From contig CAMZLG010000008.1 in NCBI GenBank assembly GCA_947311495.1, positions 1 to 42,148 of the forward strand: a stretch of DNA of 42,148 nt. Direction: 5' to 3'. This document shows positions 1-42,148 of the stretch, one piece after another (within the stretch, counting starts at the first letter, position 1; each line of letters starts with the position of its first letter). Source of the stretch: an uncultured Zetaproteobacteria bacterium (GTDB taxonomy: Bacteria; Pseudomonadota; Zetaproteobacteria; Mariprofundales; Mariprofundaceae). Made by a program: the position numbers and the translations under genes. Below the pieces are notes generated by a model. The model saw only the letters and a program-made list of their open reading frames with translations. It ran no database searches and was not told the origin of the DNA.

Positions 1-2
1 AA

Positions 3-842
3 CCCAAGGGTATATTAAATGTGCCGCAGTTGGCTGAAGATTTAGGACGGTATATCAGCAAGATTGGTAATCCTCTGGTGTTTGTGGATAAACAAAAGCG
101 GATGTGGCTTTATTTTGTGACGGTATCTTATGGCGGTTGGGCAGGTAGCAGTTTAAATCTCATGTTTTCTGATGATTTGGGGCAGTCGTGGGGAAAGCCT
201 AAACGCCTTGTAACTTCTCCTTTCATCAATGTGAGCACATTGGTTCGCAATACCATGTTTGGCATGGAAGATGGTAGTATGCTTTTGCCTGTATATCATG
301 AGTTTGCGGCACAATTTCCTGAGCTGTTGCGCGTTTCAGCTAACGGTGAAGTCATTGAAAAGGTGCGTATGTTTGGTCATGGTGGCGGTATTCAACCATC
401 GCTGGTGCAAGGTAAAGGTGATGAAACCTATGCTTTTATGCGTTCAGGTTCACATACCCTAGATTGGAAGGTGATTCGCCTCAAAAGCCTTGATGAAGGT
501 CAGACATGGCAAGACTTTACCTTGACCGAGCTTCCAAACCCAAATTCAGCGCAAATCGTAGCCAAAGTCGATGACGATTTATGGATTTGGGTGGGCAATC
601 ATAATTCGGAAAACAGACAGGACTTAACCCTTGCTGTAAGCCATGATTTAGAGGGTGAGTGGCAAGTCGTGTATGAGTTTGAACATGGTCAACATAATGA
701 AGCATTTTCATACCCTGCTATCACTCAGGACAAAGATGGTGTGTGGCACTTGCTTTACACCTACAAACGTAAAAACATTAAACATGTGCAGTTTAATCGC
801 GCTTGGCTTCATCAAGTGATGCAACAGGCAGGCATACAATGA
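3..842 (+). CDS. Sialidase/BNR-repeat family protein, 5' truncated by window edge
   Basis: Frame open from base 3 upstream of the listed GTG start; Asp-box-like motifs SDDLGQSWG and SLDEGQTWQ. Confidence 0.7.
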   Translation, partial: PKGILNVPQLAEDLGRYISKIGNPLVFVDKQKRMWLYFVTVSYGGWAGSSLNLMFSDDLGQSWGKPKRLVTSPFINVSTLVRNTMFGMEDGSMLLPVYHEFAAQFPELLRVSANGEVIEKVRMFGHGGGIQPSLVQGKGDETYAFMRSGSHTLDWKVIRLKSLDEGQTWQDFTLTELPNPNSAQIVAKVDDDLWIWVGNHNSENRQDLTLAVSHDLEGEWQVVYEFEHGQHNEAFSYPAITQDKDGVWHLLYTYKRKNIKHVQFNRAWLHQVMQQAGIQ

Positions 843-1399
843 CGGCAGGCTTGACCCTATTTTTCTACTGGCTGCGTTTGGTATGGCTAAGAAAGGTGCG
901 CCCTGATGCAAGTCTTAAGGTAAAGGTGGCATCACTGTTTGTGATTTCCGTTTTTATTGTGTATCCATTCCCGTACAGTCCAGTTTGGTGGTTGCGCGGG
1001 TTAACGGGTGACTTAAGTATTGTGTCTACGGTTTTACTGCTGCTGGCTGTTATCAACATGGTATGGGGAAAAACATGGATGAACCCACAGGAAAATAAGC
1101 TTCTTTTATGGGGTATTGTGTTGCTTGGTTTGTTGTTTTACCCATTGGCTTTGGGCATAGGTCAGATTGACCCATATGCGTGGGGTTATGCGAACCCTTA
1201 TATGATTGGTGGCTTATTGCTTTTAAGTCTATTGGCATATTTGCGCCATTATTATGTGCTTGCAGCAATGTTTGTTGGGGTTGTGCTGGCTTGGGATATG
1301 CAGCTATTGGAGTCTGTAAACATTTGGGATTATTTGCTTGACCCCTTTGTATTCTTTGTCTTTGTTTGGAAGCTGGTCAGATACAGAGGTTGCACATGA
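839..1399 (+). CDS. Polytopic membrane protein of unknown function
   Basis: ATG at 839 overlaps the previous stop (ATGA); several hydrophobic helices. Confidence 0.65.
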   Translation: MTAGLTLFFYWLRLVWLRKVRPDASLKVKVASLFVISVFIVYPFPYSPVWWLRGLTGDLSIVSTVLLLLAVINMVWGKTWMNPQENKLLLWGIVLLGLLFYPLALGIGQIDPYAWGYANPYMIGGLLLLSLLAYLRHYYVLAAMFVGVVLAWDMQLLESVNIWDYLLDPFVFFVFVWKLVRYRGCT

Positions 1400-3321
1400 A
1401 TCAGCGCGTTACGTGGTTTTTTCTACGTTTGTTCAGTGTGTTTTTGCTGTTGTTCCTTTCGCTTCGCCTTGCTTTTTTGTGGATGTATCCTGATACCTTT
1501 TCAGATTTAAGTTTGGGTGATGTGTTTTATGCCATGCTTAAAGGTGCATGGTTTATAGATAGCTCGATTACCATGGTGTTTTTGGGAATCCCCTTTTTAA
1601 TAACATATTTACCTTTACCGTGGTTTAAGAAACAGTGGTATTTAAAGTTGGTGGGTTGGTACGCTTTTATTGTTTTATTTGTGTTTGCCTTGATAGCTAT
1701 TGGTGATTTGCTCTATTTTGGTTTGGTGCATAGGCATACAGGACATGAACTTGCAGCCGCATTGGATACGTCTATGGGCGCAATGTTGGGCATGGTCATT
1801 TCTGCATACTGGTCATACTTTTTGGCATTTGCTGCGGTGATGGTGACATCTGCAAGGCTTTGGCATAAGTATATGATGCCAAATGAGGATATTAAACATT
1901 TGAAAATGAGCTGGCTGCGAATTCCTTTTTTTGTGGTCATGTTTCTTATCATATTGCTAACCATGCGTGGTGGCATTGAAAGCAAACCGATTAAAGCAGT
2001 GTTTGCTTACAACGAAGGCAGCTTGGCGCAAGGGCATTTAACGCTCAATGGTGTATTTGCTACTTTACACAGCCTTTATGCTTCTAAAATGCGTGTACCA
2101 AGCTTTATGCCACAAAAAGATGCGGAAGCCATAGTTCAGGAGATTTATCGCTCCAAGTATGAAACTTATCCCAATCCTGATTATCCGTTGATGCGTGAGC
2201 GCAGTAGTATGTATCCCAAACAACAAAAATTGAATGTGGTTATTCTATTGTTGGAAAGTTGGGACCCTGATTTTATTGATATTACCCGTGAGCTTGCAGG
2301 TAAAAAACCTTACGATGTGACACCCCATTACAATGCACTGGCCAAAAAAGGACGGTTATACACCAATTTCTATGCCAATGGGCAACGCTCTATTGATGGT
2401 ATTGCGGCGGTGATTGCGGGTATTCCGCGTGTACCTGGTGCAGGAGGATTTGGGGAAGGCATTGAGATCAATGGCATAGGTTGGTTGGGTGACATTGCCA
2501 AAAAGCAAGGCTATAGCACTTCGTTTCTTCAAGGTTCATTTCGTCATTCGTTTTATATGGATAAGATTTCACCCTTGTCAGGGTTTGATACTTATTATGG
2601 TTCAGAAGACCTAAAACCCTTACACCCCAATCCACCCAAATCGCATTGGGGCGGTTGGGATTATGATTTATTGATGGCGGGGCATGAACTGTATGCTAAA
2701 ACCAAACAACCGTTTTTGAGTGTGATGTTTTCGGTGAGTACACATACACCGTGGGCATTGCCAGAGCCACGCTTTAAGAAGTTTGATGGCAACTCAGATG
2801 CCGAACGGTTTTTGAATACCATGTATTATACAGATTGGGCATTAGGCAAGTTTTTTGATGCGGTGAAGAAGTCTGACTATGCTAACAATACGATATTTGT
2901 GCTGCTTGCCGACCATGCCAGCGGCAATATGGCGCACCCTGATATGCGTGCGCAGTATCGTATTCCACTTCTGATTCTTGCGCCCAACCTTGAGGCGGGT
3001 CTTGATGATAGGTTGGGTAGCCAAATTGATTTGATTCCCACCATGATAGATTTGGCAGGTTGGAAAAAGAGCCGTTATGCCAGCTTGGGTATGTCATTGG
3101 TGGATGATAGCGTAACACCAAGTGTGATTTTTGGGCGGGATGCCATGACGGGGCGCATAGAAGACAATGGTGCTTTGGTGGTGCGAAGCTTGGACAGGTT
3201 AACATACAGCGAGGGTGAGCCTGAACAAGTGCAAACCGCAGAAACAAGGCTTAAAGCGCAAGTGCAGGTATTGCTCAATGCTTGGCAGCATAATCGACTT
3301 ATGCAGGTAGATGATGAGTAA
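1396..3321 (+). CDS. LTA synthase-type sulfatase / phosphoglycerol transferase membrane protein
   Basis: N-terminal TM helices; sulfatase core VVILLLESWDPD, FYANGQRSIDG, VSTHTPW, FVLLADHA; ATGA overlap at 1396. Confidence 0.8.
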   Translation: MNQRVTWFFLRLFSVFLLLFLSLRLAFLWMYPDTFSDLSLGDVFYAMLKGAWFIDSSITMVFLGIPFLITYLPLPWFKKQWYLKLVGWYAFIVLFVFALIAIGDLLYFGLVHRHTGHELAAALDTSMGAMLGMVISAYWSYFLAFAAVMVTSARLWHKYMMPNEDIKHLKMSWLRIPFFVVMFLIILLTMRGGIESKPIKAVFAYNEGSLAQGHLTLNGVFATLHSLYASKMRVPSFMPQKDAEAIVQEIYRSKYETYPNPDYPLMRERSSMYPKQQKLNVVILLLESWDPDFIDITRELAGKKPYDVTPHYNALAKKGRLYTNFYANGQRSIDGIAAVIAGIPRVPGAGGFGEGIEINGIGWLGDIAKKQGYSTSFLQGSFRHSFYMDKISPLSGFDTYYGSEDLKPLHPNPPKSHWGGWDYDLLMAGHELYAKTKQPFLSVMFSVSTHTPWALPEPRFKKFDGNSDAERFLNTMYYTDWALGKFFDAVKKSDYANNTIFVLLADHASGNMAHPDMRAQYRIPLLILAPNLEAGLDDRLGSQIDLIPTMIDLAGWKKSRYASLGMSLVDDSVTPSVIFGRDAMTGRIEDNGALVVRSLDRLTYSEGEPEQVQTAETRLKAQVQVLLNAWQHNRLMQVDDE

Positions 3322-4426
3322 GCAGCTTAAAGTTATGGAGCTGTGCTGCTCACCCCATAAAGGCGGTTTGGAGCTTTATGTTGCAGATATTTGCAATCGT
3401 TTATCCAGTGAGCTTGATGTTGTGGCGGTGATTGCACCAAGTTCGCAACTGCAAACACGTATTCATGTGCCTATGCTGACTTTAGCGAAGGCGGTTCATT
3501 ATTTGCCATTGCTGGCTGCGATAAAATTAGCAAACATGATAGACAAGCAACACGTTCAAGTATTGCATATCCATTGGGCGAAAGATTTGGCAGTGGCTGT
3601 GTTGGCAAAGCTGCTGTCCAAACAAAAACCCAAGTTGGTCATGACCAGGCATATGAAGTTTCCAGCCATGAAAGATGGAGTATTGCATCGGTTTTTGTAT
3701 AAACATATCGACCACATGATTGCCATTACCCAAACCATGGCAGATGATTTGCAGCGGTTTATAGCAGATGATATTCAACCCGATATTTCAGTGAATTATT
3801 TGGGTGTAGAGCGGGTGGATAAGCAAGATGAAATGTTGGTGCGACAAGTGCGTGAACAATATGATGCTGAGGGTAATAGTTTTTTAATCGCTCTGGTGGG
3901 GCGCATTGATTATGATAAAGGGCATGAGTTTTTATTGGCGGCACTTAAGATTGCTAAAGATAAGGGCTTGCCCTTCAAAGCTTTGATTGTTGGGCATCCT
4001 ATGCAGGAAAGTTACTTGAATAGTTTGAAGCAAAAGGTAGTGGATGCAGGGCTTGAGCAACACATGATATTTACAGGCTTTGTGGATAATCCATCTGCCT
4101 TGATGCAAGCTTGTGATGTATTGGTTTTGGCAACGATTGAGGAAACCTTTGGTTTGGTATTGATTGAAGCCATGAGTGTGGGTGTGCCAGTGATTGGTAG
4201 TGACCGTGGTGGTGTGCCTGAAATTATAAGCCACCAAGAAACAGGTTTATTGTTTGAATCCACGAATGCTCAAAGTTTGTTTGATGCGCTGAATGTGTTG
4301 TATCAATCCCCTGAAATAGCCAAAGCCTATGCAGACAGGGCATTGGAAGTGGTGCAGGATAAGTTTAATGCCGACAAACATGTACAGAGGCTGGTGCAAA
4401 CATTAAAGGAGGTGGCTGATGCCTGA
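3311..4426 (+). CDS. Glycosyltransferase family 4
   Basis: GT4 motifs: VGRIDYDKGHE, EETFGLVLIEAMSVGVPVIGSDRGGVPEII. Confidence 0.85.
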   Translation: MMSKQLKVMELCCSPHKGGLELYVADICNRLSSELDVVAVIAPSSQLQTRIHVPMLTLAKAVHYLPLLAAIKLANMIDKQHVQVLHIHWAKDLAVAVLAKLLSKQKPKLVMTRHMKFPAMKDGVLHRFLYKHIDHMIAITQTMADDLQRFIADDIQPDISVNYLGVERVDKQDEMLVRQVREQYDAEGNSFLIALVGRIDYDKGHEFLLAALKIAKDKGLPFKALIVGHPMQESYLNSLKQKVVDAGLEQHMIFTGFVDNPSALMQACDVLVLATIEETFGLVLIEAMSVGVPVIGSDRGGVPEIISHQETGLLFESTNAQSLFDALNVLYQSPEIAKAYADRALEVVQDKFNADKHVQRLVQTLKEVADA

Positions 4427-5168
4427 TATATCGGTGGTGATGATTACCAAAAATGCCGAGCGTAAGCTGGAGCCATGCCTTGCTTCATTAAGCAGCTTTC
4501 CTGAGGTGGTGATTTACGATAATGGGTCAACGGATAACACCTTAGACATCGCAGCAAAGTTTGCCAATGTGAAGATTTTTGAAGGTGAGTTCTTCGGCTT
4601 TGGCGAAACCAAGAAGCATGCATCCACACTTGCCAGTCACGATTGGATTTTTTCTTTGGATGCCGATGAAGTGGTATCGACTGAATTAGCCAAGGAACTA
4701 CAACATATCAACTTGGACAAACAAACTTGTTATCAAGTGCGCCGAGATAACTATTATCGGGGTAAACTTATCCAATGTTGTGGCTGGTATCCTGAATATA
4801 TAGTGCGCTTGTATAATCGCACGCAAACTAATTTTTCTCATGCCAAGGTGCATGAAACCATTGAAACCAAGGGTTTTAATATTGAGAAATTAGATTCGCC
4901 GATTGAACACTATTCTTTTGATTCTGTGGCAGACTTTCTGGTCAAGATTCAAAGTTATTCAGAGATTTATGCCACTGATATGCAGGGTAAGAAGCATGTT
5001 TCAATCGTTGCAGGTGTAGGACGAGGCTTGTTTGCCTTTATCAAGAGCTATTTTTTTCGCAAAGGTATATTCTGTGGGTTTGAAGGATTTGTGATTGCCT
5101 TTTTTCACGGCTTGGGCACAACGGTGAAATACTTAAAACTGCATGAGAAAAACAACCCTAAGTCGTAA
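4419..5168 (+). CDS. Glycosyltransferase family 2 (WaaE/KdtX-like)
   Basis: ISVVMITKNAERKLEPCLASL, IYDNGSTDNT, FSLDADEVV. Confidence 0.85.
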   Translation: MPDISVVMITKNAERKLEPCLASLSSFPEVVIYDNGSTDNTLDIAAKFANVKIFEGEFFGFGETKKHASTLASHDWIFSLDADEVVSTELAKELQHINLDKQTCYQVRRDNYYRGKLIQCCGWYPEYIVRLYNRTQTNFSHAKVHETIETKGFNIEKLDSPIEHYSFDSVADFLVKIQSYSEIYATDMQGKKHVSIVAGVGRGLFAFIKSYFFRKGIFCGFEGFVIAFFHGLGTTVKYLKLHEKNNPKS

Positions 5169-6111
5169 GATTTTTTGCTAGTTCTTTTAAGTCATTTTTA
5201 ACTGTTTTAAACATGGCATGTCGTGCTTTTATATCTTGCGGCAGCATATAGTTGTGTTGCAAGCTTTCATCGCCAATACCTTTCCAGCGTTTGCTGGATG
5301 CAAATAATGAATCCGCAAAAAAAGTCATGGTGGGTGTGCCAACGGCGGATGCAAGATGAAATGTGCCTGTGGATGTGCTGATAAACAGTGAAAACGATGC
5401 AATCAAGGCGGCGAAATCAGCCACAGAACCTTTGGAGACAAAAGTTTGCGCTTCTAAGCTCCCTTTGTTTTTCTCAAATGCCTTTAAAAAATTGTCATCA
5501 CCTGGTCCAAAAGTGAAGATGATTTGGATATTTGGGTTATCTTCTATGCTTTTTGACAGTTCGATGTATTCATCAACAGTCAAGTTGGCATCGGATGAGC
5601 CACCAAAACCGGGGTGAAAGGCGATAATCTTTTTATCTTGCTCTCTAATGTTGGGTTTCAATTGAAGTAAAGGTTGGCGATAATCGGTGTTTATATCATG
5701 AAATATGCTTTGGATTAAAGCCATATTATACTCAAACTCTGCCATCTTCACTTGTGAGCGGCGTTGAATAACTCGTTGGTTGTAAAAGACTTGAGCAATT
5801 TTGGTGGCTGGTGCTATGCGTTTGGGAATGCGAGCAAGCCATTGCGCTACTGCAACACGCGTGTTGGAGAATAGGGTAAAGGATAGGTCAAACTGATGTT
5901 GCTTGAGTGTTTTGGCGAGTTGGGTGGTGCTTTGCCCAGTATCAACAATCACATCATCAATAAAGTCACAAGCCTCAGCGATGCTTTGATTGATAGGACA
6001 AATCAATACGGTGATACGACAATCAGGTAAGTGTTGTTTGAGTATATAACAAGTGGGTAGGGCGGTGATAAAATCACCAATTTTATCATTGCGGAGGATT
6101 AGTATATTCAT
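5158..6111 (-). CDS. Heptosyltransferase-type glycosyltransferase family 9
   Basis: MNILILRNDKIGDFITALPT start; C-terminal FISTSTGTFHLASAVGTPTMTFFADS. Confidence 0.85.
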   Translation of the reverse strand: MNILILRNDKIGDFITALPTCYILKQHLPDCRITVLICPINQSIAEACDFIDDVIVDTGQSTTQLAKTLKQHQFDLSFTLFSNTRVAVAQWLARIPKRIAPATKIAQVFYNQRVIQRRSQVKMAEFEYNMALIQSIFHDINTDYRQPLLQLKPNIREQDKKIIAFHPGFGGSSDANLTVDEYIELSKSIEDNPNIQIIFTFGPGDDNFLKAFEKNKGSLEAQTFVSKGSVADFAALIASFSLFISTSTGTFHLASAVGTPTMTFFADSLFASSKRWKGIGDESLQHNYMLPQDIKARHAMFKTVKNDLKELAKNLTT

Positions 6112-7382
6112 ACCTGCTTATTTTTTCGCGTTTGACTTAGCCCAAACCCTAAAACAACTATAGCGAATAGGGTTGAATAGTGTGTATTTAAGCTAGGCTC
6201 CGTCAGACCATGCAAAATGACGCTAACCCCACTGGCTGTAACCAAGTAAGCATTCATCGTATCTGCTTGCCAGTCCTTCCTCCAGCCTGTTCGGACCCAA
6301 TGGAAGCATAAGTAAAGTAAAGCCAATAAACCTAAAGGGCCCCAGCGGGATAAAGCAAATAAGAATTCATGATGAGGGTGACCATAAAAAACAGATTTAT
6401 TGTTTTCAGGTATTTTCAAGGAAGCAACTTTATTCGTTTGAATAATTTTTTTTACAGCATTAGGATAACCTGCAGTGCCCACACCAAAATAAGGGTTTTC
6501 TTTCCAAATGTCCCAACTAACAGCCCATATTTTTAAGCGAATATCTGCTCGTTCCCAATTTCCTTCGTATAAAGCTGAAACACCATCAATGGTTTTAATA
6601 ATTTTATCTTTGACTGGAGAATAACTAAAGACGAAAATACTAATAACAAACATGAGTATGCTGAAAGTAATGAGTTTTAATTTCCACTGCTTTGAAAAAG
6701 TCACCTTGAATAATACGAGAGAAAGACAAGCTATAGTTGTAATATAACCACTTCTTCCTTGTGCCATAAACACTGCAACGAGCGCATATAGAGCAATGGC
6801 ATAACAAATGATTTTCCATGTTTTGGGTAGCTGTGGTGCAATGATAATGAGTGAACCTATCCAAATGCCATAAATAAAACCAAATGATAAATGTCCAATA
6901 AATCCTGCTGCATCTAATTGGTTACTTCCTAAGGCATGGATAGTGACGATTCCATTATACTGAAGCGTTGTTAAAATGAGGTGGGTAAAGAGGGATAAAG
7001 AAACAATAATAAAAGCATGCTTTCGTAGTGAGGCATTATAATAAGTTAGGCCGATAATGATTGGAATGAAAAGCCAAAGGATTTGTTTCCCCATTTTATG
7101 AATGGCTAAGCTATCCATGGGACCCCAGAGCGAGCCGATAAAGTTCAAACCGATGATGAGCAATATGCCAATGGTAATATGTCGGTAGTCACGCCAACAT
7201 ATTAACCACCCTTGTTTAAAGATATCTCGGTAAAATAAAGCGGTGAGAAGTAGAAGTGCAAAAAAGAAGTTACTTGCAGCAATAAGGTATGGGAAAAAAA
7301 ATAAACCCACTAGTAAAAAAAAGGAAGCCAGCTTTATAGCTAAAGCTGGCACAGTTGTTTGTTGTGCAAAAGAAGGTGTCAT
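6108..7382 (-). CDS. O-antigen ligase family protein (WaaL-like)
   Basis: Multi-TM; large loop with YFGVGTAGYPN and HPHHEFLFALSRWGPLGLLALL. Confidence 0.8.
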   Translation of the reverse strand: MTPSFAQQTTVPALAIKLASFFLLVGLFFFPYLIAASNFFFALLLLTALFYRDIFKQGWLICWRDYRHITIGILLIIGLNFIGSLWGPMDSLAIHKMGKQILWLFIPIIIGLTYYNASLRKHAFIIVSLSLFTHLILTTLQYNGIVTIHALGSNQLDAAGFIGHLSFGFIYGIWIGSLIIIAPQLPKTWKIICYAIALYALVAVFMAQGRSGYITTIACLSLVLFKVTFSKQWKLKLITFSILMFVISIFVFSYSPVKDKIIKTIDGVSALYEGNWERADIRLKIWAVSWDIWKENPYFGVGTAGYPNAVKKIIQTNKVASLKIPENNKSVFYGHPHHEFLFALSRWGPLGLLALLYLCFHWVRTGWRKDWQADTMNAYLVTASGVSVILHGLTEPSLNTHYSTLFAIVVLGFGLSQTRKNKQV

Positions 7383-7391
7383 GTGTTGTGT

Positions 7392-8003
7392 TTATTTTTC
7401 AATAAACAATTCAATACGGCGATTTAAAGCGCGACCTTCTTTTGTATCATTACTGGCAACAGGCTCGACATGAGCTCTACCGGCAACTTCTATATTTTCA
7501 GCGGGGAAACCTGCGCCCCAAATGAGGAAGCGGGCAACTTCTCCTGCGCGTCGTGCAGACAAATCCCAGTTGTCCGAGAATTTATCGCGCAAACTGCGTG
7601 ATACGGGCAAGTTATCTGTATGGCCAACGATACGGAGCTTGTTCTGACCATCCAAGCTAGCAACCATTTTGCGCAATATATCGGCTGCACCTTCTTGATC
7701 AATGTCAAACGAGCCACTTGGAAATAAAATATCTTGCTGCATGGTCACTTTAATGATTCCCGTTTGTGCATTTTGCTCAATTAATATCTGTTTGTCTTGA
7801 ATTTCTTGTTCAAGTTGTGATTCGAGTTCGCGAACAGACTTGCTTAAGGATTTACGCTCTTGTTTTAACTGTTTATTTTCTTGTTCAAGTTGGGATGCTT
7901 TATCAGCGCGGGCTTGAAGGACTTGCAAGTCTTCTTTGCTAATATTTTGGCAGCCTGCTAAAATAAAAAGAGTCAACAATGATAGAAAAAAACGTTGTAA
8001 CAT
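7392..8003 (-). CDS. OmpA-family peptidoglycan-binding lipoprotein with coiled coil
   Basis: Lipobox LAGC; OmpA motif IVGHTDNLPVS...NWDLSARRAGEVARFL...NRRIELFIEK. Confidence 0.85.
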   Translation of the reverse strand: MLQRFFLSLLTLFILAGCQNISKEDLQVLQARADKASQLEQENKQLKQERKSLSKSVRELESQLEQEIQDKQILIEQNAQTGIIKVTMQQDILFPSGSFDIDQEGAADILRKMVASLDGQNKLRIVGHTDNLPVSRSLRDKFSDNWDLSARRAGEVARFLIWGAGFPAENIEVAGRAHVEPVASNDTKEGRALNRRIELFIEK

Positions 8004-8078
8004 GGGTATACCTCAGTTTCGCGAATACGCGGAATGATTAAGTCTATTCAGCAAAGGCTGCTTGTCTAGTTATAAACA

Positions 8079-9923
8079 TTAGGGGTGTGCGGTTTTATTT
8101 CGCTGTTGTTGCAAGAATAAAGCATGAGCACGTTGTTGATTCTGCTTCGCCATTTCAAAATCAGGCGCAATAAGAATAGCACGTAGAAATGCTTGTTCAG
8201 CTTCGTTAAAATGTCCAGACATCATATGTGCTGCACCCAACATATTAAGTGCAGGTGGATTGTAGGGGTAAAAAGTTTCAAATTCCCGAAAATATTTTGC
8301 GCTTTCAGCATACTTTTTTTGTTTGTATGTGACTTGACCCAAACCAAACACAGCACGAAAGTTTTCTTTATCCCAGCCGTATGCCTTTTGATAAAAATCT
8401 GCTTCATATGTGGGGTAACGCATGTATGTCATGGCTTGCCCAGCATACCACTCAGATATCACCCAGCGTATGGGCCAAATGCTAAGTATAAGTATGGTGA
8501 TGAGTGTGACAGTTGCTAAGGGTTTCGCAGGTAAGTGCCAAACATGTTGGTTTGTATCTCCTTTTGTGTTGAGATAACCCCACCAGCTACCGCCAAGCAA
8601 GGCGAAAACAAACATGCTTGCAGGGTTGAAGAACACATGGTTAAACATGGCATCAAAAATAGCTGCTGATACAGCCGTTAAACCTGATAATACAAAACCA
8701 TCAAGCTTGTGCCAAAGGTGACGGGCTAGCCTCCACCAGAAGAGCAAGAGTAGCCCCATGAAAATGAGCATGGCGGGAATACCATTTTGTGAAGCGATTT
8801 GTAGTACGACATTATGAGGGTTGGTGGTAAATGTTTTTGTGCTACTTAATGCATCTCGGAAGTCGGGATAGCGGTTACTGTAACTTGGGTAAACCCAAGC
8901 GAAGTTGCCTGTGCCTTGACCCAGTAATGGTGCATCTAAAGTCATGGCAGTTGTGGACGCAAAAATATTTGTTCTTGCACCCAGCAATGGGGATAACTCA
9001 ACCCACATATCTACCAATGGAGGCTGCAATACTTGGGGTGTAAGCACTTTTTTTCCTTTGCCTGATGCTGCTTGTCCTGCCGTTGCGGAGACACGAGCAA
9101 GATCGCGATAATGGTAAGGCAAAGCATTATAGGTTAACCATGCTGCAATCAGTGTGCTGAATATAAGAATCAATGGTAAAGGATTTGATAGGCTTGTTTT
9201 TAACCATGTTTGTCTATGCTTTATGATGAAAAAAATTAGGAAAACACTGCCCACAAATAAGCCGCCAAGCGCACCACGCGAACTAGCAACCAATAAAATA
9301 GCAATAATTGTGGTGATTGAGAACCAGTTGAGCACTCGAAGAATAGGGTTCTTCACAGCAATCAAAACCCACATGAGGAAAGGCAACAGCATAATCAATA
9401 CATCACCCGTAAAGTTAATATGTCCTATGGGTGAGAAGAGTACAGCGATGTTGTAATTGGGTTTGCCGTAATCCAAAATATAACTTTCCCAATAGCGCAG
9501 AGAAAAGACAAACGACCCAATGGACACACTCCAAATAAGCATGGTTTGCCATTTGGTTTCATGTTTGATTGCCCAAGCAGATGTGACAAAGATAACAGCG
9601 CAAAAGAACCAAAAGGCGAAACGAATTATGCCTTCTGTCATATTGGGTCCAATAAAAATGCCAATGGCGAGAATGGTTAAATAGGTTAGTAAAAGAAGAA
9701 AAGGTAGTGTTGGGTTTGTAATGTCTAAAGGACCCTTTCGCTTAAACCAAAGCCAAAATGCTGCAAGCCCCATCCATAAAGCACAGGCTGAAAGTATCGC
9801 CCATTTGGGCTCCTCATTGGGTGCAATAAAGGGGAAAATACGCAAGTTTATCATCCACGGAAATGTAAATAGTGGGGCGATAAGCACTAGCCAAGGTGAA
9901 TTGAAGAAGCTTTTGTTTATCAT
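8079..9923 (-). CDS. O-antigen ligase/polymerase (Wzy_C) with C-terminal TPR-like region
   Basis: Multi-TM; LGQGTGNFAWVYPSY and NPHNVVLQIASQNGIPAMLIF; C-terminal TPR-like repeats. Confidence 0.8.
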   Translation of the reverse strand: MINKSFFNSPWLVLIAPLFTFPWMINLRIFPFIAPNEEPKWAILSACALWMGLAAFWLWFKRKGPLDITNPTLPFLLLLTYLTILAIGIFIGPNMTEGIIRFAFWFFCAVIFVTSAWAIKHETKWQTMLIWSVSIGSFVFSLRYWESYILDYGKPNYNIAVLFSPIGHINFTGDVLIMLLPFLMWVLIAVKNPILRVLNWFSITTIIAILLVASSRGALGGLFVGSVFLIFFIIKHRQTWLKTSLSNPLPLILIFSTLIAAWLTYNALPYHYRDLARVSATAGQAASGKGKKVLTPQVLQPPLVDMWVELSPLLGARTNIFASTTAMTLDAPLLGQGTGNFAWVYPSYSNRYPDFRDALSSTKTFTTNPHNVVLQIASQNGIPAMLIFMGLLLLFWWRLARHLWHKLDGFVLSGLTAVSAAIFDAMFNHVFFNPASMFVFALLGGSWWGYLNTKGDTNQHVWHLPAKPLATVTLITILILSIWPIRWVISEWYAGQAMTYMRYPTYEADFYQKAYGWDKENFRAVFGLGQVTYKQKKYAESAKYFREFETFYPYNPPALNMLGAAHMMSGHFNEAEQAFLRAILIAPDFEMAKQNQQRAHALFLQQQRNKTAHP

Positions 9924-9937
9924 TTTATTTGAGTATT

Positions 9938-11056
9938 TTATATCTCTAAAAGCATAACATCAAGACCGCCATGTTTAAGTTTGAGGCGTTTTTTAATGTT
10001 AAGCTTTAAGGCTTTTTCATGCTCTGCATCAGGGCAAATGATAATGGTCTTCCATGTTTCATCATCTGAAAATTGCGCGCGTATCATGTTGCCAAGGTCA
10101 ACCCAAAGTGACAAAACTTTAGCTTGTTCACCAATGCGCTGACCGTAAGGCGGGTTAAGCATAAGCACACCGCCCTGTTCGGCTTCAGGTTTGATTAAAT
10201 CGTGAACATCCTTTTTTTCAACATGAATATTTGCCTCAATATGAGCGCGTTTAGCATTGTCCAAACATGCTTGAAGCGCACCTTCATGGTTATCCGATGC
10301 AAATATATTAAGCTTAGCATCCTTTTGCATGGCAGCGCATTTCGCCAAAACCTTTTGAAAGGGTTTATCTTTATAGGAAGGGTAGTGCAAACATGCAAAA
10401 TCATGGTTTATATTGGGTGCAATGTTTTGTCCCATCAATGCGGCTTCAATGGCAAGCGTTCCAGAACCGCACATGGGTACTAAAAGTGTTTGCTCTGGTG
10501 ACCACCCCGACCATTGTACCATAGCTGCTGCAATGGTTTCACGTAGAGGCGCTTTTGCAGCGTTTAGACGGTAACCTCGCCTGTCCAAACGTTCGCCCGA
10601 TGTATCTAAACTTAAAACACCACGGTTATTATCCAAACGAATGTGAAGTGTTTGCGGCTGCTGTTGATTGCCTGTACCAAGTTTGGGTAAAAGCTTTTGG
10701 ATGTATGTCTTGGCAAAAGCAGCGATGTCATCAGAATGGTTAAGACGAGAGCGATGGCTATGTACTTCAATATCAAGTGCAGTGTTTTCATCAAAAAACA
10801 AATGCCAAGCCACTTTTTTCAGGTCATAACCCAGACCATCCAAGGTCATGCTACGAAAGGTGCGTAGTCGAATCAATACACGGGTAATGGTTCTCGCTCT
10901 CAGATTAACGCGATAGAGCAGTTCTAAAGTGCCTGAAAACGCAACGCCGCCGTATTCAATATTGATGTCATGTGCCGAGAGTGATTGAAGTTCGTGAGCA
11001 GCTATACGCTCCAAACCTGGTACAACCACTGCATAAAATTTATGTTGTTTTGCCAT
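9938..11056 (-). CDS. THUMP-domain class I SAM RNA methyltransferase (RlmL N-terminal-like)
   Basis: THUMP-like N-terminus; LLVPMCGSGTLAIEAAL; catalytic-type NPPYG motif. Confidence 0.85.
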   Translation of the reverse strand: MAKQHKFYAVVVPGLERIAAHELQSLSAHDINIEYGGVAFSGTLELLYRVNLRARTITRVLIRLRTFRSMTLDGLGYDLKKVAWHLFFDENTALDIEVHSHRSRLNHSDDIAAFAKTYIQKLLPKLGTGNQQQPQTLHIRLDNNRGVLSLDTSGERLDRRGYRLNAAKAPLRETIAAAMVQWSGWSPEQTLLVPMCGSGTLAIEAALMGQNIAPNINHDFACLHYPSYKDKPFQKVLAKCAAMQKDAKLNIFASDNHEGALQACLDNAKRAHIEANIHVEKKDVHDLIKPEAEQGGVLMLNPPYGQRIGEQAKVLSLWVDLGNMIRAQFSDDETWKTIIICPDAEHEKALKLNIKKRLKLKHGGLDVMLLEI

Positions 11057-11077
11057 AGGCTCGAAGTGTAGTTGAAG

Positions 11078-11872
11078 CTAAGTCGATTGTCCTTGTTTTT
11101 GCAATACATAATGAAGGGATGCGCCCCAAAGCACAACAACCCAAGAGATAAGTATCCAAAGCATAAAGATGGGAAGCGTTGCCAATGCACCATATAATTT
11201 TTCATACATGGCATACTTGGTGATATAAAGGGTAAACCCCCATTTGCTGGTTTCAAACAATAAACCTGCCGCTAATCCAGCCATTGCAGCATATTTTAGT
11301 TTTACATGTGTATTAGGTACAAAAAAGTAGAGCAAGAAAAGTGCAGTCGAAGAAATCAGAAAGGGTAATAAGCTTGAAGCAAATGAGGTCTGTTGCACAA
11401 CATCATGCAGGTAAGGAAGTGAAATCATCCAAGTTGTTAAGGTGATGGAAAGCATAATGAGAAGAGGGGCTGCAAGCCAAAGTGTGATATGTGCTGGTAT
11501 GCGTAAGATGAGTTTCCGAGGTGTTTGAACATGCCAGATATGATTGAATGCCCGCTCTACACCCAAAGATAACCAAAGCGCAGATAAGAAAATAAGTGCC
11601 ATGCTAAGATATGAAAAAGATTGAATCTTTTTGCTTGTTTGCAACAAATAAGTTTCAATTTGTTCGCGGCTGGTGGGTAAAAGCTGGGTGAGGAGTTGCT
11701 CACGAACTTGGTCAAACATATTTGAAAACATGTCGGTTTGCAGGGATATAAAAAAGAGAAGCATAGTCACAGGAACAACAGATAATAGTGTGCTGTAACT
11801 TAATGAGGCTGCAAACTGCATACCTTGTCTACGTTTGTAATGTGTGCTGGATAGTTGAATAAGCTTAAACAT
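11078..11872 (-). CDS. YihY/virulence factor BrkB family membrane protein
   Basis: AASLSYSTLLSVVPVTMLL N-terminus; YGALATLPIFMLWILISWVVVLWGASL. Confidence 0.85.
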   Translation of the reverse strand: MFKLIQLSSTHYKRRQGMQFAASLSYSTLLSVVPVTMLLFFISLQTDMFSNMFDQVREQLLTQLLPTSREQIETYLLQTSKKIQSFSYLSMALIFLSALWLSLGVERAFNHIWHVQTPRKLILRIPAHITLWLAAPLLIMLSITLTTWMISLPYLHDVVQQTSFASSLLPFLISSTALFLLYFFVPNTHVKLKYAAMAGLAAGLLFETSKWGFTLYITKYAMYEKLYGALATLPIFMLWILISWVVVLWGASLHYVLQKQGQST

Positions 11873-11896
11873 AAAAGCTATGCTACACTTGCTTTT

Positions 11897-12583
11897 TTAG
11901 GAGCAAATAGCGTAAATACGAATGGCTTCCCTTTTACCTTTGAACAAGGCGCGTTCAACAAATGCATAATTCTTTTTAGCTTCATCATCGTGTAGGGTAT
12001 CGATAAAGTTTTGAGTCATCAATGCTTTGAATGGTTCTGCGATACCACACAACCTTGCTGCGGTGTTCACTGTATCACCAATGACGGTAAACTCACGCCT
12101 TGAGTGGTCACCCAATAAACCAAATAGAACAGAACCATCATTAAGCCCGAAACCAACGTGGCAAGGTAGGTAAGCCTTGTTACCATCAAGTTTTTTTAGC
12201 ACTTTGAGTAAGTGTTGCACGCATTGAAATGCGCGCAGGCTTCGGTCTTCGCCTGAGAAACATGCCAAAAGTCCATCCCCTAAGAATTTATTCACACTGC
12301 CACCAAACTGGGCGATATACTTGCTCTGTAAAGCAAGGCTTGCATTGATAGTTTCATAGACTTTATGGGGGTTATACTGCTCACTTAAAGCGGTAAATCC
12401 ACGCATATCACTAAACAATATGGTCATGTCTTGTTCAAATGCGAGGTCTTGTGGGAGGTCGCCAACATAGTTATTGACCATATCCATGGTTTCTTTAGGT
12501 AAGAAGCTATTGAAGGCTGTTGGGTGAACACTATGATTGTCTAATATGGGCTGATTATTTTTCATCTTACATGATGTAAGCAA
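11897..12583 (-). CDS. Class III adenylate/guanylate cyclase, catalytic domain only
   Basis: ILFSDMRGFTALSE, VNKFLGDGLLACFSG, FTVIGDTVNTAARLC. Confidence 0.85.
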   Translation of the reverse strand: MLTSCKMKNNQPILDNHSVHPTAFNSFLPKETMDMVNNYVGDLPQDLAFEQDMTILFSDMRGFTALSEQYNPHKVYETINASLALQSKYIAQFGGSVNKFLGDGLLACFSGEDRSLRAFQCVQHLLKVLKKLDGNKAYLPCHVGFGLNDGSVLFGLLGDHSRREFTVIGDTVNTAARLCGIAEPFKALMTQNFIDTLHDDEAKKNYAFVERALFKGKREAIRIYAICS

Positions 12584-12662
12584 ATTTCAAGCCAGGTGAG
12601 GTAAAACCCTTGATACTCTGTATCTAAGCGTTAAAGTGCCGCCAGTTTCGATTTTAGAGCTT

Positions 12663-12750
12663 GGAGAGATGTCAGAGTGGCCGAATGAGCACGCTTGGAA
12701 AGCGTGTGTACAGCAATGTACCGAGGGTTCGAATCCCTCTCTCTCCGCCA
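12663..12750 (+). tRNA. tRNA-Ser (anticodon GGA), CCA encoded
   Basis: Acceptor stem GGAGAGA/TCTCTCC, anticodon arm CACGC-TTGGAAA-GCGTG, variable arm, T-arm GAGGGTTCGAATCCCTC, terminal GCCA. Confidence 0.96.
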
Positions 12751-12805
12751 TCTTTGATGACAAGCTCGTCACAGTTTTTATGCTTTTAAAGCATGATACC
12801 GATTG

Positions 12806-12916
12806 TCACTTGGGTCGGGCCTTGCACGGAAAGTCTTTGTGAACCCCGTCAGGTCCGGAAGGAAGCAGCGGCAGCAAGGTTCTTTTGCGTTGCAAACCAG
12901 TCCGGCTCAAGTGGCA
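12806..12916 (+). ncRNA. ffs: Bacterial small signal recognition particle RNA (4.5S)
   Basis: Conserved apical hairpin GTCAGGTCCGGAAGGAAGCAGC; terminal pairing CACTTG...CAAGTG. Confidence 0.95.
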
Positions 12917-12920
12917 TCTT

Positions 12921-13478
12921 TTATTTTTCAGTAACGATAAAACCTTGAATATTACTTTTGCGCTGCAAATATTTTTGCAAGCTTGCGGCAGCCGTTTTGC
13001 CAATAACAGGGCCTACCCAAACAGCATGTTTATCCCCTTTACGTTTGATGATGGCGTAATGATATTTCGTTTTCATCTTTTCTAGCATCAGTCGCGCAAG
13101 TTTAGCTTGGCTGAAAGCGCCAACCTGCACAAAGTAGTTTCCTTGCCCAAGTACAATTTTATTGATATTGGTTTCGCTTTTGGTTGCTTTTTTTTGATGT
13201 GAAGGTGTTTTTTGTTGAAGCGTAGGCGCTTGTTTTTTAGGTGAGTTTTGTTGTTTGGATATATCGGGTGTTTGTGGTAAAGCAGGGCGATCTATAGTTT
13301 GTACTCTTTGATTGGTTGAAGTTTGGGCATCGGATATGCTGTTTTGTGTGGTTGAACTCAGAAAAGACCAAGACACAATAAGTAAAACAATACACGCTGT
13401 AGTAATAGCTAAAATACCAGCCAGTTTGAGCTCAAGTTTTTGAGCATTATACGTTGAAAACCAAGTGCGCAAGTGCAT
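12921..13478 (-). CDS. SPOR-domain protein, single N-terminal TM
   Basis: YFVQVGAFSQAKLARLMLEKMK... SPOR signature after a TM and low-complexity linker. Confidence 0.85.
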   Translation of the reverse strand: MHLRTWFSTYNAQKLELKLAGILAITTACIVLLIVSWSFLSSTTQNSISDAQTSTNQRVQTIDRPALPQTPDISKQQNSPKKQAPTLQQKTPSHQKKATKSETNINKIVLGQGNYFVQVGAFSQAKLARLMLEKMKTKYHYAIIKRKGDKHAVWVGPVIGKTAAASLQKYLQRKSNIQGFIVTEK

Positions 13479-13877
13479 TTAAGTTTTCTTTTTCAAGACT
13501 TCGACAATCTTAATGCAAAAATCGTTGTATCGAAACGGCTTGTTAAGGATGTTTAGCTTGATGTCGGGAAATCTCTGAATCAAATCGTTGGGGTAACCTG
13601 TAACAAATATGACGCGATGCACAAGATCTGGGTTTACATGCAGTATACTATTGAATATTTCATCGCCAGTAAGTTTAGGTAATCGCACATCCAATAGAAT
13701 AACATGATATTGTTCACCATGGGCGCTAAGTTCAAACACGCCTTGAATAGGGTCGTTAAAAGCTTTGACTTCACAATCAATATTTTTATCAGCGAAAAAA
13801 CGTTTGATAAAAGCAACAATGATACTTTGCACTGAATCTTCATCGTCAATGGTTAATATCTTAATCGTGTTTGCCAT
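13479..13877 (-). CDS. Single-domain response regulator receiver protein
   Basis: KILTIDDEDSVQ, ILLDVRLPKLTGDE, VTGYPND, NKPF. Confidence 0.85.
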   Translation of the reverse strand: MANTIKILTIDDEDSVQSIIVAFIKRFFADKNIDCEVKAFNDPIQGVFELSAHGEQYHVILLDVRLPKLTGDEIFNSILHVNPDLVHRVIFVTGYPNDLIQRFPDIKLNILNKPFRYNDFCIKIVEVLKKKT

Positions 13878-13963
13878 GATAAAAGCTCTACCCCTTCCAC
13901 CTTAAAAATATGAACTAGCGTATGATGTGCATATTTGCCAAATAAGGCAAGAAAACTAAGGTG

Positions 13964-14782
13964 CTAGTTTTTTATGGTTAACATGGTTCTAGGGTCAACT
14001 TTATTGCCATTAAATTGCACGCCCCAATGAAGATGAGGGCCCGTGGAGCGACCCGTGCTGCCAACCTCAGCAAATATGTCGCCTTGTTGAACAATATCAC
14101 CTTGTTGAACCAGTGCTTTGCTAAGATGCGCATACACTGTGGTCATACCATTGCCATGCCCAATGGCGACCAAAGTCCCATTTAGAAACATATCTTCAAC
14201 CAGTAAAACTTTGCCTGCCAAGGGTGCTTTGACAGGTGTGCCTGTGGGCGCAGCAATATCAAGCCCAGAGTGCGGTGAGCGCGGTTTGTCATTGACATAA
14301 CGTTGGGCTGCAAAAGGCGTGCTAATGATGCCTTTGACTGGCATGATCATTTCTGGCCATGTATTTGTAATATTCACTTTTGTTTTATACGTTTTTTTGA
14401 TGGCAGCTTGGTCAGCACGAATGCGTTTGATGGCTTCAGCATCAAAAGAAGACATCTTTTTTGTAACAGTGATGTGTGAGATACGAAACTTGCCTTTTTG
14501 CACATCAATATTATCCGTTGCCTGAACAATAGATGCTGCATCCCCAGCCGACCATTGGACGGGGTAAGATGATGGTTTAATGTTGAGATGAATGCCAATC
14601 CAAGCGACATGTTTGCCATCCTTTTCAAATATAGGCCAGCTTTTGCCAAAGGCGCGTATATGAAGGTTGTTGCCGGCAATCGGTGCGGGAATGCGCAACA
14701 CATCACCCTGTGCTGCGGTGTAAGTGGTGGCATAACCCAAGCTTGGTGTAATAAAGAGGAGTAAGGTTAGTAAATGTTTCAT
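13964..14782 (-). CDS. M23 family metallopeptidase (LytM/peptidoglycan endopeptidase)
   Basis: Signal peptide; RSPHSGLDIAAPTGTPVKAPLAGKV; GPHLHWGVQFNG. Confidence 0.9.
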   Translation of the reverse strand: MKHLLTLLLFITPSLGYATTYTAAQGDVLRIPAPIAGNNLHIRAFGKSWPIFEKDGKHVAWIGIHLNIKPSSYPVQWSAGDAASIVQATDNIDVQKGKFRISHITVTKKMSSFDAEAIKRIRADQAAIKKTYKTKVNITNTWPEMIMPVKGIISTPFAAQRYVNDKPRSPHSGLDIAAPTGTPVKAPLAGKVLLVEDMFLNGTLVAIGHGNGMTTVYAHLSKALVQQGDIVQQGDIFAEVGSTGRSTGPHLHWGVQFNGNKVDPRTMLTIKN

Positions 14783-16116
14783 GGGTTCTCCGTGGTGCGT
14801 TTAACTTTGGTCTCGGCACTGCCATCATGAAAGTGCAACTGAAGTTTGTCACCTTGTTTTAATCCTTTTGCAGAAGAAACAATCGTACCATGCTCATTGG
14901 TGGTCATGGCATAACCGCGCCTAAGTACATGTTGTGGGTTCATGCCGTGCAGGTGTTCATAATGGTTGCTGCATGTTTCTTTTTTCTGTTGAATAAGCCG
15001 CTGATAGAACAAACGCAGGTGATATTGAGTGAACTCAAGTTGCCGTTGTCGTTTTGGTGTGGTGTTTTGTGCTGCAGATAATAAGCGTTGCTTCAGTTGA
15101 TAAAAGTGTTGCATATCTTGGCGCAAGCGATGGTTGGGCTCAAATTGTTGCAGCCGTTTCTTTAGGTCGCGAACCGTCAAATGACCTTGCTGCAAATGTT
15201 GGCGAACAGCATGTTTTAATTCATGATTTGACCGGTCTAGTGTCCAATGTTTACCATCTTTGTAACTTTGAAAGGCCTGATGTAAACGTTGTTGTAAACG
15301 CGTAATTTGTGGGCGCAAAGTGTCTTTGGCAGGGCAAACCAATTCTGCGGCATTGGATGGTGTGGCAGCGCGAATATCAGCCGCCAAATCGGCAAGTGTG
15401 GTATCAATTTCATGACCAATGCCTGCAATGATGGGAATATTTGCATCAACAATGGCATGCACAACCTTTTCATCATTAAAACACCATAAATCCTCAATGC
15501 TTCCGCCGCCACGCACAAGTAAAATCACATCAGGTTTATCTTTTAATTGATGCAAGCGGCTTATGGCTTGAGCTATACTTTGAGGTGCAGACTCACCCTG
15601 AACAACAGCTTGGGATAAGGTGATGTTTAACCAAGCAGGTCTGGTGTGGAACACCTTCTTCACATCTTCAAAAGCCGCAGCCGTTTGCGAGGTCACAATC
15701 CCGATATGTTGAGGTAGTTTGGGTATACTTTGTTTGCGACTTTCATCAAACCAACCGCTTGCGGCAAATGCCAATTTTCGTTTCTCAAATTCTTCTGCCA
15801 AACGACCTGCGCCAGCAGGCATGATGAGAGTGACAATAAGTTGATAGCTGCCTCTGGGTTCATACAAGCTTAAATGCCCAGAAAAAATATAAGCTTGCCC
15901 ATCTTTGGGGCGTATGTTTAAGCGTGCTGCAGCACTGCGCCAAACCACGGCTGAAATGGCAGCATGGCTATCTTTGATGGTGAAATAAATATGTCCCGAT
16001 GATGGGGTGGTTAACCGAGATATTTCGCCTGTGACTTCGATATTGGCAAAGCCTTGCTCTAGCACCTGCTTGATGCGGGCGGTAAGCTCTGTGACCGTAA
16101 GTGGTGTATTTGCCAT
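14779..16116 (-). CDS. xseA: Exodeoxyribonuclease VII large subunit
   Basis: LTARIKQVLEQGFANIEVTGEISRLTTPSSGHIYFTIKD; RGGGSIEDLWCFNDEKVVHAI; start placed at MANTPLTV (16116). Confidence 0.93.
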   Translation of the reverse strand: MANTPLTVTELTARIKQVLEQGFANIEVTGEISRLTTPSSGHIYFTIKDSHAAISAVVWRSAAARLNIRPKDGQAYIFSGHLSLYEPRGSYQLIVTLIMPAGAGRLAEEFEKRKLAFAASGWFDESRKQSIPKLPQHIGIVTSQTAAAFEDVKKVFHTRPAWLNITLSQAVVQGESAPQSIAQAISRLHQLKDKPDVILLVRGGGSIEDLWCFNDEKVVHAIVDANIPIIAGIGHEIDTTLADLAADIRAATPSNAAELVCPAKDTLRPQITRLQQRLHQAFQSYKDGKHWTLDRSNHELKHAVRQHLQQGHLTVRDLKKRLQQFEPNHRLRQDMQHFYQLKQRLLSAAQNTTPKRQRQLEFTQYHLRLFYQRLIQQKKETCSNHYEHLHGMNPQHVLRRGYAMTTNEHGTIVSSAKGLKQGDKLQLHFHDGSAETKVKRTTENP

Positions 16117-17783
16117 CAGGGTTGGATTGACCTGCGTTGCAAAGCTTTGGGTATATACCAAAATTCACTGTTATGCCCAATGCCTGCCGGCGCGACTTCA
16201 ACACCTTTGATGCGCTTATCAATAGCTACCAATGCATGACCTGCATAAAGGAAAACCAAAGGTACATCATTATAAATTTCTTGCTGCATGATGTCATACC
16301 ACTGCTTTTGTTCGTCCAAGTCAAAGGTGAGGCGTGCTTGCTCCAAAGCTTCATCCACCTTTGGATTGGCATAACTTAAGAAGTTAAATTGGCGCTCACC
16401 TGTTTGTGAAGAATGCCAAATGCTGAACTGGTCTGGGTCTGGTGAGAGCGACCAGCCCAGAATCACAGCATCAAAATCACGTTTATTGATAAAGTTCTCA
16501 ATAAATGCCGACCACTCCACAAGGCGAATATTCACTTGAATACCGACTTGTTTTAAACGCTGTTGGATGATGGTGGCAGTGTCTGCACGCTTTTTGTTAC
16601 CGTTGTTGGTGAGAATTGTAAAGGAAAGCGGTTGCCCATGTTTGCTAACCATCTTGGTTTGCGCATCTTTTACCCAGCCAGCCTCTGCTAAAAGTTGCGT
16701 CGCTTTTTCGATGTTAAAGGCACGGGGTTTTAGTGATTCATTCACCCAGCGTGTGCCTGGTTTGTAGGGGCTGGCAATGATTTCACCAAGCCCAAGCAAT
16801 ACCCCTTCAACCAACTCTTGGCGGTCAATGGCATAAGCCAACGCTTGGCGCACGCGAATATCATCAAAGGGCGCACGTTTAAGGTTAAACCCTAAATAGG
16901 TATAACTGTTGCTTAAATAGCGATGGCGATTGTATTCGTTTTTAAGGCGTTGGTTATTATCAAAAAGCCTTGTGTATTGGGTAGGGGTTAAGCTTGCCAT
17001 ATCAATCTTGCCTGCACTTAATTCTAAGAACTGGGTGGCAGGGTCGGGAATGATGCGGGTGATTCGCTCATCAATCCACACAACACCATCAAAGTAGTGT
17101 GGGTTGGCAGTCATGGTAATGTTTTGTTGGGTTTGCCAGTCTTTTAAGAAGTAAGGGCCAATGCTTGCTTTGGGGTGGCGTGATAAATCGGTGTTCATGA
17201 TATTCACGCCTTGAAATACATGTTTGGGTAAAATGGCAAGGGATGCCCATGTGGCTAAAGCAGGCGAAAATATTTCGCTGTACCGCACTTCAAAGGTTTG
17301 CGCATCCAAAGCCTTGGCACTTTTGACTTTCATGTAATCAGACTTGTACGGACTTTGGGTTTTGTTATCTTGAATCAAATGAAGGGTGAATACACAGTCT
17401 TCGCTGGTGAGTGGTTTACCATCGCTCCACACAAGGTTAGTTTTGAGCTTAAATATGATGCTGAGCTTATCTTCTGAAATCACCCATGATTCAGCCAATT
17501 GTCCAACCAAATTCAATTTTTTATCATATTTGAGCAAAGATAAATAAAGCTGACTTGCAATTTCATGGCTAGATGCGTCAGAGGCAATCATAGGGATAAG
17601 GTTGGTGGCATCACCAATGCTGGCATCAATCAGCTTTCCACCATGCGCAGGAGAAGTGTTTATTGCTATTGTTTCTTTTGTGGTTGTTGTGTGTTGCTCT
17701 TGTTTATCTTCGGATGAGCATGCGCTCAAAGACAAAAGCAAAAAAGCAAAAATTAGCTTGGTCGAAAGCGGGCGACAATCCAT
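16116..17783 (-). CDS. Peptide/oligopeptide ABC transporter substrate-binding lipoprotein (family 5)
   Basis: Lipobox LSAC; SBP_bac_5 features WSDGKPLTSEDCVFTL, VRQALAYAIDRQELV. Confidence 0.88.
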   Translation of the reverse strand: MDCRPLSTKLIFAFLLLSLSACSSEDKQEQHTTTTKETIAINTSPAHGGKLIDASIGDATNLIPMIASDASSHEIASQLYLSLLKYDKKLNLVGQLAESWVISEDKLSIIFKLKTNLVWSDGKPLTSEDCVFTLHLIQDNKTQSPYKSDYMKVKSAKALDAQTFEVRYSEIFSPALATWASLAILPKHVFQGVNIMNTDLSRHPKASIGPYFLKDWQTQQNITMTANPHYFDGVVWIDERITRIIPDPATQFLELSAGKIDMASLTPTQYTRLFDNNQRLKNEYNRHRYLSNSYTYLGFNLKRAPFDDIRVRQALAYAIDRQELVEGVLLGLGEIIASPYKPGTRWVNESLKPRAFNIEKATQLLAEAGWVKDAQTKMVSKHGQPLSFTILTNNGNKKRADTATIIQQRLKQVGIQVNIRLVEWSAFIENFINKRDFDAVILGWSLSPDPDQFSIWHSSQTGERQFNFLSYANPKVDEALEQARLTFDLDEQKQWYDIMQQEIYNDVPLVFLYAGHALVAIDKRIKGVEVAPAGIGHNSEFWYIPKALQRRSIQP

Positions 17784-19078
17784 AGTCTATCTCCAGGGCG
17801 CAATAATTTTTTAACAGAAATTTGGTTGATGCGGGCAATGGCTTTGCTTGATGTGCCAAACTTTTTGGCAATCGTCCATAACGAATCACCACTTTTTACT
17901 TTATAACGAATGCGTCTGCCGTTGGCGAGCAGTGGGTTGGCTTTGTGTGAAGTAGTAGCAAAGCTTCGTGATGCAGGCACTTTAATGGTGTGTCCTATGG
18001 AAAGCACAGGTTTAAGCCTAGGATTAAGCTTGCGCAAGTATGCAATATTGGTGTGATGGCGGTGTGCAATTTTCCACAATGAATCGCCTGATTTTACTTT
18101 GACATCAATAAACTTGGGCTTAAATATATTTTTATCTTTTTGTAATGCCTGCTCAATGCGATTGATGTTCTCTTGGGGTAGATGAAGTGTGATGGCTTGT
18201 TTGAGGTAGTGTTGGTAATCCAATTCAGGATTTAAGCGAAACAAGTCATTCTTTTTTAAACCAGAGACCCTTTCCAGATGTGTTAAATCAATGGGTGGTG
18301 TTATGGGGTAGTCTATTGTTTTTAAAGGCTCAGAAAAGGTGAGTTCGCCTTGCTCTTCAAGTGCTATCATGCCTAGGATTTGTTTGACATAATGTTTGGT
18401 TTCAGCTGGGAAAGGTAATGCGTTAAGCCCATCTTCTGGCTGCCAAGGCGTTTTGTTCAAGCGGCGTTGCACGCCCCAAGGACCTAAATTATATGCGGCA
18501 AGGGCTAACGTCCAATTGTCAAAACGCTCATAAAGCTTTAAGAAATAAGAAACTGCAGCACGTGTGCTTTGTTCCACATGTCGCCTGCCATCCAAGCCAT
18601 GTCGATGTGTTGCACCCAGTTCAATCGCTGTTTTTGGCATAAGCTGCCAAAGCCCAAGTGCGCCAGTGGGTGAAAGTGCATAAGGGTTGTAGCCTGATTC
18701 CGCAACAGGAACAAAAAGAAGCTCTTTGGGCGCATCCATTTCTTCCAGAAGTTGTAGCATACGTTGGCGAGATAGTTGGGCGCGAGCATCAATGTTTTGC
18801 CAATTGGGTAGGCTTGAGCGGCGTGCTTCAGTTTGGATAATAATGATGTCTTTGGGGATTAGATTGGTGAGAAAAGGAGAAGCATCTTCTTTTATTAGGG
18901 TGTCCAAAACTAGAGCTTCATTGGTGTTAAGCACAGGTTTAGCCTGAACCCTTTGCTCCGGCTTGCTGGTGTGTAGCGTTAAAGGTGTGTTATGTTCCCC
19001 ACAACCTGAAAGCATGATGAATGCGGATATGGCATATATGTAATGTTTGTAACTTGTGTTATGTGCAGACCGTCTCAT
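17753..19078 (-). CDS. mltD: Membrane-bound lytic murein transglycosylase D with LysM repeats
   Basis: FVPVAESGYNPYALSPTGALGLWQLMPKTA; two LysM motifs VKSGDSLWKIAHRH and VKSGDSLWTIAKKFG. Confidence 0.88.
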   Translation of the reverse strand: MRRSAHNTSYKHYIYAISAFIMLSGCGEHNTPLTLHTSKPEQRVQAKPVLNTNEALVLDTLIKEDASPFLTNLIPKDIIIIQTEARRSSLPNWQNIDARAQLSRQRMLQLLEEMDAPKELLFVPVAESGYNPYALSPTGALGLWQLMPKTAIELGATHRHGLDGRRHVEQSTRAAVSYFLKLYERFDNWTLALAAYNLGPWGVQRRLNKTPWQPEDGLNALPFPAETKHYVKQILGMIALEEQGELTFSEPLKTIDYPITPPIDLTHLERVSGLKKNDLFRLNPELDYQHYLKQAITLHLPQENINRIEQALQKDKNIFKPKFIDVKVKSGDSLWKIAHRHHTNIAYLRKLNPRLKPVLSIGHTIKVPASRSFATTSHKANPLLANGRRIRYKVKSGDSLWTIAKKFGTSSKAIARINQISVKKLLRPGDRLWIVARFRPS

Positions 19079-19188
19079 GAGCCCAAGCCTACCTTGATTA
19101 TTTTTTAGTAAAAGCGCGGAAAAACTGCTTGATATTCTTTACTTAGCAACTAACGTTATCCACTTATAAATCCAATCAGGGGGGTAGC

Positions 19189-21399
19189 ATGCTTCTTAAG
19201 CAGCAAAGGCAATTGATAGATTCAGGTCTTGTGACACAAGAACAGATATCTGAAGCCATGCAAGGCGAAGAAGCAAAGCGCGGCGGTCTACTGTTGGGCT
19301 TACTGTCTGTTGAGGGTGTAGATAGTGAGAAAGTTCTGCAAGCTTTGGCTAAAATTTATAAAGTCCCTTATTTGGATTTAAACCACGTCGAAGTTGATGA
19401 ACGGCTTATAAACAAATGCCCTGAAGAGCTTTGCACTGAATTTCACTTTGTTCCTGTTGCGATGAGTGGTGGAGAAATGGTCATTGCAACGGCTGACCCG
19501 ATGGATTATGCAGCCATGGACACTTTGCAGTTTAAGCTTGGGCAACGTGTGCGCCCTGTATTTACCAACCCAGAACTTATTCAAAAGAAAATTGGAGAGC
19601 TGTATAGCGATGGGGATGCAGCGTTTGATGATGCTATGTCTAGCCTTGATGATTCAGGTGATTTTGAGGCAGGGGTTGAAGATGAAGATGATGAAAATTC
19701 TTCAGCGGATATCGACACCTTAAAAAAAGGAGCTGAAGGTTCGCCTATTATCAAATTGGTGAATGGTATCATCATCAAGGCGATGCAATTGGGGAGTTCG
19801 GATATTCATATTGAGGGAGGTGAGCGTCATAGTATTGTGCGATTAAGGATTGATGGGCGATTGCGCGCTGTGATGCAATTTCCTTCCAAAGCCCACCCTA
19901 TGCTTGTATCGCGCATTAAAATTATGTCCAAGCTTGATATATCCAATACCAGAACACCGCAAGATGGGCGAACCAAAGTGAAGTTTGGCGGCAAAGGTTT
20001 TGACATGCGTGTGTCCACGCTGCCAGCGATGTATGGTGAAAAAATTGTGATGCGGATTCTTGATAAGTCAGGTTTATCATTGTCCTTGGATATTTTAGCA
20101 TTTGAGAAAAAGGCGGATGAACGCATTCGTGAGTGTATTGGTCGCCCAACAGGGGCTGTGCTGGTCACAGGACCGACAGGGTCGGGTAAAACGACCACCT
20201 TGTATTCTTTTTTACACCACATTAACGATGAAGAAACCAATATTGTCACCGTTGAAGACCCTGTTGAATTTCAAATTAAAGGGTTAAATCAAGTGCAGGT
20301 GAATGCGCGCGCTGGCATGACATTTGCTGCAGCACTCCGCTCTATCCTGCGCCAAGACCCTGATGTGGTCATGGTGGGGGAGATTCGCGATGAAGAAACA
20401 GCGCATATTGCACTGCATGCTGCGCAAACAGGTCACTTGGTGATGTCTACATTGCATACCAATGATGCACCTTCTACGGTAAGTCGTTTGGTGGAAATGG
20501 GCACAGATGCGGTTGCGCTATCCTCTTGTCTTAACATGATTGTAGCTCAGCGGCTGGCAAGGCGTTTATGTCCTAAATGTAAGAAAAAAGTGAAACCATC
20601 TGAAGAAATGGTGAGCCAATTTGAAATACCTGAAAATATTGATATTTATGAGCCTGTTGGCTGCGAAGCATGTCTGAATATTGGTTATAAAGGGCGTTGC
20701 GGCGTGCATGAAACACTTTATGTTAATGATAGAGTGCGCGAAGCCATTGCGCATGAAGCATCAGACCAAGAGTTGATGCAAGTGTGCCGTGAAGAAGGCA
20801 TGTATACGCTATACGAAGATGGTATGAATAAGGTGTTGGCAGGTATTACAAGTATTAAAGAAGTGCAGCGTTTGGCGACACCGCCTGAAGACTTTACATT
20901 TCGAGATAGGATTGATGAAGATGGGCTGCTGATGTCGTTGGGGCAGGCGGCGCAAGCGCGAGATTTGAAGCAGGTGAAATCAGATGATGAGCAGGGTGTA
21001 GATACCATTCTTATTATTGATGATTCCAAGAGTATTCGTAGTTTGGTTCGGTTTATTTTACAAGCTGAAAAACATGATGTCATTGAAGCAGATGATGGAC
21101 GAAAAGGCCTTAGTCTTTTACAAACAGCAAAAGAAAAATTAAGTTTGGTTATTGTGGACTATGAAATGCCCAATGTGGATGGACCTACATTTATCACTGA
21201 AATGCGTAGACAAAGCAAATATGATGATATTCCGATTATTATGCTGACATCGCGTAAAGATGAAGAAGATGAGGTGTTGGGCTTAGATTCTGGGGCAGAT
21301 GATTATATCGTAAAACCTGTGGAACCGATGAAGTTGCAGGCGAGAGTAAGAAAAATGTTGAGTATGTATAATCGTATCCGTACAGCAGCAAAAAGTTAA
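19189..21399 (+). CDS. PilB/GspE-type type II/IV secretion ATPase with C-terminal receiver domain
   Basis: Walker A GPTGSGKTTTLYSFL; RQDPDVVMVGEIRDEETA; tetracysteine CPKCKK...CEACLNIGYKGRCG; C-terminal REC TILIIDDSKSIRSLV...VIVDYEMPNVDG...KPVEP. Confidence 0.92.
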   Translation: MLLKQQRQLIDSGLVTQEQISEAMQGEEAKRGGLLLGLLSVEGVDSEKVLQALAKIYKVPYLDLNHVEVDERLINKCPEELCTEFHFVPVAMSGGEMVIATADPMDYAAMDTLQFKLGQRVRPVFTNPELIQKKIGELYSDGDAAFDDAMSSLDDSGDFEAGVEDEDDENSSADIDTLKKGAEGSPIIKLVNGIIIKAMQLGSSDIHIEGGERHSIVRLRIDGRLRAVMQFPSKAHPMLVSRIKIMSKLDISNTRTPQDGRTKVKFGGKGFDMRVSTLPAMYGEKIVMRILDKSGLSLSLDILAFEKKADERIRECIGRPTGAVLVTGPTGSGKTTTLYSFLHHINDEETNIVTVEDPVEFQIKGLNQVQVNARAGMTFAAALRSILRQDPDVVMVGEIRDEETAHIALHAAQTGHLVMSTLHTNDAPSTVSRLVEMGTDAVALSSCLNMIVAQRLARRLCPKCKKKVKPSEEMVSQFEIPENIDIYEPVGCEACLNIGYKGRCGVHETLYVNDRVREAIAHEASDQELMQVCREEGMYTLYEDGMNKVLAGITSIKEVQRLATPPEDFTFRDRIDEDGLLMSLGQAAQARDLKQVKSDDEQGVDTILIIDDSKSIRSLVRFILQAEKHDVIEADDGRKGLSLLQTAKEKLSLVIVDYEMPNVDGPTFITEMRRQSKYDDIPIIMLTSRKDEEDEVLGLDSGADDYIVKPVEPMKLQARVRKMLSMYNRIRTAAKS

Positions 21400-21411
21400 G
21401 GGAGAGGGGAT

Positions 21412-21879
21412 GTGGCTGGTTTAGATATTCAAGCTATTCAAGATGCTAAAGATGCATTAAGTGAAGACAAAGTTCCCCACTCTAATTTTATGCGTGTTGC
21501 CATGAATGGCACGACATTTTTAGTGGCTGTTGATGCAGTGACGAGTGTGGTTCGCCCTAATGTTGTGACACCCGTACCTATGGCTCCTGACCACTTGATT
21601 GGCGTGACCAATATTCGTGGTCAAATATGCTGTATCATTGATGCAAGTAAAGTATTAAAACTGTCTAAACCTGTGCAAGAGAAAACCATGCAAACGCGCT
21701 TCCTCCTGCTTAGGCATGATAGGGTTCATTTGGGTCTTTGGGTGGAGTCGGTTGCTGATTTATACAGTATTCCTACGGCTGAGTTGCCTGTGGACCTTGG
21801 AGAGAAACATAGTCAAGGTTTGATAAGTATTGGAGATGAAGAAATCTCCATTTTACGTGTTGCTGCTTTATTGGACTAA
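21412..21879 (+). CDS. CheW-like coupling protein
   Basis: GVTNIRGQICCIIDASKVL; VHLGLWVESVADLYSI. Confidence 0.88.
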   Translation: MAGLDIQAIQDAKDALSEDKVPHSNFMRVAMNGTTFLVAVDAVTSVVRPNVVTPVPMAPDHLIGVTNIRGQICCIIDASKVLKLSKPVQEKTMQTRFLLLRHDRVHLGLWVESVADLYSIPTAELPVDLGEKHSQGLISIGDEEISILRVAALLD

Positions 21880-21928
21880 GTATTATTTAATTTGAACCTT
21901 GAGATGAGATTGAAGATGGAGAAAGAAA

Positions 21929-23452
21929 ATGAGTGAAGAACACATTGCTGATAATATAGATAAAGCTTCTTTAGAAAAGGAAGTTGTATCGGACGAAAAA
22001 AATGAGAAAAGTGCAGCTGTTTTTAGTTTAAAAGCTTTTTCGCGAAGAAAAATGGCGGTCACACTTGTATTTTTTGCGGTGTTGCTGGCTACAGTTGGCT
22101 ACACATCTTATCAGGCAACTGAAAGTGTGGATGAGCTTTCAAGTCTATATGGTCAGCAAACAAAACTTGAACAATTTAAAGCTATTTTTCCTAAATTTTT
22201 ATTGCCCTTAAATGATTATTTGTTGGTAAAAAACAAAACTGACATTGAAAAAATTAGGGCAGCAGGAAAAGAGTTTAACGCACTGTATCAAGATATTTCA
22301 AGCTTTACTAACTCAGCTGATGAAGATAATAAAGCGCTCAAAGAAGTCCAAAAAATTATGGATGAAGTGCGGACATTGGCTGAAGATATTACCACAGGCA
22401 AAATACCATTTGACCAAGCAGGAAACTTAGCCATTGTGGCTGAAAGCTTGGTGTTTGTTGGGCAAAATAAAATTAATGCAGTTGCAGAGCATGTTACCAG
22501 TACATTAGCAGATGAGACAAAAGCAAAGAAAGAGCAGATGAGCCAATTAACACTGCTCAATGCACTCATTATTATTGGCATACTTTTTCTTATTTTTACC
22601 CTTGATAGGGTATTTTTAAAAAATGTTATCGCTTATATTTCTGGTGTTTCAGGCAATATTTCGGGTGCGTCTGAAAATATTTTATCTTTTGTGGATAGGC
22701 AGGCAGATGCTTCAGCGACTCAGGCAATGACAGTGGTTCATATTACTGAAGAACTAGGTGAGATGTCAGGTGCTGCGAAGAAAATTGCGGCAACTGCCAA
22801 CAGTGTTGAAAGAATTGCCTCGGCAACTTCAGTTGCGGCAGTTGAAGGTGGTGCATCTGTACAAGAAGCGATTGGACATATGGGGTTGATTCGGACGGAT
22901 GTAATGCAAATTGCAGAAAAAGTGTCCGATTCAGGTCGTAAAGCTGAACAAATTCTTGAATCCGTTGATTCGATTCAAGAAATTGCAGAGGAAACACATT
23001 TGTTAGCTTTGAATGCATCCATTGAATCTGCCGCAGCGGGCGAGTTTGGTAAGCGGTTTGCCGTGGTTGCCAGTGAGGTGCGACGTTTGTCTGAGCGAGC
23101 AAGAGAGTTTACCGAAGAAATCCAAATTGTGGTGAATGAAGTGAATGACTCAACCAAAGAGTCCATCGCGGTGACACAAAAAGGGTTAGAGAGTGTGGCG
23201 AAAGGCGTACAAATTGCCCAAAAGGCTGGCAAAGCGTTAAGTAAAATGGAAAGTATGTCAGAGCGAACCAGCAAAGCTGTACGCACCATTGCTTTGGCAA
23301 CACAGCGACAAAGTGATAGTTCGGAAGAGTTTGAGGGAACTATGCGCTCAATTGCTGATTTGATTCAGGACTCAGCATCACAAATGCAATTTTCAAAAGA
23401 GGCTGCCATCGAATTGAATGCAGTTGCTGAACAACTTAGAAAGTTTGTATAA
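21929..23452 (+). CDS. Methyl-accepting chemotaxis protein
   Basis: Two TM segments; hairpin tip [38 protein letters not shown]. Confidence 0.9.
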
Positions 23453-23468
23453 GTTAAAGATATAATTC

Positions 23469-25937
23469 ATGTCAGGTTTTGATTTATCCAATTTTATAGC
23501 ATCGTTTTTTGATGAGGCACGCGAGCGCTTGAACTCAATCAACCAAGCCTTGGTAGAATTTGAGGCAGGCACGCTTGATGATGAGGGTTTGGTTGCGCTT
23601 CGCCGCGATGCGCATACCATTAAAGGCTCCGCACTTATGCTTGGTGTGAATGATGTGGGTGGGGTTGCCCATGTTTTTGAAGATCTCGTAGAATTATTGA
23701 TTGAATCCCCTGATTTGCGAAATGATAAAGCGACCCAGTTTATGTATGACCTGCATGATTTACTGGATAAACGGCTTGAAGACCCCGACAGTAAAGACCT
23801 GTTGGACGAAAAAGATGCAAGGCAAAAGTATGATGCTTTACTTTCTATTTTAAAGTCAACCGAAAAGAGCCCTGTTGCTAAGATTGATGGGGAAGGAGAA
23901 GATCCTGCACAGTCTTTAGCCGCAGAGGTTAATGCGCTTGATTTGACTTCAGAAATGCCAGTGATGATTGGTGCTGAAGAAGTTAGGGAGAGGAAAGAAA
24001 AGCAGAAGAATGAAGCATCTGCTGAATCAAAGACCGACCCAGATAAACATTTAAGCCAAGATGAGTTGGATAACCTTGTATCGCAGTCAAAAGATAACGC
24101 TGAGGAAGCCTCAACATTTAGACCATATATTGAAGCAAGTGAGGGGAAAGGTTCTGGGCAGCGTAAAAGTTCGGGGCGCTTCTTGCGTGTTGATGCGGAA
24201 CGCATGCAGACGCTATCCAATCAAGTGGTTGAAATTAGTACAGAACAAAGTCGGAACAAGAAAACGGAAAGTGGTTTGCAGGAAGCCCGTGTGGATTTAC
24301 GAACCTTACGTCGAGAATGGCGCAAAATTCGTTATCTACTGGAAGCGCAAGGTGATGAACAAGCAGCATCAACGATTGATTATATGATTGATGTTCAGTT
24401 GCGGCATATGCGTAGAATGGCAGAAGAATCACGTTATCAAACAGAACGTAATGCTTTTATTTTTAAAGAGCTTCGTGACCAAGTGCTTGGTCTTATGGTG
24501 CGACCATTGGATAGTATTTTTTCCACATTTCCGAGAGCTGTGCGTGATGTAGCGTCAAAAGTAGATAAGCAAGTGCAGTTGGTTGTTGATGGTAGCTCTG
24601 TTGAAATGGATCAAAATGTAATTGAAGCTCTGGTTGAGCCTTTGGTTCACTTGCTGAACAATGCTGTTGCCCATGGTATTGAAAGCCCTAGTGCGCGGTT
24701 AGCAAAAGGAAAGTCTGAGCGAGGCCAAGTTTCGATTATTGCTAAACAAAGTGGTAGTGAAGTTGTAATTGAAGTGATTGATGATGGTCAAGGCATTGAC
24801 ACTGAAACAATTAAACGTGTTGCTGTTGAGCGTGGTGTAACCACACAAGATGAAATTGATTTGATGAGTTCGGCTGAAATTATGGAGCTTATTTTCCGAC
24901 CTGGTTTTTCAACGCTGAAAGAGGTGGATACGCTTGCAGGGCGTGGCATAGGTATGAATGTGGTGCAAGATGCTGTGCGTCGTTTAACAGGTACAATTAA
25001 GGTGCAAACAGAAGTTGGAAAAGGTGCGCGGTTTATTATTTCAGTGCCGATTAGTGTGGCAGTGCAGGATGCTTTGATGTTTAAGATTGGCGGGCAAACC
25101 TATGGTATGCTGACGCACATGATTGACCAAGCGTTGCCTGTGAAAGAGCAAAATATTCAAGCGGGTGTTGGTGGCAAACAGTTTTTGACTTATGGCAAAG
25201 AACAAGTGCCGATTGTTGATTTGCGTCGTATGATGATGGTTGGTGATGAGCAGTTATCCAAAGAACCTTTTGTGATTATTGCCGAACATATTGAAGGTTT
25301 TGTTGGTATTATGGTGGATGAACTTCTTGGTGAAGGTGAAATCATGGTGCGCGACCTTGACCCCTATATTAAGCGTTATTTACCACAGGGTTTGATGGGT
25401 AATACCATTATTGAAGATGGTAGTGTGGTGATGTTGCTAGAGCCTTATGGTATTAAAGAAATGGGCAGAACTGCACCTGACCAAGACCTGGAAGTGAGCT
25501 TGGCTGAAGAAGATAAACTTCGTTTTAATGTTTTGCTTGTGGATGACTCATTGATTGCAAGGGAAGTGGAAAAGAATATCTTTGAAAATCTAGGTTTTGT
25601 TGTGGATACAGCGATTGATGGTATGGATGGTTTAGAAAAACTTCAATCTGGACACTATGATATGTTGGTGACTGATTTAGAAATGCCGCGTTTGGATGGT
25701 TTCGGTTTTGTGCGCCAAATTCGTAACCAAGCGGCCTATAAAGAACTACCTATCATTGTGATTTCCACGCGTGAAAGTGCTGAAGATAGAATGCGTGCAT
25801 TGGAAGTAGGCGCTGATTCATATATGGTGAAACAACATCTTGAAGCAGCAAGTATTATCTCCACGGTCAAAGCTTTGGTTGGCCCTGACATGGTGAAAGA
25901 ACGTGGGGTTGAACAAAAGTTAGACGCTTCCGAGTAA
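23469..25937 (+). CDS. Hybrid CheA-type histidine kinase with C-terminal receiver
   Basis: Hpt RRDAHTIKGSALMLG; HATPase HLLNNAVAHGIE, DDGQGID, GRGIGMNVV; CheW-like domain; REC LLVDDSLIAREV...VTDLEMPRLDG. Confidence 0.92.
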   Translation: MSGFDLSNFIASFFDEARERLNSINQALVEFEAGTLDDEGLVALRRDAHTIKGSALMLGVNDVGGVAHVFEDLVELLIESPDLRNDKATQFMYDLHDLLDKRLEDPDSKDLLDEKDARQKYDALLSILKSTEKSPVAKIDGEGEDPAQSLAAEVNALDLTSEMPVMIGAEEVRERKEKQKNEASAESKTDPDKHLSQDELDNLVSQSKDNAEEASTFRPYIEASEGKGSGQRKSSGRFLRVDAERMQTLSNQVVEISTEQSRNKKTESGLQEARVDLRTLRREWRKIRYLLEAQGDEQAASTIDYMIDVQLRHMRRMAEESRYQTERNAFIFKELRDQVLGLMVRPLDSIFSTFPRAVRDVASKVDKQVQLVVDGSSVEMDQNVIEALVEPLVHLLNNAVAHGIESPSARLAKGKSERGQVSIIAKQSGSEVVIEVIDDGQGIDTETIKRVAVERGVTTQDEIDLMSSAEIMELIFRPGFSTLKEVDTLAGRGIGMNVVQDAVRRLTGTIKVQTEVGKGARFIISVPISVAVQDALMFKIGGQTYGMLTHMIDQALPVKEQNIQAGVGGKQFLTYGKEQVPIVDLRRMMMVGDEQLSKEPFVIIAEHIEGFVGIMVDELLGEGEIMVRDLDPYIKRYLPQGLMGNTIIEDGSVVMLLEPYGIKEMGRTAPDQDLEVSLAEEDKLRFNVLLVDDSLIAREVEKNIFENLGFVVDTAIDGMDGLEKLQSGHYDMLVTDLEMPRLDGFGFVRQIRNQAAYKELPIIVISTRESAEDRMRALEVGADSYMVKQHLEAASIISTVKALVGPDMVKERGVEQKLDASE

Positions 25938-26767
25938 TGAGGATGTTTAACAAAGTTCCAGATTATCATATGCATACGCCACGTTGCAACCATGCGACGG
26001 GTACGATTATTGAATATGCACAAGCAGCTGTGGATGCAGGTTTAACGGAGATTGGTATGTCTGACCATTCACCTATGCCGAATGGCTTTGATAAAGCATG
26101 GCGTATGGATGAATCTGAATTGGATTCCTTTCTTGAAGAATTAGAAACCGCACAAACCCAGTTTCAAGGGCAATTACGTATTAAAGCTGCCTTAGAGGTG
26201 GATTATTATGTGGGCGCTGAAGATTATATCCAGTATCTAGCCAAGTATTACGATTGGGACTATTTGATGGGTTCGGTTCATTTTATTGGCGACTGGGGTT
26301 TTGATAATCCTGATGAAGTTGCATGTTTTGAGACTTGCGATATAGAGCAAGCTTATTGTGATTATTTTAAACTTGTTGAGTTATCTGCTGCAAGTGGTTT
26401 GTTTGATATTATCGGACATCCCGACCTCATTAAGAAATTTGGCTACCGCGCAGCCCAAGGTTCGCAAGCCGTGTTTGAAGCAGAAAATAAGATGCTTGAA
26501 GCGGTTAAAGCAGCAGATGTGGCTTTGGAAATTAGCTCTGCGGGGTTACGCAAACCTGTGGGCGAGATTTATCCGCATGAGAGCATTATTGAGCGAGCAA
26601 TAAAGCTAAATATTCCTTTTGCTTATGGCTCCGATGCGCATAGCCCGAATGAAGTCGGTCATGCGATGGCTGAATGTCTAAATTTATTGCATACGTATGG
26701 TGCTACTCAAATATCTACATTTGAAAAACGGCAGAGACGAATGTTACCGTTTCAGGCAAAGGCATGA
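25937..26767 (+). CDS. PHP-domain histidinol-phosphatase (HisJ-like)
   Basis: DYHMHTPRCNHATG, MSDHSPMP, GSVHFIG, IIGHPDLIKKFG, YGSDAHSPNEVG. Confidence 0.85.
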   Translation: MRMFNKVPDYHMHTPRCNHATGTIIEYAQAAVDAGLTEIGMSDHSPMPNGFDKAWRMDESELDSFLEELETAQTQFQGQLRIKAALEVDYYVGAEDYIQYLAKYYDWDYLMGSVHFIGDWGFDNPDEVACFETCDIEQAYCDYFKLVELSAASGLFDIIGHPDLIKKFGYRAAQGSQAVFEAENKMLEAVKAADVALEISSAGLRKPVGEIYPHESIIERAIKLNIPFAYGSDAHSPNEVGHAMAECLNLLHTYGATQISTFEKRQRRMLPFQAKA

Positions 26768-27525
26768 GCAAGCATAAACAATGGGTGCTGCTCACGGGTG
26801 CATCAGGTGGTTTTGGAATTGAGTTTGCTGTTCAGCTTGAGCAGTTGGGTTACAATCTTATTTTGCACGGAAGAGATAAAGCACGTTTGCAGTTGACGTA
26901 TGCTGCACTTCAACATCCTGATCATCATATGTGTATGCAAGCTGACTTATCATCGCGCAAAGAAGTGGAAGCGTTTATCGATGAACTAGTTGGATTGAAC
27001 ATGATTGGTTTGGTGAATAATGCAGGTTTTGGTGTGTGGGGTGGTTTTGCAGCCAAAGAAAGTGTGGCGCAAGCGGATGTGATTCGCGTTGACCTACTCG
27101 CTCCCGTGATGTTGGCGCACGCTTTGTTGCCTTGCTTAATTCGCAATCAGGGGTTTATGATTAATGTGTCATCACTGGCTGCTGAAACACCGCTACCTTA
27201 TTTGGCAACGTATGCCGCAGTGAAGGCGGGTTTAACTTTTTGGAGCGAAGCACTTCGCGCAGAGCATCAAGGTGAGGTTAGGGTGGTTACACTTGCGCCA
27301 GGCCCATCACCCACAGGCTTTAGAGACGTGTCGGGTGCACCTAAAGGTAAAGGTAATATGGTGAGTACACCTGCGAGTAAGGTAGTTTCAGCATCGCTGC
27401 AAACCCTCGCTGTTGGTGGTGGCTATTGCGTACCTGGTTGGCGGCATAAACTTTTGTGGTGCATTCAAAAAATAACACCACGCTTTATCTCGCTTGCATT
27501 GATGGCAAATTATCTTAAAAAATAA
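26764..27525 (+). CDS. Short-chain dehydrogenase/reductase
   Basis: LLTGASGGFGIEFA, VNNAGFGVWG, YAAVKAGL. Confidence 0.88.
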   Translation: MSKHKQWVLLTGASGGFGIEFAVQLEQLGYNLILHGRDKARLQLTYAALQHPDHHMCMQADLSSRKEVEAFIDELVGLNMIGLVNNAGFGVWGGFAAKESVAQADVIRVDLLAPVMLAHALLPCLIRNQGFMINVSSLAAETPLPYLATYAAVKAGLTFWSEALRAEHQGEVRVVTLAPGPSPTGFRDVSGAPKGKGNMVSTPASKVVSASLQTLAVGGGYCVPGWRHKLLWCIQKITPRFISLALMANYLKK

Positions 27526-27529
27526 ACAA

Positions 27530-28273
27530 TTGCTTCAAGCTATTCCCTTTGATTGGCAGCTTAGGCTGTCCAAACGCGCCAAACGCCCTCGCATTACCAT
27601 TTCAAGTAGGGGTAAGGTTGAGCTTGTTTGGCCGCATCGCTTGTCGCAGCGACATGTGCCACATATGTTACATGAGCATACGGCTTGGGTACTCAAACAG
27701 TTGGATGCATTGCCTAAACAAAAGCAGCAAAACATCAAACCGCCGCATGTCATTGCATTACTTGGCATCAAACAAACATATGATGTTCATTATAGTGATG
27801 TAAAGGGGCGTTTTCAGCTTGCTGAATATGATGCTTCTCTCACCCTGTCTGGCGATTTACGTGATCGCGAAGCATTGCGTCAAACCTTGATGAAATGGGT
27901 GAAAAATAAAGGACATGAACATTTAAAACCTTGGTTGGCAAATGTGGCACAAGAGATGGGTGTTGCTTATCAACAAGTATCAATCCGTTTGCAAAAAGGG
28001 CGGTGGGGAAGTTGCTCTGCCAAGAAAAATATCAGCTTGAATGCAGCGCTCTTATGTTTACCTGACTTTTTGGTGCGCCATGTGTTGATTCATGAATTAA
28101 CACACCTTAAGCATTTAAATCATTCTTCGCACTTTTGGCAAGATGTGGCATTATTTGACCCCGATTTTAAAAAGAATAGGTGGTTGCTCAAACAATATAC
28201 CAAAGATGTGCCACCGTGGTTGACGCAGCAGTTTGATGTTGGGTTTGATGGAGCTTTGGAAGAGGATATATGA
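27530..28273 (+). CDS. YgjP-type metallopeptidase (DUF45)
   Basis: RWGSCSAKKNISLN...VLIHELTHLKHLNHSSHFW. Confidence 0.87.
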   Translation: MLQAIPFDWQLRLSKRAKRPRITISSRGKVELVWPHRLSQRHVPHMLHEHTAWVLKQLDALPKQKQQNIKPPHVIALLGIKQTYDVHYSDVKGRFQLAEYDASLTLSGDLRDREALRQTLMKWVKNKGHEHLKPWLANVAQEMGVAYQQVSIRLQKGRWGSCSAKKNISLNAALLCLPDFLVRHVLIHELTHLKHLNHSSHFWQDVALFDPDFKKNRWLLKQYTKDVPPWLTQQFDVGFDGALEEDI

Positions 28274-28923
28274 AAAAAGAAGATGATTTTCGCAAATTTA
28301 ATTTGGCTGATGCGGTCATTGGGCATGTTGATAAGGCATTAAACAATATCTTTGTTGCCCAAGCCACGCAGCGGGATTATCCCGCTGCAGAAACAGGTGA
28401 TGATGCGCTTAATGCTCAGCAAAAGAAAAAAGCGGCGGGTTTGATGCGTGTGAACCATGCTGGTGAAATGGCAGCCCAAGCTTTGTATCATGGACAATCC
28501 TTGATTGCGCGCGATAAGACGCTTAAAGACAAACTCAAACATGCATCCGAAGAAGAGGCTGACCATTTGAATTGGTGTAGGCGGCGCTTGGAAGAATTGG
28601 GTGAGCAACCATCCAAGCTGGATCCCTTATGGTATATGGGTTCATTTGCCATTGGTTTGGCGGCGGGTGCGGTAGGAGATAGATGGAATTTAGGTTTTTT
28701 GGCTGAAACTGAATATCAAGTGGTGTCTCATTTGGAAGGGCATTTGCAAAACTTACCTGAAGAAGATGTACGAAGCAGAGCCATTATTGAACAAATGAAA
28801 ACGGATGAACTGGGTCATGCCCATTTGGCTGAAGATTTGGGTGCAGCCAAGCTTCCTGAAGTGGTGAAAAAAGGTATGCAATTGACTTCTAAAGTAATGA
28901 CAGGTGTGTCTGAAAAAATTTAA
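28270..28923 (+). CDS. coq7: Coq7/UbiF-type demethoxyubiquinone hydroxylase
   Basis: MRVNHAGEMAAQALYHGQ; EEEADHLNWCRRRLEEL; MKTDELGHAHLAEDLG. Confidence 0.9.
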   Translation: MKKEDDFRKFNLADAVIGHVDKALNNIFVAQATQRDYPAAETGDDALNAQQKKKAAGLMRVNHAGEMAAQALYHGQSLIARDKTLKDKLKHASEEEADHLNWCRRRLEELGEQPSKLDPLWYMGSFAIGLAAGAVGDRWNLGFLAETEYQVVSHLEGHLQNLPEEDVRSRAIIEQMKTDELGHAHLAEDLGAAKLPEVVKKGMQLTSKVMTGVSEKI

Positions 28924-29690
28924 TGGCTCAAGATGTTAACTTTGATGATTTAACCGAACATTTTAAAAAGCGAATTTATGGTAGTCATAAGGGTGCGATT
29001 CGCCTTGCTGTGTTGGAGCGCGATTTAAAGGCTGAAATTCCAAACTATGCGCAGGGTGGTTTAAGCGTGTTGGACATTGGTTCTGGTTTTGCTCAAATGG
29101 GTTTGAAGCTTGCTGCCCTTGGGCATGATGTGTGTATTAATGATATATCGCAAAACATGCTGGCAGTTGCCAAACAGCATGCACAAGAGCAAGGCTTAGC
29201 TGAACAAATCACTTGGCAACATGGTGCGTTTCAAAGTTTGCCGCCTAAGCCGTATGGTGTGGTGCTGTGTCATGCCGTATTGGAGTGGCTGGACAAACCA
29301 GAGGAGCTTTTGGATGTGTTATCCAAGTTTACGCACCAAAACAGTGTGGTTTCATTGATGTTTTATAATCAAGATGCACTTGTGTTGCACAACCTGATTC
29401 GCGGCAACTTCAATAAAATCAAAAATAACGACTTTAAGGGCATGAAAGGCGGCTTAACCCCGCAAAACCCGATTCAACCAGCGTGGGTTGAAGCCAAGCT
29501 TAATGATTTGGGTTTTGAAGTGAGCTACAAAAGCGGTATTCGTGTATTTAGTGATTATGTGGGTATCAAACGTGGTGGTAATGCTAGCGATGATGAAGTG
29601 TTAGCGATGGAACTTCAGTATTCCAATCAGCAGCCTTATCAACAGATGGGGCGGTATATTCATTTTATCTGTCGTGTAAAACAAACTTAA
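28923..29690 (+). CDS. cmoM: tRNA uridine-34 carboxymethoxy methyltransferase CmoM-like
   Basis: NFDDLTEHFKKRIYGSHKGAIRLAVLERDL, VLDIGSGFAQMGLKLA, CHAVLEWLDKPEELL, LMFYNQDALVLHNLIRGNF, C-terminal MGRYIHFICR match remembered E. coli CmoM organisation. Confidence 0.85.
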   Translation: MAQDVNFDDLTEHFKKRIYGSHKGAIRLAVLERDLKAEIPNYAQGGLSVLDIGSGFAQMGLKLAALGHDVCINDISQNMLAVAKQHAQEQGLAEQITWQHGAFQSLPPKPYGVVLCHAVLEWLDKPEELLDVLSKFTHQNSVVSLMFYNQDALVLHNLIRGNFNKIKNNDFKGMKGGLTPQNPIQPAWVEAKLNDLGFEVSYKSGIRVFSDYVGIKRGGNASDDEVLAMELQYSNQQPYQQMGRYIHFICRVKQT

Positions 29691-29712
29691 TATTATCTAT
29701 TGCTAATATAAT
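29689..29712 (+). promoter_or_regulatory. Putative operator 1 overlapping -10 TATAAT upstream of arsR-family gene
   Basis: AATATTATCTATTGCTAATATAAT; shares 18/19 bp with operator 2; TATAAT at 29707-29712. Confidence 0.65.
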
Positions 29713-29734
29713 AATTCATGGCTATCCTTCGGGT

Positions 29735-30046
29735 ATGGAAATGATACCGCAAGAACAAATACAAACCGCAAGCGAAGGTCTTAAAGCGATTGCCCACGAA
29801 GTGCGTTTATCCGTGCTTTGTCATTTGATGAATGGTCCGATGTGTGTTCATGATTTGATTGAAAAAACAGGCTCATCACAATCCAACTTATCCCAGCATT
29901 TATCCAAGATGCGAATGATGGGGATATTAAATAATGAGAAGAAGGGGCAGCAAGTGTATTATAGCATTGCCAACCCAGATTTTGAAAAGCTGCTTGAAGC
30001 ATTGCAAGGCATTTATTGCTCTGATGTTTGCGTGAAGCCTAAGTAA
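29735..30046 (+). CDS. ArsR-family HTH regulator, BigR/SqrR-like
   Basis: wHTH SSQSNLSQHLSKMRMMGILNNEKKGQQVYYSI; Cys29 and Cys95 in positions resembling the BigR/SqrR thiol pair. Confidence 0.85.
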   Translation: MEMIPQEQIQTASEGLKAIAHEVRLSVLCHLMNGPMCVHDLIEKTGSSQSNLSQHLSKMRMMGILNNEKKGQQVYYSIANPDFEKLLEALQGIYCSDVCVKPK

Positions 30047-30088
30047 TTACCAATTTATAAATAGATAAGATAAAAGAGAGGAAAGAAG

Positions 30089-30304
30089 ATGTCAGTAGAA
30101 CGTATTATTCATATTGTAGCAGGATTTTTCATTGTGTTATCCGTCGTGTTATCAGGCGCACCACTTGGTGAACCAACATGGTTGTGGTTCACACTTTTTG
30201 TGGGTGTGAATTTGTTTCAATCGGGTATCACGCAGTGGTGCTTGATGGGCATTATCTTGAAGAAGCTTGGGCTTAAATCTGAATCAGCTTGTAAAACCTG
30301 CTAA
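30089..30304 (+). CDS. DUF2892/YgaP-TM-like small membrane protein ending in CKTC
   Basis: Two TM helices; MSVERIIHIVAGFFIVLSVVLS; C-terminal CxxC. Confidence 0.75.
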   Translation: MSVERIIHIVAGFFIVLSVVLSGAPLGEPTWLWFTLFVGVNLFQSGITQWCLMGIILKKLGLKSESACKTC

Positions 30305-30306
30305 TC

Positions 30307-30702
30307 ATGGCATGGGTTCAAGAAAATATCGTAACGGTTCTCATCCTGCTGATTGTGGCATGGATGGTGTGGACAAAGGTGGTAAGACCAAAAATGTTAG
30401 GCATTAAAAAGATGACAGCAGGGGCTTACCCCGACTTTAAAGAAGAGCATAGCTTGGTGGATGTGCGCTCAACAGGCGAATGGAATGGCGGTCATCCTGC
30501 CAATGCGATTCATATTCCCCTCAATGAGTTTGAGCAAAAAATGAATAAAATACCCAAAGATAAACCGCTGATTTTGATTTGTGCATCAGGTATGCGCTCA
30601 TCCATGGCGGCAACCATGGCTGCAAAAGCTGGTTATCAAGATGTGTATAATTTTGCAGGTGGTTTTGGCAGTTGGTGTGCTGCACAGCTACCGCGCAAGT
30701 AA
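30307..30702 (+). CDS. Membrane-anchored rhodanese
   Basis: N-terminal TM; VDVRSTGEWNGGHPANAIHIPL; active loop CASGMRS. Confidence 0.88.
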   Translation: MAWVQENIVTVLILLIVAWMVWTKVVRPKMLGIKKMTAGAYPDFKEEHSLVDVRSTGEWNGGHPANAIHIPLNEFEQKMNKIPKDKPLILICASGMRSSMAATMAAKAGYQDVYNFAGGFGSWCAAQLPRK

Positions 30703-30713
30703 AAGGAGTGTTT

Positions 30714-31106
30714 ATGTTTAAATATGTCATGGTACTGATGGTTGGTCTTGGTTTGGTTGCGTGTGACAGTACGCCGCCTGAAGGTTCATCACTGGCAACA
30801 GTTGAGCAAGCGCATGAGGTTCTTCTCAAAGGGCAGAAAGCAGAACCATTTTTGTTTTTGGATGTGCGCACACCAGGTGAATACAAATCTGGGCATGTTC
30901 CAGGGGCTAAAAACATTCCCGTCCAAGCATTGGCGGAACATTTAGCTGAAGTACCTAAGGATAAAAAGGTGTTTGTATATTGTGAGTCAGGCGTTAGGTC
31001 TACGCGGGCAACACAAACACTTGTGGATGCAGGGTTTAAAAACATCATTAATATGAAGGCAAGTATGCGCGGTTGGCGTAATGCGGGTTTTGAAACTGAA
31101 CGATAA
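30714..31106 (+). CDS. Rhodanese lipoprotein
   Basis: AAAAGGAG RBS then ATG at 30714; lipobox LVAC; active loop CESGVRS. Confidence 0.87.
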   Translation: MFKYVMVLMVGLGLVACDSTPPEGSSLATVEQAHEVLLKGQKAEPFLFLDVRTPGEYKSGHVPGAKNIPVQALAEHLAEVPKDKKVFVYCESGVRSTRATQTLVDAGFKNIINMKASMRGWRNAGFETER

Positions 31107-31144
31107 AGTAAGAGTTATGACTTTATTATATTTGGATTGAACAT

Positions 31145-31171
31145 GAGCTGCTGCAAGGCAGCTCTTTTTTT
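31145..31171 (+). terminator. Rho-independent terminator of the arsR unit
   Basis: GAGCTGC-tgcaag-GCAGCTC followed by T7. Confidence 0.85.
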
Positions 31172-31196
31172 CTTAAAACCGTAAAACTAACGCGGT

Positions 31197-31234
31197 TATA
31201 AATTAGAATATTAGCTATTGCTAATTTATATAAT
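31197..31234 (+). promoter_or_regulatory. Putative operator 2 and -10 TATAAT upstream of second rhodanese unit
   Basis: Perfect ATTAGC-TATT-GCTAAT (31210-31225) nested in TATAAATTAG...CTAATTTATA (31197-31206/31221-31230); TATAAT 31229-31234. Confidence 0.68.
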
Positions 31235-31277
31235 AGAGTTAAGCTTCGCACTCAGTCACTTAAATAAGGAGCTATAA

Positions 31278-31589
31278 ATGGAAATTTCAACACCAGATTT
31301 TTATGAAAAAGTTAAAATGAAAGACTTCGACCATTGGGTTGATGTACGTACAGCAGAAGAGTTTGCAGCAGTTCGCGCTGACTCGGAGCACGTTAAGCAT
31401 CACCCGCTTGATCAAATTGTATCATTAGACTTGCCTAAAGACGCAGTGATTTATTTGTCGTGCCGTTCAGGTGCGCGTTCAGGGCAGGCGCAAGCATTTA
31501 TGTTGCAAAACGGATATACCAATGTAACCAATGTTGCAGGTGGTATTATGGCATGGGAAGCGGCAGGCTTTCCAACTACACAAGGATAA
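31278..31589 (+). CDS. Cytoplasmic single-domain rhodanese
   Basis: HWVDVRTAEEFAAVRAD; active loop CRSGARS; no signal peptide. Confidence 0.88.
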   Translation: MEISTPDFYEKVKMKDFDHWVDVRTAEEFAAVRADSEHVKHHPLDQIVSLDLPKDAVIYLSCRSGARSGQAQAFMLQNGYTNVTNVAGGIMAWEAAGFPTTQG

Positions 31590-31601
31590 GAGGAATAACC
31601 A

Positions 31602-32018
31602 ATGAAAAAACAACTACAAATCATCATTGCAGCAGCAATGTTAACATTCTCAGGGCAGGCTATTGCATGTGGTATGGGCGAAGTGACAGATGCGGGATAT
31701 GAAAACGCATCATTAGCCCACGCTTACAAACACTGGAGCCAAGGTAAACATACAAAAATACCATTTGTATTTGTTGATGTGCGCACGCCAGAAGAATTTA
31801 AAGCAGGTCACGTACCTGGTGCAGTAAATATTCCAGTTTCTGAAATTGGAGACCGTTTGAATGAAGTGCCTAAAGATAAACAAGTGTATGTGTATTGCCG
31901 TTCTGGTAAACGTGCTGCTAAAGCCTCAACCGTTTTGGCGAAAGCAGGGTTTAATGTGGAAAACATCCCAGAAAGTATGCAAGGTTGGAAAGCAGCGGGT
32001 TACCCAATCGCAAAATAA
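31602..32018 (+). CDS. Periplasmic rhodanese
   Basis: Sec signal MKKQLQIIIAAAMLTFSGQAIA; VDVRTPEEFKAGHVPGAVNIPV; active loop CRSGKRA. Confidence 0.88.
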   Translation: MKKQLQIIIAAAMLTFSGQAIACGMGEVTDAGYENASLAHAYKHWSQGKHTKIPFVFVDVRTPEEFKAGHVPGAVNIPVSEIGDRLNEVPKDKQVYVYCRSGKRAAKASTVLAKAGFNVENIPESMQGWKAAGYPIAK

Positions 32019-32022
32019 TCAC

Positions 32023-32056
32023 AAGGCAGCCTGCATCTCGTAGGCTGCCTTTTTTC
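32023..32056 (+). terminator. Rho-independent terminator/attenuator
   Basis: AAGGCAGCCT-loop-AGGCTGCCTT followed by T-tract. Confidence 0.8.
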
Positions 32057-32081
32057 AGCAACATAACATAAGGAGAACATC

Positions 32082-32765
32082 ATGATTTTCAGACAGTTAT
32101 TTGACGAAGCAACATGGACTTATACTTATATTGTAGCCGATGAAACAACAAAAGAAGCTTTGATTATTGATGCTGTGCTTGAAAAAGTAGAGCGCGACCT
32201 ACTGTTAATAAAAGAGCTTGGGTTAACGTTGAAATATGCTGTGGACACCCATGTTCATGCGGATCATACGACGGGTGCAGGCTTGTTGCGTGAGCGCACG
32301 GGTTGTCAAACAGGTGTTGCAGCTTCTGAAGGTGTATCATGTGCTGATATGGCTTTGAAAGAGGGTGACAGCCTTCAATTTGGTGAGTATGCACTTCAGG
32401 TTTTAGAAACACCTGGGCATACATCAGGCTGTCTAAGCTTTGTTTGCGAAGATAAAGTGTTTACAGGTGATGCCTTGTTTATCCGTGGCTGTGGTCGCAC
32501 AGACTTTCAAGCAGGTGACGCAGACACACTATATACTTCAATCACAGAGAAGTTATTTATACTTTCTGATGAAACCACTGTTTATCCAGGGCATGACTAT
32601 AAGGGTATGATGCTTTCCACCATTGCGGAGGAAAAAACGCACAATCCGAGAGTGAACTTGGGTAGAGAAGGGTTTGTGGATTTGATGAACAACCTTAATC
32701 TAGCCATGCCCAAACGTATTCACGAAGCCGTGCCTGCCAATCAAAAGTGTGGGTTAGATACTTAA
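32082..32765 (+). CDS. ETHE1-like persulfide dioxygenase (metallo-beta-lactamase fold)
   Basis: DTHVHADHTTGAGLLRE, ETPGHTSGCLSF, CGRTDFQAGDADTLY, VYPGHDYKG. Confidence 0.88.
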   Translation: MIFRQLFDEATWTYTYIVADETTKEALIIDAVLEKVERDLLLIKELGLTLKYAVDTHVHADHTTGAGLLRERTGCQTGVAASEGVSCADMALKEGDSLQFGEYALQVLETPGHTSGCLSFVCEDKVFTGDALFIRGCGRTDFQAGDADTLYTSITEKLFILSDETTVYPGHDYKGMMLSTIAEEKTHNPRVNLGREGFVDLMNNLNLAMPKRIHEAVPANQKCGLDT

Positions 32766-32772
32766 ACAAGTC

Positions 32773-32797
32773 AAAGCCTCTTTCGGGAGGCTTTTTC
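32773..32797 (+). terminator. Rho-independent terminator/attenuator
   Basis: AAGCCTC-tttcgg-GAGGCTT followed by T-tract. Confidence 0.75.
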
Positions 32798-32842
32798 AGT
32801 GGCAACTTTTTTATGAAACAAGCAGGTCAAGGAGTTGAATAA

Positions 32843-33640
32843 GTGGAAATCATGATGGTGATGGGTTTAATAAGTGCGGTATTGATGGGCATAACACTGG
32901 GTGTGTTTGGCGCGGGTGGTTCGATTCTTACCGTACCCATTCTTGTGTTTCTCATGGGTGTATCTGCATCTGAAGCCACGGCATATTCATTGTTTATTGT
33001 TGGTGTGACAGCCGTGTTTGGCGCATACACTTACTACAAACAAGACCTAATTCAATTTAGAATTGGTTTTGTGTTTGCCATACCTGCTTTTGTCGGCGTT
33101 TATGCGGTTCGTCTATTCCTTATGCCAGCTCTGCCTGAGCATATTGCAAGTATTGGCAGTTATGACTTGAGCAAAGATGCCTTGGTGCTGATTGTTTTTT
33201 CACTCATTATGATTATGGCGGCGTATGCCATGATTAAACCATCTAAAGTTCAAACCTCTGATGAACCCAAAGCATTAAACTATCCTTTGATTGCGATTGA
33301 AGGACTTATTGTCGGCGCAGTCACAGGTTTTGTCGGTGCTGGCGGTGGTTTCTTGATTATCCCTGCTTTGGTGATTCTTGCTGGCTTGAATATGAAACAA
33401 GCTGTGGGCACATCATTGATGATTATTGCCTTTAAATCATTATTGGGTTTTGCGGGTGATATTCAGGCTGGTTTGGTGGTAGACTGGATTTTATTGTTTG
33501 AAATTGTTGGGTTATCCATCATTGGTGTGTTGATTGGTGAGCGCGTTGCTCGAAAAGTGGATGGCAACAAGCTTAAACCTGCATTTGGCTATTTTGTCTT
33601 ACTGATGGGGCTAGCCATTTTAGTGAGAGAAGTGGTGTGA
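32843..33640 (+). CDS. TauE/SafE sulfite exporter-like permease
   Basis: GVFGAGGSILTVPILVFLMGVSASEATAYSL and GFVGAGGGFLIIPALVILAGLNMKQAVGTSL repeat motifs. Confidence 0.87.
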   Translation: MEIMMVMGLISAVLMGITLGVFGAGGSILTVPILVFLMGVSASEATAYSLFIVGVTAVFGAYTYYKQDLIQFRIGFVFAIPAFVGVYAVRLFLMPALPEHIASIGSYDLSKDALVLIVFSLIMIMAAYAMIKPSKVQTSDEPKALNYPLIAIEGLIVGAVTGFVGAGGGFLIIPALVILAGLNMKQAVGTSLMIIAFKSLLGFAGDIQAGLVVDWILLFEIVGLSIIGVLIGERVARKVDGNKLKPAFGYFVLLMGLAILVREVV

Positions 33641-33681
33641 GAACAAGAAGAAACAAAAATGATTAAAGTTAAGGAGTCATT

Positions 33682-34068
33682 ATGCGTTTGAAAGCAGTTT
33701 TTGAAGGGGGAAGCCGTTTTACGGTTGCCTGCCGTTCACACAGTATCACGATTGACCAACCCCAAGGTAACGGTGGGGAAGATATGGGTATGACACCTCC
33801 TGAAATCATGGCAAGTTCCTTGGCAAGTTGCATTGGTTTTTATATTGCGCGCTATTGTGAACAAGCCAAGATTGATGCTACTGGTTTGGCGGTGTCTTGT
33901 GATTGGCAGGTGGGTGGTCAGCCCAAACATATGCAAAGCTTTGATGTGCAAGTGGAGTTACCCCATTTGCCTGAGAAACGCCGCAAAGCCATTGAAAAGG
34001 TGGCTGAAAGTTGCTTGATTCATGCAACACTTGGGCAATCTCCAGAAGTGAGTATTACTCTATCTTAA
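33682..34068 (+). CDS. OsmC-family protein
   Basis: PPEIMASSLASCIGFYIARYCEQAKID; VAESCLIHATLGQSPEVSI. Confidence 0.85.
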   Translation: MRLKAVFEGGSRFTVACRSHSITIDQPQGNGGEDMGMTPPEIMASSLASCIGFYIARYCEQAKIDATGLAVSCDWQVGGQPKHMQSFDVQVELPHLPEKRRKAIEKVAESCLIHATLGQSPEVSITLS

Positions 34069-34640
34069 GCATCCAACTTCTTTGGTTATACACGCTAGCG
34101 TTTGCATTGCTGCATAGCTTGATGGCGACCAATAGCGTCAAAGCCAAACTTTACGCCAAAGGTTTGGCAACACATCATTACCGTTTATTTTATTCCGTGT
34201 TTGGCATTACTACCACAGCACTTTGGCTGTGGGCAATTTACCAGCTTGTTGATGCACCTTTGTACCAAGTTGATGGTTTTATGGTTTATATCCTATATGC
34301 CACGCAAATCGTGGGTTTGATGATTGCGATGGCAGCATTGATACCCATTGATGGTGCAGTGTTCCTTGGTTTAAGAAAAGCAGAGCAAAGCAGCGACCCA
34401 TTTATTGTGCAAGGTGTGTTTAGGTATGTTCGACACCCGATGTATGCAGGGCTCATGTTGGTGTTGTTGGCAAAACCTGAGCAAACAGAAATCGGTCTTC
34501 ATTCTGCCCTGGCAGTAAGCTTGTATTTTATTATAGGTTCAAAACTAGAAGAAAAACGAATGCTTGCAGAGCATCCCAGTTATGCTGAATATCAGCAGCG
34601 TGTGGGTGCATTTATACCCAAACTGTTTTCACGGAGTTAA
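34011..34640 (+). CDS. NnrU/isoprenylcysteine-methyltransferase-family membrane protein (MddA-like); start uncertain
   Basis: Multi-TM; GVFRYVRHPMYAGLML and EEKRMLAEHPSYAEYQQRV typical of the ICMT/NnrU fold. True start probably lies after the overlap with OsmC. Confidence 0.72.
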   Translation: MLDSCNTWAISRSEYYSILSIQLLWLYTLAFALLHSLMATNSVKAKLYAKGLATHHYRLFYSVFGITTTALWLWAIYQLVDAPLYQVDGFMVYILYATQIVGLMIAMAALIPIDGAVFLGLRKAEQSSDPFIVQGVFRYVRHPMYAGLMLVLLAKPEQTEIGLHSALAVSLYFIIGSKLEEKRMLAEHPSYAEYQQRVGAFIPKLFSRS

Positions 34641-34642
34641 TC

Positions 34643-35233
34643 ATGCCAGATTGGGAAAGTTTATATCAAGCGCAGGACATAGGTTGGGATAGGGGAGAGA
34701 CTAGCCCTGCATTATTAACCTTTATAGAGAAGGGTGCGCTTGATGATGCTAAAACTGTACTCATCCCTGGTTGCGGGCGCGGTTATGAAGTCGTGGAACT
34801 GGCGCGGCGTGGCTTTGCAGTGACAGCCTTGGATTTAGCACCCTCAGCCGTGACACATCTCAAACAAACACTTGAAACAGAAGGTTTAAGTGCTGATGTG
34901 ATTTGTACGGATATTTTTGAATATCGTACGCCCCAAGCTTTTGATGTTGTCTATGAGCAGACTTGCCTGTGTGCGATTGAACCATCCGAGCGAGAAGTAT
35001 ATGCGGCTAAGGTTTACGAATGGTTAAAACCCAAAGGAAAGTTGTTATTGAATATGATGCAAACAGGGGATGTTGGTGGACCACCATTTCACTGCGATTT
35101 CATGGATATGAAGAAGCTGTTTGCAGAAGACAGATGGACTTGGCAACAAGAGCCACCATTTATGACGGGGAGAGGTAAAGAACGCATATCACCACGCTTT
35201 GAGTTGGGTTATGTTTTGGAGAAGAAAATATGA
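34643..35233 (+). CDS. TPMT/TMT-family thiol S-methyltransferase
   Basis: DWESLYQAQDIGWDRGETSPAL; VLIPGCGRGYEVVELARRGFAVTALDLAPSAV; GGPPFHCDF. Confidence 0.85.
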   Translation: MPDWESLYQAQDIGWDRGETSPALLTFIEKGALDDAKTVLIPGCGRGYEVVELARRGFAVTALDLAPSAVTHLKQTLETEGLSADVICTDIFEYRTPQAFDVVYEQTCLCAIEPSEREVYAAKVYEWLKPKGKLLLNMMQTGDVGGPPFHCDFMDMKKLFAEDRWTWQQEPPFMTGRGKERISPRFELGYVLEKKI

Positions 35234-35445
35234 AAGAGTTTATCAAAGGTTTACCTTATCTCATTTTAATCATCATGAGCATTTTTATGGCATTCGCACC
35301 TTTCCAACCTGAACCACATTTGGTGCAGAAGTTTGATATGTTAATGGCTGGCAACCTTACCAAACCATTGGATATGTTTGATGTAGTTTGGCATTTATTG
35401 CCTGTTGGTTTATTGATTGCCAAGTTTCTTTTATCGAAGAAGTAA
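35230..35445 (+). CDS. Small two-helix membrane protein, unknown function
   Basis: ATGA-type overlap with the preceding gene; two hydrophobic stretches. Confidence 0.6.
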   Translation: MKEFIKGLPYLILIIMSIFMAFAPFQPEPHLVQKFDMLMAGNLTKPLDMFDVVWHLLPVGLLIAKFLLSKK

Positions 35446-35574
35446 CTCGTTTGCTTTAGGCGACACATCAACCAACCGATACTGAAAATCTTGAAAGTTC
35501 TCGCAATCACATAGCCCTATTTTTTACTTTTCATTGATTTATCTTTTAAGTCACTGTTGAGTGTAGCCTACATA

Positions 35575-35601
35575 GTAGACTTAGGTATACTAATAGTCTA
35601 C
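35575..35601. promoter_or_regulatory. Palindromic operator upstream of TetR-family gene
   Basis: GTAGACT-N13-AGTCTAC, with GTATAC near the centre, ending 21 bp before ATG at 35623. Confidence 0.65.
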
Positions 35602-35622
35602 GGTTCACTTAGTGGAGAATAC

Positions 35623-36213
35623 ATGGCAACCCAAGAAGAAAGACGCAGGCTAACCAAACAAACGATTATCAAAGCTGCTGCCAAACTGTTTAAAAAGCAG
35701 GGTTTTGAACACACATCAATCATGCAAGTTGTGAAAGAAGCCAATGTTGTAAAGGCAACATTTTACAAGCATTTCACCACCAAAGTAGACTTATTGCTGG
35801 TGATTGGACGAAAGGATGGCACAAAAGATGTCGCTGCCCTTATGCAAAAGGTAGAACAAGGTATGTCGCCGCTTGATGCGCTTCAAGCTTATTATATTGT
35901 GATGGTGCAATGGTTTGAGGCACACGCTTTTATTGCTGAAGATGTGATTCTTTCTGCAATCCGATTGCACAATCCACATTCCAATTTTCCAGAGCAAGTG
36001 GCTCACGATTTTACAAAACTGATGCTGAGCATCGCGCAAGAAAGAGGCGAGGTTAGCAAAAGTGTAAGTGTGTCCTCACAAGCCATTGTTGTGGGTGGAG
36101 TAGTCACTTTGGCAATCATTGATTGGAGCAAAGGAGCGAAGTCAATCACGTTAGAGCAAAGCATCCTTGAGTGTTTTGAGACAATTCTTTATGGGCTTAA
36201 ACCAAGTCAATAA
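35623..36213 (+). CDS. TetR-family transcriptional regulator
   Basis: IIKAAAKLFKKQGFEHTSIMQVVKEANVVKATFYKHFTTK HTH; start taken at MATQEERR. Confidence 0.87.
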   Translation: MATQEERRRLTKQTIIKAAAKLFKKQGFEHTSIMQVVKEANVVKATFYKHFTTKVDLLLVIGRKDGTKDVAALMQKVEQGMSPLDALQAYYIVMVQWFEAHAFIAEDVILSAIRLHNPHSNFPEQVAHDFTKLMLSIAQERGEVSKSVSVSSQAIVVGGVVTLAIIDWSKGAKSITLEQSILECFETILYGLKPSQ

Positions 36214-36233
36214 ATCGAAAAAACAAAAACTGT

Positions 36234-37385
36234 ATGAAAGGGGCGATGATGGATAATATTTATGGACAAGAAAACCCAATCGAATGCAAGATGGATAAAG
36301 ACAAGCTTCAACGAGTAAAAAAGGTGTTTCTTAAGCAGCAAGAGCAAGGTTTATTTCCCGGTGGTCAGCTTGTAGTGCGAAGGCATGGGCATGTTGCGCT
36401 TAATGTTTCATGTGGTGTTGCAAGAGGTTGGAATAATCGTGGTGGTGATGCTTTAGACGTGAAACAAGACACGCCTTTTCCTGTATATTCAACGGGAAAA
36501 CCAATGGCAGCAGTGATTATTACGATGTTAGAAAAAGAAGGTGTCTTGGATATACATACGCCGATTTGCAATATTTTGCCTGAGTTTTCAGGTATGGGCA
36601 GAGATGAAATCACGACATTGGATGTATTAACCCATAAAGCTGGAATTTTACTGCCAGACTTGATTCATAATCATACGATTTGGGCAAATACAGAAGAAGT
36701 TTGGGCATATTTACTCAAAACAAAACCGCTTTATCCGCGTGGCACGTTTGCCTATATGCCCGCAGAGTATGGGCTTATTCTTGACCAAATTGTAAGAAAA
36801 CTAACGGGGCAAAGCATAGCTCAAAAGCTTCGCTCATTGCTTGATAACTTGGGGATTCAAAATATGGGATTTGGTTTAAACCAACACAGTATTGATGATA
36901 TTGCTTGGTCATATTGGTTTGGCAAAGATAAATATATGATTGCAGGCATGGATGTTGCGGATAGGTTTGAAGAAAAGAACAATGACCGTGCTGTATTTGC
37001 AGCAGGAAACCCTGCGTTTAGTATGGTTGCTGATGCCGCATCGCTAGCGGCTTTTTATGAGTTTTTATTACACGGCAATGCTCAAATAGACAAGGCGTTG
37101 ATTGATAAATACACCACCAAACAAGTATCGGGCTGGAACAAAACCGTGAGTGCCTATTTATCATTGGGTAGAGGTTTTATGTTGGGCACTGTCACCCCGT
37201 CGTTTTACGGTTGGTGGGGTACAGGTGGCTTCTTTGGACATGCAGGTATATTCTCATCCTTAGCCTATGCCGACCACAAGACAGGTTTATCGGTTGCAAT
37301 CGTGACCAATGGTAATAAGAGCATTGGTGATTTCTTTTCGCGTTTTGTTAAATTAAGTCATGGTATTCGTGGCGCATGTAAGTAA
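36234..37385 (+). CDS. Beta-lactamase-fold serine hydrolase (class C/esterase-like)
   Basis: SxxK in VYSTGKPMAAV; EGVLDIHTPICNILPEFSG; LTHKAGI. Confidence 0.85.
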   Translation: MKGAMMDNIYGQENPIECKMDKDKLQRVKKVFLKQQEQGLFPGGQLVVRRHGHVALNVSCGVARGWNNRGGDALDVKQDTPFPVYSTGKPMAAVIITMLEKEGVLDIHTPICNILPEFSGMGRDEITTLDVLTHKAGILLPDLIHNHTIWANTEEVWAYLLKTKPLYPRGTFAYMPAEYGLILDQIVRKLTGQSIAQKLRSLLDNLGIQNMGFGLNQHSIDDIAWSYWFGKDKYMIAGMDVADRFEEKNNDRAVFAAGNPAFSMVADAASLAAFYEFLLHGNAQIDKALIDKYTTKQVSGWNKTVSAYLSLGRGFMLGTVTPSFYGWWGTGGFFGHAGIFSSLAYADHKTGLSVAIVTNGNKSIGDFFSRFVKLSHGIRGACK

Positions 37386-37434
37386 GTTAGTTTTTATAAC
37401 TTTTAAGTCAAAGCAAGGCTGTTAGCCTTACCGC

Positions 37435-37773
37435 ATGAAAAATAATGTTGTGTATAAAAAAGTTTGTATTGCCAATGGTTTGAAGCAGTTTGAAATCAAA
37501 GACATCTTTGAATTGGGCGGTTTGTCGCTCAGCAGTAGCGCCATCAAAGCCTTGTCGGCGGGTGCGAAGAACAAGAATTACGAAAAAATGAGCGATGAGC
37601 AATTGGAAGCATTCATGAATGGGCTAATTGTGTATTGGCGCGGAGAAAAAGATGCAGAAGGTGCTGTGCCGCAAGGTTTGGAAAATCTGATTATGAATGC
37701 AGATGAGGATACGCTGACCGAGCTTGAAAGCTTGGTTGCTGAAGCGAAAATGGCGTTAGACGAAGACAGTTAA
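37435..37773 (+). CDS. DUF1456/YehS-like protein (single repeat)
   Basis: NNVVYKKVCIANGLKQFEIKDIFELGG...MNGLIVYWRGEK resembles one half of YehS. Confidence 0.65.
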   Translation: MKNNVVYKKVCIANGLKQFEIKDIFELGGLSLSSSAIKALSAGAKNKNYEKMSDEQLEAFMNGLIVYWRGEKDAEGAVPQGLENLIMNADEDTLTELESLVAEAKMALDEDS

Positions 37774-37776
37774 TTC

Positions 37777-40700
37777 ATGCCTGAGCAACAAGTCACTGCT
37801 TCAAATGTATCTGCGAACCTATCACAGAACCTTTCTCAAATTGGACTCGCCTATGATTTGGCAAAACGCGCCAAAAAAAGTGCGCGATTGCACGTGTGGG
37901 TTTGCCCTGATGTACGTTCGTATCGTATTTTAGCCGAAGAACTATCCTTTTTTCTTCAAGATAAACCTGAATTGTTATGGCGTTTTCCTGCTTGGGAAGT
38001 ATTGCCGTATGATAGGGTAAGCCCGCACCATGCCATTGTGGGGCAACGCTTTGCCACCCTTGGTAGGTTGTTACACACACCCAAACCCCAAGGTATATTG
38101 ATAACATCTTTGCCTGCGTGGCTGCATCGCATTGCCCCGCAAGCCACAGTGGCAGCGCATGTGTGGCAGTTAGCTGTTGGGCAAGATTTGGACATCAGTC
38201 AACTCACCACTCAACTCGCTGAATCAGGTATGCAATCGGCAGAGCGGGTATTGGTGCAGGGTGAATTTGCGGCAAGGGGTGGTTTATTAGACATTTGGCC
38301 TGCCACCGAAGCCAAACCTTTGCGTATTGATTTGTTTGGCGATGAGATTGAATCCATTCGTTATTTCGACCCTGAAACACAACGCTCTGGCGAGCATTTG
38401 CATGAATTTACATCCGTACCTGTGCGAGAAGTGATTTTGGATGAGCAGGGCATTACCACCTTCACAGCCGCATTTCGCGCGCGCTTTCCGCAACATCGCA
38501 AACACCCCATGTTGGCATCAGTGCAAAAAGGGCGAATGCACCCTGGCATTGAAGCCTTATTGCCGCTGGCTTACGAACAAACCGCGAGATTAGAAGGTTA
38601 CCTACCCAAATCGGTACAGATTTACAGCGTGGATGATTTGGAAGATAAACGCGAAGGTTTTGCCGAACAAGTGCGCGGTCAATATGAAATGGTGCGCATG
38701 AATGGTGAGCCATCCATTTCACCGCAAGAATTGTATGCTTTGGACACCACAACCCAAGTGCAACACATGGCAACTGAAGCACATATTCAAGCCGCACCCA
38801 ACTTATTGCGTTTTCAATCTGAAGCCAAACCAGTGCAAGCTATGGTGAATTGGTTACAAACCAAGTTGGATGATGATTGGAAGCTGATGTTGGTCAGCCA
38901 CAGCGTGGGGCAGCAAGCGCGCATGTTGGATGTGTGCAAGCCGTTAGCCAAAAACATCTATGAAGTCGCAGGTCTGCATGATTGGAAAGCCAAAAAGGTG
39001 GTCGCAAGCTTAGGTTTTCTTGAATCAGGCTTTGTGCTTGATGATGAGAAGAAAATCGTGCTTACGGGTCAAGAGTTATTGGGGCAACGTCTGCCGCGCC
39101 GCCGTAAAAGTGCCGTTACCATCCGTGCTGATTTATTCAGCTCATTGCAAGAGCTTAAAACCGATGACCCTGTGGTGCATGAAGACCATGGCGTGGGTCG
39201 CTACAAAGGTTTGGTTGCCATGGAAGATGATGGCATTGAATCGGACTTTTTGCATATCGAATATGCAGGTGGCACAAGCATTTATCTGCCTGTGGAAGAA
39301 TTGGACAGGCTGCACCGTTATACAGGCGATGATAATCCGCCGTTGAATAAACTTGGCTCGGATAAATGGAAGAAAACACGCGAGCGGGTCAAAAAAGACT
39401 TGCTCGCCATGGCGCATGAACTGATTGATATTGATGCGGCAAGGCAACAAGCCAAACGTACACCCATCCATGTGTCTGAATTTCAAGAAGACTACGATAC
39501 ATTTTGCGCTAGATTCCCCTTTGAAGAAACCGATGAGCAACTGCAAGCCATTGATGCCGTGCTTGATGATTTAAGCAAAGCTGCACCCATGGACAGGGTG
39601 ATTTGCGGGGATGTGGGTTTTGGTAAAACAGAGGTGGCGATGCGGGCAGCGTTTGCTGTGGCAAGGTCGGGCAAACAAGTTGCCATTTTAGCGCCAACCA
39701 CTGTGCTTGCGACCCAACATGCAGCTTCTTTTGCCGATAGGTTTTCAGGTTTGGGTTTAAAGGTTGCACTGCTTTCACGACTGCAAACGAAAAAAGAAAG
39801 TGATGCCATTATTGATGGCTTAAAGAGCGGTGGTATTCGCGTGGTGGTGGGCACGCACCGTTTGTTATCCTGCCAATCCGACTTTGCCGATTTGGGCATG
39901 GTGATTGTGGATGAAGAGCAACGCTTTGGTGTCAAACACAAAGAACAGTTGAAGAAACTTCATGCCACGGTTGCCCTTTTAACACTTACTGCAACACCGA
40001 TTCCGCGCACCTTGCATCAAACGCTTTCAGGTTTGCGCTCTGTATCTATTATCAGCACACCGCCCGCCGAGCGAGAGCCGATTCGCACCATGGTTTGCCA
40101 GTATGATGTGCATTTGACCAATGAAGCGATTCGCCGCGAATTGTATCGGGGTGGGCAGGTGTATTATCTGCATAACCATGTGAAAAGTATCAATCGCATT
40201 GCCGATAGATTGCGTGAAGATATACCCGAAGCGCAGGTGGGTATTGCCCACGGGCAGATGTCGCCAGCCGAGCTGGATAAACAGATGATGGATTTTTATG
40301 AAGGGCGATTGCATGTGCTTGTTTGCACCACGATTGTGGAATCGGGTTTGGATGTTGCCAATGCCAACACCTTGATTGTGGAGCGGGCGGATATGTTAGG
40401 TCTATCGCAGTTGCATCAAATTCGTGGGCGGGTAGGGCGTTCGCATCGCCAAGCTTACGCCTATTTATTCACACCCGACCAACGCGCCATGACACCTGAT
40501 GCTAGAGATAGATTGCAAGCCATTGCAGAGCATTCGGAGTTGGGCGCAGGCTTTATGATTGCGCGGCAAGACATGGAAATTCGTGGCGCGGGTAATTTGC
40601 TTGGCTCGGAGCAAAGTGGACGCATGGATGCGGTGGGTTTGGATTTATACATGGACATGTTGTCTAAAGCTGTAGCGGAAGCCAAAGGAAAACCGATTTT

Positions 40701-41142
40701 AGCGCATGATGCTGTGGATGTGGAAATGCATGTGAATGCAATTTTGCCACCTGATTATGTGCCGCAAGTGGGTGAACGCTTGGCTTTATACCGCCGCATT
40801 GCGCGGGTGGAAAGCGATGAGCAAGTGTCTATGCTGTTTGAAGAATTAACCGACAGATTTGGCAAACTTCCCGATGAAGCTTTGTATTGTTTGGAAAATG
40901 CCCGCATTCGTTGGCGCGCACAGGTTTTGCGCTTGAAAGCTGTGGATGCGCTGCCCAGTGGTGTGCGTTTTACTTTTACGGAACATTCGCCCATAGAACC
41001 CATGACCATGATGAAAAAAGTGCAGCAAGAACCCAGTCGCTTCCGCCTTACCCCTGATGGGCAGCTCACGCTTTTAACCCAAGCGGAAAACCGGGAACGA
41101 TTGCAGCAAACAGCTGATTTTTTGGATGAGCTACTGGTGTAA
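37777..41142 (+). CDS. mfd: Transcription-repair coupling factor
   Basis: 1121 aa; CarD-like RID VVHEDHGVGRYKGL; Walker A GDVGFGKTEVAMRAAF; DEEQRFGV; GRVGRSHRQAYAYLF; C-terminal TRCF domain. Confidence 0.97.
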   Translation: MPEQQVTASNVSANLSQNLSQIGLAYDLAKRAKKSARLHVWVCPDVRSYRILAEELSFFLQDKPELLWRFPAWEVLPYDRVSPHHAIVGQRFATLGRLLHTPKPQGILITSLPAWLHRIAPQATVAAHVWQLAVGQDLDISQLTTQLAESGMQSAERVLVQGEFAARGGLLDIWPATEAKPLRIDLFGDEIESIRYFDPETQRSGEHLHEFTSVPVREVILDEQGITTFTAAFRARFPQHRKHPMLASVQKGRMHPGIEALLPLAYEQTARLEGYLPKSVQIYSVDDLEDKREGFAEQVRGQYEMVRMNGEPSISPQELYALDTTTQVQHMATEAHIQAAPNLLRFQSEAKPVQAMVNWLQTKLDDDWKLMLVSHSVGQQARMLDVCKPLAKNIYEVAGLHDWKAKKVVASLGFLESGFVLDDEKKIVLTGQELLGQRLPRRRKSAVTIRADLFSSLQELKTDDPVVHEDHGVGRYKGLVAMEDDGIESDFLHIEYAGGTSIYLPVEELDRLHRYTGDDNPPLNKLGSDKWKKTRERVKKDLLAMAHELIDIDAARQQAKRTPIHVSEFQEDYDTFCARFPFEETDEQLQAIDAVLDDLSKAAPMDRVICGDVGFGKTEVAMRAAFAVARSGKQVAILAPTTVLATQHAASFADRFSGLGLKVALLSRLQTKKESDAIIDGLKSGGIRVVVGTHRLLSCQSDFADLGMVIVDEEQRFGVKHKEQLKKLHATVALLTLTATPIPRTLHQTLSGLRSVSIISTPPAEREPIRTMVCQYDVHLTNEAIRRELYRGGQVYYLHNHVKSINRIADRLREDIPEAQVGIAHGQMSPAELDKQMMDFYEGRLHVLVCTTIVESGLDVANANTLIVERADMLGLSQLHQIRGRVGRSHRQAYAYLFTPDQRAMTPDARDRLQAIAEHSELGAGFMIARQDMEIRGAGNLLGSEQSGRMDAVGLDLYMDMLSKAVAEAKGKPILAHDAVDVEMHVNAILPPDYVPQVGERLALYRRIARVESDEQVSMLFEELTDRFGKLPDEALYCLENARIRWRAQVLRLKAVDALPSGVRFTFTEHSPIEPMTMMKKVQQEPSRFRLTPDGQLTLLTQAENRERLQQTADFLDELLV

Positions 41143-41150
41143 ACACCTTG

Positions 41151-41290
41151 TCATTGCGGGCTTGACCCGCAATCCAGAGTAGGTTGAAGAAAATGAGACT
41201 GGATTAAGTCTGTTTTCAACTGGATGCTGAATCAAGTTCAGCGTGACGAGATAATTAGGCTGTCATTGCGGGTTTGCCCCGCAATCTAGG
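41151..41290. repeat. Palindromic repeat cluster, left of GIY-YIG gene (hairpins A-B-A)
   Basis: ATTGCGGGcttgaCCCGCAAT, GCTGAAtcaagTTCAGC, and ATTGCGGGtttgcCCCGCAAT; A-to-A period 112 bp. Confidence 0.85.
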
Positions 41291-41387
41291 CAACTGTGTT
41301 GTTAAGCCAAATTTAGCGTAATGATGCCTTTGTTACTCCAACTTGACCGAAAGCCTAATATATAGAACACTCATTGTTGAGGTAATC

Positions 41388-41690
41388 ATGAGACCATCCA
41401 ATAAACAACCTACCGTTTATATGTTAGCAAGCCGAAGGAATGGAACACTTTATGTTGGCGTAACCAGTAATTTAGTTAAACGTGTTTGGGAACATAAAAA
41501 CAATTATATGGAAGGTTTTACTAAGGAATATGAGGTGCATATCTTGGTTTGGTATGAGCAATATGGAGATATAACATCAGCAATTGCAAGAGAAAAACAA
41601 TTAAAGAACTGGCATAGAAAATGGAAGTTAGAATTGATTGAGAAAAACAACCCAAGTTGGTGTGATTTATATGATGATATTGTGGGGTAA
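41388..41690 (+). CDS. GIY-YIG domain nuclease-like protein (UPF0213-like)
   Basis: TVYMLASRRNGTLYVGVTSNLVKRVWEHKN...AIAREKQLKNWHRKWKLELIEKNNPSW; ATG at 41388 preferred over TTG at 41343. Confidence 0.87.
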   Translation: MRPSNKQPTVYMLASRRNGTLYVGVTSNLVKRVWEHKNNYMEGFTKEYEVHILVWYEQYGDITSAIAREKQLKNWHRKWKLELIEKNNPSWCDLYDDIVG

Positions 41691-41868
41691 CTGGATGCTG
41701 AATCAAGTTCAGCATGACGAGATAATTTGGCTGTCATTGCGGGCATGACCCGCAATCCAGAGTAGGTTGAAGGCAATGAAACTGCATTAAGCCTGTTTTT
41801 CTGGATGCTGAATCAAGTTCAGCATGACGAGATAATTTGGCTGTCATTGCGGGGTTGACCCACAATTC
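41691..41868. repeat. Palindromic tandem repeat, right of GIY-YIG gene (hairpins B-A-B-A)
   Basis: 110-bp unit CTGGATGCTGAATCAAGTTCAGCATGACGAGATAATTTGGCTGTCATTGCGGG... at 41691, restarting at 41801. Confidence 0.9.
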
Positions 41869-41911
41869 ATAGATGTCTGAGTGAGGGTTTAGTATGATAG
41901 GGAGGAGGATT

Positions 41912-42148
41912 ATGAGATATTTATCCTTATTGCGTGGCATCAATGTTGCAGGACAAAAGAAAATCAAAATGGTGGATTTAAAAGCGCTGTATGAAGGTTT
42001 GGGTTTTACCAATGTGCAAACCTATATTCAAAGCGGAAATGTGGTGTTTGATGCAGATGATGGTCTGAATCATCAAGATGTCATTCAGGCTGCGATTAGC
42101 CAACAGTATGGTTTTGATGTGCCTGTGTTGATTCGCAGGCAAGAAGAT
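41912..42148 (+). CDS. DUF1697 family protein, 3' truncated by window edge
   Basis: GGAGGAGG RBS; open frame MRYLSLLRGINVAGQKKIKMVDLKALYEGLGFTNVQTYIQSGNVVFD. Confidence 0.85.
   Translation, partial: MRYLSLLRGINVAGQKKIKMVDLKALYEGLGFTNVQTYIQSGNVVFDADDGLNHQDVIQAAISQQYGFDVPVLIRRQED

Follow-up and report, generated by a model that had tools for sequence, protein, structure and literature searches.

Genes and transcription units of the locus

The window, i.e. the whole stretch of 42,148 nucleotides analysed (contig CAMZLG010000008.1 of assembly GCA_947311495.1, an uncultured Zetaproteobacteria bacterium of a Ghiorsea-like genus), encodes an ArsR-family regulator followed by two sets of genes related to sulfur transfer. 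The genes and terminators of these two units are as follows:

29735..30046, + strand: ArsR-family regulator of 103 aa, with cysteines C29, C37, C95 and C99 (family models, alignments)
30089..30304, + strand: YgaP-like transmembrane domain protein (PF11127; family model)
30307..30702, + strand: rhodanese A, membrane-anchored (family model)
30714..31106, + strand: rhodanese B, with an assumed ATG start at 30714 (sequence and family model)
31145..31164, + strand: intrinsic terminator separating units 1 and 2 (terminator scan)
31278..31589, + strand: rhodanese C, preceded by a Shine-Dalgarno-like AAGGAG (sequence and family model)
31602..32018, + strand: rhodanese D, whose N-terminus looks by eye like a signal peptide (family model)
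32023..32051, + strand: probable terminator at the end of unit 2, with arms AAGGCAGCCT/AGGCTGCCTT and a T run after them (hairpin in sequence)

A terminator between the units had been proposed in the first-pass annotation, and our scan recovers it. The second unit probably ends at the hairpin at 32023-32051, before a metallo-beta-lactamase-fold gene. The region 32082-33637 encodes this beta-lactamase-fold protein, which matches the sulfur dioxygenase part of Blh, and then a TauE exporter, each gene being flanked by terminator-like hairpins. Because the hairpin at 32023-32051 precedes both genes, their control from the palindrome upstream of unit 2 (site 2, see below) is uncertain.

The regulator belongs to the ArsR/SmtB family (PF01022, HTH_5, 50.8 bits for a cut-off of 22; NF033788, 86.6 bits for a cut-off of 55). 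Its named relatives at 92-98% identity come from Ghiorsea or from Zetaproteobacteria/Mariprofundaceae assemblies. The closest solved structures by profile are HlyU (the best match), YgaV, SqrR, BigR, and NolR. The score with the BigR equivalog model NF040642 is far below its cut-off (65 versus 155 bits), and the protein should thus not be called BigR. Two of its cysteines, C29 (helix 2, in LC) and C95 (near the C-terminus, in YC), align with those of the PDB relatives; according to PMC12423496, these are the positions that form the sulfur bridge in the BigR/SqrR/YgaV/HlyU group. C29, C37, and C95 are conserved in all 59 orthologs and C99 in 55 of them, such that C37 and C99 form an extra pair outside the known one. 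By simple spacing, C37 is not equivalent to Cys63, the third cysteine of H. denitrificans sHdrR, because it lies 8 residues after the first cysteine of the pair and not 13 (PMC12423496). As this extra invariant cysteine is not in the known pair, the inducer could differ. Judging from its sequence, the regulator is most likely a sulfane-sulfur-relieved repressor. ArsR homologs with an in-frame stop, either decayed copies or assembly errors, are found at L041/L071 (G004) and in G044:C2.

Two near-identical palindromes precede the two units

The first-pass annotation had described nearly identical palindromic operators upstream of the two units. A scan re-located both 19-mers where they had been placed: site 1, AATATTATCTATTGCTAAT, at 29689-29707 and site 2, AATATTAGCTATTGCTAAT, at 31207-31225, both on the + strand and identical at 18 of 19 positions. 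As described, site 2 carries the core ATTAGC-TATT-GCTAAT as an inverted repeat without mismatch, and site 1 carries it with a single mismatch. The 10-bp perfect arms said to nest site 2 are also real (TATAAATTAG/CTAATTTATA, at 31197-31206 and 31221-31230). They contribute one extra half site, ATTAG, which is kept in a subclade only (present in seven related genomes, including that of the window, and missing from five others). The palindromic elements are thus:

29692..29707, + strand: putative operator 1, ATTAT-CTATTG-CTAAT, a 5-6-5 inverted repeat (conserved 5' of ArsR orthologs in the order)
31202..31206, + strand: extra half site ATTAG, 8 bp 5' of the left half of operator 2 (subclade only)
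31210..31225, + strand: putative operator 2, ATTAG-CTATTG-CTAAT, a perfect 5-6-5 repeat that can also be read as 6-4-6 (motif scans and relatives)

The window contains two matches to the 19-mer motif with at most three mismatches, for 0.05 expected. Exact matches to the 16-bp core, taken as a degenerate motif, are found only at sites 1 and 2 in an assembly that is 87.6% complete (1.85 Mb in 162 contigs) and that may lack further operator sites. The next-best genomic match has two mismatches, once the reverse-strand reading of site 2 is set aside. These whole-genome scans were pattern searches rather than full weight-matrix scans, and many of the genomes compared are incomplete. A loose version of the palindrome, TTAGCNNNNGCTAA with two mismatches, was uninformative (921 matches versus 890 in the control).

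The palindrome accompanies arsR across the order

Orthologs of the regulator with at least 50% identity were found in most of the 78 genomes of the order, which allowed phylogenetic footprinting of 58 orthologous arsR upstream regions from this order of Zetaproteobacteria; here and below, counts refer to species-level representatives and not to independent events. At least 8 of the 10 positions of the ATTAG-N6-CTAAT core are matched in 47 of the 58 regions, for 5.6 in shuffled sequence, and a gap of 6 is the clear maximum among gaps of 0-12 for a 5-bp inverted repeat. Relative to the arsR start codon, the best core is found at -43/-44 in 41 loci; in 12 others, among them representatives of genus g6 and of the deepest family, it is found at -25 to -28, and four of these 12 also carry a partly conserved upstream copy. 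That the palindrome is kept at shifted promoter positions argues for a protein site. Site 2 is conserved in all 12 Ghiorsea genomes that have the region, and in one of them (L057) it is a perfect 14-4-14 palindrome. The association of the palindrome with ArsR orthologs across the order supports the earlier proposal that these are operators and that the linked ArsR protein is their likely ligand, as do further copies in the genus, which precede members of the ancestral arsR operon (see below).

Some loci may carry more than one palindrome: at L066, L074, L085, and L088, two abutting 5-6-5 palindromes appear to lie 5' of arsR, over the -35 and towards the -10, an arrangement that suggests two dimers.

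The right half site coincides with a predicted -35 element

To place the -10 element of arsR, we relied solely on resemblance to TATAAT, with A as second and T as sixth base, within the 21 bases that precede the gene. Its end falls 6-7 bp before the ATG in 52 of the 58 loci (around 3 per position in shuffles), and the best TTGACA-like hexamer lies 17 bp 5' of it in 43 (11.6 in shuffles). The distance of 6-7 bp is also maintained in seven genomes whose ArsR has its start three or four codons further upstream. A search of the 20 bases preceding arsR for the Shine-Dalgarno-like strings GGAG, GAGG, and AGGA found none in the 58 loci. The proximity of the start codon to the predicted -10, its maintenance in the genomes with an earlier start, and the lack of such a Shine-Dalgarno-like sequence suggest that the arsR mRNA is probably leaderless. 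We found no match to a known RNA element of Rfam in the leaders.

The resulting promoter layout, TTGnTA-N16/17-TAnnnT-TCG, is conserved, and the right half site of the operator is the predicted -35. It takes the form TTGnTA-N17-TATnnT at site 1, 6-7 bp before the ATG, and TTGCTA-N16-TAnnnT in 11 of 12 genomes at site 2 (N17 in the twelfth), usually followed by TCG or TTGC. The predicted elements in the window are the following:

29700..29705, + strand: -35 TTGCTA for arsR, overlapping the right half of operator 1 (spacer of 17 in 43/58 loci)
29723..29728, + strand: -10 TATCCT, then TCG (end 6-7 bp before the ATG in 52/58 loci)
31218..31223, + strand: -35 TTGCTA of the second promoter (alignment of relatives at site 2)
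31240..31245, + strand: -10 TAAGCT, spacer of 16, then TCG (position and TAnnnT pattern in 11/12 genomes)

The -10 predicted at site 2 is weak in the window (3/6). Sites 1 and 2 are the only places in the window where core, TTG, spaced -10, and TCG come together, and this composite is absent from 60 random windows. The -10 role had previously been given to two TATAAT strings. These are present, at 29707-29712 and 31228-31233, but comparative spacing does not support this role: the layout kept at site 1 places TATnnT near the ATG, and at site 2 the relatives have sequences such as TTTAAAAAGC in place of TATAAT while keeping TTGCTA-N16-TAnnnT.

A third unit and the putative split of an ancestral operon

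We searched the genus with the refined motif to find further copies of the operator. A third site, AAATTAGAACTTGCTAATATAA, recurs in the relatives and lies outside the window, on another contig of the same genome (G000:C153:12748-12769, - strand). It precedes a TolC-type gene, followed by genes for a membrane-fusion protein (MFP) and an RND permease. Sequence upstream of tolC is available for 12 Ghiorsea genomes, and all 12 have the site, mostly in the layout TTGCTA-N16-TATATT/TATACT-TCG. The operator is thus shared as proposed for a two-promoter regulon, but the promoters number three: in each, that of arsR included, the right half site lies on the predicted -35. Two other candidates were discarded. 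A match at G000:C149:4053-4068 (ATTAGCATATGCTAAT) lies past an unrelated RND gene, on its 3' side, and a palindrome 5' of a thioredoxin-like gene (G021:C10:22494-22515, L121) is absent at that place from the match lists of other genomes.

Outside the Ghiorsea-like genus, ygaP lies around 6-7 kb after arsR in 29 loci. In L064 this gap is filled by a tolC-MFP-RND cassette, whose gene order was read fully in that locus and inferred elsewhere from the arsR-ygaP spacing. In the Ghiorsea group, ygaP is less than 370 bp after arsR in 14 out of 14 loci. The RND permease is 75% identical to the L064 copy, whereas the next-best permease of the genome is 26% identical, which indicates that the cassettes are orthologous. 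In other Mariprofundaceae, the arrangement arsR-tolC-MFP-RND-ygaP is one unit behind one operator. Judging from gene order, the simplest history would be that one ancestral operon behind one operator split into three units, each with a copy of the operator.

A sulfur-relieved regulon is the probable reading

We consider it probable that the ATTAG-N6-CTAAT palindromes are operators of the linked ArsR homodimer, of the BigR/SqrR/YgaV/HlyU type, and that they define a three-unit sulfur-relieved regulon that resulted from the split of an operon. The dimer, with its cysteines reduced, would bind over the -35 (TTGCTA) of the three promoters and sterically block RNA polymerase at arsR-ygaP-rhoA-rhoB, rhoC-rhoD, and tolC-MFP-RND (on the other contig). 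Persulfide or polysulfide would link C29 to C95 and make the dimer leave DNA, upon which all three units would be transcribed, including that of arsR itself (autoregulation). The regulon would then handle excess sulfane sulfur in two ways, with rhodaneses transferring it and the RND pump exporting it. If so, marine iron oxidisers gain a testable sulfur-stress regulon, with one regulator, one operator, and three predicted units. The shared operators would tie an RND efflux pump to sulfane-sulfur sensing beyond gene proximity, in an example of operon splitting where every piece retains the same switch.

A more ambitious version, which we hold tentatively, is that the sulfur sensor carries two pairs of cysteines, C29/C95 and C37/C99, throughout the Zetaproteobacteria, that its operator has moved by around 16 bp along the promoter between clades, and that copies of this operator were kept at the three-way split of the operon. 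If true, the splitting of an operon whose pieces stayed co-regulated could be traced here, possibly together with a two-bridge sensing chemistry.

The linked ArsR protein could also bind the palindromes but sense something other than sulfane sulfur, such as a metal, a metalloid, or an organic toxicant that the RND pump expels. It has four near-invariant cysteines instead of two, and C37 may fall within the stretch that bears ligands in some metal-sensing ArsR proteins. The regulon includes an RND efflux operon, and the adaptor of this pump is partly similar to CzcB-type models. Yet, the adaptor falls below the CzcB cut-off, C29 and C95 match the sulfur-sensing cysteines in the alignment, and the remaining genes of the predicted regulon are all sulfur genes of the rhodanese or YgaP type. 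Furthermore, RND pumps have already been reported near sulfane-sulfur ArsR regulators (PMC12423496). We thus regard a metal or toxicant signal as unlikely. It is still less likely that the conserved blocks are mere promoter elements (-35, -10) or the site of a different, unlinked regulator. In favour of this reading, most genomes have the -35 on the right half site, the TCG after the -10 may be a class-wide promoter feature, and some Mariprofundus-like genomes carry a similar site before a cytochrome b561 operon that has no evident link to sulfur. Against it, the left arm is well conserved despite its position upstream of the -35, the palindrome is displaced by around 16 bp in other clades, where it lies in the spacer and not on the -35, and the copies within Ghiorsea follow the members of the ancestral arsR operon.

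Comparison with known regulators of the group

The regulon that we favour, sulfur-relieved and controlled by the linked ArsR protein, resembles several characterised systems. BigR of Xylella and Agrobacterium is an ArsR-fold repressor with a two-cysteine switch, whose operator lies on the -10 region of the core promoter and whose targets are sulfur dioxygenase genes and genes of the rhodanese and TauE types (PMC5823870). Our system shares the fold, the cysteine pair, an operator overlapping the core promoter, and the rhodanese-type genes, and has a protein like the dioxygenase part of Blh and TauE encoded just downstream. However, the operator is on the -35 and not on the -10, and there are three promoters, an RND efflux operon, and an extra cysteine pair. 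In E. coli, YgaV is a self-repressing ArsR protein that binds over its own RNA polymerase site (PMC9774250). There too an ArsR gene precedes a YgaP-type transmembrane/rhodanese gene, whereas here the YgaP-like membrane and rhodanese parts are separate genes and the operator is found on two more units. The mode of repression that we propose would thus be already known, since BigR acts by blocking a -10 region and YgaV by blocking the polymerase site of its own gene.

SqrR of Rhodobacter is of the same subfamily and has the same cysteine pair by alignment. Its operator is ATTC-N8-GAAT (quoted in PMC9774250), whereas the sites described here read ATTAG-N6-CTAAT. HlyU of Vibrio, the best match among solved structures, binds a site that is likewise an AT-rich imperfect palindrome (TAATTCAGACTAAATTA; PMC4330345). 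Yet, HlyU is an activator that acts from an upstream site, whereas the overlap of our site with the promoter implies repression. Finally, PMC12423496 describes SoxR and sHdrR of Hyphomicrobium as sulfane-sulfur-responsive ArsR repressors with multi-promoter regulons and lists RND, TauE, and rhodanese neighbours for regulators of this kind. Our regulon is similar in these respects, but SoxR and sHdrR are described there as controlling thiosulfate oxidation.

Other recurrent sites were observed elsewhere in the order. The site TATTAATGNTTGATAATATAAT recurs in L172-L178, preceded in several of these genomes by TTAATTGACAATGAAAACT, and in that orientation no gene clearly follows it. In seven Mariprofundus-like genomes (L165-L171) and in L179, a cytochrome b561 gene is preceded by a nearly exact operator copy, often with a TTGATA-spaced TAnnnT-TCG layout. 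Next to this gene in L170 come genes for a protein resembling sulfatase-modifying factors and then for a glycogen phosphorylase. The cytochrome b561 site is possibly a clade-specific addition to the regulon.

Follow-up and report, generated by a model that had tools for sequence, protein, structure and literature searches.

A TPMT-family methyltransferase gene linked to reactive-sulfur genes in Zetaproteobacteria, with a membrane methyltransferase neighbor that is not MddA

Introduction

Bacteria are known to S-methylate H2S and MeSH by means of MddA, MddH and MddM1/M2 (PMC12904073, PMC13360808). The locus described here, in which two putative methyltransferase genes follow a set of reactive-sulfur genes, raises the question of whether methylation serves as a further route of sulfur disposal and, if so, whether the two enzymes work in series. 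The window that we analyzed is one entire contig (42,148 nucleotides) of a 1.85-Mb assembly, and its source genome is a Ghiorsea MAG (Zetaproteobacteria). The first-pass annotation had proposed that a TPMT-like soluble enzyme makes CH3SH from sulfide and that an NnrU/MddA-like membrane enzyme converts it to DMS. We examined the two genes separately, by family placement, by residue conservation and by their neighborhoods in related genomes.

Results

The sulfur-gene neighborhood and tight packing that had been described for positions 33682-35445 were confirmed, as the coordinates and overlaps are correct and the genes for the persulfide dioxygenase (PDO), the rhodaneses, TauE and OsmC adjoin the two methyltransferase genes in the order given in Table 1. 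By ORF coordinates, the NnrU-like frame overlaps OsmC and is separated by a 2-bp gap from the TPMT-like gene, which in turn overlaps the gene for the 71-residue membrane protein. Orthologues of the cluster genes in other Ghiorsea genomes are at most 92% identical and occur in the same order in many of them, and both methyltransferase genes show dN/dS values of 0.12-0.22, which is characteristic of purifying selection. The conserved order and these ratios indicate that the methyltransferase genes are real and are not chance ORFs. Of 51 Zetaproteobacterial loci, 32 have the gene for the 71-residue protein close to the TPMT-like gene, including loci that lack the NnrU-like gene and PDO.

Table 1. 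Features of the reactive-sulfur cluster in the window, listed in gene order
Feature	Position	Strand	Basis or remark
ArsR/SmtB regulator, SqrR/BigR/YgaV/HlyU-like; likely persulfide-responsive	29735..30046	+	Cys29 and Cys95 match the conserved Cys pair of these sensors
YgaP-like transmembrane (YgaP-TM) domain protein	30089..30304	+	PF11127 6e-13
Rhodanese 1, membrane-anchored, active loop CASGMR	30307..30702	+	PF00581
Rhodanese 2, lipoprotein-type signal, loop CESGVR	30714..31106	+	PF00581
Terminator-like hairpin and T-run, between rhodaneses 2 and 3	31145..31164	+	consensus match only
Rhodanese 3, cytoplasmic, loop CRSGAR	31278..31589	+	PF00581
Rhodanese 4, signal peptide, loop CRSGKR	31602..32018	+	PF00581
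Persulfide dioxygenase (PDO), ETHE1 type	32082..32765	+	PDB 4ysb 8e-81, human ETHE1 4chl 2e-75
TauE/SafE family, putative sulfite/sulfur-compound exporter	32843..33640	+	PF01925 4e-42
OsmC-like protein	33682..34068	+	PF02566 2e-16
NnrU/ICMT-like integral membrane methyltransferase, own Zetaproteobacterial clade	34011..34640	+	PF07298 3e-10; start TTG 34011 or ATC 34062
TPMT-family soluble SAM methyltransferase, distinct YEQT[CS]xCA clade; proposed sulfide/persulfide S-methyltransferase	34643..35233	+	PF05724 2e-32
71-aa small membrane protein, no known family	35230..35445	+	ATGA overlap with TPMT-like gene

The hairpin between rhodaneses 2 and 3 is strong and is followed by seven T; it may act as an attenuator or close a first transcription unit, and may divide the cluster into two such units. 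Promoter matches were no better than the chance level.

The ArsR protein matches HlyU, YgaV, BigR and further ArsR regulators with solved structures, and its two cysteines align with those conserved in the best structural matches. We liken the cluster to E. coli ygaVP, which combines a regulator of the YgaV kind, matched here, with a YgaP-type membrane rhodanese, which is here split over two genes. BigR senses H2S and polysulfide through two cysteines, Cys42 and Cys108, and the bigR operon of Xylella and Agrobacterium shares with the present locus the two-Cys ArsR sensor, a sulfurtransferase and PDO, and a TauE-type exporter (PMC5823870). A bigR/ygaVP-like gene set (two-Cys ArsR, sulfurtransferase, ETHE1-type PDO and TauE) is therefore present in one cluster. 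In contrast to bigR, the sulfurtransferase and PDO are separate proteins here, there are four rhodaneses, and OsmC and the methyltransferases are added; the bigR paper (PMC5823870) nowhere mentions a methyltransferase. Most Ghiorsea have a PDO orthologue, which many other genera lack. The SQR-like flavoprotein of other Zetaproteobacterial clusters was absent from the searched Ghiorsea genomes, with the exception of G015. In PDO-less Ghiorsea-like genomes, the sulfur cluster contains a two-domain protein that joins glutaredoxin/GST-N to DUF302 (loci L115:4880-5518 and L113).

The soluble enzyme had been annotated as TPMT/TMT-like, a description that holds for the family and fails for TPMT itself. 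It belongs to PF05724, as does human TPMT, and its best solved relatives by sequence are Arabidopsis HOL (3lcc, 7e-25), Thiol methyltransferase 1 (9h0d), and the halide methyltransferases of Tulasnella (9h04) and Paraburkholderia (8ajp). Its AlphaFold model (pLDDT 91) likewise retrieved the halide methyltransferases 9h04, 3lcc and 8ajp as the top Foldseek matches, with TPMT, TehB and NmbA lower in the ranking. We rejected TPMT sensu stricto on three grounds. The protein scores 70 bits against TIGR03840, the bacterial TPMT model, whose cut-off is 223 bits. In the tree, it forms with its relatives one clade (97/99) that includes neither the 16 TPMTs (100/99) nor HOL/TMT1. Finally, an Arg found in 16/16 TPMTs is replaced in the alignment by Gln106 in 44/44 members of the clade, at a site that we equated with human R152 by motif. 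In human TPMT, the R152E substitution lowers activity on HSS- and GSS- (PMC13089183), and the Gln at this position thus implies a different pocket if the clade handles sulfide.

The TPMT-like clade branches on the HOL/TMT1 side of the tree, where the reference set comprises only four segments; two of these are long-branched, which makes the exact sister group uncertain. The HOL/TMT1 enzymes of plants and fungi, which are small-anion SAM methyltransferases with some bisulfide-active members, share the closest sequence and fold with our protein. They differ from its clade in that the signature YEQT[CS]xCA of the clade, which is accompanied by GPP[FY]HC, stands where HOL/TMT1 have a DYxFFCA-type motif. 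The SAM site is intact in the TPMT-like and in the NnrU-like protein. Members of the clade also occur in Thiobacillaceae, Hydrogenophilales, Gallionellaceae, Thiotrichales, Magnetococcales and Planctomycetes at loci with no sulfur genes nearby (L149-L180), and in some Gammaproteobacteria the gene lies near a polyphosphate kinase-like ORF.

To describe the neighborhood of the TPMT-like gene, we collected loci from the genomes of relatives and from GTDB genomes, and counted, within 8 kb, only those Zetaproteobacterial loci that had more than 4 kb of upstream sequence. Of 32 such loci, which are related by descent and are not independent trials, 25 had at least one gene for a rhodanese, YgaP-TM, an SQR-like protein or PDO; rhodaneses occurred at 23 and SQR-like genes at 13. 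The same genes were found at 0/22 loci of non-Zetaproteobacterial homologues, for which detection could be lower with profiles built from Zetaproteobacterial members, and at 2/11 control loci, namely the off-cluster NnrU-like genes of Zetaproteobacteria. These results show that, within the class, the association of the TPMT-like gene with sulfide and persulfide genes is conserved and is not random co-occurrence.

The association also survives changes of partner. In Mariprofundus ferrooxydans PV-1, a YgaP-TM gene is followed by three rhodaneses, another YgaP-TM gene, an SQR-like flavoprotein and OsmC, and the TPMT-like gene comes after a gap of 13 bp behind OsmC. The flavoprotein scores 94 bits against type III SQR, whose cut-off is 525; because this match is distant, we prefer the name "SQR-like". 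The TPMT-like gene is thus retained where PDO is absent and an SQR-like gene is present, and it remains with sulfur genes through the exchange of these partners. Mariprofundus EBB-1 and KV are among a few exceptions that carry it away from sulfur genes, and these cases, together with those outside the class, suggest that a sulfur role may not be general.

The membrane enzyme had been assigned to the NnrU/ICMT fold within the superfamily that includes MddA. The family and the SAM core were upheld, while identity with MddA was ruled out by score, tree and residues. PF07298 is the best Pfam match (40 bits with a cut-off of 24.7), with DUF1295, PEMT and ICMT ranking lower, and the AlphaFold model (pLDDT 80) gave weak ICMT matches alone (E 0.03). 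Against the MddA model NF045656, the protein scores 63 bits, with a cut-off of 270. A tree of 52 sequences resolved MddA, NnrU proper, an intermediate group and a Zetaproteobacterial group as four separate groups. The MddA group (97/79), defined as sequences at or near the NF045656 cut-off, excludes the NnrU-like protein, which falls in the Zetaproteobacterial group (88/98), and the high-scoring PF07298 NnrU clade (100/100) is separate as well. Members of the NnrU-like group are 25-32% identical to MddA and are shorter, the N-terminal helices of MddA being missing. Of the 47 near-invariant MddA residues, 21 are conserved in 90% or more of the group and 23 in fewer than 10%. The SAM core itself, R119, H120, P121, E158 and E159 (RHP...EE), is invariant in the group, and the SAM-site residues, the Y/G positions included, whose loss would have spoken against the first-pass proposal, are present. 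Genome G145, from the same family, encodes both a protein of the MddA clade (261 bits) and another match (67 bits) in the NnrU-like score range, which indicates that MddA and the NnrU-like gene are different genes.

The genomic record of the NnrU-like gene differs from that of its neighbor. In Ghiorsea and a few closely related genomes it directly precedes the TPMT-like gene; elsewhere it adjoins genes that, named by eye from sequence, appear to encode AmpD, a cation-diffusion transporter and thymidylate synthase. The conserved co-occurrence expected for it was therefore not borne out, since its placement is random beyond Ghiorsea and kin. In G008, a Ghiorsea genome with an estimated completeness of 100%, the NnrU-like gene is a pseudogene with frameshifts and stops (L071 9960-10410) beside an intact TPMT-like gene. 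Apparent internal stops in five relatives proved to be normal stop codons near the C-terminus, and only the G008 copy is broken. Four genomes (G013, G016, G023 and G032) have the TPMT-like gene and lack the NnrU-like gene, and G033 shows the reverse. The two are not an obligate pair. Intact Ghiorsea copies nevertheless show dN/dS of 0.12-0.21, and this purifying selection indicates that the protein does something. At 34062 the window has ATC where relatives have ATG, and G007 shares the ATC; the start is thus either TTG 34011, inside OsmC, or a rare codon. A rare start codon could be coupled to OsmC termination. Overall, the two methyltransferase genes have separate histories, in which the TPMT-like gene is tied to sulfur genes in most loci of the class and the NnrU-like gene is a recent neighbor.

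Discussion

We give about even chances to the explanation that the locus is a bigR/ygaVP-like reactive-sulfur detoxification cluster with an added methylation branch, in which the TPMT-like enzyme acts on HS-, HSS- or a persulfide and the NnrU-like enzyme was recruited in the Ghiorsea lineage. From sequence comparisons and published precedents, we infer the substrates, products, regulation and co-transcription of the cluster as follows. Persulfide would oxidize the two ArsR cysteines and derepress the genes, the rhodaneses would pass sulfane sulfur to a thiol, PDO would turn persulfide into sulfite, and TauE would export the sulfite. The TPMT-like enzyme would use SAM to methylate HS-, HSS- or a persulfide of low molecular weight and would form methanethiol or a methyl disulfide without oxygen; such an arm would cost SAM and need no O2, which would suit a microaerophile. 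The NnrU-like protein would be a SAM-dependent membrane methyltransferase that joined the cluster only in the Ghiorsea lineage, is dispensable there, and may have a methylated thiol or another thiol as its substrate.

Sulfide or persulfide S-methylation by the TPMT-like enzyme is plausible. Enzymes of the same fold family carry out such chemistry: RsHTMT converts bisulfide to CH3SH (PMC2752461), and HS-, HSS-, polysulfides and GSS- are substrates of human TPMT (PMC13089183). The proposed outcome, detoxifying S-methylation of H2S or MeSH, is shared with MddH, MddM1 and MddM2 (PMC12904073, PMC13360808), which are described as UbiE/UbiG-type and are set apart by these descriptions from the PF05724 protein studied here. 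Against a sulfur role for the TPMT-like enzyme stand the replacement of Arg by Gln106 in 44/44 clade members, the loci away from sulfur genes and the hairpin inside the cluster.

HOL/TMT relatives also methylate halides and thiocyanate (PMC2752461), and the enzyme could have halides and thiocyanate, or selenium and tellurium, as its substrates, accompany the rhodaneses because these make thiocyanate or handle selenium, and take no part in sulfide disposal. The halide methyltransferases that are its closest solved relatives, the TehB fold match and TIGR03840, which is named for Se/Te, all agree with this reading, although the score against that model is far below its cut-off and the genomic partners are SQR-like, PDO, YgaP-TM, OsmC and TauE genes; we consider it unlikely. 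Shielding of a specific cellular low-molecular-weight thiol against persulfidation, by methylation as in the case of NmbA and bacillithiol, is improbable. The fold matches include NmbA, which methylates bacillithiol, and an echinomycin disulfide methyltransferase, and some related clusters have the glutaredoxin/GST-N plus DUF302 protein, but sequence and fold are closer to small-anion methyltransferases than to NmbA, and no thiol biosynthesis genes were seen within the cluster. That housekeeping methyltransferases share the neighborhood by chance, with no functional tie to the sulfur genes, would fit the absence of sulfur genes from all 22 non-Zetaproteobacterial loci. Against it stand the excess of linked loci over controls in the same class (25/32 versus 2/11) and a linkage that outlasts its partners, and we regard it as highly improbable.

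The two-enzyme volatile route that the first-pass annotation had put forward, from sulfide to CH3SH by the TPMT-like enzyme and from CH3SH to DMS by the NnrU-like enzyme, is quite unlikely. In its favor are the adjacency retained in diverged Ghiorsea species and close kin, the purifying selection on both genes, and the membership of the NnrU-like protein in the MddA superfamily with its SAM core kept. Ghiorsea also lacks the SBP56 methanethiol oxidase that would otherwise consume CH3SH: none was found in 21 genomes, and we dropped SBP56 oxidation as a fate of CH3SH. On the other side, the NnrU-like protein lies outside MddA in identity, N-terminal part and near-invariant residues; its gene is broken in one genome and absent from four that keep the TPMT-like gene; elsewhere it adjoins non-sulfur genes; and the known Mdd enzymes each perform both steps alone (PMC12904073, PMC13360808). 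As a conserved pathway the route is thus unsupported, the NnrU-like gene being in the cluster in Ghiorsea and kin alone. A more far-reaching version, in which the PF05724 clade is the non-oxidative arm of a persulfide-responsive operon and Ghiorsea recruited a non-MddA membrane enzyme for DMS, so that a two-enzyme Mdd route was built from unrelated proteins, is a speculation to which we assign a low probability.

For the methylation branch that we favor, the tie of a PF05724 clade to SQR-like/PDO clusters appears to be new within the known systems of bacterial S-methylation and bigR-type operons. A literature search with thiopurine methyltransferase, persulfide dioxygenase, rhodanese and gene cluster gave no paper combining them among the matches listed, with subscription papers outside the search. 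As a caution for annotation, an NnrU/ICMT-like neighbor of sulfur genes need not be MddA.

The conserved linkage of the TPMT-like gene to sulfur genes, seen over much of the class, suggests that the cells dispose of toxic sulfur by methylation besides oxidation. If the TPMT-like clade does methylate sulfide or persulfides, the SQR/PDO clusters of marine iron oxidizers would gain an O2-independent methylating overflow arm, in parallel to the recent result for mammalian TPMT, and the Zetaproteobacteria would be an unrecognized source of methanethiol at vents. Since the clade is also present in several sulfur-oxidizing Beta- and Gammaproteobacteria, one assay would inform the interpretation of many genomes.
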